From Kineosporia babensis (GTDB taxonomy: Bacteria > Actinomycetota > Actinomycetes > Actinomycetales > Kineosporiaceae), in assembly GCF_021129305.1 (NCBI RefSeq), contig NZ_JAJOMB010000006.1, positions 1 through 64,000 of the forward strand: 64,000 bases of DNA. Direction: 5' to 3'. The notes beneath the pieces were generated by a model. The model saw nothing but the letters and a program-made list of their open reading frames with translations. It ran no database searches and was not told the DNA's origin. A program made the translations under genes and the position numbers. Numbering within the stretch: the first letter of the stretch is position 1; each line of letters begins with the position of its first letter. This document shows positions 1 through 64,000 of this stretch, piece after piece.

Positions 1-3
1 ATA

Positions 4-32
4 AGGGACCGTATCAGCGCACCTCGGTCCCT
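4..32 (-). terminator. Hairpin terminator downstream of the secreted-protein gene
   Basis: Perfect 8-bp arms AGGGACCG (4-11) and CGGTCCCT (25-32) flank a 13-nt loop. It lies about 90 nt beyond the stop of the minus-strand gene ending at 120. There is no clear T-run, as is common in high-GC actinobacteria. It could equally serve a gene entering from the left. Confidence 0.5.
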
Positions 33-119
33 GTTCTCGCTTCAAGACTTCGATCCGAAAGGGTTACGGCTGCCAGGGCGAGACTTTCACGGGTATGTGG
101 CAACGGCGGGCCCGAATGG

Positions 120-1823
120 TCAGCAGTTCCCTTGCGTCACACAAGGATCGAGCACGACCAGCTTCGACCAGACCATGGCGTCCCAGTCGATCCCGTCGGC
201 GTTGGCCCGCATGGAGCCCAGCCGGTGCGCGTAGGGGTAGTCAGCATTGGCGGCGACCTGGGGCCAGTTGTTGCTGGCGGCGAAGGAGAGCCAGGCGTCG
301 GGTGCGCCCCTGCTGGTGTACTGGTTGCCGGATTCGGTCTCGACGTTGAAGTAGAACGAGGATCCGGTCTCGCCGATGTACATGCCGTACTGCGACATGG
401 CCTTCAGGATGGTGCGTTTCCAGGTCGGCACGGCGGCCGGCAGGGCGTCGATCTGGGCGGTGGTCATGTTCAGGCGCAGCAGGCTGCCCATGGCCGGGGC
501 GTCCGCGGTGGCGAGGGCGGGCTTGGACTTGGTGCAGGGCAGGCCACTGTGATTGGCGGGGAAGACGTACTGTCCTGAGTCGCAGCGCACCCCGATCAGC
601 AGGGCGTGGTCGATCTTTCCGGCCTGGAGTTCCTCGGCGCGGATCCGCCCGGCCAGGCTGGAGTAGTTCGCCGCGGTGGCGCTGCCCCGGGTGCTGAGCC
701 CCGTGCCGTCGACGGGGCTGTCACCGGCCCAGGCGACGTTGATCCGCCCGCCTCCCGCCGGCAGGGGCACGGTCTGCACCTGCCAGAAGCTGGTCAGCTT
801 GCCGGTGCTCTGGTCGACCACGGTGATGTGGGCGTCCGCTCGCTCGTACAGGGGCTTGCTGGAGTCCGCGGCCCGACCACCCTCGGGGACGGCTTGGGCG
901 GGTATCCGGATCTTCTCGCCTTCCATCGGGCAAGGGGACGATCCGAACCCGTTGGGGTCGTCGGTGTTGGCTGTGCAATGGATCGTGTAGAGCGGATCGC
1001 TGGACCGGGCGTAGTAGGTGGGCTCGCCGGAGCTCCCGTCGTTGTGCGCGACGAAGTTGGCCACCTGCTTGTTCTTGGGCAGGTCGGTGCGCATCCGCTG
1101 GACGATCTGGGCCGAACGCGGGTGCAGCCTGGCGTTCGCCGGGAGAGCGCGGTTGAAGGGGCTCTGCGCGGTGAAAGGGTTCCAGCAGGCGGCCGGCCAG
1201 CGCGTGCCGCCGAAGCCGCCGTACCCGCCCAGCGCGGGGTGAGTGGAGTCGCAGGGGGCGCTGGCGACGCTGGCGTAGGCGGCCCGCAGGTTGGTGTCGC
1301 CGCCGTCCAGGGATGTGAAGCGCAGGCTCAGGGCGTTGATGACCGCCTGGTCCAGACCCTGGGTGGTGGACAGCGATCGCCAGGCGAACCCGGAGCCGCC
1401 CGTCAGCGTGGTGGTGTTCAGGACCTGCTCGCCGCGCACGAGGTCGACCTTCAGCCGCGTGGTGGCGCCGGTGTTGGCGTAGAACCACGCGGTGACGCTG
1501 CCGGGGACGCGGTCGTCCAGGGCCAGGTTGGCCAGACTCACTTCGGTGATCCGGTTGGCGTTCCGGGCATAGATGAAGTCGGTTCCCGGCACAGCAGTGG
1601 GTTGCTGCACGGCGTCGTCGATCGCGGCGGCGGCTGAGCCTGCCGTGCCGCCGGGCCATTGCCTTTGGATGTCGGCTTGGGGACGGATGATGCTGGCGGT
1701 GCTGGTTGCGGCGGCTTTTTGTGGCAGCGGCCGGGCCGGCGCACTCGTCGCGGACAGTGCCAACAGCACTGGTACCGCTGCTGCGGTTGTCGCGGCTGCC
1801 AATCGTCCTCTGCTGATTCTCAT
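120..1823 (-). CDS. Secreted protein of unknown function (567 aa)
   Basis: The protein begins MRISRGRLAAATTAAAVPV and has a Sec-type signal peptide ending near ALSATSAPA (residues ~1-30). The start at 1823 is chosen because GGAGAGA sits just upstream; an ATG 16 codons earlier lacks a ribosome site and precedes the signal peptide. The N-terminal third (~60-190) looks like a beta-rich module. The rest has conserved-looking pieces such as WNPFTAQSPFNRALP, GKIDHALLIGV and QYGMYIGETG. From memory, similar large secreted proteins (start-up motif 'NxPL', then 'xGxIDHAL') occur in actinobacteria without a known activity. Several Cys pairs suggest disulfides outside the cell. It is divergent from the membrane-anchored SARP-like regulator, which may control it. 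No catalytic motif was recognised. Confidence 0.85.
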   Translation of the reverse strand: MRISRGRLAAATTAAAVPVLLALSATSAPARPLPQKAAATSTASIIRPQADIQRQWPGGTAGSAAAAIDDAVQQPTAVPGTDFIYARNANRITEVSLANLALDDRVPGSVTAWFYANTGATTRLKVDLVRGEQVLNTTTLTGGSGFAWRSLSTTQGLDQAVINALSLRFTSLDGGDTNLRAAYASVASAPCDSTHPALGGYGGFGGTRWPAACWNPFTAQSPFNRALPANARLHPRSAQIVQRMRTDLPKNKQVANFVAHNDGSSGEPTYYARSSDPLYTIHCTANTDDPNGFGSSPCPMEGEKIRIPAQAVPEGGRAADSSKPLYERADAHITVVDQSTGKLTSFWQVQTVPLPAGGGRINVAWAGDSPVDGTGLSTRGSATAANYSSLAGRIRAEELQAGKIDHALLIGVRCDSGQYVFPANHSGLPCTKSKPALATADAPAMGSLLRLNMTTAQIDALPAAVPTWKRTILKAMSQYGMYIGETGSSFYFNVETESGNQYTSRGAPDAWLSFAASNNWPQVAANADYPYAHRLGSMRANADGIDWDAMVWSKLVVLDPCVTQGNC

Positions 1824-2075
1824 TCTGGATCTCTCTCCGGCGGAGTAGGGGATGGGGGCTAAAACCTGCACGGGAGAACGTAAGGGGCGCTGGAGAGTGG
1901 CTGGAGTGCGCTGAAGCCACAGCTCATCGGGCGTTTGACGGCTCTTGCTACCTGCGAGTTGCCTTGTTTGGGTAGGTATTCCGACGACATGGCGATGGAT
2001 GACGCTCTACGGTTGAGTCGCGGGGGCGGGTGTTCTGCGCATTGACATCTGGTCATGACAACAGGGGGATGCAGG

Positions 2076-3443
2076 GTGGGTGAGCACAACGGCGTCCAGA
2101 TCGAGTCGCTGGGGCCGCTTCTGGTGCGGATCGGTGAGCGGCGGCAGGGCATCAGCGCACCGATGGAACGGGCGTTGCTGGCGTTGCTCGTGGTCAAGGC
2201 CGGTCGTCTGGCCACGAGCGAATGGCTGATCAACGGTCTGTGGCCGGACGAGAAAACCCGTCCGGAAACAAAGAACACCCTGCAGACGTACGTTTCGCAC
2301 CTACGTCCAAAATTGGAACCGGAGCGTCAAGCGGGCCAGCCGTGGCGGGTGTTGCGCCGCGAGGCCAACGGCTACCTTCTTGACGTTGGTGCCCTCGACG
2401 TCCATGCGTTCGAAACCCAGGTGGACAAGGGAACGTCACTGCTGCGCGCCGGACAAGCCATGGAGGCGGACGAGGCGCTGACCGCTGCCCTGGGTCTGTG
2501 GCGTGCGGACGAAGCCTTCACCGATGTCACGCAGCCCGAGCCCGACCCGGTCCGGACAATGATCGACGAGCTGGCCCGCAAACGTCTGGGGGCCGTCAAG
2601 ACTTGGGGCCAGGCTCGCATCGACATAGGCCGGGGCGAAAGCGTTCTGACGGAGCTGGGCAGCCAGCGGGCACTGCATCCGTACGACGAGGATCTCGTGC
2701 GGCTGTCGATGCTGGCCCTGCAGCAATGCGGGCACACAGCCGAGGCGCTGCGGTTGTACGACGCAACCGCACGGGCATTCGCGGAGGAGCTCGGTGTGGA
2801 CCCGGGGAAAGGACTGTGGGAGGTCCATCGGAAGATCCTCCAGGCCCCGACGGTGGCGGACCCTGTGCACATTCCCGAAGGTCCACCGCGTCCACCGGTT
2901 GCCGCCATCCCGCCCCGTCGAAAAGGAGCCTTGGTCGCGGCATCCGCTGCGTTCGTCGTTGTCCTGGGGGTTCTGGGGTTCAGCACCATGCGGCCGGAAC
3001 AGGCCGATGACCTGAGCGGATCAGACGAGCTCTACTCCACGCTGAATCTGGAGATGCTGCCGGGGAATGCGCACGACCTGGACGTCGTCTCGTGGGAAGA
3101 GACGCTTCTGCCTGGGGGTCAGCCGATCGGTTCTCCCGAGTCCAACCGCGGTGATCTGTACCGCCAGAAGGAAGTGAAGGACCGGTTGAGCGGGTGGCCG
3201 ACGACACTCGAAGGCTCCGGCGGCTTCAACACCTTCCAGCCGCTGAGCCGGGACAAGGACGTTACCGATTGCCGCAACATCCCGGACTCGGGGCAGGGCA
3301 ACGCCGATGTTGTGACGCTCCGGGAGGGGGACAAGTTCTGCGTGCACACCCACGAGGGGCGCTGGGCGCTGGTCACCATCACGGGTTTGCCAGGAGCCCC
3401 GGGGGCACCGCTGCTCGCCGAGGCCAAGGTCCTGCCCCTGTAA
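2076..3443 (+). CDS. Membrane-anchored SARP/BTAD transcriptional regulator with extracytoplasmic C-terminal domain
   Basis: The N-terminus carries an OmpR-type winged helix (~residues 10-95, e.g. MERALLALLVVKAGR, WLINGLWPDE, LQTYVSHLRPKL). It is followed by a bacterial transcriptional activation domain of TPR-like helices (~105-245, ending FAEELGVDPGKGLWEVHRKIL). A Pro-rich linker leads to one transmembrane helix (~283-306, GALVAASAAFVVVLGVLGF). About 145 residues outside follow, with two Cys (TDCRNIP and KFCVHTHEGRWALVTITG). SARPs are normally soluble, so this ToxR-like layout suggests direct signal sensing across the membrane. GTG 2076 has AGGGGGA six bases upstream; an ATG at 2055 has none, so 2076 is preferred. 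The ligand is unknown. Confidence 0.88.
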   Translation: MGEHNGVQIESLGPLLVRIGERRQGISAPMERALLALLVVKAGRLATSEWLINGLWPDEKTRPETKNTLQTYVSHLRPKLEPERQAGQPWRVLRREANGYLLDVGALDVHAFETQVDKGTSLLRAGQAMEADEALTAALGLWRADEAFTDVTQPEPDPVRTMIDELARKRLGAVKTWGQARIDIGRGESVLTELGSQRALHPYDEDLVRLSMLALQQCGHTAEALRLYDATARAFAEELGVDPGKGLWEVHRKILQAPTVADPVHIPEGPPRPPVAAIPPRRKGALVAASAAFVVVLGVLGFSTMRPEQADDLSGSDELYSTLNLEMLPGNAHDLDVVSWEETLLPGGQPIGSPESNRGDLYRQKEVKDRLSGWPTTLEGSGGFNTFQPLSRDKDVTDCRNIPDSGQGNADVVTLREGDKFCVHTHEGRWALVTITGLPGAPGAPLLAEAKVLPL

Positions 3444-3465
3444 GGGCCCGCGGTGTAGACGTTTC

Positions 3466-3504
3466 GTCAGGAAGCACCCGCGTCCCGTCAGGGTCCCGTC
3501 AAGG
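3466..3504 (+). promoter_or_regulatory. Triple GTCA direct repeat, site 1 (before half-racemase gene)
   Basis: GTCAGG at 3466, GTCAGG at 3487 and GTCAAGG at 3498 are spaced 21 and 11 bp. The last repeat ends 82 bp before the GTG start at 3587. The same 21/11 layout recurs before kdp, before the gene at 60477 and at 62040. An 11-bp step between direct repeats is typical of tandem OmpR-fold proteins (response regulators, SARPs). Confidence 0.75.
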
Positions 3505-3586
3505 CCGGATCCATGCTCGCCCAGAGGCTCGTTACTGGGGTGTCGGCGCCCATCGGGGCGCGCAGTTCTGGGAGAGAAGGTCGGCA

Positions 3587-3985
3587 GTGGGAACCATCGG
3601 ATTGCTCGGCGGGACGAACTGGTCGGAGACCGCGCGCTACTACCGTCTGGCCAAGGAGATCATCCGTCAGCGGCCCGAAGGTGGCCGTCTGCTGCTGGAC
3701 TGGGTGGACGACCACGAACTGGAGTATCTCCAGGTGACCGTGGAGTGGGACGCGGCCGCTGCGATGCTGGTCGAGCGGTCCCAGTCGATGCTGGAGGGCG
3801 GCGCGGGAGCGATCGTGCTGTGCGGCAGTCTGCACCCGGAAGTGAGCTGGCGGGTGATGCGGGCGCTGACCGTACCCGTCGTTGCGCTGCACGAGGCCGG
3901 CACGCAGGAGGACGTAGCGGCGGCGCTGCGGCAGGTCTCCGCTCTGCTCCCGGGTGCACCCGCAGCAGGGCAAGGAGCTCGGTAA
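3587..3985 (+). CDS. Half-length Asp/Glu racemase-family protein (132 aa)
   Basis: The start TIGLLGGTNWSETARYYRL matches the N-terminus of aspartate/glutamate racemases, and GAIVLCGSLHPEV keeps the first catalytic Cys (C79) in its usual context. Family members are about 230 residues with two similar halves, each giving one Cys. This protein stops after the first half, so it cannot form the usual two-base active site alone. It might dimerise, bind a ligand without racemising it, or be a decayed remnant, though the reading frame is clean. GTG 3587 is chosen because GGAGAGAAGG lies six bases upstream; the longer open frame upstream overlaps the preceding gene. A GTCA-repeat operator lies in front and a strong terminator follows, so it is probably a single-gene unit. 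Confidence 0.75.
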   Translation: MGTIGLLGGTNWSETARYYRLAKEIIRQRPEGGRLLLDWVDDHELEYLQVTVEWDAAAAMLVERSQSMLEGGAGAIVLCGSLHPEVSWRVMRALTVPVVALHEAGTQEDVAAALRQVSALLPGAPAAGQGAR

Positions 3986-4032
3986 AGATTAGTTTCTGGG
4001 GATCGCCCATTTCTGGTGTGAACCGGGCGCCC

Positions 4033-4070
4033 GAGGGCCGGGTCGGAGCACTGCCTCCGGCCCGGCCCTC
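4033..4070 (+). terminator. Strong intrinsic terminator hairpin
   Basis: Arms GAGGGCCGGG (4033-4042) and CCCGGCCCTC (4061-4070) pair perfectly and enclose a second short stem CGGAG/CTCCG. It separates the half-racemase gene from the kdp promoter region. Confidence 0.8.
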
Positions 4071-4089
4071 CGTCGTTTGCAGGCCAGGT

Positions 4090-4139
4090 GTCAAGAAGCT
4101 GTCGGAAACGCCCCCGCACCCGTCAAGGACCCGTCAACG
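4090..4139 (+). promoter_or_regulatory. Quadruple GTCA direct repeat, site 2 (kdp promoter region)
   Basis: GTCAAG (4090), GTCGG (4101), GTCAAGG (4122) and GTCAACG (4133) are spaced 11, 21 and 11 bp. This is two 11-bp pairs on the same face of the helix, ending 88 bp before the first start codon of the kdp operon at 4228. KdpE, encoded at the end of this operon, is an OmpR-family activator that normally binds upstream of kdp, so it is the leading candidate ligand. The nearby SARP is an alternative. Confidence 0.75.
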
Positions 4140-4227
4140 CATCTGTTCTCGCGCGCGGCGAGGCGGTGTGCTTCTCAGCGGGCCGGCTCCGAAGCCGGAA
4201 CGCACATTCGAACTGTGAGGGATAGCA

Positions 4228-4311
4228 GTGCTTGATCTGGCTTATCTGGTGCTGACAGTGGCGCTGTTCGGCGCTCTGGCGCTGATCGTGCGGGGAGTGG
4301 AGCGGCTGTGA
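4228..4311 (+). CDS. 27-residue single-span membrane peptide leading the kdp operon
   Basis: GTG 4228 opens a tiny frame, [20 protein letters not shown] followed by VRGVERL, which is one hydrophobic helix with a positive tail. AGGG sits a few bases upstream. Its stop overlaps the GTG start of kdpF (GTGA), so the two are translationally coupled. It is too short for standard gene callers. Its place and shape suggest a second small helper of the KdpFABC complex, next to KdpF, or a coupling leader. I believe similar short peptides precede kdpF in other bacteria, but that needs a search. Confidence 0.65.
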
Positions 4312-4397
4312 CCATCGTCAACCTGGCCGGTCTCGTCATCGCTCTCGGCCTGACCCTGTTCCTGCTGGCTGCTCTGCTCTTCCCGGAGAAATTCTGA
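4308..4397 (+). CDS. kdpF: KdpF, small stabilising subunit of the K+ pump
   Basis: This 29-residue frame (GTG 4308) is one transmembrane helix ending in ALLFPEKF, the hallmark C-terminus of KdpF. KdpF sits beside KdpA in the membrane and stabilises the KdpFABC complex. It overlaps the upstream mini-gene by GTGA and the kdpA start by TGATG, so all are translated in a chain. Confidence 0.93.
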
Positions 4398-6058
4398 TGG
4401 ACTCGACCACTGCGGGCGTCATCTTCGTGGTGTCGCTCGTCGTCGTGCTCGCCGCCGTGTACCGGCCGGCCGGCGACTACATGTACCGCGTCTTCACCGG
4501 GACGAAGCACTCCCGGGCCGAGCGCGGTATCTACAAGGTGATCGGGGTCGACCCCGAGGCCGAGCAGCCCTGGGGCGTCTACGCCCGCAGCGTGCTCGCC
4601 TTCTCGGCGATCTCGATCGTGTTCCTGTACCTGTTCATGCGGCTGCAGGGCCGGCTGATGCTGTCGCTCGGTTTCGACAGCCTCACCCCGGAACTGTCCT
4701 GGAACACCGCGGTCAGCTTCGTCGCCAACACCAACTGGCAGGCCTACTCGGGTGAGTCGACCATGGGCCACCTGGTGCAGATGGCCGGCCTGGCGGCGCA
4801 GAACTTCGTCTCGGCCGCGGTCGGTATCGCCGTGTGCGTAGCCCTGGTCAGGGGTTTCGCCCGCAACCGCACCGAGCACCTGGGCAACTTCTGGGTCGAC
4901 CTGACCCGGATCTGCCTGCGCATCCTGTTGCCGGTCGCGACCGTGGCCGCCATCGTCTTCATCGCCGCCGGTGCGGTGCAGAACTTCTCCAGCAGTGACG
5001 AGATCAGCACGCTGGCCGGTGGAACACAGACCATCCCGGGCGGCCCCGCGGCCAGCCAGGAAGCGATCAAGCTGCTGGGCACCAACGGTGGTGGCTTCTG
5101 GAACGTCAACAGCGCCCACCCGCTGTCCAACCCGACGGCGTGGACCAACTGGATTCAGATCTTCCTGATCCTGCTGATCCCGGTGGCCATGCCCCGGGCC
5201 TTCGGCCGGATGGTCGGCAGCAACAAGCAGGGCTACGCGATCATCGCCGCGATGAGCGTCATCGCCCTGGCCAGCATCTTCCTGCTTAACCTGAGCAACG
5301 GCCTGGGCGCCAACACGGTCCCGGCCGCGGCGGGAGCGGGTACCGAGGGCACTGAGACCCGTTTCGGGGTACTGAACTCGGCGACGTTCGGGGCGGCGAC
5401 CACGCTGACCTCGACCGGTGCGGTGGACTCGTTCCACTCCTCGTACTCGTCCTTCGGTGGCGGTCTGACGATGCTGAACATGATGCTCGGCGAGATTGCG
5501 CCCGGTGGAACGGGTTCCGGCCTGTACGGGATGCTGATGCTCGCGGTCATCACGGTGTTCGTGGCCGGCCTGATGGTCGGGCGCACACCGGAGTACCTGG
5601 GCAAGAAGATCAGCTCGCGGGAGATCAAGTTCGCCTCCCTGTACCTGCTGGCCACCCCCGCCCTCGTCCTGGTCGGCACCGCGATCGCGATGGCCAACCC
5701 CACCGCCCGCGAGTCCATGCTCAGCAGCGGCGCTCACGGGTTCTCCGAAGTGCTGTACGCCTTCACCTCCGCGAGCAACAACAACGGCTCGGCGTTCGCC
5801 GGTCTGAGCGCGAACACCGGCTTCTACAACACCGCGCTGGGGATCTGCATGCTGCTCGGACGGTTCCTGCCGATCATCTTCGTGCTCGGCCTGGCCGGTT
5901 CGCTGGCCGCACAGAAGCCCACGCCGGAGTCCGCGGGCACGCTGAAGACTTACCAGCCGCTGTTCGTCGGGATGCTGGTCGGCGTGGTCGTGATCGTCGT
6001 CGCCCTGACCTTCCTGCCGGCGCTGGCCCTGGGGCCGATCGCCGAAGGCCTGAGCTGA
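4397..6058 (+). CDS. kdpA: KdpA, K+-binding and channel-like subunit
   Basis: This is a 553-residue polytopic membrane protein of the SKT superfamily and forms the K+ entry path of the KdpFABC pump. Filter-loop segments are visible: [22 protein letters not shown], and the [19 protein letters not shown] stretch. These match the repeated pore loops of the family. Length is normal (E. coli KdpA ~557). The ATG overlaps the kdpF stop. Expression should follow the promoter with GTCA repeats at 4090-4139. A 639-residue frame lies on the opposite strand here but is a high-GC shadow. Confidence 0.98.
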
Positions 6059-6078
6059 AAGCCCATTGAGGATCTGAG

Positions 6079-8211
6079 ATGAGTACTGCGACAACCGAAC
6101 GCCCCCAGGCGCAACCCAATCCGCCAGAAGGGGTCAAGAAGAAGGTCGGCGGAGGCCTGCTGGACCCCAAGCAGTTGTGGATCTCACTGCCGGACGCCCT
6201 GAAGAAGCTCGACCCGCGCACCCTGTGGCATAACCCGGTGATGCTGATCGTCGAGATCGGCTCGGTCTTCACCACCGTCCTGGCGATCACCGACCCGTCG
6301 GTGTTCGCCTGGGTGATCACCGTGTGGCTCTGGCTGACCGTGGTCTTCGCCAACCTGGCCGAAGCCGTGGCCGAGGGCCGGGGCAAGGCGCAGGCCGACA
6401 CCCTGCGTAAGGCCAAGCAGGACACCGTTGCCCGCAAGCTCGCCCACTGGAAGCCCGGAGCCAACGTCCTCGACGAGACGACCGTCGGGGCAACGGAACT
6501 CAAGCTCGGCGACTTCGTGGTGGTGGACGCCGGCGAGGTGATCCCCGGGGACGGCGAGGTCGTGCAGGGCATCGCCAGTGTCGACGAGTCGGCCATCACC
6601 GGTGAGTCGGCCCCGGTGATCCGCGAGTCGGGCGGTGATCGCTCGGCGGTGACCGGTGGCACCCGGGTGCTTTCGGACCGGATCGTCGTGCGGATCACCC
6701 AGAAGCCGGGTGAGAGCTTCGTGGACCGGATGATCGCCCTGGTCGAGGGCGCGAACCGGCAGAAGACGCCGAACGAGATCGCGCTGAACATCCTGCTGGC
6801 CTCGCTGACCATCATCTTCCTGATGGCGGTGGCCACCCTGCAGCCGATGGCGATCTTCGCCGTCGGAGAGCAGGGTTTCGGTACCGACGACGCGGTGCTG
6901 AACGCCAACGGCGTCACCGGGATCGTCCTGGTGAGCCTGCTGGTCTGCCTGATCCCGACCACGATCGGCGCGCTGCTGTCGGCGATCGGGATCGCCGGCA
7001 TGGACCGGCTGGTGCAGCGCAACGTGCTGGCCATGTCCGGCCGCGCGGTCGAGGCCGCGGGCGATGTGAACGTCCTGCTGCTGGACAAGACCGGAACCAT
7101 CACCCTGGGCAACCGCCAGGCCAGCGAATTCGTCCCCGTACATGGCGTTTCGGTAGCCGAGCTGGCCGATGCGGCGCAGCTGTCCAGTCTGGCCGACGAA
7201 ACGCCCGAGGGCCGCTCGATCGTGGTGCACGCCAAGTCCGCGCACGGCCTGCGCGAGCGGGAGATCCACGACGCGACCTGGATCGAGTTCACCGCCCAGA
7301 CCCGGATGTCGGGAGTGGACGTGGACGGCCGGGTCCTGCGCAAGGGCGCCACTTCGTCGGTCACCGAGTGGGTGCGCTCGAACGGTGGACGCATCCCGGA
7401 CGATCTGAAGGGGATCGTCGACGAAGTTTCCTCCGCGGGTGGAACCCCGCTGGTGGTTGCCGAGGAGAGCCGGATCCTGGGGGTGATCCACCTCAAGGAC
7501 GTGGTCAAGAACGGGATGCGCGAGCGGTTCGACGAGATGCGCCGGATGGGCATCCGCACGGTGATGATCACCGGCGACAACCCGCGCACCGCCGAGGCGA
7601 TCGCCAAGGAGGCCGGGGTCGACGACTTCCTGGCCGAGGCCACCCCGGAGGACAAGCTCGCCCTGATCCGGCGCGAGCAGGAGGGCGGCAAGCTGGTCGC
7701 GATGACCGGTGACGGCACCAACGACGCGCCGGCTCTGGCCCAGGCCGACGTGGGCGTGGCGATGAACACCGGCACCGCGGCCGCGAAAGAGGCCGGGAAC
7801 ATGGTGGATCTGGACTCCGACCCGACCAAGCTCATCGAGATCGTCGAGATCGGCAAGCAACTCCTGATCACCCGCGGCGCGCTGACCACGTTCTCGATCG
7901 CCAACGACATCGCCAAGTACTTCGCGATCATCCCGGCCATCTTCGCCGCGGTCTACCCGGGCCTGGACACCCTGAACATCATGCGGCTGGACAGCCCCAC
8001 CTCGGCGATCCTGTCCGCGGTCGTCTTCAACGCGATCGTGATCGTCGCGCTGATCCCGCTGGCCCTGCGCGGGGTGCAGTACCGGCCGTCCGACGCCGCC
8101 ACCCTGCTGCGCCGCAACCTGCTGGTCTACGGACTCGGCGGCATCATCACCCCCTTCGTCGGCATCAAGCTCATCGACCTGCTGATCTCGGCCATCCCCG
8201 GAATCTCCTGA
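6079..8211 (+). CDS. kdpB: KdpB, P-type ATPase catalytic subunit
   Basis: This 710-residue P1A-type ATPase energises K+ uptake. Visible motifs in order: transmembrane pair near residues 50-95, the actuator loop with ITGESAP, the phosphorylation site [10 protein letters not shown] (Asp336), [13 protein letters not shown], and the hinge [22 protein letters not shown]-terminal group of membrane helices follows. The N-terminus has a somewhat long hydrophilic leader (~30 residues, rich in Pro/Gln/Lys). It lies 20 bp after kdpA and 12 bp before kdpC, with a clear ribosome site (GAGGATCTGAG). Confidence 0.98.
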
Positions 8212-8223
8212 GGAAGAACGAAA

Positions 8224-9081
8224 ATGCGTATTCCATCGTGGATCGGCCAGCACCTCGCCGCCCTGCGGCTGCTGCTGGTGATGACCGTGATCCTGGGGGT
8301 GGCCTACCCGCTCGTCGTGACGCTGGTGGCCCAGATCCCGGGACTGAAGAGCAAGGCCGACGGCTCGCTGCTGGAGGAAGGGGGCACGGTCGTGGGCTCG
8401 TCCCTGATCGGCCAGTCCTTCACCGACGCGGACGGCAACGCCCTGCCGCAGTACTTCCAGTCCCGTCCCTCCGCCGCCGGCGACGGCTACGACCCGCTGT
8501 CCACCAGTGCGTCCAACCTCGGTCCGGAAGACGTCGTGGACACCCTGAGCACCGACGAGGAGAACGCCTCGCAGAGCCTGCTCACTCAGATCTGCTCGCG
8601 CAGCCTGGCCGTGGGTGAGCTGGAAGGTGTGGACGGCTCCCGGCCCTACTGCACGGCCGGAGGCGTGGGCGCGGTTCTGGGCGTCTGGTACTCGGACGGC
8701 GCGACCGGCACGGTCACCCGGGTGGTCAGCCTGAACGAGACCGGAACGCCGTTCCTGAGCACCTACGAGGGGATTCAGGTCGAGGCCGCCGAGCCTGACA
8801 CCGAGTACACCGGCTACGTCGCCGAGCCGATCAGGGGCGCGGCCCCGGACCGCCCGCAGGTGCCGGCCGACGCGGTCACGGCCAGCGCCTCCGGCCTGGA
8901 CCCGCAGATCAGCCCGGACTACGCCGAGCTGCAGGCGCAGCGGGTGGCCCAGGAACGCGGGCTGGACGTGGCCGAGGTGGAGAGCCTGATCCAGGAGTAC
9001 ACGACCGGCCGGTCGCTGGGCTTCATCGGTGAGTCGGGCGTGAACGTGCTGGAACTGAACCTGGCTCTGGACCAGGCGTAA
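8224..9081 (+). CDS. kdpC: KdpC, accessory subunit
   Basis: KdpC holds KdpA and KdpB together and raises ATP affinity. One N-terminal membrane helix (~14-35, LRLLLVMTVILGVAYPLVVTL) is followed by a periplasm-side domain with the family signatures LIGQSFTDADGNALPQYFQS and RPSAAGDGYDPLSTSASNLG. The C-terminal part has SPDYAELQAQRVAQERGLD and RSLGFIGESGVNVLELNLAL. At 285 residues it is longer than the ~190 of E. coli KdpC. The extra sequence lies in the middle (~100-220), a size I would expect in actinobacteria. Confidence 0.97.
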   Translation: MRIPSWIGQHLAALRLLLVMTVILGVAYPLVVTLVAQIPGLKSKADGSLLEEGGTVVGSSLIGQSFTDADGNALPQYFQSRPSAAGDGYDPLSTSASNLGPEDVVDTLSTDEENASQSLLTQICSRSLAVGELEGVDGSRPYCTAGGVGAVLGVWYSDGATGTVTRVVSLNETGTPFLSTYEGIQVEAAEPDTEYTGYVAEPIRGAAPDRPQVPADAVTASASGLDPQISPDYAELQAQRVAQERGLDVAEVESLIQEYTTGRSLGFIGESGVNVLELNLALDQA

Positions 9082-9095
9082 GGAGCGGGAGACAA

Positions 9096-11702
9096 GTGGC
9101 CGGCCAGCTGCGGGTGCACCTAGGGGCTGCCCCCGGTGTGGGTAAGACGTACAAGATGCTCGAAGAAGGGCACCGGCGCCGGGAACGGGGCACGGATGTC
9201 GTGGTCGGGTACGTCGAGACCCACGGCCGGGAGCAGACCGAGGCGATGATCAAGGACCTCGAGGTGCTCCCGCGGCGGACCGTCCACTACCGGGGGACCA
9301 CCTTCACGGAGATGGACGTGGACGCGGTGATCGCCCGGGGGGCCGAGGTGGTGCTGGTGGACGAGCTGGCCCACACCAACGTGCCGGGCTCGCGCAACGC
9401 CAAGCGCTGGCAGGACATCGAGGAACTGCTGGACGCCGGGATGACGGTGATGACCACGGTCAACGTGCAGCACCTGGAGTCCATCAACGACATCGTCCGG
9501 CAGATCACCGGAGTCCCACAACGCGAGACGGTGCCGGACGAGGTCGTGCGCCGGGCCGACGCCATCGAACTGGTCGACATGGCGCCGGAGGCGATCCGGC
9601 GGCGGATGGCCCACGGCAACATCTACAAACCCGAGAAGATCGACGCGGCCCTGGGCAACTACTTCCGGGTCGGCAACCTGACCGCCCTGCGCGAGCTGGC
9701 CCTGCTGTGGCTGGCCGACAAGGTCGACGACGAACTGGAGAACTACCGGGCGGCCCAAGGGATCTCCGACACCTGGGAAGCCCGGGAACGGGTGCTGGTG
9801 GCGCTGACCGGAGGCCCGGAGGGCGAGACGCTGATCCGCCGGGCCGCCCGGCTGGCCAGCCGATCCCGGGGCCCACAGCCCACGGACCTTCTGGCCGTGC
9901 ACGTGGCCCGTAACGACGGCCTCAGCAGCGGCGGCAGCCACGCCAACCTGGTGGCGCAGCGCACCCTGGTCGAGGACCTCGGCGGCACGTACCACCAGGT
10001 GGTCGGCAACGACATCCCCAAGGCGCTGCTCGCTTTCGCGAAGGGGGTCAACGCCACCGAGCTGGTGCTCGGGGTCTCCCGTCGGGGTCGGCTGCAGTCG
10101 CTGTTCTCTCCCGGCGTCGGGGTCACCACCACCAACGGCGCCGGCAGCATGGACGTCCACCTGGTCACTCATGCCCAGGCCCGCAAGGGCCGCGCCCTGC
10201 CCAAGGTACGCAACGCCCTCAGCGCCAATCGCCGGGTGGCCGGGTTCCTCCTGGCGACCATCGGCATCGCCGTGCTCACGGTCCTGCTGGCCCAGCTGCG
10301 CGAGCAGATCTCCCTGGACAGCGACGTCCTGCTGTACCTGGCCGCGGTGGTGATCGTGGCCTTGGTCGGCGGGCTCTGGCCGGCCCTGGTGGCGGCCCTG
10401 CTGGGTACGGTCGCGCTGAACTACTACTTCGCCCCACCGATCCACCGGATCACGATCGCCGCCTGGGAGAACATCCTGGCTCTGGCCGTGTTCCTGATCG
10501 TGGCGGTCGCGGTGAGCGCGACCGTCGACCGTGCCGCCCGGCGCACCCGGGAAGCAGCGAGCGCCCAAGCGGAGGCCGAAACCTTGTCCACGCTCGCCGG
10601 GAACGTGCTGCGCGGCGCCCAGCCGTTGCCCGCCCTCCTGAACCAGCTCCGCGAGACCTTCAACTTCAACGGCGCCACGCTGCTGCAGCGCAGACCCGAT
10701 GCCGGCCCCAGCCCGGACCTGCAGCACGACCGGGATGCCTGGCACGTGGTCGAGTCAGTCGGCCGGACCCTGTTCGCCCCGGGGGAGGGCGATGCCGAGG
10801 TACAAGTGGACGAGACGGTGTCGCTCGCGTTGTGCGGTCATCCTTTGGCGGCCGAGGACCGGCGGGTGGTGCAGGCTTTCGCCAATCAGGCCGTGGTCGC
10901 GTTGCGGCAGCAGGAGCTGAGCGAGCAGGCCGCCGCGGCCGGACCGCTGGCCGAGGTGGACCGGATGCGCACGGCCCTGCTCTCAGCGGTCAGCCACGAT
11001 CTGCGCACCCCGCTGGCCTCGGCCAAGGCCGCGGTCGGTGGCCTGCGGGCGCCGGGGATCGAGTTCAGCCCTGAGGATCAGGCCGAACTGCTGGCCAGTG
11101 TGGAGGAGTCGTTGGACCGGCTGACCCGGCTGGTGGACAACCTGCTGGACATGAGCCGGCTGCAGGCCGGCGCGCTGGCCATGCACCCGCAGCCGACCAG
11201 CATTGCCGAGACGGTGGCGATCGCCCTGGACGAGATCGGGTCGCCGGCCAAGGACATCGAGGTGCATCTTCCGGAGGAGTTCCTGGAGGTGCACGGCGAT
11301 CCGGTGCTGATCGAGCGGGTGCTGGTGAACCTGCTGCGCAACGCCCTGCGGTACTCACCGGACGACTCGCCACCGATGATCATGGTGAGTGCTCACGCCG
11401 GGGAGGTGGAGACCAAGGTCATCGACCGCGGGCCGGGTATTCCCATCGAGAAGTGGGAGGACGTCTTCCTGCCGTTCCAGCGTCTGGGCGATCGGGACAA
11501 CGGCACCGGGGTCGGTCTCGGCCTGGCTCTGTCCCGAGGGCTGGCCGAGGCCATGGGTGGCAGCCTGACTCCGGATGTGACGCCCGGTGGGGGACTGACC
11601 ATGGTCATGACCCTGCTGCAGTCGGGCCCTCTACCGGAGACCGAACTCGAGACCCAGAGTAAGCAGGCCTTCGTGGGCGACCCGCAGGCCGGGGCATCGT
11701 GA
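9096..11702 (+). CDS. kdpD: KdpD, K+/turgor sensor histidine kinase
   Basis: An 868-residue membrane kinase. It has the N-terminal KdpD domain with the ATP-binding LGAAPGVGKTYKMLEEGHR, then a universal-stress-like domain (~250-365), four transmembrane helices (DUF4118, ~385-490), a GAF-like stretch, and a kinase core with phospho-accepting His634 in SAVSHDLRTPLASAKA. The ATPase domain has N-box LLRNALRYSP and G-boxes DRGPGIP and GVGLGLALSRGL. It phosphorylates KdpE when K+ is limiting. GTG start with GGGAGA upstream, 14 bp after kdpC; the stop overlaps the kdpE start. Confidence 0.97.
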   Translation: MAGQLRVHLGAAPGVGKTYKMLEEGHRRRERGTDVVVGYVETHGREQTEAMIKDLEVLPRRTVHYRGTTFTEMDVDAVIARGAEVVLVDELAHTNVPGSRNAKRWQDIEELLDAGMTVMTTVNVQHLESINDIVRQITGVPQRETVPDEVVRRADAIELVDMAPEAIRRRMAHGNIYKPEKIDAALGNYFRVGNLTALRELALLWLADKVDDELENYRAAQGISDTWEARERVLVALTGGPEGETLIRRAARLASRSRGPQPTDLLAVHVARNDGLSSGGSHANLVAQRTLVEDLGGTYHQVVGNDIPKALLAFAKGVNATELVLGVSRRGRLQSLFSPGVGVTTTNGAGSMDVHLVTHAQARKGRALPKVRNALSANRRVAGFLLATIGIAVLTVLLAQLREQISLDSDVLLYLAAVVIVALVGGLWPALVAALLGTVALNYYFAPPIHRITIAAWENILALAVFLIVAVAVSATVDRAARRTREAASAQAEAETLSTLAGNVLRGAQPLPALLNQLRETFNFNGATLLQRRPDAGPSPDLQHDRDAWHVVESVGRTLFAPGEGDAEVQVDETVSLALCGHPLAAEDRRVVQAFANQAVVALRQQELSEQAAAAGPLAEVDRMRTALLSAVSHDLRTPLASAKAAVGGLRAPGIEFSPEDQAELLASVEESLDRLTRLVDNLLDMSRLQAGALAMHPQPTSIAETVAIALDEIGSPAKDIEVHLPEEFLEVHGDPVLIERVLVNLLRNALRYSPDDSPPMIMVSAHAGEVETKVIDRGPGIPIEKWEDVFLPFQRLGDRDNGTGVGLGLALSRGLAEAMGGSLTPDVTPGGGLTMVMTLLQSGPLPETELETQSKQAFVGDPQAGAS

Positions 11703-12367
11703 CCAAGATCCTTCTGGTGGACGACGAGCCTCAGATGATCCGGGTCCTGCGGATCAACCTGCTGGCTCGCCAGTACGAGGTGGTCAGCGCCGCCACCGGC
11801 CTCAGCGCCCTGGAGTCGGCCCGGGAGGATCACCCGGACATCGTCGTTCTCGATCTGGGGTTACCGGATCTGGACGGTGTCGAGGTGATCCGTCGGTTGC
11901 GCCGGTGGACCTCGGTACCGGTGATCGTGCTGTCCGGCCGTTCCGACAGCCGGGACAAGGTGAACGCTCTGGACGCCGGCGCCGACGACTACGTGACCAA
12001 GCCGTTCAGTGTGGACGAGCTGCTGGCCCGGATCCGGGTGGTGGCCCGTCGCCAGGGGCCTCCGCAGGCCGAGAACACCGTGAAGATCGGGCAGTACGAG
12101 ATCGACCTGGTCAGCCACACGGTCACCCCTGGCGACGTGCACCTGACCCGGACCGAGTGGCAGCTGCTGGCTGTCGTGGTGGCCGAGCCGGGCATCCTGC
12201 TGAGCCAGCGCTACCTGCTGGAGAAGGTCTGGGGACCGACCTACCGGGAAGAGACCCAGAACGTGCGCCAGTACATGGCCCAGCTGCGCCGCAAGTTGGA
12301 GAGGGATCCGACCCGGCCGGTGCATCTGATCACCGAGCCAGGTATGGGTTATCGCTTCCAGCCCTGA
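11699..12367 (+). CDS. kdpE: KdpE, OmpR-family response regulator
   Basis: A 222-residue regulator with a receiver domain (acceptor Asp52 in VVLDLGLPDLDG, conserved Thr/Ser and Lys in DYVTKPFSVDELLARI). The C-terminal winged helix has LTRTEWQLLAVVVAEPGILL, RQYMAQLRRKLERDP and TEPGMGYRFQP. It overlaps kdpD by GTGA. It is the expected activator of the kdp promoter and the likeliest binder of the 11-bp GTCA repeats. A deleted second copy of a related gene survives at 62139-62225. Confidence 0.97.
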   Translation: MTKILLVDDEPQMIRVLRINLLARQYEVVSAATGLSALESAREDHPDIVVLDLGLPDLDGVEVIRRLRRWTSVPVIVLSGRSDSRDKVNALDAGADDYVTKPFSVDELLARIRVVARRQGPPQAENTVKIGQYEIDLVSHTVTPGDVHLTRTEWQLLAVVVAEPGILLSQRYLLEKVWGPTYREETQNVRQYMAQLRRKLERDPTRPVHLITEPGMGYRFQP

Positions 12368-12390
12368 CTTCCCGGTCCGGTGGTCGGCCG

Positions 12391-12416
12391 GCGCCCGGTG
12401 CGCTCAGGACGGGCGC
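12391..12416 (+). terminator. Possible terminator after kdpE
   Basis: Arms GCGCCCG (12391-12397) and CGGGCGC (12410-12416) with a 12-nt loop lie 24 nt after the kdpE stop. A 7-bp GC-only stem without a T-run is modest evidence. Confidence 0.4.
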
Positions 12417-12489
12417 GTGGCGGTCGGCATCGGGTGGCTGCGCGGCGGCACCGTCCGGGCACCGTCCGGATGTGGTCGTGCTCACCTGT

Positions 12490-12610
12490 CCAGCGGTGCG
12501 GCCGCCAGCCACTCGAACGTGACATGGGTGTGGAACTGGTCGCACGAGGTCCGGCTCACCCCCGCCGGCCACGCCTTCCGCGAAGAGGTCCGGCCCGCAG
12601 CAAGATCGTC
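12490..12610 (+). pseudogene. Relic of a LysR-type regulator, frameshifted
   Basis: One frame reads QPLERDMGVELVARG and another, a few bases on, reads EVRLTPAGHAFREEVRPA. Together they match the end of a LysR helix-turn-helix and the linker that follows it (pattern LExxLGVxLFxRxxRxVxLTPAG). The frame change and missing bases show a small deletion. No helix-turn-helix start and no effector domain remain nearby. The rest of the 12368-12983 gap (616 bp) holds nothing else I can recognise apart from the hairpin after kdpE. Confidence 0.55.
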
Positions 12611-12983
12611 CGCTCGTACGGCTGGCAGGAAGGCACTGCGATCGAAGGAGGCACCGAAGCGCGGGGCACGCCGAGAACGGCACGTTCTCCGGAACCTGAC
12701 GCCTCCCGTCTACTACGAGCCGCAAGGTGGGTTTGCGACCCGGAGACCTGCACGCCCGGCATCGTCCCCCCGCGGTGAGCCTGGGTTTTGGCGTGCCTTT
12801 GGCGATCATCAGGTGCTGAGGCCGCGCCCGACCTGCCGCCGTTGACGCTGTGACCCTCCGGATGCCCGGGGACGATACAGCTGCCCTGGGTCGACAGGGC
12901 AGTCGCCTGTCGGTGGCTGCTTCCCGCAGCATCAAGGTGTTGAAGAGCCACGAGCCCTCGGTGTGTCCCGTCGCCGTGCCAGC

Positions 12984-13919
12984 TCACGCTTCGGCTGCGC
13001 CGGAGTCGTTCGACCTTGCGAAGCGGGCGTAGCGGCGCGGTGGCGTGCCCATGATCCGTTTGAAGGCGGTGTTGAACGCGTGCTCGGACTCGTAGCCCAG
13101 GGAACTGGCAATCCGTGCGATGGTGTCGTCGCCGTGCCGGAGTCGCTCTGCGGCGAGCATCATCCGCCAGCGGGCCAGGTAGGCGATCGGGGTCTCACCG
13201 GCCCGGGCCCGGAAACGTTCGGCGAACGTGGACCGGGACATGCCGGCGGTCGTGGCGAGATCCCGCACGGTCCAGGAGCGGCCCGGGTCGGCGTGCATCG
13301 CGGTGAGCGCCGCGTTCATGCGAGGGTCCGCGAGCGTGGCGAACCATCCGACGTCCTGGCGGGTGGGCTCGGCCAGATATAGGCGCAGGGCCTGAACCAG
13401 CATCATGTGCGCGAGTTGCTGAGCGATGAGGGCCGAGCCGGGACGCGGCTCGCGGAACTCTTCCATCATCATCTCGATCGACCAGCGCAGCCGGGCTCGG
13501 TCGCCGGAGGTCTCGACCAGCATCAGCGGCGGCAGGTCCCGCAGCAGCATTTCGACGTGCGGGCTGCCGGCCTCGAAGCGGCTGCCGACCAGGTAGACGT
13601 CACCGCCTCCCTGATAGGTGACGACCTCGCCGCTGCGGTTCGGGTCAAGCACCACCGAGGCGCGCACCGGCTCGACGTCCGGCGCGCTGCCGATCACGGT
13701 GGTCCGGCCGGTGGGCAGCACGAAACAGGAGTTCTCCGGCACGAGCACCGGTGCATCGCCGGCCACGCTCAGCCAGCAGGAACCTTTGACGACCGCGTAG
13801 CACTTGATCCGGCCGGCCAGATCGTCCAGCTCCAGCGCCCAGTCGCCCGCGGCGTCGAACCCGGCCGTGATGTAGCTGCGCGGCTTCAGCAGCGCCAACA
13901 CGTCGCTGAGCGGGTCCAC
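12984..13919 (-). CDS. AraC-family regulator with N-terminal cupin-type domain
   Basis: 311 residues from GTG 13919, which has GGGAGG just upstream; a longer frame from 13964 adds 15 residues without a ribosome site. The N-terminal half (VKGSCWLSVAGDAPVLVPENSCFVLPTG) is a cupin-like ligand domain of the AraC_binding_6 sort. The C-terminal 100 residues hold two helix-turn-helix motifs (WTVRDLATTAGMSRSTFAERF and IARIASSLGYESEHAFNTAF) with GTPPRRYAR at the end. It is divergent from the NADP-binding reductase gene at 13999 with 79 bp between, so it likely controls it and perhaps the following oxidoreductase. Confidence 0.92.
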   Translation of the reverse strand: MDPLSDVLALLKPRSYITAGFDAAGDWALELDDLAGRIKCYAVVKGSCWLSVAGDAPVLVPENSCFVLPTGRTTVIGSAPDVEPVRASVVLDPNRSGEVVTYQGGGDVYLVGSRFEAGSPHVEMLLRDLPPLMLVETSGDRARLRWSIEMMMEEFREPRPGSALIAQQLAHMMLVQALRLYLAEPTRQDVGWFATLADPRMNAALTAMHADPGRSWTVRDLATTAGMSRSTFAERFRARAGETPIAYLARWRMMLAAERLRHGDDTIARIASSLGYESEHAFNTAFKRIMGTPPRRYARFARSNDSGAAEA

Positions 13920-13998
13920 CCCACCTCCCGGACGATCGCGAACAAAACATCGACTCCTGAGCATAGAAGGTACGGAGAGGGCGGCCTAGATTCGGATC

Positions 13999-14670
13999 AT
14001 GACAACGATTGGCTTCATCGGCAGCGGACGGATCGGCGGTGCCCTCGCGCAGTTGGCCGTCGCCGCCGGGCACGACGTCGTACTGAGTAACAGCCGCGGT
14101 CCGCAGAGCTTGCAGGAGATCGTGGCCCAGCTGGGATCCCGGGCGCAGGCGGCGAGCACCACCGAGGCCGCAGCCGCCGGCGACATGGTCGTCGTGACCA
14201 TCCCGGTCCGCGCATATCGGCAGATACCGGTCGCACCGCTGCGCGGCCGGGTCGTGATCGACACGCTGAACTACGACCCGGCACGTCAGGGCGCAGTCCC
14301 TGAGATCGAGGCCAGCGGTATCCCGCCGCACCTGCTGCTGCAGGCGCACCTGCCGGACACATACGTGGTCAAGGCATTCAGCACCGTGTTCTTCCAGCAC
14401 CTACCGCAACTCGCCCGGCCGGCCGGGGCGCCCGATCGCAGTGCCGTACCTATCGCGGGCGAGCACGTACCGGCCAAGGCGGCGGTCGCCGCGCTGATCG
14501 ACTCGCTCGGTTTCGACGCGTACGACGTGGGAACGATGGCTGAGAGCCGCCGGTTCGCGCCCGGCACCCCCGCGCAACTGGCCTATCTCCATCCCGACGG
14601 CATGTTCGCCGCGCCTGCCCGCCCCGCTTCCGCCGCCGATCTGGCCGCGCTTCTCGAGAAGGCGAACTGA
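13999..14670 (+). CDS. NADP(H)-binding reductase, F420-dependent-reductase family fold
   Basis: 223 residues beginning with a Rossmann motif TIGFIGSGRIGGALAQLAVAAGH, then a nucleotide-specificity loop VLSNSRGPQSL typical of NADPH-preferring members (Ser-Arg after beta-2). The rest resembles NADPH:F420 oxidoreductase-like proteins (MVVVTIPVRAYRQIP, VIDTLNYDPARQG, VVKAFSTVFFQHL). Many such homologues have no proven F420 link. It is divergent from the AraC regulator and two bases from the next oxidoreductase, so the pair is probably an AraC-controlled redox operon. Substrate unknown. Confidence 0.85.
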   Translation: MTTIGFIGSGRIGGALAQLAVAAGHDVVLSNSRGPQSLQEIVAQLGSRAQAASTTEAAAAGDMVVVTIPVRAYRQIPVAPLRGRVVIDTLNYDPARQGAVPEIEASGIPPHLLLQAHLPDTYVVKAFSTVFFQHLPQLARPAGAPDRSAVPIAGEHVPAKAAVAALIDSLGFDAYDVGTMAESRRFAPGTPAQLAYLHPDGMFAAPARPASAADLAALLEKAN

Positions 14671-14672
14671 CC

Positions 14673-15617
14673 ATGAAGGCAGCTGTCGTCACCGCGTACG
14701 GACTCGTCCCTCGCTACCTGGACTTCCCCGATCCGCAGCCGTCGAATGAGCACGAGATCGTCGTCGAGGTCTTGGCCGCCGGCCTGCACCCCCGGGTTCG
14801 CATGCAGGCCGGCGGCTCTCACTACACCAGCGTCGGAGCCGGCCTGCCGCTGGTTCCCGGCATCGACGGCGTGGGACGCGCCGCCGATGGCCAGCTCTGG
14901 TACTTCATGTCACTGAACAGCAGGTACGGCTCGATGGCCGAACGCGCGGTCATCGACACCCGGCACAGCGTTGTCCTGCCCGTCCACACCGACCCGCTGA
15001 CCATGGCAGCAACGCTGAACTGCGTGATCGCCTCCTGGCTGGCGCTGACCCAGCGGGTCACGATGCGCCCCGGGCAGAACGTGCTGGTTCTCGGTGCAAC
15101 CGGCGGCACGGGCAGCATGGCTGTGCAAGTGGCCCGCCAACTCGGCGCTGGCCAAGTGGTCGCCGTGGGACGCGACATCAGCCGCCTGGCAGCACTTTCC
15201 GGCGCCACTGCCATCGCCCGGATCAGCGACTCGGAGACGATCGCCCGGATCGGTTCCGAAACTGACATCGTGCTCGACTTCCTCTGGGGAGATCCGGCCA
15301 CTGAAGTCATGGCCGCACTGGTCGCCGGGCGTGCTGACCCGACACGCCCCATGGCCTGGATGAATCTTGGCGAAATGGCCGGCGCACGAGCGACCCTGCC
15401 GGCCAGCGCGCTGCGCTCGAGAAGGCTACGGATCGTCGGCAGCGGCCAAGGATCGCTGACCGGTGCCACCATGACAGCCGAAATCCCCGCCGTCGCTGCC
15501 TTGATCAGCAACGGCACATACAACGTGGAGCCGTGCCCCGTCCCGCTTCACGACATCGAACGCGCATGGTCGCTCCCGGCCGACAGCAGCAGGCGCATCG
15601 TCATCAGTCAGCTCTGA
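14673..15617 (+). CDS. Zinc-independent MDR-family oxidoreductase (quinone reductase-like)
   Basis: 314 residues of the medium-chain dehydrogenase/reductase fold. It has an N-terminal GroES-like domain (KAAVVTAYGLVPRYLDFPDP, LPLVPGIDGVGRAADG) and the NADP-binding motif VLVLGATGGTGSMAVQVARQLGA near residue 130. The zinc ligands of alcohol dehydrogenases are not apparent, so NADPH:quinone reductase-type chemistry is more likely. It starts two bases after the preceding reductase gene. Confidence 0.85.
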   Translation: MKAAVVTAYGLVPRYLDFPDPQPSNEHEIVVEVLAAGLHPRVRMQAGGSHYTSVGAGLPLVPGIDGVGRAADGQLWYFMSLNSRYGSMAERAVIDTRHSVVLPVHTDPLTMAATLNCVIASWLALTQRVTMRPGQNVLVLGATGGTGSMAVQVARQLGAGQVVAVGRDISRLAALSGATAIARISDSETIARIGSETDIVLDFLWGDPATEVMAALVAGRADPTRPMAWMNLGEMAGARATLPASALRSRRLRIVGSGQGSLTGATMTAEIPAVAALISNGTYNVEPCPVPLHDIERAWSLPADSSRRIVISQL

Positions 15618-15820
15618 CCGACACCAGCCGACGAGGGAGCAGTACGCAGCGGGGACTGGCTGCGCTGCGCCTGCACGCGGTGTGGCCATGGGAGACGGCG
15701 GCAAGAGGGTAGCGTCACTGTCGAGGGTCAGGAGCTGTCAGGTGCGATCCGCGCCTGCACCAGTGAATCTCGGCCTCGTCCCGAAGAACGATCAGCGCAA
15801 GTCGACCGACGGGGTTGCGC

Positions 15821-15835
15821 CTCAAGCGACTTGAG
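15821..15835. promoter_or_regulatory. Inverted repeat before the MerR-family gene
   Basis: CTCAAG (15821-15826), CGA spacer, CTTGAG (15830-15835), 17 bp before the ATG at 15853. MerR proteins bind such dyads and often autoregulate; the arms resemble the CCTCAAG/CTTGAGG halves of SoxR-type boxes, but the spacer is one base shorter. Confidence 0.45.
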
Positions 15836-15852
15836 CCAGCAGGATCACAGGC

Positions 15853-16854
15853 ATGGAAACCGCAGCAGAGAACCTCTACCCCATCGGCGACGTGGCCCGC
15901 CGCACCGGACTGGCGGTCAGCGCCATCCGCTTCTACTCCGACGAAGGCATCGTGACCCCGGCCGGGCAGAACACCGCCGGGCACCGACTGTACGACCTGC
16001 ACACCGTTGCCCAGCTCGAGTTCATCCGGACCCTGAGGGACCTGGATACCGGGCTGGACGAGATCCGCCAGGTGCTCACCGGTGAAAAGACTCTGCGTTA
16101 CGTCCTGGCCGAGCACCTAGAACTCGTCGAACAGCAAGGAAGTGCTCTGCTGGCCCGACGAGCAGTGCTGCGGGCCCTGGTCAAACACCAGGCTCCAGCC
16201 GAACGGGCGACCCTGATGCACCGGCTCGTCGCCATGCCTGACGTCGAGCGAGAGCGACTGGTTGACGACTTCTGGAACGAAGTCGGCGCCGACTTGCCTA
16301 CCGACTTCGTCCACCGCCTGGGCCGCATGCGCCCGGCTCTGCCGGAGGACCCCTCGGCAACACAACTGCAAGCCTGGGTCGAGCTCGCCGAACTGCTCCA
16401 GGACAGGAGCTTCCGCTCCGAGGTCCGCCAGTACCTGCGCGAGGTACATGGGCAAGGCCCCGGCATCCAGATGAGTTCAGGGCCGGTGCAGGACATGACG
16501 CACCAACTCGGATCTGGGGTCGTGGAACACATGATTGCAGCCCGGCGCAGCGGCCTGGCGCCCGAAACACCGCACGCGCAGGAGCTTGTCAGGCGCTTGG
16601 TGTGCGAGAGCGGCCAGCCCTTCGGCGTCGAGGACAGCCCGGAACGCCGCGAACGGATGGCCCAGGCTTACGAAATCTTTCAGAAGATGCAGCCCCAACT
16701 GAACAATGACGAGGAGTACGACGCCACACACGGTCGGTACCTGGCGCTGGTGGCCACGATCAACGGCCAGCCCTCGGACGCGCCCCTCACCATCGCAGCA
16801 GACCTCAACGACATGATCGACTGGATCGTGTCCGCCCTGCGCGCCAAGGAGTGA
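15853..16854 (+). CDS. MerR-family transcriptional regulator with long C-terminal domain
   Basis: 333 residues. The N-terminus YPIGDVARRTGLAVSAIRFY followed by SDEGIVTP, GHRLYDLHTVAQLEFIRTLR and LGLDEIRQ-like DTGLDEIRQVL is a classic MerR winged helix plus coiled coil. The remaining ~230 residues are helical and lack the Cys pattern of metal or redox sensors, so a small-molecule or unknown signal is likely. It sits alone, with an inverted repeat in its promoter. The 235-bp gap before it shows no gene. Confidence 0.9.
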   Translation: METAAENLYPIGDVARRTGLAVSAIRFYSDEGIVTPAGQNTAGHRLYDLHTVAQLEFIRTLRDLDTGLDEIRQVLTGEKTLRYVLAEHLELVEQQGSALLARRAVLRALVKHQAPAERATLMHRLVAMPDVERERLVDDFWNEVGADLPTDFVHRLGRMRPALPEDPSATQLQAWVELAELLQDRSFRSEVRQYLREVHGQGPGIQMSSGPVQDMTHQLGSGVVEHMIAARRSGLAPETPHAQELVRRLVCESGQPFGVEDSPERRERMAQAYEIFQKMQPQLNNDEEYDATHGRYLALVATINGQPSDAPLTIAADLNDMIDWIVSALRAKE

Positions 16855-16907
16855 TGCTGGCCGTGTTCCTCGGACCGCCCCGATCCTCCACCCTTTGCCT
16901 TCTTTGG

Positions 16908-17285
16908 TTAGCGCGCGTTGCGTTGATCGTAGGCGCGTTGCATCTCCTCGATGGCGTCGCTGTTGGCAAGGGTCCACTCGTAGAGGCGCGTGAAGGGCTC
17001 ACGGAAGGATTGGCCGAGTGGGGTCAGTGAGTACTCCACCCCGACGGGGGAGGTCTCGAGGACTGTCCGGGCGATCATGCCGTTGCGCTCGAGCCTTCGA
17101 AGTGTCTGGGTGAGGACGCGCTGTGTCACACCTTCCAGCTGGCGGCGGATCTCATTGAATCGCGTGGGCTCCTCCAGGACGGTGAGCACCATCATCGACC
17201 ACTTGTCGGCGATCTGATCGAGGATCGGCCGCGTCGGGCAGTCCACAACGAAGCGTGGTGCGTCCCGTGGTGTCGGTGTCCCCAT
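16908..17285 (-). CDS. HxlR-family winged-helix regulator
   Basis: 125 residues from ATG 17285, which has GGAGG six bases upstream. CPTRPILDQIADKWSMMVLTVL, RFNEIRRQLEGVTQRVLTQTLRRLERNGMI and VEYSLTPLGQSF are typical HxlR features; the single Cys near residue 17 is often the redox- or aldehyde-sensing Cys in this family. It is divergent from the enoyl-CoA hydratase-like gene and is likely its regulator. Confidence 0.92.
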   Translation of the reverse strand: MGTPTPRDAPRFVVDCPTRPILDQIADKWSMMVLTVLEEPTRFNEIRRQLEGVTQRVLTQTLRRLERNGMIARTVLETSPVGVEYSLTPLGQSFREPFTRLYEWTLANSDAIEEMQRAYDQRNAR

Positions 17286-17362
17286 GGTGTCCTCCGGGAT
17301 ACGTGGTGCCTGAAAAGTGCGTCCTTGACGACGTTCGCCGCCCAGCTGACGATTGGTATTCA

Positions 17363-17380
17363 AGAGGAACTTACACCTCT
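17363..17380. promoter_or_regulatory. Candidate HxlR operator
   Basis: AGAGG (17363-17367), 8-bp spacer, CCTCT (17376-17380) lie 24 bp before the hydratase gene and 78 bp from the HxlR start. Short arms make this tentative. Confidence 0.35.
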
Positions 17381-17403
17381 GAAAGCAACTACCAGAGAGA
17401 ACC

Positions 17404-18240
17404 ATGAGCCTTCCCACGTACACCACCCTCCGCGTGACCGTCACCGAGGGTGTCGCTGACATCGTCCTGGACAACCCGCCCGTTAACACGCTGAACGCGA
17501 CGATGATGGTCGAACTGCACGACCTCCTCGAGCGGTTCCGCGACGACCCCTCCGTCGTGGTCCTGGTGTTCTCCAGCGCTCACGAGGAGTTCTTCCTCGC
17601 TCACGTCGACATGGGCATCTTCGACAGCATGGGTGAGCTTCAGGACGTGGCAACGAAGTACCCGAACGTCAACGTGCACCAGGGCATCGGTGAACTGCTG
17701 CGCAAGCAGCCGCAGGTCAGCATCGTCAAGCTCGCCGGCATCGCGCGCGCCGGCGGCGCAGAGTTCGTCGTTGCCGCCGATATCACCTACGCAGCTGAGG
17801 AGACGGCGCGGATCGCGCAGAGCGAGGTGCTGCTCGGCATCATTCCCGGTGGCGGAGCGACTCAGTACGGACTGGAGCGGATGGGTCGCAACCGCACCCT
17901 GGAGACGGTCCTGTCCGCCGAGCTCCTCACCGCCCGCACCGCCGCGGACTACGGCTGGATCAATCGCGCCGTGCCCGCAGCCGAACTGGACGAGTTCGTG
18001 GCGACCACCGCCCGCAACATCGCAGCCCTCGGCATGCCAGTCATCGCCGGAGCGAAGAAAGCCATTCCGGCCGCCGACCTCACCGCGGGCCTCAACGCAG
18101 AGAACGACGCGTGGTGGGAGCTCGTGCAGAACGAGCGGGCCCAGAAGATCATGACCGCTGCCGGAGCCGCCAACATGCAGGCCCCCGAGAACGAACGTCA
18201 CGTCGAGGAATTCCTCCGCGACATCGCCTCGACGATCTGA
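17404..18240 (+). CDS. Enoyl-CoA hydratase/isomerase (crotonase) family protein
   Basis: 278 residues with the crotonase fold: IVLDNPPVNTLNATMMVEL, an oxyanion-hole segment IVKLAGIARAGGAEFVVAADITYA, and GIIPGGGATQYGLERMGRNRTLE. The first active-site Glu position is replaced in part (SEVLLGIIPGGG keeps the loop), so whether it hydrates enoyl-CoA or does another acyl-CoA reaction is open. In related HxlR-linked proteins the role is usually unassigned. Divergent HxlR gene upstream, strong terminator just after its stop. Confidence 0.88.
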   Translation: MSLPTYTTLRVTVTEGVADIVLDNPPVNTLNATMMVELHDLLERFRDDPSVVVLVFSSAHEEFFLAHVDMGIFDSMGELQDVATKYPNVNVHQGIGELLRKQPQVSIVKLAGIARAGGAEFVVAADITYAAEETARIAQSEVLLGIIPGGGATQYGLERMGRNRTLETVLSAELLTARTAADYGWINRAVPAAELDEFVATTARNIAALGMPVIAGAKKAIPAADLTAGLNAENDAWWELVQNERAQKIMTAAGAANMQAPENERHVEEFLRDIASTI

Positions 18241-18248
18241 AGCCAGAC

Positions 18249-18286
18249 GGGCGGGCGGCGGCCTCGGCATGCTCCGCCGCCCGCCC
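18249..18286 (+). terminator. Strong GC-rich terminator after the crotonase-family gene
   Basis: Thirteen-bp perfect arms GGGCGGGCGGCGG (18249-18261) and CCGCCGCCCGCCC (18274-18286) with a 12-nt loop, eight bases after the stop codon. Confidence 0.8.
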
Positions 18287-18349
18287 CCGCAGCGCACACA
18301 CCTCAGCAGCACGCGAGAACAAGACCACCTGTGGACTTCACCACCGTCA

Positions 18350-18985
<636 letters not shown>

Positions 18986-19068
18986 TCCATCTTCTCAAGA
19001 GAAGGAGCCTCCCGACAGGCCGGGGCGGTTCATCATCAGGCACAGAGGCTTTGCAGACATGCCTCAAC

Positions 19069-19530
19069 TCAGTGTTCGGCTGGCTCTTCCCAAGCGGCCT
19101 GTGCGCCGCTGTGACCTACCCGGACGACTTGTTGCAATGTGCCGACCGATGCGACCACGGCCAGGAGGGCGACACATGCTGTGAGGGCTCGTGGTACGGC
19201 CCGGCTTCGCTGGCGCCGCCAGAGCCAGGTCGCCACCGCCGACGCAAGGAACAGGAAGAACAGCCAATTGCCCAGTTGGTGGGCCAGTTCGGCATGTCGC
19301 TCAATCGCCGGGTCTGTTCCCAGTGCGTCTTGTAGGGACCTGCCCGATTCATCGGTGAGGACCTGCAGGAGAATCGCGACCGTGGTGGCACCGAGGGGCC
19401 ACCGCCCCGCCCGGCGCTGGAACTCGGGCCAGACCGTGGCGAGGAGGACCGAAATGGCTGCGACCGGTATGAGGATCACAGATGCGTGGACGATCAGGGG
19501 ATGAGCCGGCAGGCTGGCGATGCTGTCCAT
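19069..19530 (-). CDS. DUF2231-type four-helix membrane protein
   Basis: 153 residues, starting MDSIASLPAHPLIVHASVIL: the PAHPLIVHA motif followed by four hydrophobic helices is characteristic of DUF2231 proteins. Function unknown; family members are often near redox or cytochrome genes and have His residues that might bind haem or metal. ATG 19530 has AGGAG upstream and follows the siderophore-interacting-protein gene by eight bases, so both are in one operon. Confidence 0.85.
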   Translation of the reverse strand: MDSIASLPAHPLIVHASVILIPVAAISVLLATVWPEFQRRAGRWPLGATTVAILLQVLTDESGRSLQDALGTDPAIERHAELAHQLGNWLFFLFLASAVATWLWRRQRSRAVPRALTACVALLAVVASVGTLQQVVRVGHSGAQAAWEEPAEH

Positions 19531-19538
19531 GACGGCTC

Positions 19539-20198
19539 CTAGAGTCCCGTCCTGCTGGTGGCCCAGAAGGCCTTGGTCGTGATGCCTTGCCTGGGCACCG
19601 ACTGATGCGCCATCACCGTGCGGCGCAACCCCTGAAGGGCCTCGGCCTGACCGAGCAGAACCGCCCCATCCAGCGGGACCTCTTCCTCAAAAGTGTTCTC
19701 GAGCCAGTGTTGAAGTCCTCCGGTCGGGAAGAAGTGGTATGCGGGCCAGCGTGACGTGAGCTGCTCGACCATGTAGGGGAGAACCTCGAAACCCACTACG
19801 TGGAGGGGGGCTTCCCGGACGTACGCGTCGACGGTGGCGATCGTCGACGCGTCTCCCAGGTAGAGGCGGCGGATCCCCTTCTGTTTCAGGGGGAGGTGTG
19901 GGCCTGCGACCACTGTCACCTCGCCCGTGGGGTTCTTCAGCCATCGGCTGCCGGGTCCGGTGCCGAGTGTCGTTGCGATCAGGACAATCTCGTCCTGGCT
20001 CGTACGCCAAACGGTGTAGTGGCGTTTCTCGGACGGGCTGACCCGCAACTGGATGTTGTGTCCGGTGCGCCAGCCCCGGAGAGGGGGCGGCGCCGCAAGG
20101 TGAATCTCGAGCAGGCCGGGGACGATCTGCTGCACGTCGACAACCCGGGCGGGCCGGCCGACCAGTGCCTGAGTGACGGTGCCTCTTGCCTGAGACAT
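19539..20198 (-). CDS. Siderophore-interacting protein-like flavin reductase
   Basis: 219 residues from ATG 20198, with GGAAGGAC upstream; 39 more codons are open upstream but overlap the operator. It has the FAD-binding pattern KRHYTVWR, then GPGSRWLKNPTGEVTVVAGPH, and the NAD(P)H half LYLGDASTIATVDAYVREAP and a C-terminal TKAFWATSRTGL. These match the SIP family, which reduces ferric siderophores to free the iron. No siderophore gene is adjacent here, so another oxidoreductase role is possible. Divergent TetR regulator, downstream DUF2231 gene. Confidence 0.85.
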   Translation of the reverse strand: MSQARGTVTQALVGRPARVVDVQQIVPGLLEIHLAAPPPLRGWRTGHNIQLRVSPSEKRHYTVWRTSQDEIVLIATTLGTGPGSRWLKNPTGEVTVVAGPHLPLKQKGIRRLYLGDASTIATVDAYVREAPLHVVGFEVLPYMVEQLTSRWPAYHFFPTGGLQHWLENTFEEEVPLDGAVLLGQAEALQGLRRTVMAHQSVPRQGITTKAFWATSRTGL

Positions 20199-20240
20199 GG
20201 CTGTCCTTCCGTGGACGGTGGAACGTGGTCTCAGAACTAA

Positions 20241-20255
20241 ACTAGACCGTCTAGT
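20241..20255. promoter_or_regulatory. TetR-type palindromic operator
   Basis: ACTAGAC-C-GTCTAGT, a perfect 15-bp inverted repeat, lies midway between the siderophore-interacting-protein start (20198) and the TetR start (20316). Position and form fit a shared TetR operator controlling both genes. Confidence 0.75.
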
Positions 20256-20274
20256 ATGGTTGGATGACGGTTTG

Positions 20275-20290
20275 TCCCTGAAATCAGGGA
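20275..20290. promoter_or_regulatory. Second dyad in the TetR intergenic region
   Basis: TCCCTGA-AA-TCAGGGA is a perfect 16-bp palindrome, 25 bp before the TetR start. Its arms differ from the ACTAGAC dyad. It could be a second operator or form a small hairpin in the tetR leader. Confidence 0.5.
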
Positions 20291-20315
20291 TGTCCCTGAC
20301 CCCGGGAGGATGCAT

Positions 20316-20951
20316 ATGAGGGAACGACCCCGAACCGAGAGGGGAGTCCGAAAGCGAAGAGCGGTCCTCACCGCCGCCCGTGACCTGTTCGTGCGCAGGG
20401 GCGTTGACCGCGTCAGCATGGACGCCATAGCGGCCGAGGCCGAAGTCTCCAAGGCGACGGTCTACGACTACTTCGGTGACAAGCAGAGCCTGGTCCAGGC
20501 CATCATCGACGACGCTTCAGACATGCTAACCGTTACAGCGAGCGCATCCATCGAGGAACACCTGAATGCCCGGGCGATCACGAGCAACGATGAACTTGCG
20601 ATCGCTCTGACCGCTCTGGCTATCGATGTGAGCGAGACCGTGATGGGGGTGTCGGACTATTCTGCCGTCGCCGCGCTCGTGAGTCAGCAACGCTGGCAGT
20701 CGGATTCCAGTGAGGACGTCTCGATCGACGTTCTCGTGCAGATGCTGGCCGAGGCGCTCGAAGGTTTCGGCGATGCGGGGTTGTTGGACGTGCCTGACAG
20801 CCAGTTGGCGGCCTCCCAGTTCACTGCCCTCACGGTTCTTCTGGCGGTTCATGAGCAACCCGACGTCATGGAAATGGATATGAACCGGGTGCGTCAGACC
20901 ATGATTGACGGGACCGCCACGTTCATGAGGGCTTTCGCGGTCAGGGGGTAA
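20316..20951 (+). CDS. TetR-family regulator
   Basis: 211 residues from ATG 20316 (GGGAGG six bases upstream; an ATG two codons earlier is too close to it). The N-terminus RKRRAVLTAARDLFVRRGVD, VSMDAIAAEAEVSKATVYDYFGDKQSL is a textbook TetR helix-turn-helix. The C-terminal domain resembles the AefR-like (TetR_C_7) group. Probable repressor of itself and of the divergent SIP/DUF2231 operon. Confidence 0.93.
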   Translation: MRERPRTERGVRKRRAVLTAARDLFVRRGVDRVSMDAIAAEAEVSKATVYDYFGDKQSLVQAIIDDASDMLTVTASASIEEHLNARAITSNDELAIALTALAIDVSETVMGVSDYSAVAALVSQQRWQSDSSEDVSIDVLVQMLAEALEGFGDAGLLDVPDSQLAASQFTALTVLLAVHEQPDVMEMDMNRVRQTMIDGTATFMRAFAVRG

Positions 20952-21108
20952 GTCGCTACCGGGTGACGGTGAGGGGAGTCGGCGCGCCGTCGGGGAGATG
21001 ACCTCGAAGGAAGGTGTCGAGCCGGATCAGTGAGTGCAGGCCGGCACTTATGAGGACAGCGACCGTGGCGCGGATGCCGTCGTCGGTCCAGAGCGGATCC
21101 CAAGAGAC

Positions 21109-21339
21109 CTACGTCAGCGACTCCAGCAGCCGGTTGCGCTTACGAAGTTCCTTGAGTTCCGCGGAGTCGCCCAGGGCGCTACCTGGGGTGCTGTCTTGGT
21201 CGTCGGCGATCTTCAGCCAGCGGTGCAGGGCCGAGGCGGAGATGTCGAAGTCCTTCGCGACCTGTTCGATCGTGGCATCGCCCTTACGGGCGACCGTGAT
21301 CACGTCGCGGCGGAACTCCTCGGGGAACGGTTTGGGCAC
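21109..21339 (-). mobile_element. IS3-family OrfA fragment
   Basis: 76 residues: PKPFPEEFRRDVITVARKG, IEQVAKDFDISASALHRWLK and ELKELRKRNRLLE are typical OrfA features, but the frame ends at the point where intact proteins continue with the rest of the zipper and lead into orfB. It differs clearly from the OrfA at 18647-18982, so two different IS3 elements have been here. Confidence 0.8.
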
Positions 21340-21409
21340 GTTGACATCCTCTCGGCAAGGACCGTGGTCCTTGCGAGTCAGGAGTCAACCAAACCGGGGG
21401 CAGTCCCTT

Positions 21410-21526
21410 CCGGGGTGCGAAGCCTGCACGGGCGGCTGGCTGCCTGACGATGCCGTGACGGGCGCGCCCAGGCCCTGCCCCACCTGCAAGCCACACCGGT
21501 ACGACGACGCAGGCAACGTTCAATGA
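21410..21526 (+). pseudogene. C-terminal relic of a zinc-ribbon protein, element-like
   Basis: The plus frame ending at 21526 reads GCEACTGGWLPDDAVTG then PRPCPTCKPHRYDDAGNVQ. A CxxC...CPxCKPH ending like this is familiar to me from small proteins of actinobacterial integrative elements. Its stop overlaps an ATG (21523) whose frame soon becomes the antisense of the CocE-like gene, so a following partner gene was probably cut away. Confidence 0.4.
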
Positions 21527-21627
21527 CCGCGCCATTCGGCTTCGCATCGGTGGGGCCAGCATCGCCTTGGCCGCGCCAGCCAGGCCGCAAGCAGCGGCGG
21601 GTTCACCCGAGCACTCGAGGCGCGGAT

Positions 21628-23346
21628 TCAGTCGAGGGCGATCTCGAAAGTGGCCTCGGCTTCGTCCAGGTCAAGGGTGGCCGTGTGATTCTCTCGGTAG
21701 AGGCTCAGTTCCGGCGCTTTCTTGCCTTTGGCGACCACGTCGTCAGCTGGGTCGTCGAGGTCCAGGGCGAGCACAGCGTCCTCAATCGTGATCTTCTGGT
21801 TCGACGGCTTGCCGTACCACTCGATGCGGTCGTCGATCGATCCGATGGTGACCGCGAGCACGTGACCCGGGTTGAGCGTCCAGTCGTTGGACTTGAACTC
21901 CAGCATGGTCTCGCCCGAGGAGATCTGGGAGACCTGCAGGTTGAACATGACCGCCTCGCCGTTCGGGGCCACGTCGTAGAGCTTGGTCATGACGTTGCCC
22001 TTCCCGGCTGCGGTCAGGGTGATCCTGGGAGTGCCGGTGATCCGGACAGCCTTGGCCTGGGGCTGCGCATGGCGGGTGAAAACCGTTCCGGAGGTGATGG
22101 CCTCGCCCTTGTCGGTGTAGGTGCCGCCGCCGATCGGGAGATGCACGGTCTGGTCGGCCACCGGCCAGTTGTCCTGGGAGCGCCATGTGCCGTTGCTGTC
22201 CTGGATCTGGAAGGCCGGGCTGGTGGTGGTCGGGTCGGTGCCCTTGAGGTACTGGTCGAAGAAGGGCATCACCTCCTCCTGGACCCAGCCGGTGCGGCCG
22301 GTCGCCCGCTTGCCGTCCTCGGTGACCCGGGCCCCGCCGCCGTGGTCCCACGGGCCGAACCAGGCGCGTTCAGAGCCCTCGTGGTTGGCCAGGAACTGCT
22401 GCACTGCGCGTGGCTCGGCGTTCAGGTCGAGGAAGCCCATGGCGATGAGCATCGGGGTCTGGGTGCCGGTGGCCTGGGCGGTGAGGTCGCGGGCCTGCCA
22501 GAAGCCGGAGTCCAGGTCGGGGGTGCGGTAGGTCTGCTGGATCTGCTCCAGGCAGTCCGGGTTGCTCTTCTCCCAGGTGGCGTTGGCCTTGTACTTCTTC
22601 GTGTCGTCCTTCATCGGCTTGATCGTGGCGATGTCGGTGAACACGTCAGCGAGGCTCTTGATTGCCAGGCGCGGTACCTCGCCGGAACGGAAGTACTGGT
22701 AGGGCTGCCAGATCGGAGCCTGAGCGACGACCGCCTTCAGCGCCGGGTGGTTGAGGTTGTTGCCGATCAGCGGGGTGGTGCCGTCGTACGAGGAGCCGAA
22801 CATGCCGACCGAGCCGCTGGACCAGGACTGCGTGGCGGCCCAGTCCACGGCGGCGCGCACATCGGCCTGCTCGCCTGGGCCGAACAGGTCGTGGCAGCCG
22901 GTGGAGCCGCCGAAGCCGCGCAGGTCGACCATCACCATGGCGTAGCCGCGCTCGAAGATCCGGCCCTCGTCGATCAGCCCGACGAATCGTCCGGACGGCC
23001 CCGCGCTCTTGTGACCCTCGGGCTGGGCCATGCCGGCGTGGGCGAAGTAGGGGCCGACCATCAGGATCACCGGCACCTTGTCGCCGGCCTTCAGCCCGGC
23101 AGGCAGCAGGACATCGGCGTGCAGTTCCACGCCGTCGGTGGAGGGGAAATAGTGCTCCGACCACATCGCGCCCGCGGGCACGCGCTCGTTCTGCTTCTGC
23201 GTGACGGATGCGGGCAACGCGACGGGGGGCGCGGGGGCAACGCTCGTTTCCGGGGCGGCGGGTGAAGTCGGTGTGGACGAGCCGGTGCAGGCGGCGAGGG
23301 CGATCAGGGGGAGCAGGGCAACGGCCGCTCGGGTGGTGCGCTTCAC
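21628..23346 (-). CDS. CocE/NonD-family hydrolase lipoprotein
   Basis: 572 residues. The lipobox LIALAAC at residues ~15-21 shows a lipoprotein. An alpha/beta-hydrolase domain follows, with nucleophile Ser in GMFGSSYDGTTPL, the strand motif YAMVMVDLRGFGGSTG and a late WFGPWDHGG that gives His. The C-terminal ~220 residues are the jelly-roll domain of X-Pro dipeptidyl-peptidase/CocE esterases. Known members cleave acyl esters or X-Pro peptides; the substrate here is unknown. GTG 23346. It is divergent from the GH85 gene, and the LacI-type operator at 23461 lies between them, so it may belong to the glycan regulon. Confidence 0.9.
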   Translation of the reverse strand: MKRTTRAAVALLPLIALAACTGSSTPTSPAAPETSVAPAPPVALPASVTQKQNERVPAGAMWSEHYFPSTDGVELHADVLLPAGLKAGDKVPVILMVGPYFAHAGMAQPEGHKSAGPSGRFVGLIDEGRIFERGYAMVMVDLRGFGGSTGCHDLFGPGEQADVRAAVDWAATQSWSSGSVGMFGSSYDGTTPLIGNNLNHPALKAVVAQAPIWQPYQYFRSGEVPRLAIKSLADVFTDIATIKPMKDDTKKYKANATWEKSNPDCLEQIQQTYRTPDLDSGFWQARDLTAQATGTQTPMLIAMGFLDLNAEPRAVQQFLANHEGSERAWFGPWDHGGGARVTEDGKRATGRTGWVQEEVMPFFDQYLKGTDPTTTSPAFQIQDSNGTWRSQDNWPVADQTVHLPIGGGTYTDKGEAITSGTVFTRHAQPQAKAVRITGTPRITLTAAGKGNVMTKLYDVAPNGEAVMFNLQVSQISSGETMLEFKSNDWTLNPGHVLAVTIGSIDDRIEWYGKPSNQKITIEDAVLALDLDDPADDVVAKGKKAPELSLYRENHTATLDLDEAEATFEIALD

Positions 23347-23460
23347 GGGTTGCTCCGGGTGCTCACAAGATCAGGGGGAGGGACAAGGTAGCCCAGATTT
23401 ACTGTCGTCCGACAACTCCGGGTCGTGCAGCCCTTGCTGTCGGCGAGAACCCGTTCCTAA

Positions 23461-23476
23461 ACTAAAGCGCATTAGT
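23461..23476. promoter_or_regulatory. LacI-type operator 1 (before GH85)
   Basis: ACTAAAGCGCATTAGT is a near-palindrome centred on CG with one mismatched pair. It is 22 bp before the GH85 start. It shares ACTAAAGCGC and TTAG with the perfect palindrome before the GH38 gene at 27242, which supports binding by the LacI protein encoded between the two. Confidence 0.85.
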
Positions 23477-23498
23477 TCACCTCGCGGAAGAGGTACGT

Positions 23499-26132
23499 GT
23501 GTCTCGCAGAAGAACTCTGACCATGGTCGCGACCGTCGCTCTGGTAGTCGGCGCCACCGTTCCCGCCACCGCCAGCGACACCCTGCCCTGGACCGGTGCG
23601 GCCGCCAAGGGTGCGAACCAGCCGTTCCAGCACGGTTACACCGCCGCCGATCTGCTGCGCTGGACCCCGAAGTCCGACCTGTTCGGCGATCTGACCCGCT
23701 CGAGAGTTCCGCTGCAGCAGCGCATCGCAGCCGACCAGAACACCCAGGCCGATCCGGATCTCGACCCCGGGGTGGAACACCTGACCCTGGCCGGGGACTA
23801 CGGCAACGCCTTCTTCGAAAGCTACCCGTACAACAACGAGTTCAGCGCCTACGCGTTCAACTTCTGGCAGTACACCGACTATTACGCCGCCTGGCACGGG
23901 ATGGCCAGCGAGGGCGTCCCGGAGGAGTTCTACGACCCCACCCTGGACTGGAAGGAGAAGTGGTTCGAGTTCGGCATGCTCAATCTGCCGAACTCCGCCT
24001 ACACCAACGCGGCCCACAAGAACGGCGTGAAATCGCTCGGCGGGATCTTCTTCTCCGAGAACGACCGCGGCACCCAGACGTACACCGAGCTGCTGCAGCA
24101 GGACGCCGACGGCGGCTATCCGGTGGCCGAGAAGCTGGTGGAGCTGGCCCAGTGGTACGGCTTCGACGGCTACTTCATCAACCAGGAAGAGCCCAAGGTC
24201 GCCCCGGCCGACATCCCGCGCTACAAGCAGTTCCTGAAGGTGATCAAGGATGCCGGGCTCTACATCCAGTTCTACGACTCGGTGCACAACACCACCGGCG
24301 ACCGGGTCTACCAGAACGCCTTCAACAGCCTGAACAGCCCGTTCGTGCGCGATCCGGAGCTCGGCGACGTCAGCGACTCGATGTTCCTGAACTACTGGTG
24401 GAACAAGAACCGGCTGAGCAGTTCGGCCGAGCACGCCAAGTCGCTGGGCCTGGATCCGCGCAAGAGCGTGTTCGCCGGGCTGGAGGCCGGCATGTACCAG
24501 TTCAGCCAGCCGTACAACCTGGACGACAACCTGGACGCCAAGGGCGTGCCGATGAACGCGATCGCCACCCTGGGCAGCGATTTCGTCCACGCCGACATGG
24601 CCGACAAGGAGGACGACGCCAACCAGTGGAAGGCCTACGACCGGGAACGCCGCTGGTGGACGGGAAGCTCGACCGGCGGCGAGCAGGACGCCGGTACCTG
24701 GAAGGGCATCTCGTCCTACATCACCGAGCGCTCCACGATCGGCGGCAGCGTCTTCGACACCACCTTCAACACCGGCCGCGGTCTGCAATACGTCTCGCAG
24801 GGCAAGGTTTCCGGTTCCGGAGAGTGGTCGAACATCAACATCCAGGACGAGCCGGTGACCTGGCAGTGGGACATCACCACGGCCGAGGGCAAGCAGGCGC
24901 TGGGCGTGGACTACGACTACGGCCCGAAGGCGACCCAGGCCGAGCGCTTCGACTATCAGCCGGTGGGTGCCTACGAGGGCGGCAACTCGCTGGTGCTGAG
25001 CGGTGATCTGCAGGCCACCAACCAGCTGAAGCTGTACCGCACCGATCTGTCGGTGGCCAAGAAGTCCGAGGTGGAACTGACCTATCGCAAGGTCTCGGCC
25101 TCGGACGATTCACAGCTGAGCGTTGCGGTCACGTTCAAGGACTCCCCCGAGAAGGTGGTGCACCTGCCGGTCAAGGGTTCCGGCAAACAGAGCAAGCAAT
25201 GGACGACGGCGACGCTCGACCTGGGTGCGCACGCCGGTCAGCAGATCGCCACGCTGGGCCTGGCGGTCGAGGCCAAGTCCGCGGTCAGCGGCTACCAGCT
25301 CAACGTCGGCCAGATCAGCATCACCGACGGCCGCAACCACACCCCGTCCACACCCCAGAACTTCCACATCGCCTCGGCGCTCACCGGCACCGACGAGCTG
25401 GAACTGGGCTGGAAATTGGGCGATTACGACAAGGTGGCGGAGTACGCGGTCTACGACAACGGCAGCTACGTCGGCGGCATCTATGACGACGTGCTCTACC
25501 TCAAGCACTTCACCTCGGACAAGGGCACGCTCGAGCTGAAGGCGGTCGGGCACGACGGCAGCTTCAGCAAGCCGGCCCAGCTGAAGTACGACTTCACCAA
25601 GGGCACCGGCGACGTGAAGGCGGTGGCCGAGAAGGACGGCACGGTGAAGGTCAGCTGGCCGACGCCGACCAACAACACCCGCGTGCTGCTGGAGTCGACC
25701 TACGACGACAAGCCGGTGACGAAGACGGTCCGGGTGACGAAGAAGGCCACGTCGGCCACTCTCACCGGGCTGCCGACCAAGGGCGGGCACTACAAGGTGA
25801 CGGTCGACGCGGGTAAGGGGAGCGAGGTCGCCTTCCGCGGGGAGTTCGCCGACACCGAGGTCGAGCCGTACTCCCAGGATCTGGTCACCGTCTCCGGCAC
25901 GAGCGCGCATTTCGCCACCCCGGCGACGGACGACTGGTACAAGATCTACGTGGAGGAGGACGGGGTGGCCCTGCAGTTCGCCACGACGTACTCCTCCGGG
26001 GCCAAGCCGTACATCATCCGGGGCCGCACCACCTCGGCCGCGCTGAACGTCGGGCTGAAGAGCGCCACCTCCAAGGTGACGGCCACCATCGAGGACTACT
26101 CCGGCAACCGGGCCACGACCGTGATCCGGTAG
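23499..26132 (+). CDS. Secreted GH85 endo-beta-N-acetylglucosaminidase
   Basis: 877 residues with a Sec signal peptide (to about residue 26, ATVPATA). The catalytic domain (~45-400) contains AFNFWQYTDYYAAWHGM and the GH85 active-site motif GYFINQEE, giving Asn228 and catalytic Glu230. GH85 enzymes cut between the two core GlcNAc residues of N-glycans with retention, using substrate-assisted catalysis. The C-terminal half has beta-sandwich modules (galactose-binding-like ~450-610, FN3-like ~615-800). No sortase signal, so it is released. GTG start, GAGG upstream. It begins the glycan locus and lies under LacI operator 1. Confidence 0.95.
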   Translation: MSRRRTLTMVATVALVVGATVPATASDTLPWTGAAAKGANQPFQHGYTAADLLRWTPKSDLFGDLTRSRVPLQQRIAADQNTQADPDLDPGVEHLTLAGDYGNAFFESYPYNNEFSAYAFNFWQYTDYYAAWHGMASEGVPEEFYDPTLDWKEKWFEFGMLNLPNSAYTNAAHKNGVKSLGGIFFSENDRGTQTYTELLQQDADGGYPVAEKLVELAQWYGFDGYFINQEEPKVAPADIPRYKQFLKVIKDAGLYIQFYDSVHNTTGDRVYQNAFNSLNSPFVRDPELGDVSDSMFLNYWWNKNRLSSSAEHAKSLGLDPRKSVFAGLEAGMYQFSQPYNLDDNLDAKGVPMNAIATLGSDFVHADMADKEDDANQWKAYDRERRWWTGSSTGGEQDAGTWKGISSYITERSTIGGSVFDTTFNTGRGLQYVSQGKVSGSGEWSNINIQDEPVTWQWDITTAEGKQALGVDYDYGPKATQAERFDYQPVGAYEGGNSLVLSGDLQATNQLKLYRTDLSVAKKSEVELTYRKVSASDDSQLSVAVTFKDSPEKVVHLPVKGSGKQSKQWTTATLDLGAHAGQQIATLGLAVEAKSAVSGYQLNVGQISITDGRNHTPSTPQNFHIASALTGTDELELGWKLGDYDKVAEYAVYDNGSYVGGIYDDVLYLKHFTSDKGTLELKAVGHDGSFSKPAQLKYDFTKGTGDVKAVAEKDGTVKVSWPTPTNNTRVLLESTYDDKPVTKTVRVTKKATSATLTGLPTKGGHYKVTVDAGKGSEVAFRGEFADTEVEPYSQDLVTVSGTSAHFATPATDDWYKIYVEEDGVALQFATTYSSGAKPYIIRGRTTSAALNVGLKSATSKVTATIEDYSGNRATTVIR

Positions 26133-26180
26133 AGGTACCGTGCTGGGATTCTGCCCGAACCGCCCCTGACGAGGTCCTTC

Positions 26181-27206
26181 ATGCCGCCGCGACAGCACCG
26201 CCCGACGTTGAAGGACCTCGCCACCCGGCTGGGCATCTCCGAGACCGCGGCCTCGTTCGCGCTCAACGGCCGGCCCGGGGTGTCCGAGCAGACCCGTGAG
26301 CGGGTCCTGGCCTTGGCCGAGGAGCTGAACTGGGCCCCCAACCACGCGGCGCGCACGTTGTCCGGCATCACCTCGATGACGGTCGGCTTCGTGCTCACCC
26401 GTGACGTGCAGGAGTTCGGGATGGAGAGCTTTTACCTGCGGCTGCTGACCGGGGCCCAGTTCGTGCTCAGCAGCCGTGGGTACGCCCTGCTGTTCCAGAT
26501 GACGCACTCGGTGGACGAGGAACTGGCCGTGCTGCGCCGCTGGAGCAAGGAGCGCCGGGTCGAGGGTGTGATCATCAGCGACCTGCGCCGGGCCGACCCT
26601 CGTCCGGCGTTCCTGAAGGAGTTGGGTCTGCCGGCCGTGCTGGCCGGTGGCCCTGACCCCAAACGGCTGCTCCCGGCCGTGACGGTGGACGACGGGGTGG
26701 CGATGCGGCTGCTGGTGGAGCACCTGCAGCAGACCGGCTGCCGCCGCCTGGCCTACGTCAGTGGCCCGGCCGAACTGTTGCACGTCCATCGGCGCATCGG
26801 TGCGTTCCGGAAGGCCGCGTCGGGGGTGCTGGCCGATCCCGGCGTGGTGCACACCGACTACAGCGAGGAACAAGGTCTGGCCGCGACCCGTCGGCTGATC
26901 GAGGCGGACGACCGGCCCGATGCTCTGGTGTTCGACAACGAGGTGCTGGCGGTGGCCGGGGTGCGGGCCTTGCGGGCGGCCGGGCTCCTCGCCGAGATCT
27001 CGGTGGCGAGCTGCGAGGACTCGGCGATCTGCGTGGCTCTGCAGCCCTCGCTCACCGCCGTGCGGCGCGACCCGACGGTGTTCGGCGAGGCGGTGGCCCG
27101 CAAGCTGCTGCGCCTCGTCGACTCCCCGGACGGCCCGGCGGCCCGGCCGGACATCGAGGCACAGCAGCCGACCATCGTGGTGCGCGAGAGCACCCCGCAG
27201 CGCTGA
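26181..27206 (+). CDS. LacI-family repressor of the glycan locus
   Basis: 341 residues. The helix-turn-helix and hinge TLKDLATRLGISETAASFAL, GRPGVSEQTRERVLALAEEL and PNHAARTLSG are at the N-terminus, followed by a periplasmic-binding-protein-like effector domain. It lies between the GH85 gene and the GH38 operon, with matching operators in front of each. The effector is probably a released mannose-containing oligosaccharide. Confidence 0.94.
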   Translation: MPPRQHRPTLKDLATRLGISETAASFALNGRPGVSEQTRERVLALAEELNWAPNHAARTLSGITSMTVGFVLTRDVQEFGMESFYLRLLTGAQFVLSSRGYALLFQMTHSVDEELAVLRRWSKERRVEGVIISDLRRADPRPAFLKELGLPAVLAGGPDPKRLLPAVTVDDGVAMRLLVEHLQQTGCRRLAYVSGPAELLHVHRRIGAFRKAASGVLADPGVVHTDYSEEQGLAATRRLIEADDRPDALVFDNEVLAVAGVRALRAAGLLAEISVASCEDSAICVALQPSLTAVRRDPTVFGEAVARKLLRLVDSPDGPAARPDIEAQQPTIVVRESTPQR

Positions 27207-27241
27207 AGGTCCCGTTTTGGGCGGATCCATTGACGCGGCCT

Positions 27242-27257
27242 ACTAAAGCGCTTTAGC
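27242..27257. promoter_or_regulatory. LacI-type operator 2 (before GH38 operon)
   Basis: The core CTAAAGCGCTTTAG (27243-27256) is a perfect 14-bp palindrome, 27 bp before the GH38 start. It matches operator 1 at 23461-23476 in 14 of 16 positions. Confidence 0.9.
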
Positions 27258-27283
27258 GTTCGCTGCAGATCGGAGGTGGCCCA

Positions 27284-30265
27284 GTGCACCTGAATCCGTC
27301 CCACGTGGTCGACCGGCTGCAGCGGGTGGTGCGTGATCGCATCACTCCCCAGCTTCACCAACCTCTTTCCGACGTCACCGTGTCCGCCTGGCGGGTCGAC
27401 GGCGACGGTGAGCCCGTGCCGGCCGCGCACGCGATCGGGCTCGACCCGGCCCGCTACGAACCGCTGACCCCGGGCGAGACCTGGGGCCCGGCCTGGGGCA
27501 CCACCTGGCTGCGGGTCGAAGGCCGGGTCCCGGCCACCGACCGTCCGGTGGAACTCGTGCTCGACCTGGGCTGGTTCGACCACTCGGTGGGCGGGCACTG
27601 CGAAGGCTTGGTGTTCCGGCCCGACGGTGTGCCGGTGAAAGCCCTGCACCCGCGCAACGGCTGGGTGCGACTGACCGGCCCGGGGGCCGCGCCGGACGTG
27701 CTGGCCGACGACGGATCGTTCACTCTCTTCGTGGAGGCCGCGGCGAACCCGCTGCTGCTCGGCCTGCCGCCGTTCGTCGAGACCTCCCTGGGCGAGAAGC
27801 CCGGCCCCGGCGAACCCGAACCGTACTGTCTGGTCTCGGCCCAGCTGTGCGCCTTCGACGACGAGATCTTCGGCCTGATCAGCGATCTCGAGGCCACCGG
27901 CGACCTGCTGCCGCACCTGGACCAGGCCGAACCGCGCTACTGGCAGGTGCTGCGGGCGGTCGAGAAGGCCCTGGACGCGGTTGACGTGGCCCAGGCCCGG
28001 GCCGCGCTCGTCGAGGTCCTGGCCAAGCCCGCGCACGCCAGCGCGCACCGGATGACGGCGGTGGGCCATGCGCACATCGACTCGGCCTGGCTCTGGCCGC
28101 TGCGCGAGACCCGGCGCAAGGTGGCTCGCACGCTGAGCAACGTGCTCACGCTGATGGAGACCGACCACGACCTGGTCTACGCCATGTCCTCGGCCCAGCA
28201 GTACGCCTGGGTGCAGGAAGACCACCCGGAACTGTTCGAGCGGGTGCGGGCCCGGATCGCCGAGGGCCGGATCGTGCCGGTCGGCGGCATGTGGGTCGAG
28301 TCGGACGCGGTGATGCCCTCCGGGGAGTCGCTGGTGCGCCAGATCAGCCTCGGCAAGCGTTATTTCGAGGAGGCGTTCGGGCACGAGTCCCAGCTGGTCT
28401 GGCTGCCCGACAGCTTCGGCTACTCCGGCGCCTGGCCGCAGATCGCCCGCCGGGCCGGCTACCGCTGGTTCCTCACCCAGAAGATCTCCTGGAACGACAC
28501 CACGACCTTCCCGCACCACACCTTCAGCTGGGAAGGCCTGGACGGCACCCGGATCCTGACCCACTTCCCGCCCGCCGACACGTACGCGGCCGAGGTCACG
28601 GCAGCCGAACTGAAGCACGCGGTCAGCAACTTCCGCGACAAGGCCATCTCGTCGCAGTCGCTGCTGCTGTTCGGCTACGGCGACGGCGGTGGCGGCCCCA
28701 ACCGTCAGATGCTTGCCCGGGCCCATCGTTTCGCCGACCTTGAGGGCGCGGCGAGCGTGCAGCTGGGGACCCCGGAGACGTTCTTCAGCGAGGTCGAGGC
28801 CGAGCTCGGTGACGAGGCCCCGGTATGGTCGGGCGAGCTGTACCTGGAGCTGCACCGCGGCACGCTGACTTCGCAGATCGCGATGAAGCAGGGCAACCGC
28901 CGGGCCGAGGCACTGCTGCGCACGGTCGAGTACCTGGCGGCCGAACGGGCTGTGCGGCAGGGCGTTGCCTACCCTTACGAAGATCTGGAGCAGCTGTGGA
29001 AAACCGTTCTGCTGCATCAGTTCCATGACATTCTTCCGGGATCTTCGATCTCCTGGGTGCATCGCGAAGCTCGGGAAACGTACGCCGGGCTCGATGATTC
29101 GCTGAGGTCGCTGGTGGCGGGGGAGGGGCCCGCCGGGGAGGAAGCTGCCGGCCGGATCGTGAACTTCGCCGTGGTGCGCGACCAGCCCACGGTTGTGCCG
29201 GTGGGCAGTGAGCCAGGCCGTGGGGTCGTCCTGGACAATGGCTTGCTGCGGGTCTGTATCGCCCCCGACGGAACGGTTGCGGAGCTGACCGAGCTCACGA
29301 CCGGCCGGAGCCTGCTCATTCCGGGGCAGAGTTTCGGCGCGCTGCAACTGTTCCGCGACCAGCCCGCCCGCTGGGATGCCTGGGATCTCGATCGCCACGT
29401 GATTCGCAATGCCGGTAACCGCACACCGATGGACGGGGCGGTCACCGTCGCGGTCGGCGAGCGTGATGTCGTGGTCACCCGGGTGCACGGGTCGTCCCGT
29501 TTCACCACCACGTACGCCATGCCCACCGGCGAGGCCCGCCTGGACATCACGGTGGACGTGGACTGGCAGGAGGACGAGCATCTGCTCAAGCTCTCACTGC
29601 CGGTGGCGGTGCGTTCCCTGAAGGCCCGGTTCGAGGCGCAGTACGGCGCCATCGAGCGGCCGACCCACGAGAACACCGCCGCCGACGAGGCGCAGTTCGA
29701 GGTCTGCTCGCATCGCTGGGTCCACGTCTCTGAGCCCGGTTTCGGCGTGGGCGTGGCCAACGATTCCACCTACGGCTGCGACGTGCGGCGGATCCAGGGT
29801 GGCACCGACATCCGTCCCACGCTGCTGCGAGCGCCGCGGTTCCCCGACCCGGACACCGATCATGGCCGTCACACCTTCCGTTTCGCCGTGGTGGCCGGTG
29901 ACGAGACCCAGACCCGTTGCACTGCGGACGACCTCAACGCGCCCACCTTGGCGGCCGTGCCCGACGTCGAACCCCTGGTCTCGCTCGAGCTGAAGCACGG
30001 GGCCGCGGTGATCGACTGGATCAAGCTGGCCGACGATCGCAGCGGTGACGTCGTGGTTCGCCTTCACGAAACGCTCGGTGGCCGCGCGGGCGCGCACATC
30101 GTCCCCCATTTCGAGACCGACGCAACCGTCGAGACCGACCTGCTCGAACGTCCTTTTGTTGCTGAGAAAGATCTTCCGGCGGCTCTGCACGAGGGCCGGA
30201 TCACGCTCGGCCCGTACCAGATCGCCACCCTCCGCCTCGTCCGACCATCTGCAAGGGAGCAATGA
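27284..30265 (+). CDS. GH38 alpha-mannosidase, probably cytoplasmic
   Basis: 993 residues without a signal peptide. The zinc site GHAHIDSAWLWPLRETRRK gives His262, His264 and Asp266; LVWLPDSFGYSGAWPQI gives the nucleophile Asp376; HQFHDILPGSSI gives a further His. C-terminal beta-domains complete the usual GH38 layout. It trims alpha-linked mannose from high-mannose glycans, here likely after import by the ABC transporter in the same operon. GTG start 27 bp after operator 2; its stop overlaps the next start. Confidence 0.96.
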   Translation: MHLNPSHVVDRLQRVVRDRITPQLHQPLSDVTVSAWRVDGDGEPVPAAHAIGLDPARYEPLTPGETWGPAWGTTWLRVEGRVPATDRPVELVLDLGWFDHSVGGHCEGLVFRPDGVPVKALHPRNGWVRLTGPGAAPDVLADDGSFTLFVEAAANPLLLGLPPFVETSLGEKPGPGEPEPYCLVSAQLCAFDDEIFGLISDLEATGDLLPHLDQAEPRYWQVLRAVEKALDAVDVAQARAALVEVLAKPAHASAHRMTAVGHAHIDSAWLWPLRETRRKVARTLSNVLTLMETDHDLVYAMSSAQQYAWVQEDHPELFERVRARIAEGRIVPVGGMWVESDAVMPSGESLVRQISLGKRYFEEAFGHESQLVWLPDSFGYSGAWPQIARRAGYRWFLTQKISWNDTTTFPHHTFSWEGLDGTRILTHFPPADTYAAEVTAAELKHAVSNFRDKAISSQSLLLFGYGDGGGGPNRQMLARAHRFADLEGAASVQLGTPETFFSEVEAELGDEAPVWSGELYLELHRGTLTSQIAMKQGNRRAEALLRTVEYLAAERAVRQGVAYPYEDLEQLWKTVLLHQFHDILPGSSISWVHREARETYAGLDDSLRSLVAGEGPAGEEAAGRIVNFAVVRDQPTVVPVGSEPGRGVVLDNGLLRVCIAPDGTVAELTELTTGRSLLIPGQSFGALQLFRDQPARWDAWDLDRHVIRNAGNRTPMDGAVTVAVGERDVVVTRVHGSSRFTTTYAMPTGEARLDITVDVDWQEDEHLLKLSLPVAVRSLKARFEAQYGAIERPTHENTAADEAQFEVCSHRWVHVSEPGFGVGVANDSTYGCDVRRIQGGTDIRPTLLRAPRFPDPDTDHGRHTFRFAVVAGDETQTRCTADDLNAPTLAAVPDVEPLVSLELKHGAAVIDWIKLADDRSGDVVVRLHETLGGRAGAHIVPHFETDATVETDLLERPFVAEKDLPAALHEGRITLGPYQIATLRLVRPSAREQ

Positions 30266-31551
30266 TGTCCGGTAAACGTGTTCTTCTGGCTCTGCCCGCG
30301 GTTCTCGCCCTTTCGCTCAGCGCCTGCGGTGTCGCCGGCGGCTCGTCCGACGACTCCGACGCTCAGTCCACCGTGAGCGGTGAGGTGAAGGGCGAGATCA
30401 GTTTTCAGACCTGGAATCTCAAGGGCGGGTACGAGGAGTACTTCAACGGCCTGGTCAAGGACTTCGAGGAGGCCAACCCGGGCACCACGGTCAAGTGGAT
30501 CGACCAGCCGGCGGAGGGTTACCAGGACAAGCTCTCGGCCGACGCGGCCGCCGGGGCCCTGCCCGACGTGGTGGATGTCGGCCCGGAAGCAGCGTTCACC
30601 CTGGCCAGTGCGGGCATGCTGCTCGACCTGTCCAAGACCGACGCCGAGGCCGAGGCCAACTACCTGCCGAAGGCCTGGGAAGCCAACCACTTCCCGTCCT
30701 TGGGCGGAACCTACGCCTACCCCTGGTATCTCAACACCGGCCCTTCGTTCTTCAACACAGCCGTGCTGGAGAAGTGCGGCGTGACAGGCGAATTGCCCAC
30801 CAGCTACGACGCGCTCTTCACCGCCGGAATGACGATGGCCGAGAAGTGCAAGTCCGACGCCTCGATGGTCGGCCGGCTGCCCGCGATCGAGAACTTCGGC
30901 TCGTACGGCGTCCCGCTGATGGACGAGGCGGGCACCACCTTCACCTTCAACGACGCCAAGGGCGTGGAGCTGGTGAACCACTACAAGGAGCTGTTCGCGG
31001 CCGGTGGCCTGACCGAGGCCACGCTGAACGAGCTGCAGACCGGTGAGGTGGACGCGTTCAAGGCCGGGCAGGTGGGCTGGCTGCCGGGCAGCTCCTACAC
31101 CCTGAAGGACCTGAAGGAGACCGCGCCGAAGATCGCCGAGACCACGGAGATCTCGCCGCAGATCACCAACGACCAGCCGAACATGTACATCGAGTCGCTG
31201 GCGGTCAGCGCGAAGTCCGAGAACACGGCCACCGCGGTCGCGTTCGCCAAGTTCGCCACCGACCGGGAGAACCAGCTGGCGTTCAGCCAGCAGGCGGCCA
31301 TCTTCCCCTCGGCCGCGGGCGCTCTGGAGGACGAGTACTTCACCAAGGACGACGGCACCGACGAGACCGCGCTGCGGTTGGAGTCGGCCAAGGCCGTCTC
31401 GGAGGCGATCGTCTACTGGCCGGCCGCTTTCAGCTCCAAGAGCGTGGACTACCTGCGTGAGCAGATCGCGCTGGCGGTGCTCGGCAAGAAGGACGTGCAG
31501 GAGGCGCTGGACGAGTCGGTGGAGTACGCGAACGGGAACCTGCCCCAGTGA
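30262..31551 (+). CDS. Oligosaccharide-binding lipoprotein of a CUT1 ABC importer
   Basis: 429 residues with a lipobox LSLSACG (Cys near residue 21), then the extracellular solute-binding fold: ISFQTWNLKGGYEEYFNGLV, TVKWIDQPAEGYQDKLSADAAAG, LPDVVDVGPE. It should deliver glycan fragments to the two permeases that follow. Start at ATG 30262 or 30265, both overlapping the GH38 stop. Confidence 0.95.
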   Translation: MMSGKRVLLALPAVLALSLSACGVAGGSSDDSDAQSTVSGEVKGEISFQTWNLKGGYEEYFNGLVKDFEEANPGTTVKWIDQPAEGYQDKLSADAAAGALPDVVDVGPEAAFTLASAGMLLDLSKTDAEAEANYLPKAWEANHFPSLGGTYAYPWYLNTGPSFFNTAVLEKCGVTGELPTSYDALFTAGMTMAEKCKSDASMVGRLPAIENFGSYGVPLMDEAGTTFTFNDAKGVELVNHYKELFAAGGLTEATLNELQTGEVDAFKAGQVGWLPGSSYTLKDLKETAPKIAETTEISPQITNDQPNMYIESLAVSAKSENTATAVAFAKFATDRENQLAFSQQAAIFPSAAGALEDEYFTKDDGTDETALRLESAKAVSEAIVYWPAAFSSKSVDYLREQIALAVLGKKDVQEALDESVEYANGNLPQ

Positions 31552-32489
31552 GCACCCCGACCCTGGTGAAGCCCGTGCCGCCCCCGACCCGTCAGGGCCG
31601 GGGCGGCGTGGGCCGCACCCACGACCGCTGGTGGGCGCCCTGGCTGTTCCTGGCCCCGGCGCTGGGGATCGTGGTCACGTTCATCCTGTTCCCGTTCGTG
31701 AACACGCTGGCCCTCTCGGTCACCGACGCCACCCTGCTCAAGCCCGGCCACTTCATCGGCGTGGACAACTTCGTGCGGCTGTGGGACGACGAGCGGTTCC
31801 GGACCGCGATGACCAACTCGCTGCTGTACGTGGTCTGCGTGGTGCCGGTGATGGTGGCCGCCCCGCTGGTGCTGGCCGCGCTGGTGAACGGCGGCGGCCG
31901 GCTGCTCGGTTTCTTCCGGACCGCGTACTACCTGCCGGTGATCATGTCCTCGGTGATCGTCGGCCTGATCTGGACCAACCTGCTGGACCAGCGCGGCCTG
32001 GTGAACGAGGTGCTGCGCTGGCTGAGCCTGGTGAACGAGCCGGTCGGCTTCCTCAGCGACCGCTGGCTGACCCTGTTCAGCGCCATGCTGGTGACGATCT
32101 GGAGCGGCCTGGGCTACTACATGGTGATCTACCTGGCCGCGATGGCGAACATCGACCAGGACCTGTACGACGCGGCCTCGGTGGACGGCGCCGGGCCGGT
32201 ACGCCGGTTCCTGAACGTCACCGCGCCGGGGGTGCGCTCCACCTCCGCGCTGATCGGGCTGTTCTCCTCGGTGGCGGCGTTCCGGGTGTTCGGTGAGGTG
32301 TACGTGCTCACCGGCGGCACCGGGGGCCTGGGCGGGCAGAACGTCACCGTGACCATGCTGATCCAGCAGGAGGGCACCGGGCTGCAGGCTGAGACCGGCT
32401 ACGCCGGCGCGATCAGCGTGGTGATGTTCGTGGTGCTCGGCGGCCTGCTGGCCGGGCAGCTCTGGTACCAGAACCGGGGTGAGCGGTGA
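31548..32489 (+). CDS. CUT1 sugar ABC permease, MalF type
   Basis: 313 residues with six predicted membrane helices beginning WWAPWLFLAPALGIVVTFIL and the EAA loop YDAASVDGAGPVRRFLNVTAPGV, which docks to the ATPase. GTG start overlaps the binding-protein stop (GTGA). No ATPase gene is in this operon, so a shared MsmK/MsiK-type ATPase elsewhere is expected. Confidence 0.95.
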   Translation: MSTPTLVKPVPPPTRQGRGGVGRTHDRWWAPWLFLAPALGIVVTFILFPFVNTLALSVTDATLLKPGHFIGVDNFVRLWDDERFRTAMTNSLLYVVCVVPVMVAAPLVLAALVNGGGRLLGFFRTAYYLPVIMSSVIVGLIWTNLLDQRGLVNEVLRWLSLVNEPVGFLSDRWLTLFSAMLVTIWSGLGYYMVIYLAAMANIDQDLYDAASVDGAGPVRRFLNVTAPGVRSTSALIGLFSSVAAFRVFGEVYVLTGGTGGLGGQNVTVTMLIQQEGTGLQAETGYAGAISVVMFVVLGGLLAGQLWYQNRGER

Positions 32490-33310
32490 TGACCCGGGGC
32501 CAGAAGGCGCTTCGTTACGGTGTTCTGCTCGGCTTCTTCCTGCTGCTGGCCGGTCCGCTGCTGTGGCAGCTCTCGCTCTCGCTGAAGGGCGCCGGCGACG
32601 ACCTGTACGCCCAGCCGCCGCAACTGGTTCCGTCCGACCCCACCCTGGGCAACTACAGCGACGTGCTGGACCGGGTGCCGGTCCTGCGCTACGTCGCCAA
32701 CTCCGGACTGGTCGCCCTCATGGTGGTCGGCGGCAACGTGATCGGTGCGACCCTGGCCGGTTATGCCCTGGCCCGGATGAAGTTCCGGTTCCGCGGGCTG
32801 GTCACCGGCCTGTTCGTGGTGGCCCTGCTGGTGCCGATCGAGTCGATCATCATCGCCCAGTTCCTGCTGGTGCGCTCCAGCGGCCTGGCCGACACCCTGC
32901 TCGGCGTGGCCCTGCCCACCTGCGTGGCCGCGCTGAACGTCCTGCTGATGCGCAACGCCTTCCAGGCCATCCCGCCCGAGCTCGAAGAGGCGGCCCGGGT
33001 GGACGGCGCCGGGGTCTGGCGGCGCTTCTGGTACATCTGCGCCCCTCAGGTGCGCGGGGTGATGACCGTGGTGGCGATCTTCTCGTTCGTCGGCGCCTGG
33101 AACGACTTCCTCTGGCCGCTGATCGTGCTCTCCTCTGAGGAGAACTACACCCTCACCCTGGGCCTGAACCGCCTGCGGGGCACCTTCTTCTCCGACCCAC
33201 GGCTGATCGCGGCGGGCACCATCATCGCGCTGGCGCCGATCATCGCCGTGTTCGCTCTTCTCCAGCGCTACTTCTTCCGCGGGCTGCAGGCCGGCGGGAT
33301 TAAGGGTTGA
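32486..33310 (+). CDS. CUT1 sugar ABC permease, MalG type
   Basis: 274 residues, six predicted helices. The EAA loop ELEEAARVDGAGVWRRFWYI is clear. C-terminal YFFRGLQAGGIKG is the usual end of MalG-like proteins. It overlaps the MalF-type gene; GTG 32486 or ATG 32489 are both possible starts. Confidence 0.95.
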   Translation: MMTRGQKALRYGVLLGFFLLLAGPLLWQLSLSLKGAGDDLYAQPPQLVPSDPTLGNYSDVLDRVPVLRYVANSGLVALMVVGGNVIGATLAGYALARMKFRFRGLVTGLFVVALLVPIESIIIAQFLLVRSSGLADTLLGVALPTCVAALNVLLMRNAFQAIPPELEEAARVDGAGVWRRFWYICAPQVRGVMTVVAIFSFVGAWNDFLWPLIVLSSEENYTLTLGLNRLRGTFFSDPRLIAAGTIIALAPIIAVFALLQRYFFRGLQAGGIKG

Positions 33311-33315
33311 AACTC

Positions 33316-34557
33316 GTGCAGAAACCTCCCCGCTTCGGCGTCAACTACGTGCCCTCCGGCGACTGGTTCTACTCGTGGCTCTCGCCGCGGTGGGACTCCA
33401 TCCGCCGGGACCTGGACTCGATCGCCGCGCTCGGCATGGATCACGTGCGGGTGCTGCCGTTGTGGCCGGTGCTGCAGCCCAACCGGACGCTGATCCGGCC
33501 CGAGGCCCTGGCCGATGTCCGCCGGGTGGTCGAGTTGGCCGGGGAAGCCGGGTTGGATTCAAGCGTAGACGTTCTCCAGGGCCATCTTTCGAGCTTCGAC
33601 TTCCTGCCGTCCTGGCTTTCGTCCTGGCACCGGCGCAACATGTTCACCGATCCGGACGTCGTCCAGGCCCAGGCCGATCTCGTGGCGGCGCTGCACGGGG
33701 CGATCGCCGATCTGCCGGGGTATCTGGGGCTGACCCTGGGCAACGAGGTGAACCAGTTCTCGTCCCGTCCGCACCCCACGCCAATGAGCGCAACCCCGGG
33801 TGAAGCGTCGGCCTGGCTGGAAAAGCTCTTGGCCGCAGCTCCTTCGGGGGAACGACTGCACGCTGCTTACGATGCTCTGTGGTATCAGGACGGGCACCCG
33901 TTCGAGCCGGAGCACGCCAGCCGCTACGGGGATGTCACCGCGATTCACTCCTGGATCTTCAACGGCACCGCGCAGTACTACGGGGCGATGTCCGGGCCGA
34001 GCGTGCGGCACGCCGAGTACCTGATGGAGCTCTCGCGGGCGTTCGCTGTGGATCGTTCGCGGCCGGTCTGGCTGCAGGAGATCGGCGCGCCGCTGAACGT
34101 ACTCGAGGAAGCGGATGCGCCACGCTTCTGCCAGGAGGCGGTGCGGGCGGCGGCCTCGTGCGACGCCTTGTGGGGCGTGACCTGGTGGTGCTCGCACGAC
34201 GTGGCACCCGGCCTGGCTGACTTCCCCGAACTGGAATACAGTCTCGGACTTTTCGATGCGGAAGGCGCGGTTAAGCCGATCGGCCGGGCCTTCGCCGAGG
34301 TGGCGGCCGAGGTCAAAGCCCAGAGTGCGCCGGCGAAACGAACCACCGCAGTCAAGATTCCGGACGGCTTCAGCCGGTCGATGCTGGCTCCGGGCGGAGT
34401 GGTGTTCACGGCTTGGATGGAGGCTGCGGAGCGGGGTGAGCGGCCGGCGCTGGTGCTGGACGGCGGTGAAACGTTCGAGCGATTGCTGCCACCGGCTTCG
34501 GTGAGTACCCCCGGCGTGTACAGCGCGGTGAGCGATACCGAGATGTTCGCGCAGTGA
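33316..34557 (+). CDS. GH5-family glycosidase, likely N-glycan core beta-mannosidase
   Basis: 413 residues, no signal peptide. FGVNYVPSGDWFYSW, DHVRVLPLWPVLQPN, the acid/base motif LTLGNEVNQF and the nucleophile segment VWLQEIGAP fit a clan GH-A TIM barrel of family GH5. In bifidobacteria and streptomycetes GH5_18 enzymes of this kind split Man-beta-1,4-GlcNAc left after alpha-mannosidase action; subfamily placement here rests on context and general likeness. GTG 33316 is preferred since AAGGG sits nine bases upstream; TTG 33307 overlaps the preceding stop. Confidence 0.82.
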   Translation: MQKPPRFGVNYVPSGDWFYSWLSPRWDSIRRDLDSIAALGMDHVRVLPLWPVLQPNRTLIRPEALADVRRVVELAGEAGLDSSVDVLQGHLSSFDFLPSWLSSWHRRNMFTDPDVVQAQADLVAALHGAIADLPGYLGLTLGNEVNQFSSRPHPTPMSATPGEASAWLEKLLAAAPSGERLHAAYDALWYQDGHPFEPEHASRYGDVTAIHSWIFNGTAQYYGAMSGPSVRHAEYLMELSRAFAVDRSRPVWLQEIGAPLNVLEEADAPRFCQEAVRAAASCDALWGVTWWCSHDVAPGLADFPELEYSLGLFDAEGAVKPIGRAFAEVAAEVKAQSAPAKRTTAVKIPDGFSRSMLAPGGVVFTAWMEAAERGERPALVLDGGETFERLLPPASVSTPGVYSAVSDTEMFAQ

Positions 34558-36761
34558 TCGACGCGCGGGTCGCCGACCTGCTGAGCAGGATGACCCTGAC
34601 CGAGAAGGTCGGCCAGCTCAATCAGCGGCTGTGCGGATGGCGGGCCTGGCGTCGGACCGGAAAGGGTTTCGCAGCAACCGAAGAACTGCTCGCCGAGGCC
34701 CGGCGATTCGGCGGTATCGGTGCGGTGTACGGGCTGCAGCGGGCCGATGCCTGGTCGGGCCAGGGCTGGGAGACCGGGGTACGGGCGGACGAGGCGGCTG
34801 AGCTCACGGCCACCATCCAGCAGACGATCGTGGCTGAGTCCCGGCTCGGCATTCCGGCGCTGTTCGTCGAAGAGGTACCGCACGGGCACCAGGCCCTGGA
34901 CGGCACGGTGCTGCCCGTTGCCCTGGCCGTCGCCTCGACCTGGGATCCGGACCTGTACGAAGAGGCCTGCCGCGCCGTGGCGGCGGAGGTTCAGGCCCGT
35001 GGGGTGCATGTCGCCCTGGTCTCGACGCTGGACGTGCTCCGGGATCCGCGCTGGGGCCGGGCGGAGGAGACCTTCGGCGAAGACCCCTGGCTGGCCTCTG
35101 CCTTCACCACAGCAGCGGTGCGCGGCATGCAGCACAACGGCAAGGTCGCAGCGGTACTCAAACACGCTGCGGGACAGGGCGCCACGGTCGGCGGTCGCAA
35201 CTGGGCAGCCACCGAGCTCGGCTGGCGGGAACTGGCCGAGATCCACCTACCGCCGGTCCGGGCTGCTGTCGAGGCCGGAGCCGCCGGGCTGATGGCGGCC
35301 TACAGCGAAGTCGAGGGCCTGCCGGTGGCCGCGAACCGGCGCCTGCTCACCGAGATCATCCGCCACCAGATGGGCTTTCCCGGCCTGGTGATGGCCGACG
35401 GCACCGCGCTGGACCGGCTGCTGCGGATGACCGGTGACCCGGTGGCAGCCGCCGCGCTGGCGTTGCGCTCGGGCGTGGACCTGAGCCTGTGGGACGAGGT
35501 GTATCCGCACCTGGGAGAGGCCATCGAGCGCGGTCTGGCCTCCGAGGAGGACCTGGATCAGGCTGTCGCTCGTGTGCTTTCACTGAAGTTCCGGCTGGGA
35601 CTCTTCGACAGCCCTCGCGCAAGTTTAGGCACTGAGAACCTCCGGCGCGAAAGTGCCGCCCTTTCGGGCCGGATCGCGGCCTCAGCGATCACCCTGCTGC
35701 ACGATCGAGAAGGCATTCTGCCCTTGCGAGCCCACCGCATCGCGGTTCTCGGCCCGCACGCCGACACCCTGGAGCATGCGCTCGGCGACTACACCGCACC
35801 CCAGCCCGCAGATCTCGGGCCCACCATCGCTCAGGCCCTGAACGCGATGAGTACGGTCCCGGGCAGTGACATTGCCACGGCCGACGGCTCCGGAATCCCC
35901 GAAGCGGTGGCCCTGGCCCGCGCCGCCGATGTCGCGGTGGTGTGCCTGGGCGGATCCAGCGCCCGGGACAGCACCACCACGTTCGACACCAACGGCGCCG
36001 CCCGCAGCGGCTCGAACACGTCGCAGATGACGGCTGGGGAAGGCGTTGACCTGGCCCGGCTGGAACTGGGCCGAGGGCAGCGCGCCCTGCTGAGCCAGGT
36101 CGCGGCCACGGGTACCCCGGTGGTAGCCGTTGTGGTGCAAGGCCGTCCACATGTGCTGGGCGAGGTCCTGGACCTGGCCGGGGCCTGCCTCAGCACCTTC
36201 TATCCCGGGCCGGCGCTGGGCGAGACGGTGGCGGACGTGCTGCTCGGCCGCCGCGAACCCACCGGCCGGCTGCCGGTTTCGCTCCCGCGCGAGGCGGCCT
36301 CGCTGCCGGTGCACTACAACCATCGCGATCACGACTGGGCCGGATACCTCGATGCCCCACCCGGGCCGTTGCTGCCGTTCGGGGCTGGTCTCGGCACCGG
36401 AGAGCTGATCCTTTCCGCGCCGCGTCTGTCCCATGATCACGTGAGGCTGGCCGATCTTCGGGCCGGGCGGACGATCACCTGCGACGTGTCGGTCCGTAAC
36501 GACGGCTCGACAGCGAGTTCCACCGTGGTGCAGCTCTATCTGCGTCGGATCACGGCATCCATCTGGCCTCGCACCCGGGAACTGCGGGGGTTTCGGCGGG
36601 TCACCGTGCCGGCGGGCGGCGCCACCACGGTGGTCTTCCCGATCGGGGCGGCGGAACTGGCCGATGCCGAGCAGCACCTCGAGGCCGGTGCTGTCGAGTT
36701 GCAGACCGGCGTCTCCTCGGCGGACCTGACCTCGGTGCGGCTGCACATCCAGAGCGACTGA
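34554..36761 (+). CDS. GH3-family beta-glycosidase
   Basis: 735 residues, cytoplasmic by lack of signal peptide. N-terminal GH3 barrel (LLSRMTLTEKVGQLNQRLCG, VHVALVSTLDVLRDPRWGRAEETFGEDP), nucleophile Asp in GLVMADGTALDRL, then the GH3 C-terminal domain (GRIAASAITLLHDREGILPL, VAVVCLGGSSARDSTTTFD) and an FN3-like end. GH3 enzymes release beta-glucose, xylose or GlcNAc; the exact sugar cannot be read from sequence. In this locus a role on the remaining core sugars or attached residues is likely. GTG start overlaps the GH5 stop; last gene of the operon. Confidence 0.9.
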   Translation: MIDARVADLLSRMTLTEKVGQLNQRLCGWRAWRRTGKGFAATEELLAEARRFGGIGAVYGLQRADAWSGQGWETGVRADEAAELTATIQQTIVAESRLGIPALFVEEVPHGHQALDGTVLPVALAVASTWDPDLYEEACRAVAAEVQARGVHVALVSTLDVLRDPRWGRAEETFGEDPWLASAFTTAAVRGMQHNGKVAAVLKHAAGQGATVGGRNWAATELGWRELAEIHLPPVRAAVEAGAAGLMAAYSEVEGLPVAANRRLLTEIIRHQMGFPGLVMADGTALDRLLRMTGDPVAAAALALRSGVDLSLWDEVYPHLGEAIERGLASEEDLDQAVARVLSLKFRLGLFDSPRASLGTENLRRESAALSGRIAASAITLLHDREGILPLRAHRIAVLGPHADTLEHALGDYTAPQPADLGPTIAQALNAMSTVPGSDIATADGSGIPEAVALARAADVAVVCLGGSSARDSTTTFDTNGAARSGSNTSQMTAGEGVDLARLELGRGQRALLSQVAATGTPVVAVVVQGRPHVLGEVLDLAGACLSTFYPGPALGETVADVLLGRREPTGRLPVSLPREAASLPVHYNHRDHDWAGYLDAPPGPLLPFGAGLGTGELILSAPRLSHDHVRLADLRAGRTITCDVSVRNDGSTASSTVVQLYLRRITASIWPRTRELRGFRRVTVPAGGATTVVFPIGAAELADAEQHLEAGAVELQTGVSSADLTSVRLHIQSD

Positions 36762-36853
36762 GCGGCTCGGAGGCCTTGCCGCACTAGCGGATTTGACGGT
36801 CGTCGCACAAGTCCGGTCGTTTTCGGCCCATAGGCCACAGCGTTAACATCTGC

Positions 36854-36881
36854 ACCAACCGCCCTGGTATGGGCGGTTGGT
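36854..36881 (+). promoter_or_regulatory. Perfect inverted repeat before the SDR gene
   Basis: ACCAACCGCCC (36854-36864), loop TGGTAT, GGGCGGTTGGT (36871-36881). It ends 21 bp before the GTG at 36903, just outside the ribosome site. It may be a regulator's operator, a leader hairpin acting on translation, or the terminator of the glycan operon ending 92 bp upstream. Confidence 0.6.
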
Positions 36882-36902
36882 GGCTAATGATGGGAAGAAC
36901 GC

Positions 36903-37733
36903 GTGGGACGTCTGAACGAGAAAGTAGTCATCGTCACCGGAGCGGCGATGGCCGACGAAGCGGGTTACAACATCGGCGGGGCCACGGCGGCGGATGTGGT
37001 GGCCGAAGGCGGCCGGGTGGTGGTGACCGGCCGCAATGCCGAGGGTGGTGAGCGGCTGGCCGCGCACCTGAACGAGAAGTTCGGGGCGGGCTCGGCGGTG
37101 GCCAGGCCGGTCGACCTCATGTCCGAGGACCAGATCGCCGACCTGATCACGTTCACGGTCGGCACCTTCGGGGCGCTGGACGTGCTGATGAACATCGCGG
37201 CGCTGTTCCACCCTCAGGACGGCGACCTCGCCTCGATCAGCAGCCAGACCTGGGACACCGTGATGGGCGTCAATCTGCGCGGCACGATGCTGACCACGAA
37301 GTACGCGCTGCCGGAGCTGCTGAAGAGCCGGGGCGTCATCGTCAACACCTCCTCCACCCACGCGCTGGCCGGTGACACCAGCTTCACCGCCTACGGCGCC
37401 TCGAAGGCCGCGGTGCTGGCCCTGACCCAGTACACCGCCACGCAGTACGGCGCGGCCGGGGTGCGCTGCAACGTGGTGGTGCCGGGCGTGACCACCAGCC
37501 CCAAGGTGCAGCTCGCGCCCGAGCCGGTGCTGGACATCTACCGGCGCCACACGCCGGCCCCGACGCTGAACACGCCGGAAGAGGTGGCCAAGGTGTACAC
37601 GTTCCTGGGCTCGTCCGACTCGGCCTCGATGAACGGGGCTCAGGTGCAGGTGGACGCGGGGATGTTCGCCCACCAGTCGTTCACCCCGGACACCGTCGCG
37701 CTGGGGAAGGCGACCACCGACACCCTGGGCTGA
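36903..37733 (+). CDS. Short-chain dehydrogenase/reductase
   Basis: 276 residues of the classical SDR fold: VVIVTGAAMADEAGYNIGGA (a widened form of the TGxxxGxG motif), VDLMSEDQIADLI, MNIAALF in place of NNAG, and active-site STHALAGDTSFTAYGASKAAV (Tyr and Lys in YGASK). VTGRN after beta-2 suggests NADP preference. GTG start, GGGAAG upstream. Substrate unknown; separate from the glycan operon by its own leader hairpin. Confidence 0.92.
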   Translation: MGRLNEKVVIVTGAAMADEAGYNIGGATAADVVAEGGRVVVTGRNAEGGERLAAHLNEKFGAGSAVARPVDLMSEDQIADLITFTVGTFGALDVLMNIAALFHPQDGDLASISSQTWDTVMGVNLRGTMLTTKYALPELLKSRGVIVNTSSTHALAGDTSFTAYGASKAAVLALTQYTATQYGAAGVRCNVVVPGVTTSPKVQLAPEPVLDIYRRHTPAPTLNTPEEVAKVYTFLGSSDSASMNGAQVQVDAGMFAHQSFTPDTVALGKATTDTLG

Positions 37734-37850
37734 GACCGTGACGGCCTGGCGCCTCAACGGCGAAAGCGTCGGGCCGTACGCCTTGTTGACTTGTGCGGTG
37801 CGGATTGCGAGGCTGGACTCCCGCAGAAAGTCAGAACGAGGAGCTCGCCC

Positions 37851-39695
37851 GTGCCCGCCGAAACCTGGCCTTCCGAGCGGGTGATGATCGCCACACGGCA
37901 CGTCGTGATCGTCGGGGCCGGCCCGCGCGCGATCTCGGTCCTGGACCGGCTGGCCATCCGGTTCGCGAGAGTCAGGGTCACGCTGATCGACCCGTACGGC
38001 CCGGGTGGCCGGATCTGGCGGCGGGACCAGCCGGCCGAGCTGCTGATGAACACCTTCGCGGGCGACTCGACCATCTTCGCTGACCCGTCCCACACCGAAC
38101 TGGGCGGATTCGGGCCGGATCTGTGGTCCTGGGCGCAGGCCGCGCAGAACGCCCCCGGGCTCACCGAAGCCGAGCTCCAGGCCATGAAAACGCTGCAGAA
38201 ACAGGACTACGCCCCGCGGTTCCTGTTCGGCACCTACTGCCACTACAGCTTCCAGGATCTGCTGAACCGGCTGCCCGAGGGTCTGCAGGCCGATCATCTC
38301 GCCGACACGGTCACGCAGATCACCGATCGCCCGGACGGCACCCAGCAGGTGCTCACCGCGAACGGCCGCAGCCTGGTGGCGGATGCCGTGGTGCTGGCCA
38401 CCGGTCACACCGACACCGCGCTGAGCGCCCGCGATCAGCACCTCCACGCCCATGCCCAGGCCCAGGACGTCGTCTACGGCCCACCGGCCCTGCCCACCGA
38501 GACGCCGGTCGACGAAGTGCCGGCCGGTGCGGACGTGGTGCTGCGCGGAATGGCGCTGAACTTCTTCGATCTGGTCGCGATGCTCACCGAAGGACGGGGT
38601 GGGCACTTCGAACGCGTCGACGGCCAGGTGCGGTACGTCCCCAGCGGGCAGGAACCGGTGATCCACGCCGGATCCCGGCGCGGCATCCCCTCCTACTCCC
38701 GCATCGACACGTCCGGCCCGACGAGCGGGGTCTCGTTCCTGGACCAGGCCGTCATCGAACGGTTGCTGGCCCAGGCGCCGGATATCGATCTGCGCCGGGA
38801 CGTCTGGCCGGCGGTGCTGCGCGAGGCCTCCTGGATCTACTACTGGCGGCTGCATCCGGACGCGGTCAACGAGGAGGACTTCCGCAAGCTCACTCCGCAG
38901 ACGCCGGAGTGGGACGCGATGATCGCCCGGATCGAGCCCCGCCAGGCCGACCGCCTGGATCTGGATGCGATGGAAGCGCCGCTGCTGGGTAAGATTTTCG
39001 GCGATCAGCGCGAGCTCGACCACTGGATGATCGGCCACCTGGGCCGCGATCTGGCCAGTTCGGCGAACCCCGACGGCCCGCGCGCGGGCGTGGGGGAGTT
39101 CCTGCGCGTGGCCCGGGGCAAGGTGTATCCGCTGATGGCGGCCGGAGGCGTCTCGGGCACCTCCTACAGTCGGGACGCTCGCTGGTTCCACGCCCTGCTG
39201 CGCAACATCGGCAACGGCCCGCCGCGGGTCCGCACCGAGCAGCTGGCGGCTCTGGCTCGTGCCGGGGTGGTCCGTTTCCTCGGTGCAGACGTGGAGATCG
39301 GCACAGCGGAGGAAGGTTTCGTCGTCACCTCCAGCTCGCTGCCCGGGTACCGGCTGCACACCCGTTACGTCCTGGATGCTTTCGTCCCGTCCCCGGACCT
39401 GCGGGTGGCCGCGGACCCGCTGTGGCAGCAGTTGCGAGCCACCGGTGGTGCTCGCACCTACCAGCGTCCCGATCCGAACCAGACCTTCGTGCAGACCGGC
39501 GCGGTGGATGTCGAAGAGCCCACCAGCCGCATGGTTCTGGACTCCGGCCCGCACCCAGCCCGGTTCGTGCTGGGCGCCGCGACCGAAGGAGCCCGCTGGA
39601 ACACCGCCATGGCGAGCAAAGCGGGGGTGCGGTCCCGTTTCGTCATCGAAGCCGACGAAATCGCCCGCTGCGTCCTGAACCAGGACAGAGCCTAA
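37851..39695 (+). CDS. Large FAD/NAD(P)-binding protein (NAD_binding_9 type)
   Basis: 614 residues. HVVIVGAGPRAISVLDRLAI is a dinucleotide-binding motif near residue 15, followed by VTLIDPYGPGGRIWR and AVVLATGHTD, as in the FAD-NAD(P)-binding family PF13454. Members are often annotated only by fold; some hydroxylate amino acids or act in secondary metabolism. GTG 37851 is chosen for GAGGAG seven bases upstream. A clear hairpin terminator follows. It may share function with the SDR before it, 117 bp away, but nothing proves that. Confidence 0.85.
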   Translation: MPAETWPSERVMIATRHVVIVGAGPRAISVLDRLAIRFARVRVTLIDPYGPGGRIWRRDQPAELLMNTFAGDSTIFADPSHTELGGFGPDLWSWAQAAQNAPGLTEAELQAMKTLQKQDYAPRFLFGTYCHYSFQDLLNRLPEGLQADHLADTVTQITDRPDGTQQVLTANGRSLVADAVVLATGHTDTALSARDQHLHAHAQAQDVVYGPPALPTETPVDEVPAGADVVLRGMALNFFDLVAMLTEGRGGHFERVDGQVRYVPSGQEPVIHAGSRRGIPSYSRIDTSGPTSGVSFLDQAVIERLLAQAPDIDLRRDVWPAVLREASWIYYWRLHPDAVNEEDFRKLTPQTPEWDAMIARIEPRQADRLDLDAMEAPLLGKIFGDQRELDHWMIGHLGRDLASSANPDGPRAGVGEFLRVARGKVYPLMAAGGVSGTSYSRDARWFHALLRNIGNGPPRVRTEQLAALARAGVVRFLGADVEIGTAEEGFVVTSSSLPGYRLHTRYVLDAFVPSPDLRVAADPLWQQLRATGGARTYQRPDPNQTFVQTGAVDVEEPTSRMVLDSGPHPARFVLGAATEGARWNTAMASKAGVRSRFVIEADEIARCVLNQDRA

Positions 39696-39739
39696 GCAAA
39701 AGGTGGCCGGCCACAACGCGGCCGGCCACCTTTTGCTTA
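39693..39739. terminator. Bidirectional terminator with 20-bp perfect stem
   Basis: Arms at 39693-39712 (starting TAAGCAAAAGG) and 39720-39739 (ending CCTTTTGCTTA) pair without mismatch over 20 bp; loop ACAACGC. The A/T-rich outer part gives a T-run in each direction. It overlaps the stop codons of both convergent genes. Confidence 0.92.
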
Positions 39740-41710
39740 GGACAGAAGGTCGACGAACCGGGCGGCCGCCTGATCCATCTGCTCGCCGGTGGCCTGCGCA
39801 GCCGGAAAACCTTCGGGCAACTGCGTGAGGACGTCGGTGAGCACCTGGCGGCGCGCGGCGGCCCGTTCGGTCGGTGGCAGGGCCGCCAGCACGTCGGCGA
39901 ATTCGTCCAGCCGCTCGGCCGGGAACACCCGGGACCAGCGCAGGCGGTCCTCGCCCAGGCCCCAGCCGTCGTTCGTCGGCCGCTCGGCCCGCAGCAGAGC
40001 GGTCTGTCCGGCGTCGACCTGGCCGTCGGAAATCGCGACCCCGTAAAGGTTCCGGGCTTGTTCACGGGAGACCAGGCCGGTGACGACGTCGGCCAGCACT
40101 GCCTGCGGATCCCGCAGGAACGGGTCGCCGTAACCCCCGGCGCCGGACGTGCGCAGGGTGACCCGGTCGCCCGGCTGCAGGGGATGGGTGTCGATCAGGC
40201 GGATGCGTTCTTCGTCGGGCGTGCCCTCGTTCACGATCAGCTCGGCCGCCAGGCCGGGCAGGCCGCCCTGGACACCCCACGGCCGAAAACGTAGGCGTTC
40301 CAGGCCCCGAGCCAGCAGCGAACCATGCGAGAGCGCCTCGAACTGCAGTTCCAGACCGCAGCCACCGCGCCAGCGTCCGGCCCCACCGGAGTCCGGGCGG
40401 ATCCGGTAGGCCAAAACCTTCACGCCGACCCCGGCCTCGACCACCTCGACCGGGTTGTTGGACAGGTTGGAGATGCCTGAGTCGCGGCCGTCGATACCGT
40501 CGCTGCCGGAGCGGGCTCCGGTGCCGCCGACCATCGGCTCGACCACGTGGACCGAGGGGCCCTCGGCGGTGTTGCGGGCGAAGACCACGGGCACGACCAG
40601 TCCGCTGGAGGCCGCCGGGATCAGGTCGGGGGCGGCCTGCACCAGGGCACCGGAGAGGACGTCGTTCACCCGGGACGTGGTGGCGTGCCGTACGCCCACC
40701 GGAGCCGGCTCGACCGGGTTCAGCAGGGTGCCGACCGGTGCGGACATCGAGACCACGTCCATCAGGCCGGTGTTCAGCGGGATGTCCGGGTCGAGCGTGC
40801 CGATGAGCGCGAACAGCCGGGTGACCACCCAGGTGTGGGCCCGGCCGAAGGTGACCACGTTGAGGGCGGCCTCGACCTGCGGATCGGTGCCGGTGAAGTC
40901 GAGGTGGAGGTGCCCGTCGGCGACGGTGGCGGTGAGCTTGATCCGCAGCGGGATCTCGCTGACGCCGTCGTTGTCCAGGTAGTCCTCGAACGTGTACACG
41001 CCGTCGTTCAGGCTGGAGAGGGCCTTGCGGGCCCGGGCTGCGGTCTGTTCCCGGGCGTACTGCCCGATCTCGTCCAGCGCGCCCTGGCCGTGCGGGGCGA
41101 GGACTTCCTGCACCCGGCCGCGGCCGGTGTCCAGGGCCGCGAGCATGGCCCGCAGGTCGCCGTCGTTGGCCGCGGGGGTGCGGGTGTTGCCCAGCAGCAG
41201 TGCTTCGACGCCCGGGTCGATGGTGCCGCGCCGCACGTACTTCACCGGTGGGATGCGCAGGCCCTCGGCGAAGATCGAGTCGTTCTTCACGCTGACCGAC
41301 GACGGTACGCGGCCGCCGACGTCCGAGACGTGGACGAACGACCAGCCGTAGCCGACGATCTCGTCGCCGTCGAAGTAGGGCGCGATGACGTGGACGTCGG
41401 GCAGGTGGGTGGACAGGCCCTGCGAGGCGTACGGGTCGTTGGTGATGATCACGTCGCCGGGTTCCAGCGGCTCGCGGTCAGCCACGCGCTGCACCGCGGC
41501 GCTGACGTCCAGGCCGAGGAAGCCGGAGACGCCGATGCCCTGCGGGTAGGCGATGAACCGGCCGGTGCGGTCGGCGATGGCGCAGCAGAAGTCGGCCGCG
41601 TCGCGCACGTAGAGGCTGCGGCTGGCCCGCTGCAGCGCCAGGCACATCTGCTCGGTGGCCGCGACCAGCCGCTGCTGGGCCAGATCCCGGTCAAGCGGGG
41701 AGAGCGACAT
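39737..41710 (-). CDS. HyuB-type subunit of an ATP-dependent hydantoinase/oxoprolinase
   Basis: 657 residues: VAATEQMCLALQRASRSLYV, YPQGIGVSGFLGLDV, GDVIITNDPYASQGLSTHLPD and GGCGLELQFEAL are typical of the hydantoinase B/oxoprolinase family. With HyuA it opens cyclic amides such as 5-oxoproline, N-methylhydantoin or lactams at the expense of ATP. Its ATG overlaps the hyuA-type stop by one base. Last gene of the seven-gene minus-strand operon. Confidence 0.95.
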   Translation of the reverse strand: MSLSPLDRDLAQQRLVAATEQMCLALQRASRSLYVRDAADFCCAIADRTGRFIAYPQGIGVSGFLGLDVSAAVQRVADREPLEPGDVIITNDPYASQGLSTHLPDVHVIAPYFDGDEIVGYGWSFVHVSDVGGRVPSSVSVKNDSIFAEGLRIPPVKYVRRGTIDPGVEALLLGNTRTPAANDGDLRAMLAALDTGRGRVQEVLAPHGQGALDEIGQYAREQTAARARKALSSLNDGVYTFEDYLDNDGVSEIPLRIKLTATVADGHLHLDFTGTDPQVEAALNVVTFGRAHTWVVTRLFALIGTLDPDIPLNTGLMDVVSMSAPVGTLLNPVEPAPVGVRHATTSRVNDVLSGALVQAAPDLIPAASSGLVVPVVFARNTAEGPSVHVVEPMVGGTGARSGSDGIDGRDSGISNLSNNPVEVVEAGVGVKVLAYRIRPDSGGAGRWRGGCGLELQFEALSHGSLLARGLERLRFRPWGVQGGLPGLAAELIVNEGTPDEERIRLIDTHPLQPGDRVTLRTSGAGGYGDPFLRDPQAVLADVVTGLVSREQARNLYGVAISDGQVDAGQTALLRAERPTNDGWGLGEDRLRWSRVFPAERLDEFADVLAALPPTERAAARRQVLTDVLTQLPEGFPAAQATGEQMDQAAARFVDLLS

Positions 41711-43800
41711 CAGTCTTCCTTCTTCGGGAGCCGGTTCAGGTGCAGGTTGCCCGCGGTGTCCACCCGGACCTGCCAGCCCGGTGGCACCAGCACACTGGTG
41801 TCGGCGCGCTCGACCACGGCCGGGCCGTTCAGTTCGGCCGGGGCCTCGGGATCGGTCACCACGGCGAGAACGTCGGCTTCGCTCCAGGCCTGGGAGGTAC
41901 GCAACCGGCGCCGTCCCAGCTTCTGCAGACCGAGCGTGCCACCGGCGTCCTCAATGGAGAGGTCTTCGGCGGTCAGGGTCAGGCGGACGGTCTCGATCAG
42001 CACCTCGGCCGCCGGGTCGACGAAACCGTAGTGCCGGCGGTGAGACTCGGCGAACGCGGCCAGGCCGGCTTCCAAGTCGATCGAGAGCGCCGACTGCAGG
42101 CCGCCGGTGGTCAAGGGGACGGTGAGCGTGGACGGTTGCCCGGCGTACTTCAGGTCAGCGCTGAGCACCAGCGAACCCCGGGCGCCCGCGCCTTCTTTCT
42201 GGAACCAGGTGAGGGCCTCGTCGGTGAGCTGATGAGTGACGTCGGTCAGTTCCGGAAGGCTGTCGGCGTCCAGGGCCAGCCGGGCGGTGCGCACGAAGTC
42301 GCGGCGCACCGGGGTGATGGCGGCACCGAGCGCGCAGAACGTGGCTGCCGCGGCGGGCACGATGATGCGTTCGGCGCCCACCTCGTCGGCCAGGAGCGCG
42401 GCGTGCGAACCGCCCGCGCCACCGAAGGCCACGAACGTGAACCGGTCCGGTACCTCGCCGTGCCGGGCCAGCACCGTGCGCAGGCGGCTGGCCATGCCCA
42501 CGGTCGCGAGGGTCAGGGCGTTGTCACTGGTCTTCGTGGCGGCTTCCGGACCGGCGGCCGGGTCGAGGGCCTGCTGCACGCGGGTCAGGGCAGCATCGGC
42601 CAGCTCTCGCGACAGCGGCATCGCGCCGCCGAGGAACGCGTCCGGGTCGATGATCCCGGTGTGCACGTAGGCGTCGGTGATCGTGGGCTGGTCGCCGCCG
42701 CGGCCGTACGCAGCCGGGCCCGGATCGGCACCGGCACTGGAAGGGCCGACGCGCGGGGTGGGGTGGGCGCCGTCCAGGTCGGCCCAGACCACGGAACCGC
42801 CACCGGCGCCGATGGCCGTCACCTCGACGACCGGCGTCACCAGCGGATGGTCGCCGACCGAGGCGGTGGTGGTCAGCGCGGGCTTGCCGCCGACCAGAAC
42901 CCCGATGTCGCTGCTGGTGCCACCCATGTCGATGGTCACCATGTCCAGCCCGGGCCACAACCGCGAGGCCGCGCCGACCCCGGCGGCCGGGCCGGACAGC
43001 ACGGTGTCGATGGGGCGGCGCGCGGCCGAGCTCAGCGACACCGAACCGCCGTTGGAGGTGGTGATGTACAACGGCGCGGTCAGGCCGATCCGCTGCAGCG
43101 CCGCCTCCAGCCGGGACAGGTATCCCTGCATCAGCGGCGCGATCTGGGCGTCCAGCACCGCCAGCGCCGTGCGTTCGTACTCGCCCGCCTCCGGCCACAG
43201 CGTGGCGGCCGAGGTGACCGGCACGCCGAGATCGGCGGTGAGGCGCTCGGCCAGGTCACCCTCGGCGGCCGGGCTGGTGTAGGCGCCGATCAGGCTCAGC
43301 GCCACGGCATCGGGGCGAGCCTGCTGCAGCTCGGCCAGTGCCCTGGCGTAGTCGTCCACCCCCGAGACGGCCTCGCCGGAGGGCGTGAACCGGGCCTCCA
43401 GCTCCACCACCCGGTCCCGCGGAACCGCCGCGCGGGGCGGCACGGCGTGCAGGTCGAACGAGCGCGGCAGCCGGGCCCGGCCGATCTGCAGGATGTCGCG
43501 GTGCCCGGCGCTGGTCAGCAGCGCCACCCGGGCGCCCCGGCCCTGCAGGATCGCGTTCAGGCCGATCGTGGTGCCGTGGGTGACCGCCAGCACGTCCTGC
43601 GCGGCGATGCCCCGCTCGAGCAGTTCCCGCAGGCCCTGCTCGACGGCCGCGGCCGGGTCGGAGGGCACCGAGGGCGTCTTGTGCCGGACGGACTCGGCCG
43701 GGCGGCACCCGCCGGCGGTGGTCTGCACGGCGATCAGGTCGGTGAACGTGCCGCCGACGTCGATGCCGATGCGCCAGCCGGCCGCCTGGGATTCAGTCAT
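41710..43800 (-). CDS. HyuA-type ATP-binding subunit of hydantoinase/oxoprolinase
   Basis: 696 residues. GIDVGGTFTDLIAVQTTAGG is the phosphate-binding start of the family; VTIDMGGTSSDIGVLVGG and FVAFGGAGGSHAALLADEVG are further ASKHA-type ATP-binding segments. It phosphorylates the cyclic amide to prime ring opening. It follows the permease genes with an 11-bp gap. Together with an imported-substrate ABC system and an amidase, it suggests use of an external cyclic amide or imide as a nitrogen source. Confidence 0.95.
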   Translation of the reverse strand: MTESQAAGWRIGIDVGGTFTDLIAVQTTAGGCRPAESVRHKTPSVPSDPAAAVEQGLRELLERGIAAQDVLAVTHGTTIGLNAILQGRGARVALLTSAGHRDILQIGRARLPRSFDLHAVPPRAAVPRDRVVELEARFTPSGEAVSGVDDYARALAELQQARPDAVALSLIGAYTSPAAEGDLAERLTADLGVPVTSAATLWPEAGEYERTALAVLDAQIAPLMQGYLSRLEAALQRIGLTAPLYITTSNGGSVSLSSAARRPIDTVLSGPAAGVGAASRLWPGLDMVTIDMGGTSSDIGVLVGGKPALTTTASVGDHPLVTPVVEVTAIGAGGGSVVWADLDGAHPTPRVGPSSAGADPGPAAYGRGGDQPTITDAYVHTGIIDPDAFLGGAMPLSRELADAALTRVQQALDPAAGPEAATKTSDNALTLATVGMASRLRTVLARHGEVPDRFTFVAFGGAGGSHAALLADEVGAERIIVPAAAATFCALGAAITPVRRDFVRTARLALDADSLPELTDVTHQLTDEALTWFQKEGAGARGSLVLSADLKYAGQPSTLTVPLTTGGLQSALSIDLEAGLAAFAESHRRHYGFVDPAAEVLIETVRLTLTAEDLSIEDAGGTLGLQKLGRRRLRTSQAWSEADVLAVVTDPEAPAELNGPAVVERADTSVLVPPGWQVRVDTAGNLHLNRLPKKED

Positions 43801-43811
43801 GAAGGGTGGTC

Positions 43812-44615
43812 CTAGAGAAGCCGGGAAACGTTGAAGAAGCGGTCGATCAGGGCGATCGCCAGGACGCTGGCCACCAGCAGCAGGGTGGACACGGCGGCGA
43901 TGGTGGGCTCGATCTGCACCTGGGCGGCCGAGTAGATCCGCACCGGCACGGTGACCGTGTTGCTGCCGGAGACGAAGACCGAGGTGGCCACCTCACCGAG
44001 CGAGACCACGGTGGTCAGGAACGCCCCGGCGATGATGCCCGGGCGCAGCAGCGGCACGGTGACGGTGAGGAAGGCGCGCAGTTCCGAGGCGCCCAGGCTG
44101 CGCGCGGCCCGCACCAGCTGCGGGTCGATCGAGGCCGCGCTGACCGCGACCACCCGCACGCAGAACGGGAACGAGACCACCAGGTGGGCCAGCCAGATCC
44201 CGGTGGTCGAGCCGACCAGGCCCCAGGTCTGCAGCTGGTACAGCAGGGCCAGGCCGAGCATCACGCCGGGCACCGCCATCGGGGCCAGGAACAGCGAGGA
44301 CAGCAGGCCCCGGCCGCGGAAGTCCCCGGCCGCCACGGCGTAACCGCCGAGGGTGCCCAGGACCACCACGAACGGCACCACCATCAACGCCAGCAGGGCC
44401 GAGAACTGCAGCGACTCGGCCCAGGCGGTACCGGCGAAGGCCTCCTCGTACCAGCGGAACGAGAAACCCTCGGGCGGGAAGCGGAAGTTGTTGGCCGAGT
44501 TGAACGAGCTGATCACCACGGCGAACAGCGGCAGCAGCAGGAAACCGCAGACCACCAGCACCGCGATCCGGTTGCTCCAGCGGGCCACGGCGGCGTCGAT
44601 GTGGGACTTAGCCAC
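43812..44615 (-). CDS. Polyamine-type ABC permease (PotC-like)
   Basis: 267 residues with six predicted helices. The docking loop RAARSLGASELRAFLTVTVP matches the EAA motif. The N-terminal SNRIAVLVVCGFLLLPLFAV is the first membrane segment. It overlaps the other permease gene by eight bases. Confidence 0.93.
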   Translation of the reverse strand: MAKSHIDAAVARWSNRIAVLVVCGFLLLPLFAVVISSFNSANNFRFPPEGFSFRWYEEAFAGTAWAESLQFSALLALMVVPFVVVLGTLGGYAVAAGDFRGRGLLSSLFLAPMAVPGVMLGLALLYQLQTWGLVGSTTGIWLAHLVVSFPFCVRVVAVSAASIDPQLVRAARSLGASELRAFLTVTVPLLRPGIIAGAFLTTVVSLGEVATSVFVSGSNTVTVPVRIYSAAQVQIEPTIAAVSTLLLVASVLAIALIDRFFNVSRLL

Positions 44616-45488
44616 GAGTCCTCCTGCGGCTGGTCAGGCTTCCGAACAGGGCGATCAGCGCGCAGGCCACCAGGGTCACGGTGAGCAGGACGAAACTCAG
44701 CGCCGCGGCGCCGGGCTGGTCGAACACCACCATCGCCATGTTCTGGATCTGCAGACCGGCCAGCGACATGGTGGCGCCGCCGACCAGCAGCGGGGTCACG
44801 TAAATGCCCATCGCCAGCGAGAAGACCACCATCAGCCCGGCGGTCAGGCCGGGCACCGACAGCGGCAGCACCACGGTGAAGAACGTCCGGGTCCGCGAGG
44901 CGCCCAGGTTGGCCGAGGCCCGCAGCAGCGCGTCGTCGATCGCGCCGAGCGAGGCGGTGAGCGTGATGATCGCGAACGGCAGCAGTACGTGCACGATCGC
45001 CAGGAACACCGTCCAGCCCGAACGCAGCAGCGGGATCGAGTCGTCGGTGATCTGCAGGGCCTGCAGCGCGGCGTTGACCGGCCCCTGGCCGCCCATCACC
45101 ACCCGCCAGCCGAACGAGCGCACCACTTCACTGGTCAGCAGCGGCGACAGGACGATCGCGAAGACCGCGGTGCGGGCCCAGCGCGAGGACGTGCGGACCA
45201 GGAACCAGGCCACCGGGTAGGCCACCACCGCGCAGGTCAGGGTGACCCGGATGCTCAGCCACAGGCTGTCCAGCACCGACGAGCGCAGGTAGCCGGTGTC
45301 CCAGACCTGCTGGTACTGCTCGAATGTCCAGCCCGGCTGCGGGGTGTTCAGGTCGTTCGTGGGACGCAGGCTCAGCATCGCCAAACCGATCAGCGGCACC
45401 ACGAACGCACCGATCATGAACAAAGTGGGGACGATCGCGGCGACCTGGCCCCGCCGCAGACGGGGAGCCCGGGTTGCCAGGGCGATGC

Positions 45489-45492
<4 letters not shown>
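44608..45492 (-). CDS. Polyamine-type ABC permease (PotB-like)
   Basis: 294 residues, six predicted helices, docking loop RASANLGASRTRTFFTVVLP. N-terminus RGQVAAIVPTLFMIGAFVV. It overlaps the ATPase gene start-to-stop by four bases, giving a tight transporter operon. Confidence 0.93.
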
Positions 45493-46540
<1,048 letters not shown>

Positions 46541-46544
<4 letters not shown>

Positions 46545-47653
46545 GAGCCGAAGGTCTTCTGCCACTGCGCCTGCAGATCGGCCAGCTTCGGCGAGAGCGC
46601 CTGGTAGTCGATCCACTGGAAGTCGTCGTAGGCGCCCTTGCCGTGCTTGATCTGCTCCTCGAACTTGGCCGGGTACTCGTTGCTGTCGTTGGAGGTGGCG
46701 TACCAGGTGCCCTCGGAGAACGTGGGCTGGTACTCGCTGGAGGCCAGGTAGTTCAGGAACTCGTAGGCCAGGTCCTGCTCCTCGGTGTTCTCGGCCACGA
46801 AGAAGCTGGTCAGCGCGCCGACCGAACCGGAGGCGGGGTAGGCGTAGTCCACCGGGTCGCCGTTGTTCTGCATCACGAACGCCCGGCCGTCCCAGTGCGC
46901 CGAGATCCAGGTGTCGCCGTTCTGCAGCCCGCTCTCCACACTCGGGGCGTCGGCCGGGAAGGCGGAGAAGCAGTCCTTGGCCGCAGCCAGCTCGGCGAAC
47001 GCGGCGTCCACGTCGGCCTGGTTCTGGATGTCGCCGCCGTTCTCGCGGATCAGCCCGGCCAGGTACTCCACACCCATGTTGAAGGTGAGCGGGTTCAGCC
47101 CGGCGTGCCCGCAGGTGGCAGGGTCGAGCAGGTCGGACCAGTCCTTCGGCGCGGTCTTGACCTTGTCGGTGCGGTAGGCGATCCCGGTCGAGCCCACGCT
47201 CAGCGGCACACCGTACTGCTGGCCGCCGATGTTCGACTGCTCGACCAGCACCTCGTTCAGCTCGCCGAAGTTCTCCACCTTGGCGGTGTCCAGAGCCTGG
47301 ACCACCCCGGCGTCGACCGCGTTCGGGATCACGTTCGGGGTGAAGGCCACCACGTCGTACGGCGGGGTGCCGCCCTGGGCCGAGCGCAGGCCGGTCAGCC
47401 AGGAAGCCGGGTCACCGGGGACCAGCTCGACGGTGGCGCCGGTGTTCTCCTCGAACGGCTCGACGAACGCCTTGGTCAGCGACTCGCCCCAGGAACCGGC
47501 GTAGGCGGCGACCTTCAGTGTCTTGCCCTTGAACGGGGCGTTCGGGTCGGCCGCCTCGTCGGAGGAGCCACCGCCGCAGGCCGCCAGGGCCAGGGCGAGG
47601 GAGAGCCCGGTGGCGAGCAGGCCGGCACGGCGTGGGAAACGGGAACTGGGCAC
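46541..47653 (-). CDS. Substrate-binding lipoprotein of the polyamine-type importer
   Basis: 370 residues. The lipobox LALALAACG anchors it at Cys25 or so. The fold is that of spermidine/putrescine-binding proteins (LKVAAYAGSWGESLTKAFVE, PYDVVAFTPNVIPNAVDAG). The ligand cannot be deduced, but the neighbouring HyuA/HyuB and amidase suggest an amide or cyclic ureide. Confidence 0.93.
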
Positions 47654-47686
47654 GGGGGTCTCTTTCTCTTTCTCGGAGCGGGGTTC

Positions 47687-49090
47687 TCAGGGCTTACGGG
47701 TGGGCCAGGCGTAGGCCTGTTCCAGGAGCTGGCCGGTCTGCAGGAGCAGGGTCTCGCTGAACTGCCGGCCGATCAGCTGGACGCCCACCGGGAGGCCGTC
47801 GGCGTCGACGTGGGTGGGCAGGCTGATCGCGGGGGAGCCGATCACGCTGGGGACGGTGGTGAAGGCCAGGCACTGCTCGTAGACCTGGCAGTCCCGGGAG
47901 GGGGCCTTCTCGCGCAGTTCGTTCCAGACCACCCCGATCCCGGGGACCCGGGTGGCCGCGGTCGGGGTGACGATCAGGTCCAGATCGCCGAACAGGTACT
48001 GCGAGATCTCCCGGGCCAGCAGCTTGAACCGCCGGGCCTCGGCCAGGTACGTGCCCGCGTCGATCTGCCGGCCGCGCTCGATCGTGCGCCGGATGTAGGC
48101 CTGCAGCCTCTCCGGGTGATCCAGCGGGGTCTGGGTGAGCCAGGCCGGGATGATTGTGCGCGGGTAGATGTCCATCACTTCGGCCATCGCCGCGATCGGG
48201 TTGAGCTCGACGATCTCGTGCCCGGCCTGCTGCAGGGTGCGGGCCACGTCGGTGGCGGCCTCGGCGCAGGCCGCATCGACCGGGATGCCCGGGTCGAACG
48301 CGGTGGTGATCAGGCCAATCCTGAGGGGATCGGGCCGCGCGGCCAGGCCCTGGGTGAAGCCCTCGGGCTCGGGTGCCAGCGACCAGGCGAACTCATCTCG
48401 CTGCTGAGCCATTGCTTCGTAGACCGCGGCGGTATCGGCGATCGTCCGGGTCAGGAAGCCCTCGGTCGAGCCGCCCTCCCAGCCGGCGATGCGCTGGGGG
48501 AGCAGACCCCGCGTAGGCTTGAGCCCGACCACGCCGCAGAACGCGGCGGGCAGCCGGATCGAACCGCCACCGTCGCTGCCCAGCGCCACCGGCACCAGGC
48601 CCGCCGCCACGGCAGCAGCCGAGCCACCGCTGGAGCCACCGGGCGAGCGCTCGACGTTCCACGGGTTGCGGGTGATGCCGTAGCGCTCGCTCTCGCACGA
48701 CGTGGTCATCGCCAGCTCCGGGGTCGCCGCCCGGCCCAGCTGCACGAAACCGGCCTTCTGGGCGGCCTGCACCAGGAGGTCGGACTGCGGGGCCGGAGTG
48801 AGGTCGCGGGCGTGGGAGCCCAGGGTGTGCGGCTGCCCCTCCACGGCGAACGTGTCCTTGATCGTCAGCGGGACCCCGGCGAACAACCCCCGGGGGCCTT
48901 CGGCATCGATCCGGTCCGCGGCCTGGAGCGTGGCCTCGTCGTCGCGCCAGACGATCGAGTTCAGAGCAGGGTCCAGCGCATCGACGCGGGCCAGGAAGTG
49001 TTCAGCCACCTCACGGGCCGTCCACGTGCCTCGCCGGATCCCGGCGGCAAGGGCTGCCGCCGAGATATGTTCTTCGATGTCTACTGGCAC
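47687..49090 (-). CDS. Amidase-signature family amidase
   Basis: 467 residues. It carries the Ser-cisSer-Lys triad context: Lys in VPLTIKDTFAVEGQPHTLGS, and the two Ser in ERSPGGSSGGSAAAVAAGL with GSDGGGSIRLPAAFCGVVGLKP. Such enzymes split amides into acid and ammonia. First gene of the operon that continues with the ABC importer and HyuA/HyuB, so it may process the ring-opened product. GTG 49090, weak ribosome site. Confidence 0.95.
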   Translation of the reverse strand: MPVDIEEHISAAALAAGIRRGTWTAREVAEHFLARVDALDPALNSIVWRDDEATLQAADRIDAEGPRGLFAGVPLTIKDTFAVEGQPHTLGSHARDLTPAPQSDLLVQAAQKAGFVQLGRAATPELAMTTSCESERYGITRNPWNVERSPGGSSGGSAAAVAAGLVPVALGSDGGGSIRLPAAFCGVVGLKPTRGLLPQRIAGWEGGSTEGFLTRTIADTAAVYEAMAQQRDEFAWSLAPEPEGFTQGLAARPDPLRIGLITTAFDPGIPVDAACAEAATDVARTLQQAGHEIVELNPIAAMAEVMDIYPRTIIPAWLTQTPLDHPERLQAYIRRTIERGRQIDAGTYLAEARRFKLLAREISQYLFGDLDLIVTPTAATRVPGIGVVWNELREKAPSRDCQVYEQCLAFTTVPSVIGSPAISLPTHVDADGLPVGVQLIGRQFSETLLLQTGQLLEQAYAWPTRKP

Positions 49091-49195
49091 GCTAGGGAAG
49101 CTATACGTACAGTTCAGGGGCGCACAAGTGGGCGCCGCGATCGTTTGCCATGTGACACAATTTCCAACACATTGGCCGACGAGGCAAGTTCATCG

Positions 49196-49214
49196 GTTAT
49201 GTTCGGTACATAAC
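49196..49214. promoter_or_regulatory. Inverted repeat, candidate MocR operator
   Basis: GTTATGT (49196-49202), TCGGT, ACATAAC (49208-49214): perfect 7-bp arms, 22 bp before the MocR-type gene and about 105 bp before the divergent amidase operon. Position suits autoregulation plus control of the operon. Confidence 0.6.
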
Positions 49215-49236
49215 TGAGCCGGGCCAGAGGGGAAGC

Positions 49237-50595
49237 ATGGACAACAGCAGTCCCGTCGAGACACTGGTGCGGGACACCACGGGGCTCAGCGCTCGCGAGG
49301 TGCTCGACCTGATCGCCACCCGGATCACCTCGGGCGACCTGCCGGCCGGAACCCAACTGCCCACCATCCGCGGCTTCGCGGCCAGCACCGGCCTGGGCAC
49401 ATCCTCGGTGGCCCAGGTCTGGGCCCGCCTGGCCGACCGCGGCCTGGTGACCACCCGACGCCGCGGCGGCACCGTCGTGGCCACCCTGTCGCGCTGGCCC
49501 CTGGCCGGCCCACCCCGCGCGTTCGAGGGCTGGTCCAGCGTGGATGTCAGCTCCGCCCACCCCCGGCCCGACCAACTGCCCGACCTGCGGATGGCCCTGG
49601 ACCGCAGCCTGCGCGAGCCGAGCACCAACTCCCTGCAGCGCGAGCCGATCACCGCGCTGCTGCAGCAGGCCTGCGAGGCCACCTGGCCCTTCGCCGCCCA
49701 GGACTGGGTCAGCGTCAGCGGCGCGGCCGAGGCAGTCCTGCTCTCCACCGAGGCCGCCACCGAGGCCCAGGGCCTGGTCGCGGTCCAGCAGCCGATGACC
49801 TCAGGCACCCTCGGCAACTTCCGCACCCTCGGCTACACCGTGGTCGGCATCGACTGCGACCAGGACGGCCCACTGCCGGAATCCGTGGCCGCCGCCCTGG
49901 CCCAAGGCGCCCGCACCTTCATCTTCCAGCCGGCCGGCACCTTCTCCGTCGACTCCTGGCTGAGCGTCGAGCGAGTAGCCGCCATCGCCGCAGTGCTCGA
50001 ACCTCACGCCCACGAGGTCTGGGTGATCGAGGAAGACGTCCTCGGCCCCCTCCTCACCCAGAGCGCCCCCACCTTCGCTGACGTCCTGCCCGGCCGCGTC
50101 CTGCGCCTGGCCTCGTTCTGCCGCGCCTTCGGCCTGGACCTGCGCACCACCGTCCTCGGCGGCTCCCGCGAACTGATCGAACGCGTCCGCAAACTGCGCA
50201 GCCACGGCATCCTCGCCCAGAGCCGCATCCTGCAGAACGCCCTGGCCCACCTGCTCACCGACGACGAGGCCCTGACCCTGGTCCGCACGGCCGCCCAGCA
50301 GTACGCCGCCCGCGCCTCGGCCCTGACCCGGGCCCTGGGCGAACGCGACGTGCCCACGCTGACCCCACCCGGCAAGTTCGTGGTCTGGCTGCCCGCCGAG
50401 AACGAGGACGAGGCCCTGGCCGAACTGGCCAACCGCGGCGTCGTCCTGGGCCACAGCAACCGCACCTTCGTCACCCCGCCCACCCCGGCCCTGATCCGGA
50501 TCGGCACACCCCAACTGCCGGAGAACCCCGAGCTCATCCAGGAACTCGCCGACCTGCTCGCCTCCGCCAGCCGGGCCGCACTCCTGGCCAGCTGA
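49237..50595 (+). CDS. MocR-type (GntR helix-turn-helix plus aminotransferase-like) regulator
   Basis: 452 residues. The GntR winged helix covers ~15-85 (SAREVLDLIATRITSGDLPA, GLGTSSVAQVWARLADRGLV). The rest is a fold-type I aminotransferase-like domain. The segment that in MocR proteins holds the PLP-binding Lys (pattern SFSKxLxPxLRxGY) reads LASFCRAFGLDLRTTVLGGS here, so Lys is replaced by Arg296. PLP may not be covalently bound, and the domain may sense another ligand. It is divergent from the amidase/ABC/HyuAB operon and is its likely regulator. Confidence 0.9.
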   Translation: MDNSSPVETLVRDTTGLSAREVLDLIATRITSGDLPAGTQLPTIRGFAASTGLGTSSVAQVWARLADRGLVTTRRRGGTVVATLSRWPLAGPPRAFEGWSSVDVSSAHPRPDQLPDLRMALDRSLREPSTNSLQREPITALLQQACEATWPFAAQDWVSVSGAAEAVLLSTEAATEAQGLVAVQQPMTSGTLGNFRTLGYTVVGIDCDQDGPLPESVAAALAQGARTFIFQPAGTFSVDSWLSVERVAAIAAVLEPHAHEVWVIEEDVLGPLLTQSAPTFADVLPGRVLRLASFCRAFGLDLRTTVLGGSRELIERVRKLRSHGILAQSRILQNALAHLLTDDEALTLVRTAAQQYAARASALTRALGERDVPTLTPPGKFVVWLPAENEDEALAELANRGVVLGHSNRTFVTPPTPALIRIGTPQLPENPELIQELADLLASASRAALLAS

Positions 50596-50723
50596 GGCAC
50601 CGCCACGAAGACACGTGGTCCAGGTCACCTGAGACGGTCCGAACTTTCCAGGCCCCGCTCGCCATCTCAGTTAATGTCCTACCAAGGACGCCTGTTCCAC
50701 CGTGTCTCTCAAGGAGTTCCGCC

Positions 50724-51188
50724 ATGAGCAAGCTTGTCCGTCGCAGCGTTTCGTCGTTCGTCGTCGCCGGGGTGGCCTTCACCGCACTGGCCGGTGGAGC
50801 CGCGTCTGCTCAGGCGAGCACCAGCTCCACAGTGAGTGTGGCCGCGCAGAGCGGTGATGGCCTGACGTACAAGAAGATCAAGGAGCCGTTCACCACGCCG
50901 GTCGGCAAGTGCGACAAGAACGGCACCACCCAGCAGATGACCAACTGCGTTCTGAAGAAGGTCGTCGCCACCGACCACACGATCGACGTGCTGCAGCGCC
51001 AGCGCTTCGGCTACGCGATCACCAAGAAGCAGCGCCAGGCCTACCTGAAGAACGACGCCGCCTGGCTGAAGAGCCGCACCAAGAAGGCGGACCAGGCCCG
51101 CCAGGGCGGCTCCCTGGACTCGCTGCGGGTGGCCGAGAAGATGCTGCAGATCAGCAAGAAGCGGGTGAAGACGCTCGAGGGGCGGTAG
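50724..51188 (+). CDS. Small secreted protein, weakly LprI-like
   Basis: 154 residues with a signal peptide ending near AASAQA (residue ~31). The mature part is Lys-rich and has two Cys (GKCDKNGTTQQMTNCVLKK) followed by YLKNDAAWLKSRTKKADQAR. The two-Cys start and a late WLKSR resemble the DUF1311/LprI lysozyme-inhibitor pattern, but the likeness is slight. ATG with AAGGAG upstream. Its 3' end overlaps the convergent ATPase gene by 38 bp. Confidence 0.8.
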   Translation: MSKLVRRSVSSFVVAGVAFTALAGGAASAQASTSSTVSVAAQSGDGLTYKKIKEPFTTPVGKCDKNGTTQQMTNCVLKKVVATDHTIDVLQRQRFGYAITKKQRQAYLKNDAAWLKSRTKKADQARQGGSLDSLRVAEKMLQISKKRVKTLEGR

Positions 51189-51960
51189 CTTTCGGGATCA
51201 CCATCGGGGTGCCGGTCTCCGGGTCGGGTTCCACCCGGCACGGCAGGCCGTACACCTCCTGCACCATCTCGGCGGTGAGCACGTCGGCCGGCCGGCCCGA
51301 GCCGACGATCGCCCCTTCCTTCATCACGATCAGGTGGTCGGCGTACCGCGCGGCCTGATTCAGGTCGTGCAGTACCACCACGATCGTGCGGCCGTGCTCT
51401 GCGCGCAGCCGCTGGAAGAGGTCGAGAAGCCCGTACTGGTGGGCGATGTCGAGGAACGTGGTGGGCTCGTCCAGCAGCAGCAAGGGCGTCTGCTGGGCCA
51501 GCACCATCGCCAGCCACACCCGCTGGCGCTGTCCGCCGGAGAGCTCGTCCACCATCCGTCCCGAAAGCTCCTCGGTGCCGGTGGCTTCCAGCGCGCTCAC
51601 CACCGCCGCCTCGTCGGCGGCCGACCAGCGGTCGAATATCCGCTGGTGCGGGTAGCGGCCGCGGGCGATCAGGTCGGCCACCCGGATACCTTCAGGAGCA
51701 ATGGACGTCTGCGGCAGCAACCCGAGCCGGCGTGCCAGTTCCCGGGTGGGCACCTGGGCGATGTCCTGGCCGTCGAGCACCACGCTGCCGCCGGCGATCG
51801 GGAGAATCCGCGCCATCGCCCGCAGTAGCGTCGACTTCCCGCAGGCGTTGGGGCCGATGATTGCGGTGTAGGAGCCCGTTTGGATCTGCAGGCTGACGTC
51901 GGGGCAGATGATGCGGCCGTCGTAGCCGACCTTGACGTGGTCGGTGGCGAGGATGGTCAT
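51151..51960 (-). CDS. Ferric-siderophore ABC ATPase (FepC/FecE type)
   Basis: 269 residues. Walker A IGPNACGKSTLLRAMARIL, signature LSGGQRQRVWLAMVL, Walker B LLLLDEPTTFLDIAHQ and HDLNQAARYADHL are typical of iron-complex importer ATPases. It is the last gene of the minus-strand iron operon, one base after the preceding permease stop. Confidence 0.95.
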   Translation of the reverse strand: MTILATDHVKVGYDGRIICPDVSLQIQTGSYTAIIGPNACGKSTLLRAMARILPIAGGSVVLDGQDIAQVPTRELARRLGLLPQTSIAPEGIRVADLIARGRYPHQRIFDRWSAADEAAVVSALEATGTEELSGRMVDELSGGQRQRVWLAMVLAQQTPLLLLDEPTTFLDIAHQYGLLDLFQRLRAEHGRTIVVVLHDLNQAARYADHLIVMKEGAIVGSGRPADVLTAEMVQEVYGLPCRVEPDPETGTPMVIPKATAPRASSPASC

Positions 51961-51961
51961 G

Positions 51962-53014
51962 TCACTTTCTCCTGCTTGCTTGAGCCCGGAACTCGTCGGC
52001 CAGCAGCCAGGCCAGGTAGGCCCCGCCGAGGGTGGCGGTGACCACGCCGACCGGGAAGCCGAGGCGCTGGGCGAGCACGTCGGAGGCCAGCAGCACCAGC
52101 GCGCCGACCAGGGCCGAGGGAACGAGGGCGAGCCCGGGACCGCGCACCAGCCGCCGGGCGATCTGCGGAGCGGCCAGGGCGACGAACGAGATCGGGCCGG
52201 CGGCGGCCGTGACCAGCGCGGTGAGGGCCACCCCGAGCACCACGGCGCCGGATCGGGCCCGGCCGGTGCGGGTGCCCAGGGCCTGGGCGGCGTCGTCGCC
52301 GAGCTCGAGCTGACGCATCCGGGGTGCGACGAAGGCCAGCAGGGCCAGGAACAGCACCAGGATCAGGACGGTCGGCCGGAGCTGTTCGTAGCCCAGCCCG
52401 TTCAGCGATCCGGCGGCCCAGACCGCGGCCAGCATGGCGGTGTCCACGTTGACGAACAGCATCAGCGTGGAGTTCAGCGACGAGAGCACGGCGCCGACGC
52501 CGATGCCCATGATGATCAGCCGGAACGGCTGCACCGTGCGCCCGCGCACCGCCAGCAGGTACACCACGGCCGCGGTCAGGCAGCCGCCGATCAGCGAACC
52601 CGCGGCGATCTCGAGGTAGCGGGTCGAGCCGATCACCAGCATCACCACGATGGCGCCGGTGTAGGAGCCGGAGGAGAAACCGATGATGTCGGGCGAGCCG
52701 AGCGGGTTGCGGGTCAGCGACTGGAAGATCGCGCCGGACAGGCCCAGCGCGATGCCGCAGACGATGGCGAACAGCGCCCGCGGCAGCCGCCAGCCCACCA
52801 CGAGCAGCCGGGCCTGTGAGTCGTCGCCCACCCCTAGCAGCGCGCCCAGCACCCGGTCGAAAGCCAGCGGATAGGTGCCCATCCCGAGCGAGACGACCAT
52901 CAGCAGGAACGTGACCGCGACCAGGCCGGTACAGACCACGAGACTGCGCGTGCTCCAGAGACCGGACAGGCGTCCCCGGCGAACCTGAACGGTGCGATAG
53001 CCGTGGTCGATCAC
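51962..53014 (-). CDS. FecCD-family iron-complex permease, second subunit
   Basis: 350 residues from GTG 53014, which overlaps the other permease's stop (GTGA); longer open frames upstream are shadows. Many membrane helices; GAIFQSLTRNPLGSPDIIGF and GPISFVALAAPQIARRL are the family hallmarks. It pairs with the permease at 53011-54072 to form the channel. Confidence 0.93.
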   Translation of the reverse strand: MIDHGYRTVQVRRGRLSGLWSTRSLVVCTGLVAVTFLLMVVSLGMGTYPLAFDRVLGALLGVGDDSQARLLVVGWRLPRALFAIVCGIALGLSGAIFQSLTRNPLGSPDIIGFSSGSYTGAIVVMLVIGSTRYLEIAAGSLIGGCLTAAVVYLLAVRGRTVQPFRLIIMGIGVGAVLSSLNSTLMLFVNVDTAMLAAVWAAGSLNGLGYEQLRPTVLILVLFLALLAFVAPRMRQLELGDDAAQALGTRTGRARSGAVVLGVALTALVTAAAGPISFVALAAPQIARRLVRGPGLALVPSALVGALVLLASDVLAQRLGFPVGVVTATLGGAYLAWLLADEFRAQASRRK

Positions 53015-54072
53015 AGGCCACTCACCGTCCGGCGCCGGGCCAGCAGGATCAGCACGGGCGCGCCGACGATCGCGGTGACCAGGCCCACTCGCAGTTCTCC
53101 GCTGGACAGGATGATCCGGCCGATGATGTCCGAGACCAGCAGCAGGGCGGGGGAGACGACGACCGTGTAGGCGAAGATCCAGCGCTGGTCGGGACCGATG
53201 AACCAGCGGACGATGTGGGGCACCATCAGCCCGACGAACCCGATCGGTCCGGCCAGGGCGGTCGCGGTGCCCGCGAGCAGCGTCACCGCGATCACCACGG
53301 CCACCCGGATCCGGCCGACCCGCACACCCAGTGAGGCGGCCAGCTCGTTGCCCAGGGCCAGGCTGTTCAGTGCCCGGGCGCAGGCCAGGCCGATCAGCAC
53401 ACCGATCAGGATCAGTGGGGCCAGGGCCAGGGTCACGTCCAGACGGCGGCCACCGATCGAGCCCACGCCCCAGAAACGCAGGTCGTCGAAAGTGTCGCGG
53501 TTGGACAGGATCAGCGCGGTGGTCACCCCACCCAGGGCAGCGCTGATCGCAACCCCGGCCAGGGTGAGCTTGCCCGGGGTGGCCTGGGTGCCGCCGATCG
53601 AGCCGAGCAGGTACACCAGCACGGTAACCGCGCCCGCTCCGGCCAGGGCGAACCAGACGTAGTTCAGCGGTGCGGTGACCCCGAGCAGGCCGACGGCGAC
53701 CGTGACCGCGAAGGTGGCGCCGGCGTTGACTCCGAGGATGCCCGGATCGGCCAGCGGGTTGCGGGTGAAGGCCTGGATCAGGGCGCCGCACAGGCCGAGG
53801 GCGGGTCCGACGATCAGGCCGGTCACGGTCCGGGGGACGCGCAGTTCCAGGATCATCACGTGCTCGTCGATGCGGTTGTCGTAGGCGGTCAGCGCGTGCC
53901 AGATGGTGCTGGCGCTGATCGCCCGGGCGCCCACGCCGATGCTGAGCACGGTGACGGCCAGAAGCACTCCGGTGGCGGCCAGGAGCCCGAGGGAACGAAG
54001 GCCGTTCCCCCGGGCCAGCCCGGCCGGGGCCGAGCGGTCTTCCTGGGCCTGCGAGGTGACGAGCGTGCTCAC
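53011..54072 (-). CDS. FecCD-family iron-complex permease, first subunit
   Basis: 353 residues from GTG 54072, overlapping the stop of the siderophore-interacting-protein gene. Hallmarks: GALIQAFTRNPLADPGILGV, GPIGFVGLMVPHIVRWFIG. About ten membrane helices expected. The 81 codons open upstream of this start are antisense-like shadow sequence. Confidence 0.93.
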   Translation of the reverse strand: MSTLVTSQAQEDRSAPAGLARGNGLRSLGLLAATGVLLAVTVLSIGVGARAISASTIWHALTAYDNRIDEHVMILELRVPRTVTGLIVGPALGLCGALIQAFTRNPLADPGILGVNAGATFAVTVAVGLLGVTAPLNYVWFALAGAGAVTVLVYLLGSIGGTQATPGKLTLAGVAISAALGGVTTALILSNRDTFDDLRFWGVGSIGGRRLDVTLALAPLILIGVLIGLACARALNSLALGNELAASLGVRVGRIRVAVVIAVTLLAGTATALAGPIGFVGLMVPHIVRWFIGPDQRWIFAYTVVVSPALLLVSDIIGRIILSSGELRVGLVTAIVGAPVLILLARRRTVSGL

Positions 54073-54992
54073 AGCCCGGCGGCCTCGTAGAGCCGGGCCA
54101 CCTCGTCGACGATGTCCTCGGTGTCCCGGTCGCTGTCGTAGAGTTTGCGGACCTTCACCTTGAACTCGTCGCCGAGCGCGTCGTACCGGGCCGACCATTC
54201 CTCGGACTTGTCGGTCCAGTACCCGATGCTCTTGTAAGCCTCGGCGGGCAGCGCGCGTTCGTGCCGCAGGTACTTCCGGGCGTGCCGGCTGAGCCGGGTC
54301 TCGGACGCCACCCACACGTACGTCTGCTCGTCCACGCCCGAGCGCAGCAGCGCCGGCAGCAACTCGCTCGGCGCATGCCCGTTTCCAGTGCCCCGCAGCC
54401 AGACGTACCGGATGTCCACCCCGGCCGCCTCCAGTTGGTAGGCCGGACCGCGTACCTCGGCGATCAGCGTGGTCGGCACCTGCCCGGCGGTCAGCTCAGC
54501 GATCCGCAGGGCCGCCGGCAGTGCCGGCTCGTCGGCGACCAGGATCTGCCGTCGCGCCCATTCCGGCCGGGCGTACAGGGCGCTCGGCGGGTTGAGCCCG
54601 ATCCGCTGACCGGCCCGAGCCTGAAGCGCCCAGGCTGCCGCGACCCCACCCTCGTGCAGCACGAAATCAACGTCCACGAAACCGCTTCGGTGCTCACGAA
54701 TGGTGTACGTGCGCATCTGCGACGGCTCCACGCCCTCGGCATACTCCCAGCCCTGCGCGGTGACGTACGGAAGCCGCACTCCCGCATCGGGTTCGTCCGG
54801 GAAGAAGAGCCGCACGTACTCGTCCCCAATTCCGGTGGTGGGGTAGTCGTGCATGTCCTCACCGCCGAGCGTGACCCGCGCCATGCCCTCGCTGACCCGG
54901 CGCACCTGGGTCACCTCGGCCAGATGCACCCGCGGCTCGTAGCTTTCGGGCAGTCCGGGGTAGCGGCCGCGCACGCTGCTCGCCTTGGCCAT
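54069..54992 (-). CDS. Siderophore-interacting protein (ferric-siderophore reductase)
   Basis: 307 residues. MRTYTIREHRSGFVDVDFVLH is the FAD-binding part, and GLNPPSALY, ILVADEPALPAALRIAELTA and the end part KSIGYWTDKSEEW match the SIP family. It likely reduces imported ferric-siderophore with NAD(P)H in the cytoplasm. It lies between the binding-protein gene (1 bp gap) and the permeases, firmly in the iron operon. Confidence 0.94.
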   Translation of the reverse strand: MAKASSVRGRYPGLPESYEPRVHLAEVTQVRRVSEGMARVTLGGEDMHDYPTTGIGDEYVRLFFPDEPDAGVRLPYVTAQGWEYAEGVEPSQMRTYTIREHRSGFVDVDFVLHEGGVAAAWALQARAGQRIGLNPPSALYARPEWARRQILVADEPALPAALRIAELTAGQVPTTLIAEVRGPAYQLEAAGVDIRYVWLRGTGNGHAPSELLPALLRSGVDEQTYVWVASETRLSRHARKYLRHERALPAEAYKSIGYWTDKSEEWSARYDALGDEFKVKVRKLYDSDRDTEDIVDEVARLYEAAGL

Positions 54993-54993
54993 C

Positions 54994-56067
54994 TCAGTCC
55001 CCGACGCCGGTCTCGGAGATGGTGACCTTGCCGCCGTCCAGGGCCTTGGAGATGTCGTCCACGTAGCCCTTCTCGATCGCCCAGGGGATGCTCAGCGGGT
55101 CGGGGCCGCTGGTGGCCATGCCCATCGTGGTGTCGGCGATGAAGTAGTAGTTGCCCTCGGCGATCGGCTTCCAGCGCGAGAAGGTCGGGTGCTCGACGGT
55201 GTACTTGGTGTCGGCGTCGGAGCTGGACCAGCCGACCACCACGTCGGCGTCGACCTCGTCGAGCTTCTCCAGGCTGACCCCGCCGTTGAACTGGTCCGGG
55301 TCCATGTCGCCCAAAGCCTCGGTCAGCGTGGGGCTGTCGACCATGCCCAGCTCACGCAGGAACGAGACCCGCGGGTCGTCGGAGACGTAGAAACCGGCCT
55401 CGGTGACGCCTTCGCCCAGCGAGAGGGTGTAGGCGAAGGACGCGTCCTTGAGGTTCTCGTGCTTGGCAGAGGCGGTCTCGATGGCGCTCTGGGTCTGGGC
55501 GATGAGTTCCTCGCCCTTCTCCTGCTCACCCATGGCGGTGGCGACCACCTCGGTGAGTTCCCGCCAGCCGCCGGACAACCAGGGCTTGTCGGCGTAGGCC
55601 ACGGTGGGGGCGATCTCTTTCAGGCGCTGGTACTGCACCTCGGTGACCCCGGAGTGCGGGGCCAGGATCAGGTCCGGCTGGGCGGCCAGGATCTGCTCGT
55701 AGTCCGGGTCGTCGCCGGCGTTGAGCACCTCGGGCATCTCGGCCTTCAGCACGTTCTCGACCTGGTCGCGGAACCAGGGCGTGTGCCCCTCCTCGTCACC
55801 GCCCCAGGTCTCGGGCACCAGCACCGGCGCGGTGCCGAGGGCTGCCACGATGTCGTGGGTCATCCAGCCGATCGTGACGATCCGCTGGGGCTTTTCGGGA
55901 ATCTCGGTCTTGCCGTAGACGTGCTCCAGGCTCACCGGGAAGACACCTTCACCGGTGGCGGCCGCAGCCGTAGAACTTTCGGAACTACCGCCACCGCAGG
56001 CGGAAAGGGCCAGCACAGCGGCTACAGCCGCGGCGGCCAGGACGACAGGGCGTCGGAAACGGAACAT
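54994..56067 (-). CDS. Ferric-siderophore-binding lipoprotein
   Basis: 357 residues with lipobox VLALSACG (Cys ~24) and a FepB/FhuD-like fold: EIPEKPQRIVTIGWMTHDIV, YEQILAAQPDLILAPHSGV, VGWSSSDADTKYTVEHP. It captures the iron complex outside the cell for the FecCD permeases. It follows the AraC gene by 101 bp on the same strand; I see no iron box of its own in that gap. Confidence 0.94.
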   Translation of the reverse strand: MFRFRRPVVLAAAAVAAVLALSACGGGSSESSTAAAATGEGVFPVSLEHVYGKTEIPEKPQRIVTIGWMTHDIVAALGTAPVLVPETWGGDEEGHTPWFRDQVENVLKAEMPEVLNAGDDPDYEQILAAQPDLILAPHSGVTEVQYQRLKEIAPTVAYADKPWLSGGWRELTEVVATAMGEQEKGEELIAQTQSAIETASAKHENLKDASFAYTLSLGEGVTEAGFYVSDDPRVSFLRELGMVDSPTLTEALGDMDPDQFNGGVSLEKLDEVDADVVVGWSSSDADTKYTVEHPTFSRWKPIAEGNYYFIADTTMGMATSGPDPLSIPWAIEKGYVDDISKALDGGKVTISETGVGD

Positions 56068-56168
56068 GCCCCGATCTCTTTCGTGGGAGGGTTGGTTGCG
56101 GCCGTCACGCTAGTCCGGATCGCTGTCGGCGAACGGACAGGCTTCGTCGCGCACGGGACACCAACCCC

Positions 56169-56963
56169 TCACGGGTTGCGGGTAGGCATGAACGCACGCG
56201 GCGGCTGGCGCATCACCCGCTGGAAGGCCGCGGTGAAGGCGCTGTTGGTGGTGTAACCCACCCGGCGCGCCACCGTGCCCACCGCCACCCCGTCACCCAG
56301 CAGCGAAACCGCCTGAGTGAGGCGGGCATAGGTACGCCACTGGCTGAAGGTCAGGCCGGTCTCGGCCCGGAAGCCCCGGGCGATGGTACGGGCGCTCTGC
56401 GAGGTCAGCATCGCCCAGTGCTCGATCGAACGGTCGTCGGCCGGGTCGGAGATGATGCTGCGCGCGATCTGGGCGATGCGCTCGTCGCGGGGCAGCGGCA
56501 GCTCGATGGTCGGGCGCTCCTCATCGGTGATCAGCTCCAGACACACCCGCTGGGCACGCAGCCGCTGCTCACGAGGCATGCCGGTGACCGCCAGGTGGAT
56601 CAGCATCTCGCGCAGCGCGGCGTTCACCACCACCGGCCCGACCTCACCCACCGGCCGGGGCCAGGCCTGCGGAATCACATAGGTGGCGCTGAGCGTGGTC
56701 CCGGCGCCGCGGTCGGCCCGGTGCACCACACCCGCCGGGACCCAAAGGCCCTGCCCGGTCGAAAGGCTCCACTGACGTCCTTCAATTTCCACCACCGCAC
56801 TGCCCCGGGCCGGCCAGAACACGGTGTGCTCCGGATGCGCGTGCGGGGTGTCCTGGCAGCCGTCACGGTCGTCCAGGTACTGGTAGGCGAGGGCGCGGGT
56901 GGTCAGCGAGTAGCCCTCCGGCACGACAGCGGTGTGAACCGGGATCTTCTCTTCGACCAGCAT
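56169..56963 (-). CDS. AraC-family regulator of iron uptake
   Basis: 264 residues from ATG 56963. N-terminal cupin (DTPHAHPEHTVFWPARGSAV) and C-terminal helix-turn-helix pair (LTSQSARTIARGFRAETGLT, VAVGTVARRVGYTTNSAFTAAF, RQPPRAFMPTR). Placed between a DtxR/IdeR-type iron box and the iron operon, it resembles YbtA-style activators that need the siderophore. The ~250 codons open upstream are a shadow of the ABC gene. Confidence 0.92.
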   Translation of the reverse strand: MLVEEKIPVHTAVVPEGYSLTTRALAYQYLDDRDGCQDTPHAHPEHTVFWPARGSAVVEIEGRQWSLSTGQGLWVPAGVVHRADRGAGTTLSATYVIPQAWPRPVGEVGPVVVNAALREMLIHLAVTGMPREQRLRAQRVCLELITDEERPTIELPLPRDERIAQIARSIISDPADDRSIEHWAMLTSQSARTIARGFRAETGLTFSQWRTYARLTQAVSLLGDGVAVGTVARRVGYTTNSAFTAAFQRVMRQPPRAFMPTRNP

Positions 56964-56979
56964 GACGCTCCTCAGGCAG

Positions 56980-56998
56980 TTAGGTAAGGCGAACCTTA
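56980..56998. promoter_or_regulatory. DtxR/IdeR-type iron box
   Basis: TTAGGTAAGGCGAACCTTA matches the well-known actinobacterial iron-box consensus TTAGGTTAGGCTAACCTAA at 16 of 19 positions. It lies 17 bp before the AraC start (minus) and 35 bp before the ABC gene start (plus), so one Fe-loaded repressor site can cover both transcription units. Confidence 0.85.
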
Positions 56999-57032
56999 GC
57001 AAGGGCTGTCTGGTTCTCGACAAAGGCTGTCG

Positions 57033-58643
57033 GTGCCACGGCCCCCATCGCGGATAGCGTCGCCGCTGATGTGGAGCCTGATCGAGCGGCCGGAGGATCT
57101 GCGGATCCGGACGGTGCTGAGAATTTCGTTGTTGCGTAACGGTCGTGGCCCCCGCCTGGGCCTGGCCACGACCGGGCTGATGCTGCACCAAGCCTGCGAG
57201 GCCGCGGTGCCGGTCCTGATCGGCGTGGTGATCGACCGCGCGGTCGCGCCCGGCGACCGGGGCGCCCTGCTGCTGTGGCTGGGCGTGCTCGCGGTGGTGT
57301 TCCTGGTGTTCTCGCTCAGCTATCAGCGGGCCAGTCTGGGCATGGTCGGGGTGTACGGCTACGGCGAGCACGACCTGCGGCAGCTGACCATCGCCCGCAT
57401 CCTGCACCCGCGCCGTCAGGCCGCGCTGCAGCGGGAGGGCGAGGTGCTCTCGGTCGCCACCAGCGACACCTACCGGGTGGCGGGCGTGGCCTGGAGCATC
57501 GCCCAGCAGTCGGCCACACTGGCCGCGGTCGGCTTCGCCACGGTCGTGCTGCTGCGCATCTCGGTGCCGCTCGGCCTGGGCGTGCTGGCAGGGGCGGTGC
57601 TGGTGCTGTGGACGATGCAGGCACTGGCCCGTCCGCTGGAGAAAGTAGGCATGGCGGAACAGGCTTCGGTGGCGGCAGCCAGCGAGGTGGCCACGGACAC
57701 GCTTGCCGGGCTGCGCATCGTGCACGGCCTCGGCGCCCAGGCCGAGATGATCCGGCGCTATCGCCTGGCCAGTCAGGCATCTCGGGTCGGGGCGATCGCT
57801 GCTGCCCGGATGCTGCTGGCATATCAGGCGGTCAGCACCGCGGTTTCGGTGATCTACCTCGCGGTGCTCGCGCTGGCGGCATCATGGCTGGCCGTGGCCG
57901 GGCAGATCACTCCGGGGCAACTGGTCACCGTGGTGGGACTGGCGCAGTTCCTGCAGGGCTCGCTGGACCACGTGGGGACGTTCGGGGCCAACTGGGCGCA
58001 CAAGCGGGCTTCCGCCCGGCGGCTGCACGGCTTCGTTGCCGAGCCCTTCGTGCTGCCGGCCGGTTCCCCCGAGGCTGTGCTGGGCGAGTCGTCGCTGCGC
58101 TGGCAGGGGATCGATCTGGGTGCGAAACAGCTTACCGGGGTGAAGGTTTCCTCGGCGATCGAGGCCCGGCGCGTGGCTGAGGTTCTCGGATTCCGGGTGG
58201 CGGCTCACGGGCTGACGCTGCGCGGCCAGGATGTACGAGAGATCGGGCCTGAGCGTTACGCCGAGAACGTGGTTGCCCCGCCGCACGATGCGATGGTCTT
58301 CAGCGGCACCTTGCGCTCGAACATCGTTACGGGGCGCGAACTTGACGCGGATCTTCTGGCCGCCAGCGCGCTCGACGACGTGATCGATCAATGGGGGACG
58401 CCCGACGCGCCGGTGGGGGAGGGTGGCCGTCGGCTCTCGGGTGGGCAACGACAGCGCGTGCTTCTGGCCCGCGCCCTGCACGCCCCCGGGCGGGTGGTGG
58501 TGCTGGACGAGCCCACCACCGCACTCGACCCGGTCACCGAGCAACGGGTGGCCAACCGCCTGCGTGAGCTGAAACGTCCCATTGTTGTGGTCACTTCCAG
58601 CCGGATTCTGCTCGACGCCTGTGATCTGGTGGTGCAGCCGTGA
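57033..58643 (+). CDS. ABC transporter half with degenerate nucleotide site (IrtB/YbtQ-like)
   Basis: 536 residues: six-helix membrane domain (~30-310) and an ATPase domain. The Walker A P-loop is missing; the place reads GVKVSSAIEARRVAEVLGF. The Q-loop Gln is lost (ENVVAPPHDAMVFSGTL) and the H-loop His is absent (PIVVVTSSRI). The signature LSGGQRQRVLLARAL and Walker B VVVLDEPTTALD are intact. It therefore can only lend its signature to the partner's site. GTG 57033 has AAAGG upstream; ATG 57069 is an alternative start. Iron box just upstream; partner gene overlaps its end. Confidence 0.9.
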   Translation: MPRPPSRIASPLMWSLIERPEDLRIRTVLRISLLRNGRGPRLGLATTGLMLHQACEAAVPVLIGVVIDRAVAPGDRGALLLWLGVLAVVFLVFSLSYQRASLGMVGVYGYGEHDLRQLTIARILHPRRQAALQREGEVLSVATSDTYRVAGVAWSIAQQSATLAAVGFATVVLLRISVPLGLGVLAGAVLVLWTMQALARPLEKVGMAEQASVAAASEVATDTLAGLRIVHGLGAQAEMIRRYRLASQASRVGAIAAARMLLAYQAVSTAVSVIYLAVLALAASWLAVAGQITPGQLVTVVGLAQFLQGSLDHVGTFGANWAHKRASARRLHGFVAEPFVLPAGSPEAVLGESSLRWQGIDLGAKQLTGVKVSSAIEARRVAEVLGFRVAAHGLTLRGQDVREIGPERYAENVVAPPHDAMVFSGTLRSNIVTGRELDADLLAASALDDVIDQWGTPDAPVGEGGRRLSGGQRQRVLLARALHAPGRVVVLDEPTTALDPVTEQRVANRLRELKRPIVVVTSSRILLDACDLVVQP

Positions 58644-60319
58644 ACGTCCTGAAGGTGGCCGGTGCCCGGGAGACCGCCCGGGTCGGGTTCGCGTTGCTGG
58701 CACGGCGCCGCCGGCTGTTGGCCCTGACCGTGGCGCTGCTGGTTCTGGGTGCGGCCACGGCGCTGCTGATTCCGCCGCTGCTCGGCGCTTTGGTGGATGC
58801 GGTGATCGAACGCAAGCCGGTGCGCGACCTCTGGCCGGTCTGCGCCGCGCTGCTCGGGGCAGGTGTGCTGGCGGCCGCCGCGGAGTGGGCCGGTGGGCTG
58901 CTGCTGGTGCGCTGCCTGCAAGGTGCGCTGAGCGAACTGCGCGAGCAGGTCTTCGCCACCGCCCTGACCCTGGACCTGGCCGTGGTCGAGGAAGCCGGCA
59001 GCGCCGACGTGGTCTCCCGCGTCACCGGCGACGTCGAAGCCGTCACCGAAGCCGTCTCCGGCGTGCTTCCCCGTTTCCTGCAAGCACTTTTCACCATCGC
59101 TCTGACCGCCGTGGGCCTGGCCGTGCTCGACCCCTGGCTGGCCCTGGCTGCCCTGCTGGCCGTGCCCGTCCAGGCATTCGCCACCGTACGATTCCTGCGC
59201 CGATCCCGGCCCCTCTACATCCGCCTGCGCCGAGAGGAAGCCCTGCGCGGCCAGGTGCTGATCGAAGCCGTGGCCGGCGCCGACACCGTACGCGCCTACC
59301 GCCAGCAGCAGGAGCATCTGGACCGGATCGCCGTCGCCAGCACCGCCGCAGTGCAGACCCAGCGCACCGCCGCCCGCGAGCGAAACCGCTTCTTCGCCGG
59401 CCTGAACGGCGCCGAATACCTAGGGCTGGCGGCAGTTCTGGTCACCGGCTTCTGGCGCGCCACGACCGCCGGCCTGTCCATCGGCTCGGTCACCGCCGGT
59501 GCTTTGTTCTTCCACCGCCTGTTCGGCCCGATCGGCGCCCTCCTGGGCAGCATCGACGACCTGCAACGAGCGATGGCCGGGCTGGAACGCCTGGTCGGAG
59601 TCCTTCAGACCGCACCGGTTCACGGGGAGCCCGGGCAGGAAATCAAGGACGCGGGCGTGCACGTCTCCGGGGTGAGCTTCCGTTACGCGGTGGCCCCCGA
59701 ACGCGAAGTACTCAGCGACGTCACACTCACCGTCGAGCCCGGATCAAAGGTTGTGCTGGTGGGCGCATCCGGCTCGGGCAAGAGCACACTGGCGCGACTG
59801 CTTGCCGGATTCGAGAAGCCCGGCCAAGGCTATGTACTGATCGGCGGCGAGCCAGCCTTCCAGGCCCGGCGCTACGGCCGGCCGGCCGTGCTCCTGGTCA
59901 CCCAGGAGACCCACCTCTTCACCGGAACCCTGGCCGAGAACCTGCGCCTGGCCCGCCCGGACGCCTCGGACGAGGAACTGCGCGAGGCACTGCGAGCGGT
60001 TGGCCTGAACGCCGAACTCGACGCAGCGCCGGTGGATCAGGCCCAGCGGATCGCCCTGGCCCGGGTGCTGCTGGCCGACCCCGCGGTGGTGATCCTCGAC
60101 GAGGCCACCGCCGACGACACCATGGAAGAGGCCCTCAATGCGGTGACCGCCGGGCGCACCTCGATTGTCATCGCACACCGCCTGTCCCAGACCCGGGACG
60201 CCGACCTGGTCGCGGTGTTCGACGGCGGCCGGATCGTCGAGGTCGGCGCCCACGCCGAACTCCTGAACCAGCACGGAGTGTTCGCCCGTCTCTGGACCGC
60301 CTGGGACTCGGCGGCGTGA
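58640..60319 (+). CDS. ABC transporter half with active Walker motifs (IrtA/YbtP-like)
   Basis: 559 residues: six-helix membrane domain (~20-300), then an ATPase domain with Walker A VLVGASGSGKSTLARLLAGF, Q-loop LLVTQETHLFTGTL, Walker B VVILDEATADD and H-loop SIVIAHRLSQ. The signature LSGGQ is lost (LDAAPVDQAQRIALARVLL). With the subunit encoded just before (GTGA overlap) it forms a heterodimer with one complete and one empty ATP site. The iron box and the neighbouring siderophore genes suggest ferric-siderophore transport in the manner of IrtAB or YbtPQ, though export cannot be excluded. Confidence 0.93.
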   Translation: MNVLKVAGARETARVGFALLARRRRLLALTVALLVLGAATALLIPPLLGALVDAVIERKPVRDLWPVCAALLGAGVLAAAAEWAGGLLLVRCLQGALSELREQVFATALTLDLAVVEEAGSADVVSRVTGDVEAVTEAVSGVLPRFLQALFTIALTAVGLAVLDPWLALAALLAVPVQAFATVRFLRRSRPLYIRLRREEALRGQVLIEAVAGADTVRAYRQQQEHLDRIAVASTAAVQTQRTAARERNRFFAGLNGAEYLGLAAVLVTGFWRATTAGLSIGSVTAGALFFHRLFGPIGALLGSIDDLQRAMAGLERLVGVLQTAPVHGEPGQEIKDAGVHVSGVSFRYAVAPEREVLSDVTLTVEPGSKVVLVGASGSGKSTLARLLAGFEKPGQGYVLIGGEPAFQARRYGRPAVLLVTQETHLFTGTLAENLRLARPDASDEELREALRAVGLNAELDAAPVDQAQRIALARVLLADPAVVILDEATADDTMEEALNAVTAGRTSIVIAHRLSQTRDADLVAVFDGGRIVEVGAHAELLNQHGVFARLWTAWDSAA

Positions 60320-60355
60320 GTCACGGGAAATCGAGCCTCTCGAGGTAACGATCTT

Positions 60356-60394
60356 GTCAGGATCGGTGGTCCGGGCGTCAGAAATGTGTCAAGG
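60356..60394 (+). promoter_or_regulatory. Triple GTCA direct repeat, site 3
   Basis: GTCAGG (60356), GTCAGA (60377) and GTCAAGG (60388), spaced exactly 21 and 11 bp as at site 1 and site 4. The last repeat ends 82 bp before the ATG at 60477, the same distance as between site 1 and its gene. Confidence 0.75.
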
Positions 60395-60476
60395 CGCATG
60401 ATCCGGCAGCAGATCGGCGGTTCACTGCTCGAACCTCCCGGAAGGCGGAGCGGATGGAGCACCGAAGGAAACGATC

Positions 60477-60887
60477 ATGGGCGCGGCTATGCCGTTCGAG
60501 CCGGACGGCCCCAACCACGAATTCCAGCAGAATGTGACGGTTCCCGAGCCCCGATCGTCCTCTGAAGCCCGAGAGCCCACCCACTGGGGAATTGAGTTCG
60601 TGGCTGGAGCTCTCATCATCGTGACTGCGGCTCTGTTCGCAGCTCGCCTGCCGTCGTCGGCCAGCGAAGCTCGCTGTCTGGTCGTGGCTTTCGCCGTGAT
60701 GGCGGTGGCCGGGTGCAGTCGCGACCTTCTGACCCTGCTGTTTCTGGTGCCGACAGCCGGGGCGCTGGTCAGCGGATTTCTGGTCGGCGGGCCGGACACG
60801 CTGGTGTGGTGCCTGGCCGCCCTGACTGTCGCTGCGCTGGCCGGGCGGGCTGCCGGGCGGTTTCTCAGAGCCAGTTCCGCTTCTTGA
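60477..60887 (+). CDS. Small four-helix membrane protein, resembles the KdpD membrane domain
   Basis: 136 residues: a ~35-residue hydrophilic N-terminus, then four hydrophobic segments (FVAGALIIVTAALFAARL, CLVVAFAVMAVAG, LLTLLFLVPTAGALVSGFLV, LVWCLAALTVAALAGRAAGR). Spacing and the basic end recall the four-helix DUF4118 domain in the middle of KdpD, but there is no kinase part. The likeness is topological and not proven. AAGGAAA stands six bases before the ATG. A GTCA-repeat operator like that of kdp lies upstream. Its last 23 bp overlap the convergent corA gene. Confidence 0.75.
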   Translation: MGAAMPFEPDGPNHEFQQNVTVPEPRSSSEAREPTHWGIEFVAGALIIVTAALFAARLPSSASEARCLVVAFAVMAVAGCSRDLLTLLFLVPTAGALVSGFLVGGPDTLVWCLAALTVAALAGRAAGRFLRASSAS

Positions 60888-61911
60888 ACGTGTGATGCAG
60901 GGCCACGCCCGAGCCCACCATGAGCAAGAGCGAGAAGGGATACCCGAGCTGCCAGCCCAGTTCGGGCATGTGCTCGAAGTTCATCCCGTACACCGCTGCG
61001 ACCAGCGAAGGCGCGAAGAAGATGGCCGCCCACGACGAGATCTTCTTCACCTCCTCGTTCTGGGCGTAGCTGGCCTCGGTGAGGCGCTCGATCTTCTCGT
61101 TCTGCAGGGTCGCTGTGTTGGTGTTCCGCACCGTCAGCACCCCTTGGTAGAAGTCGATGACACCTTGCAGGTATTCGCGTTCACCGTCGGCGAGTTGGCG
61201 GACCCGGGTGAACTGCTCGGCGTTCTCCGTGATCAGCGGTGCCCCCTCGGCCGGCAGGCCGGGCAGTGAAGCCAGTCGTCCGTAGATCGCCCCGCTGAGG
61301 GCAGCCATGGTCCGCACCGCCAGCAAGCCGTGCCGAACCTGGAACAGATCCTCGAGGAAGATCTCGGGTTCGCTGACTCGGCCGCCGGTGACCTGCTGTT
61401 CCAGGCGCCAGACGTCAGCTGTGGCCTGCTCGATGTATTCCTCCTGATTGCGGGTGACCTCGGAGACGATGGCGTGCGAAAGGGCGATCGCCGAACCAGC
61501 TGTGAACCGCCTGGCCGCCAGACGCTTCAGCACAGCCCGGGTCTCCCGTTCGGCCGTGGCCGCCGTAACCGCCGGATTCACCGGACCGTGCACCGTGACC
61601 AGGAAGCCGTGGCCGATGAACAGGTCGAGTTCGAGGTAGTGCACATGCCCGCGGTCGCCGCGCTCGGGAGCGTGCAGGACCACGAGGATGACGTCGGTGT
61701 AAGCGTGCATCTTCGGGACACGGTTACGTTCCAGCGCGTCCTTGACCGCCAGAGGATGGAACTGGAACACCGACTCCAGCACGTTCGCCGTACGTGGGTC
61801 CTCGGCCTGGGCGTCGACCCAGACGAACCCGTCGGATCTTTGCCGCAGCACGGCAATGTCTCCGGGTTCGTGCTGATGGATGCCGTCGACGGTGATCAGG
61901 TGCACGTTCAT
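60865..61911 (-). CDS. corA: CorA-family divalent cation transporter
   Basis: 348 residues from ATG 61911 (MNVHLITVDG); starts at 61926, 61968 or 62025 are open too, none with a clear ribosome site. A long cytoplasmic domain (DGFVWVDAQAEDPRTANVLE, FQFHPLAVKDALERN) leads to two C-terminal membrane helices with the selectivity motif YGMNFEHMPE. CorA channels carry Mg2+ or other divalent ions. It lies between two GTCA-repeat sites, though on the minus strand. Confidence 0.93.
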   Translation of the reverse strand: MNVHLITVDGIHQHEPGDIAVLRQRSDGFVWVDAQAEDPRTANVLESVFQFHPLAVKDALERNRVPKMHAYTDVILVVLHAPERGDRGHVHYLELDLFIGHGFLVTVHGPVNPAVTAATAERETRAVLKRLAARRFTAGSAIALSHAIVSEVTRNQEEYIEQATADVWRLEQQVTGGRVSEPEIFLEDLFQVRHGLLAVRTMAALSGAIYGRLASLPGLPAEGAPLITENAEQFTRVRQLADGEREYLQGVIDFYQGVLTVRNTNTATLQNEKIERLTEASYAQNEEVKKISSWAAIFFAPSLVAAVYGMNFEHMPELGWQLGYPFSLLLMVGSGVALHHTFKKRNWL

Positions 61912-62039
61912 CGCCCCAGCATGCATGATCGTCCGTCGGATATCAGCTTGCTGGGGAGAATGTTTCATTGATTCTACGCGAAAGATACTGCACTTATGAT
62001 GACTCTGGCATGCTCTGACAGGCATGAGCGGACGATTCG

Positions 62040-62078
62040 GTCAAGATCCGTGGATTTGCTGTCAGGAATCTGTCAAGG
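62040..62078 (+). promoter_or_regulatory. Triple GTCA direct repeat, site 4
   Basis: GTCAAG (62040), GTCAGG (62061) and GTCAAGG (62072), again 21 and 11 bp apart. About 60 bp further on begins the kdpE-like relic, so this may be the promoter of a lost gene; it could also serve corA (minus) or the toxin gene. Confidence 0.75.
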
Positions 62079-62138
62079 GGTCTTGTAGCGGAGTTCTTTT
62101 GGTGCTCTTCCCCGCCCGGGCTGGAAGGGTCGTGCGGG

Positions 62139-62225
62139 CCTTTCAGTGTGGACGAGTTGCTGGCCCGGATCCCGCCCGCGCATCTGCTCACCGAGCCGGG
62201 CATGGGTTACCGCTTCGAACCCTGA
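62139..62225 (+). pseudogene. Internally deleted relic of a kdpE-like response regulator gene
   Basis: In one frame the strand reads PFSVDELLARI, a short PPA junction, then HLLTEPGMGYRFEP and a stop. The first part matches KdpE residues just after its conserved Lys (PFSVDELLARI) and the second its last 14 residues (HLITEPGMGYRFQP). About 95 codons between them and the whole receiver start are gone. Near-identical wording at both ends shows descent from kdpE or a close paralogue. Confidence 0.85.
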
Positions 62226-62262
62226 ATCCCATCGAAACGGTCAGCCTCGCCACTGGTTTCGT

Positions 62263-62327
62263 TGACAAGTCTCTGACGATCGTGGGAACGATCTCACTGA
62301 TCTGCTGCATTTTGACGGCGCTCTGAC
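62263..62327 (-). promoter_or_regulatory. Two 11-bp GTCA pairs on the minus strand
   Basis: On the plus strand TGAC occurs at 62263, 62274, 62313 and 62324, i.e. two minus-strand pairs GTCA-N7-GTCAA, 11 bp apart within each pair. The third, 21-bp-distant repeat seen at sites 1-4 is missing. They lie 87-150 bp before the toxin gene. Confidence 0.45.
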
Positions 62328-62413
62328 AGTTGTTAGCGAAAGCACGTGAATGGTGGCTGTTCATCGGCAAATTCGGCGAACCTTCAGCGCGGTCGCCGAC
62401 GTTGCAAACGTTT

Positions 62414-64000
62414 GTGAACGACATCCGCGACCAAGACCTCCGGCGCTTCCTGGAAGCCGTCACCGGAATTCCTTATCCGGCGGTCGACGAAGTCAAGCTA
62501 CGGGCCGTCGCCGAGGTCCTGTCGCGTTCCGCTGTCAACGTGGGGGAGATCGCTGACCTGCTCGTTCCCGTCGTGCACGCGGTCCAGGGCGATCTGAACG
62601 GCCAGACCGGAAGAGCTTTCCGGCAGCGGGTTGCCCCTTTCGTGCTGCAGGAGCCGGGTCTGCTGCAGAGGACGGCGGACCATCTCTCGGAGTCCGGCCG
62701 GCACGCCGAGGCGGTTGCCCTGGAGATCGACTATCTCAAGCGCCTGATGAGATACATGATGGTCTTTCTGGCGATCCAGATCGCGATCGCCTACGTCGAG
62801 GTGCTCTACAACCCGCCGGGGGCGGCTGCCCGGATCCTGGCCGCCCAGACGATCGCCCGCACCGCCGTGACCAGGGCCGCGGCTGCGGTCATGGCGCGGG
62901 TGACGGCGCAGGTCATGGTGCTTGAGGTCGGGCCGGTGCTGCTGGCCCAGCTGGAGCAGATCGCGGTCGGTCTGCGTACCAAGGGCCTGGACCAGAAGAA
63001 AGTGGTGGACGCGGTGGCTGAGGGCTTCCTCGGTCTGGGCCTTGGGCTGACGGCGGCCAAGGTGCTCGACAGCGGACTGTCGGCGCTGGGTCGGAACCTG
63101 GGCCCCGATCTGGGCAAGACCGGGTCGTTCGCCAACGCCCTGCGGGACCTGCCTCTGGCGGTCGGTACGGACGTCGTGGCCGAGTTGCTGACCACCGGAA
63201 TCCTGTACGGCACCTGGTCGGTGGGCTGGTCGGCGGTGACCTCGGCAGCGATCGAGAGTGCCGGGGTCGCCGGGGCTGCCGGGATCGGCACGCTGGCCCT
63301 GCTGAACAAGCAGAGCGGACTCAACGATCTGCCTCGGACGCCGAAACAAGACAGAGAACGGGGCGTGTCGGCTGAGCGGGCCGGTTCACCATCTGCGGTC
63401 CCTCCCCGCGAGAGAACCGAACCGGCCCCGCTCACTTCCCCGGCAACGTTGGCCTTCGGTCCCGGAGTCCGCGCCGCAGAACAGACTCATCGAAACGATC
63501 TCTCGGTCGAAGCACCGCGCTCGGCCGCCGGGGAGGAAACCCCGGCCTTGGGTGCGTGGGCAACTGAACAGGCAGCAGACAGCAGCCTGGCCGAGCACCT
63601 CGCCGAACTGCTGGCCCGGCGCCGGCAATACCTGGAGGACTGCCTGGACCTGTTGCGGCGCCTGCACGAACGGTTGTACTCCGGTTCGGGTCCGGCTTTC
63701 GCTGCGACTGCGGATCAGGCCCTGACCCCGGAGGCTCAGCTCGCCCAGGAACTCGGAGCGCGACGATGGCAGCCGGTCGGAAACACCTGGGGCGCCGTGA
63801 CCGAAGCCGTGCAGCGCAGTGGGCCGGGTAGTACTGCCTTCGTCTATTCACGCCTGCCCGAGCGCCCTCAGCACGCGTTCGCGGTGACGAACTGGGGTGG
63901 GCAGGTGCTCTGGGTCGATCCGCAGGCGCCGCGCGGCGAGCAGATCCGGGCCGTCGATCAGGCCCCTCAGATGCCGGTCGAGGCCCGGGCGATCGTGCTC
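62414..64000 (+). CDS. Polymorphic toxin, CpnT-like N-terminus and papain-fold C-terminus (partial)
   Basis: At least 529 codons, open to the window edge. The first ~170 residues (LRRFLEAVTGIPYPAVDEVK, LRAVAEVLSRSAVNVGEIAD, ending in a hydrophobic YMMVFLAIQIAIAYVEVLY) match the WXG100-like N-terminal domain of actinobacterial secreted toxins such as CpnT. An Ala/Gly-rich helical part (to ~310) and a polar linker follow. The end part has Cys in YLEDCLDLLRRLHERLY, His in PQHAFAVTNWGGQV and Asp in LWVDPQ, the triad order of Tox-PL papain-like (deamidase/protease) domains. GTG 62414 is a guess; TTG 62402 or 62330 also fit, none with a good ribosome site. Immunity gene is expected beyond the edge. 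Confidence 0.8.
   Translation, partial: MNDIRDQDLRRFLEAVTGIPYPAVDEVKLRAVAEVLSRSAVNVGEIADLLVPVVHAVQGDLNGQTGRAFRQRVAPFVLQEPGLLQRTADHLSESGRHAEAVALEIDYLKRLMRYMMVFLAIQIAIAYVEVLYNPPGAAARILAAQTIARTAVTRAAAAVMARVTAQVMVLEVGPVLLAQLEQIAVGLRTKGLDQKKVVDAVAEGFLGLGLGLTAAKVLDSGLSALGRNLGPDLGKTGSFANALRDLPLAVGTDVVAELLTTGILYGTWSVGWSAVTSAAIESAGVAGAAGIGTLALLNKQSGLNDLPRTPKQDRERGVSAERAGSPSAVPPRERTEPAPLTSPATLAFGPGVRAAEQTHRNDLSVEAPRSAAGEETPALGAWATEQAADSSLAEHLAELLARRRQYLEDCLDLLRRLHERLYSGSGPAFAATADQALTPEAQLAQELGARRWQPVGNTWGAVTEAVQRSGPGSTAFVYSRLPERPQHAFAVTNWGGQVLWVDPQAPRGEQIRAVDQAPQMPVEARAIVL

Follow-up and report, generated by a model that had tools for sequence, protein, structure and literature searches.

The region upstream of the kdp operon of Kineosporia babensis carries an element of four direct GTCARG-like repeats (R1–R4) spaced by 11, 21 and 11 bp. 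Judged by sequence comparison, it is very probably the operator of KdpE and is further referred to as the KdpE box. The stretch analyzed here, called the window, comprises positions 1–64000 of contig C56 of a 9.4-Mb genome (G000) assembled in 89 contigs. KdpE and its role were already known, as were the 11-bp repeat pair in Escherichia coli and Mycobacterium smegmatis and the wide KdpDE response of Mycobacterium tuberculosis. As far as we searched, the four-repeat architecture, the fixed −10 box, the class-wide consensus and the boxed genes beyond kdp are new: no earlier report of a four-repeat KdpE box was found in the open-access literature, subscription papers being outside the search.

Four sites are located in the window (Table 1). 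The original prediction, made from the window alone, described an operator of three GTCA repeats spaced by 21 and 11 bp; all the repeat starts that it gave for the four sites were verified, including GTCG in the kdp site. The extra upstream repeat, which it reported at 4090 only, is indeed present there but has counterparts at 3455 and 60345 as well and is missing at 62029. Hence the positions and the spacing hold, but the operator contains four repeats rather than three, occurs at eight rather than four places in the genome and represents a class-wide motif. The predicted distances to the start codons were also confirmed, 82 bp for two sites (from 3504 to GTG at 3587 and from 60394 to 60477) and 88 bp for the kdp site (from 4139 to GTG at 4228). 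The pattern GTCA-N17-GTCA-N7-GTCA with at most one mismatch has five matches in the window, that is, the four sites and position 42491, compared to the mean of 0.37 and the maximum of 2 in 100 shuffles of the window. Pairs of the searched form with the 11-bp period are found six times, four of them within the boxes, versus about 0.5 expected (at most 2 in 20 simulated sequences). A search of the whole window against Rfam yielded no matches at gathering scores.

Table 1. Predicted KdpE boxes, putative −10 boxes and associated genes in the window
Feature	Position	Strand	Remarks
Predicted KdpE box of the half-racemase gene	3455..3504	+	Repeats at 3455 (GTAG), 3466, 3487, 3498
Putative −10 box GTTACT	3531..3536	+	33 bp from the start of the last repeat; offset as in the 52 named boxes and the C33 copy
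Half-racemase	3587..3985	+	132 residues if GTG at 3587 is the start; NF007569, PDB 5hqt
Predicted KdpE box of kdpFABCDE	4090..4139	+	Repeats at 4090, 4101 (GTCG), 4122, 4133; counterparts before kdp in the genus
Putative −10 box TGTGCT	4167..4172	+	Offset shared with the copies at C33 kdp and C12 kdpD
Hydrophobic 27-residue ORF (named KdpF1)	4228..4311	+	Unannotated, directly before kdpF
kdpF	4308..4397	+	PF09604 and TIGR02115 over cut-off
kdpA	4397..6058	+	PF03814
kdpB	6079..8211	+	E1-E2 ATPase and HAD domains
kdpC	8224..9081	+	PF02669
kdpD, sensor kinase	9096..11702	+	PF02702, DUF4118, HisKA
kdpE, proposed binder	11699..12367	+	PF00072 and PF00486; E. coli KdpE (4kny), E = 8e-60
Predicted KdpE box of the small membrane protein gene	60345..60394	+	Repeats at 60345 (GTAA), 60356, 60377, 60388
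Putative −10 box TTCACT	60421..60426	+	33 bp from the start of the last repeat, 60388
Small membrane protein	60477..60887	+	136 residues, four hydrophobic stretches
Three-repeat predicted KdpE box	62040..62078	+	Repeats at 62040, 62061, 62072; first repeat missing, no clear −10
kdpE relic	62139..62225	+	Like KdpE 102–112, then directly like KdpE 206–222
Two extra 11-bp GTCA pairs	62266..62327	−	62327/62316 and 62277/62266, towards corA

The spacing was assessed without any model by counting the distances between GTCA words on the coding strand in the 500 bp preceding 80 named kdpA genes, in which GTCA as such is frequent (2.4 to 3.2 occurrences per 500 bp). The peaks are at 32 (35 loci), 11 (21), 43 (18) and 21 (11), whereas the distances one bp to either side of them occur in 0 to 3 loci. 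In the kdpB control the distances 32, 11, 43 and 21 were found 0, 0, 0 and 1 times, and its own peaks are multiples of three, e.g. 42 (15) and 48 (10). On the opposite strand before kdpA, the distance of 11 is also frequent (17) and that of 32 is not (2). In nine of the 80 kdp loci the reverse-strand model score exceeds the scores of shuffles, which fits boxes facing a divergent gene.

The whole genome was scanned with the strict pattern GTCRRRA-N14-GTCARR-N5-GTCAA, the same pattern read backwards serving as a control. All seven exact matches fall at kdp-type loci, and the control produced none. One more match, with a single mismatch (C12:171276), precedes a kdpD, giving eight sites in the genome. 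When two mismatches were allowed, 13 matches were obtained versus 11 in the control; therefore only the first eight carry weight. Four exact matches are those in the window, at kdpFABCDE, the half-racemase, the small membrane protein and the kdpE relic. The other three are on contig C33, which ends inside kdpB, at one further copy each of kdpF-kdpA-kdpB, the half-racemase and the small membrane protein. Thus the box recurs at all three gene types of this copy, although the proteins have diverged (60–77% identity to those of the window outside KdpB, and 93% for KdpB). The second kdp operon seems to be split over contig ends, with kdpFAB at the start of C33 and the end of kdpD together with kdpE at the start of C6; a third kdpD-kdpE pair is on C12, where no match to kdpA was found in the two 3-kb pieces inspected. 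The C33 copy (L017) also contains, interspersed with its boxed genes, an NhaA-type Na+/H+ antiporter gene (L017:5531-6892) and one for a DUF389 membrane protein (3872-4750). No exact box points at either of them, and the longest DUF389 frame starts within the kdpF box on the opposite strand.

Exact matches were found in 5 of 13 genomes of the family, namely in five of six from the genus and in none of seven from other genera, counted irrespective of the presence of kdp. In four other genomes of the genus, six strict matches stand at kdpF-kdpA (three), kdpD, a half-racemase gene and a kdpF-like start (one each), the latter being close to a contig end and identified by eye; G005 of the same genus has none.

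Further, 394 genomes of the class were scanned. The strict pattern was found in 20 of them and a relaxed four-repeat pattern in 29, the backwards control giving zero in both scans; the sites of the window itself do not conform to the relaxed pattern, and the two scans share seven sites. Of 31 relaxed matches, 30 were examined: 19 are before kdpA, five before kdpD, four at KimA-like genes (three of which diverge from a KdpD-like kinase gene) and two at neither. Strict matches outside G000 (19 in total) are located at kdpA (nine), KimA/kinase pairs (three), KimA (one), kdpE (one), two similar uncharacterised genes and the gene of a small membrane protein, with nothing evident near the last two; that is, two lack a K+ gene and three more precede uncharacterised genes. 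Genes were named KimA by comparison with PDB 6s3k (E = 3e-120 for L049 and 2e-101 for L118). More KimA-looking genes lie downstream of boxes in Streptomyces and Kitasatospora loci, L049 being the only one of these compared with 6s3k. Early gene picks near boxes came from a rough frame picker and were used only where a later search agreed. In two genomes of one family (L129 and L130), a strict box precedes mutually similar proteins (39%), whose assignment as PhoU-like was dropped when the Pfam search gave no match. Look-alike small membrane proteins were seen by eye behind boxes in Streptomyces (L063:9012-9548) and in L133 (1579-2001); neither has a match in Pfam.

Under a position model built from the strict matches, 64 of the 80 named kdp loci score higher than any of 400 shuffled upstream regions, the shuffles preserving base composition only. 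The combined model, partly trained on the same 80 loci, finds a box in 67 of them; in 1.53 Mb it gives 102 matches versus 0 reversed at score 14, and 118 versus 1 at score 10. In 13 to 16 of the 80 loci no clear box in forward orientation lies within 600 bp, the box of L038 being at −601.

To describe the promoter, 52 distinct boxes with the model score above 9 were taken from the named kdp loci; the −10 columns lie outside the search model. The only strong downstream columns are T at +33 to +35 and T at +38 relative to the start of R4 (T at +34 in 47 boxes), and they outline a TTTNCT-like −10 box starting 33 bp after the R4 start. No conserved −35-like hexamer was found downstream of the box in this set. 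In the genome itself, TGTGCT, GTTACT or TTCACT occurs at this place, displaced by no more than one base, in the boxes of kdp, kdpD, the half-racemase and the small membrane protein; at the 62040 site there is no −10-like match at the fixed offset. R4 ends about 26 bp from the putative −10 box. If the latter is placed rightly, R4 would start near −45 and the downstream pair would end at about −39, which would be typical of an activator making contact with polymerase at a weak promoter. The 5'-leaders of kdp (approximately 4180–4225 in the window, and its C33 counterpart) seem by eye to contain a GC-rich hairpin, its sequence differing between the two.

By far the best candidate for the binder is KdpE with its OmpR-type fold, as the original prediction suggested, and the sites mark a K+ regulon. 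KdpD (PF02702) is encoded in 27 of the 29 genomes from the relaxed scan versus 234 of 394 overall (p = 3e-5); the remaining two (G269 and G110) encode KdpE (55 and 58% identity) on the contig that carries the box. Among the 20 genomes from the strict scan, 16 have KdpD, two more have KdpE (G172, 55% identity, on the box contig; G152, 59%, on another contig), and G020 and G045 have neither, the best KdpE identity being 43 and 42%, respectively. The G045 match, with no K+ gene nearby, is probably due to chance. G020 is a real exception, as its box stands before a KimA-like gene and no KdpE exceeds 43% identity. The genome studied here encodes three KdpE proteins, two of them 86 and 84% identical to that of the window and with nearly the same recognition helix.

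KdpE from M. smegmatis binds CCGTAAAGAAACCATCAAGGCC in EMSA, a sequence that extends an 18-bp footprint (PMC5401905). This 22-mer consists of two repeats 11 bp apart and agrees with the pair of the box. Its exact form occurs in none of 248 sampled genomes of that genus, and one genome has it with one mismatch; there, GTAAAGG stands exactly 21 bp upstream of the 22-mer. We infer that in this relative the published site corresponds to the R3–R4 pair, a further repeat being undescribed. In L045 both pairs resemble the published one. The M. smegmatis site is similar to the box as an activator site before kdpF, with repeats GTAAAG and ATCAAG 11 bp apart, for a regulator of the same family in the same class; however, the accessible text presents it as a single 22-bp motif that does not noticeably resemble other KdpE motifs and mentions neither a second pair, nor a consensus beyond mycobacteria, nor targets beyond kdp (PMC5401905). 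The E. coli KdpE site, as far as described in the accessible part of the report, also has the 11-bp period (two 6-bp direct repeats 5 bp apart), and the two arginines that this report names in the recognition helix are kept in KdpE of the window; in contrast, that site is AT-rich (TTTATA/TTTACA) and comprises a single pair within −72 to −50 (PMC3264566).

It is rather unlikely that KdpE, though the right regulator, acts through the downstream pair alone while the upstream one binds something else or serves a second start. One 22-bp pair is reported to be enough for M. smegmatis KdpE in vitro (PMC5401905, accessible text), so the second pair may be dispensable, and the upstream half of the 62040 site is imperfect. 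Yet conservation is about equal in the upstream and downstream repeats, and the two halves are in phase: GT is found in R1–R4 of 48, 51, 50 and 52 of the 52 boxes (chosen with the model). Moreover, R1 is absent from the strict pattern, yet this position has G in 25 and T in 25 of 32 strict matches (own genome, genus and class).

Use of the motif by another OmpR-family regulator, of the PhoP, MtrA or RegX3 type, seems very improbable. The 11-bp repeat period is general in the OmpR family. It has been reported for PhoP (PMC4832192, in part accessible), and a search of the genome with KdpE at E = 1e-20 gives 20 matches, including KdpE. However, the motif tracks kdp and KimA genes, with no other exact match in the genome, and the pair pattern is the one bound by M. 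smegmatis KdpE (PMC5401905, accessible part). In addition, four of six matching genomes without KdpD have KdpE of 55–59% identity, in three of them on the box contig.

The SARP/BTAD protein encoded next door (2055–3443) was the alternative binder and activator in the original prediction. Its gene lies upstream of two window sites, it has an OmpR-type DNA-binding domain plus BTAD, and SARP sites are direct repeats spaced by 11 or 22 bp (PMC10936776, accessible part). The boxes of these regulators (afs box) thus share with the KdpE box direct repeats, the 11-bp period and the fold of the binder; they differ, according to the accessible parts of the reports, in the repeat sequence, the −10 distance and the middle spacing, and other KdpE boxes have no linked SARP gene (PMC10936776, PMC10972967). 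A SARP-like match is found in only one of the 80 named kdp loci (some of them short), being 31% identical and 8.6 kb away, and in the C33 copy, which has three boxes, a search of 16 kb revealed no SARP match. The KdpE box has a middle spacing of 21 rather than 22, and the last repeat of SARP sites is 8 bp from the −10 box (PMC10936776, accessible part), whereas here the distance is about 26 bp if the −10 box is placed rightly. The linkage is true only in this window and the promoter geometry differs; we rejected this protein as the binder, its involvement being still less probable than that of a PhoP-type regulator. Finally, chance or compositional coincidence is a practically negligible explanation of the repeats: GTCA words are common and the match at 42491 looks like chance, but the backwards control is empty in 394 genomes in both scans, and the model-free spacing peaks and the conservation contradict it.

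With KdpE as the predicted binder, a KdpE dimer would occupy each 11-bp pair, and the box would thus hold two dimers on the same face of the DNA, separated by three helical turns (32 bp). Of the two pairs, the downstream one would end just upstream of the −35 place, with the TTTNCT-like −10 box at a fixed distance, and phosphorylated KdpE would recruit RNA polymerase to a promoter lacking a good −35 box. At low K+, KdpD would phosphorylate KdpE, which would then co-activate two copies of kdpFABC, the orphan kdpD, two half-racemase genes and two genes of small membrane proteins. Low-K+ activation is reported for KdpE in M. smegmatis; in the accessible text, the kdp promoter of that species is assigned to SigF, not to the −10 box proposed here (PMC5401905). 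In M. tuberculosis, according to the accessible part of the report, the loss of kdpDE raised kdpFABC in the presence of K+, which its authors ascribe to repression by KdpE (PMC12210973); hence the KdpE switch may not be purely activating. The wide response of this species is comparable to a regulon of the kind proposed here, 128 genes being lower without working kdpDE at K+ depletion and 85 of them only then; however, the accessible part reports expression only and describes no operator, and many effects may be indirect (PMC12210973).

Aspartate/glutamate racemases have two domains and two catalytic cysteines. The half-racemase matches only residues 3–122, approximately, of these proteins of about 230 residues (NF007569, E = 3e-17, below the cut-off; PDB 5hqt, E = 1e-14). 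It is not a full racemase, as one cysteine motif is left in its 132 residues, read from the sequence. Its three copies, 60–100% identical, are all boxed, and none of nine other racemase-like loci has a box in about 3 kb; hence full-length racemases were rejected as members of the regulon. As a guess, the half-racemase could be a sensor of glutamate, the counter-ion of K+. The 136-residue membrane protein has no match in Pfam or NCBIfam; its second copy, on C33, is 61% identical, and none was found in 12 other genomes of the family. It was considered as a detached sensor domain of the KdpD type (DUF4118), but shows no significant match to KdpD 371–620 or to two kinases from other genomes. The assignment to the regulon relies on three copies for the half-racemase and on two for the small membrane protein.

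A lost kdpE-like gene does stand behind the 62040 site, as originally predicted; the second stretch of similarity in the relic was found by alignment and the first one by eye. Since R1 and a clear −10 box are missing, the site is probably what remains of a kdp or kdpE locus that has been lost. The region 61900–62400 combines the start of a corA-like gene, the plus-strand box, the two minus-strand GTCA pairs and the relic in about 500 bp. The gap between the minus-strand pairs is 39 bp, and they do not form a standard box. The corA gene may be, or may formerly have been, under KdpE.

The box provides a genome-wide signature for KdpE targets in the class, including Streptomyces and mycobacteria. 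It predicts control of KimA-type transporters by KdpE in several lineages; in S. venezuelae, nine putative K+ transporters including KimA homologues are listed, none experimentally studied by the time of a 2023 review, as its accessible part states (PMC10117811). The signature could also separate direct from indirect targets where the KdpE response is known only from transcripts, and it points to the half-racemase, the small membrane proteins and an unannotated peptide before kdpF. A wider picture can be offered tentatively, with odds against it as a whole: actinomycete KdpE would control more than one operon and head a K+ regulon through a two-dimer, four-repeat operator at Kdp, KimA symporters, its own sensor genes and accessories; in this lineage the latter would include a non-catalytic half-racemase that could link K+ uptake to the counter-ion glutamate, and the 27-residue ORF would encode a second membrane subunit of Kdp.

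Counterparts of this ORF, KdpF1, were detected with a position-based filter in 76 of the 80 named kdp loci (L037–L116), mostly overlapping the kdpF start. Three versions of it had no match in Pfam or NCBIfam, while kdpF matched. The distance between the stop codons of KdpF1 and kdpF equals 86 bp in 67 of the 76 loci, and the median dN/dS of KdpF1 is 0.64 in frame versus 0.93 and 1.14 in the other frames.
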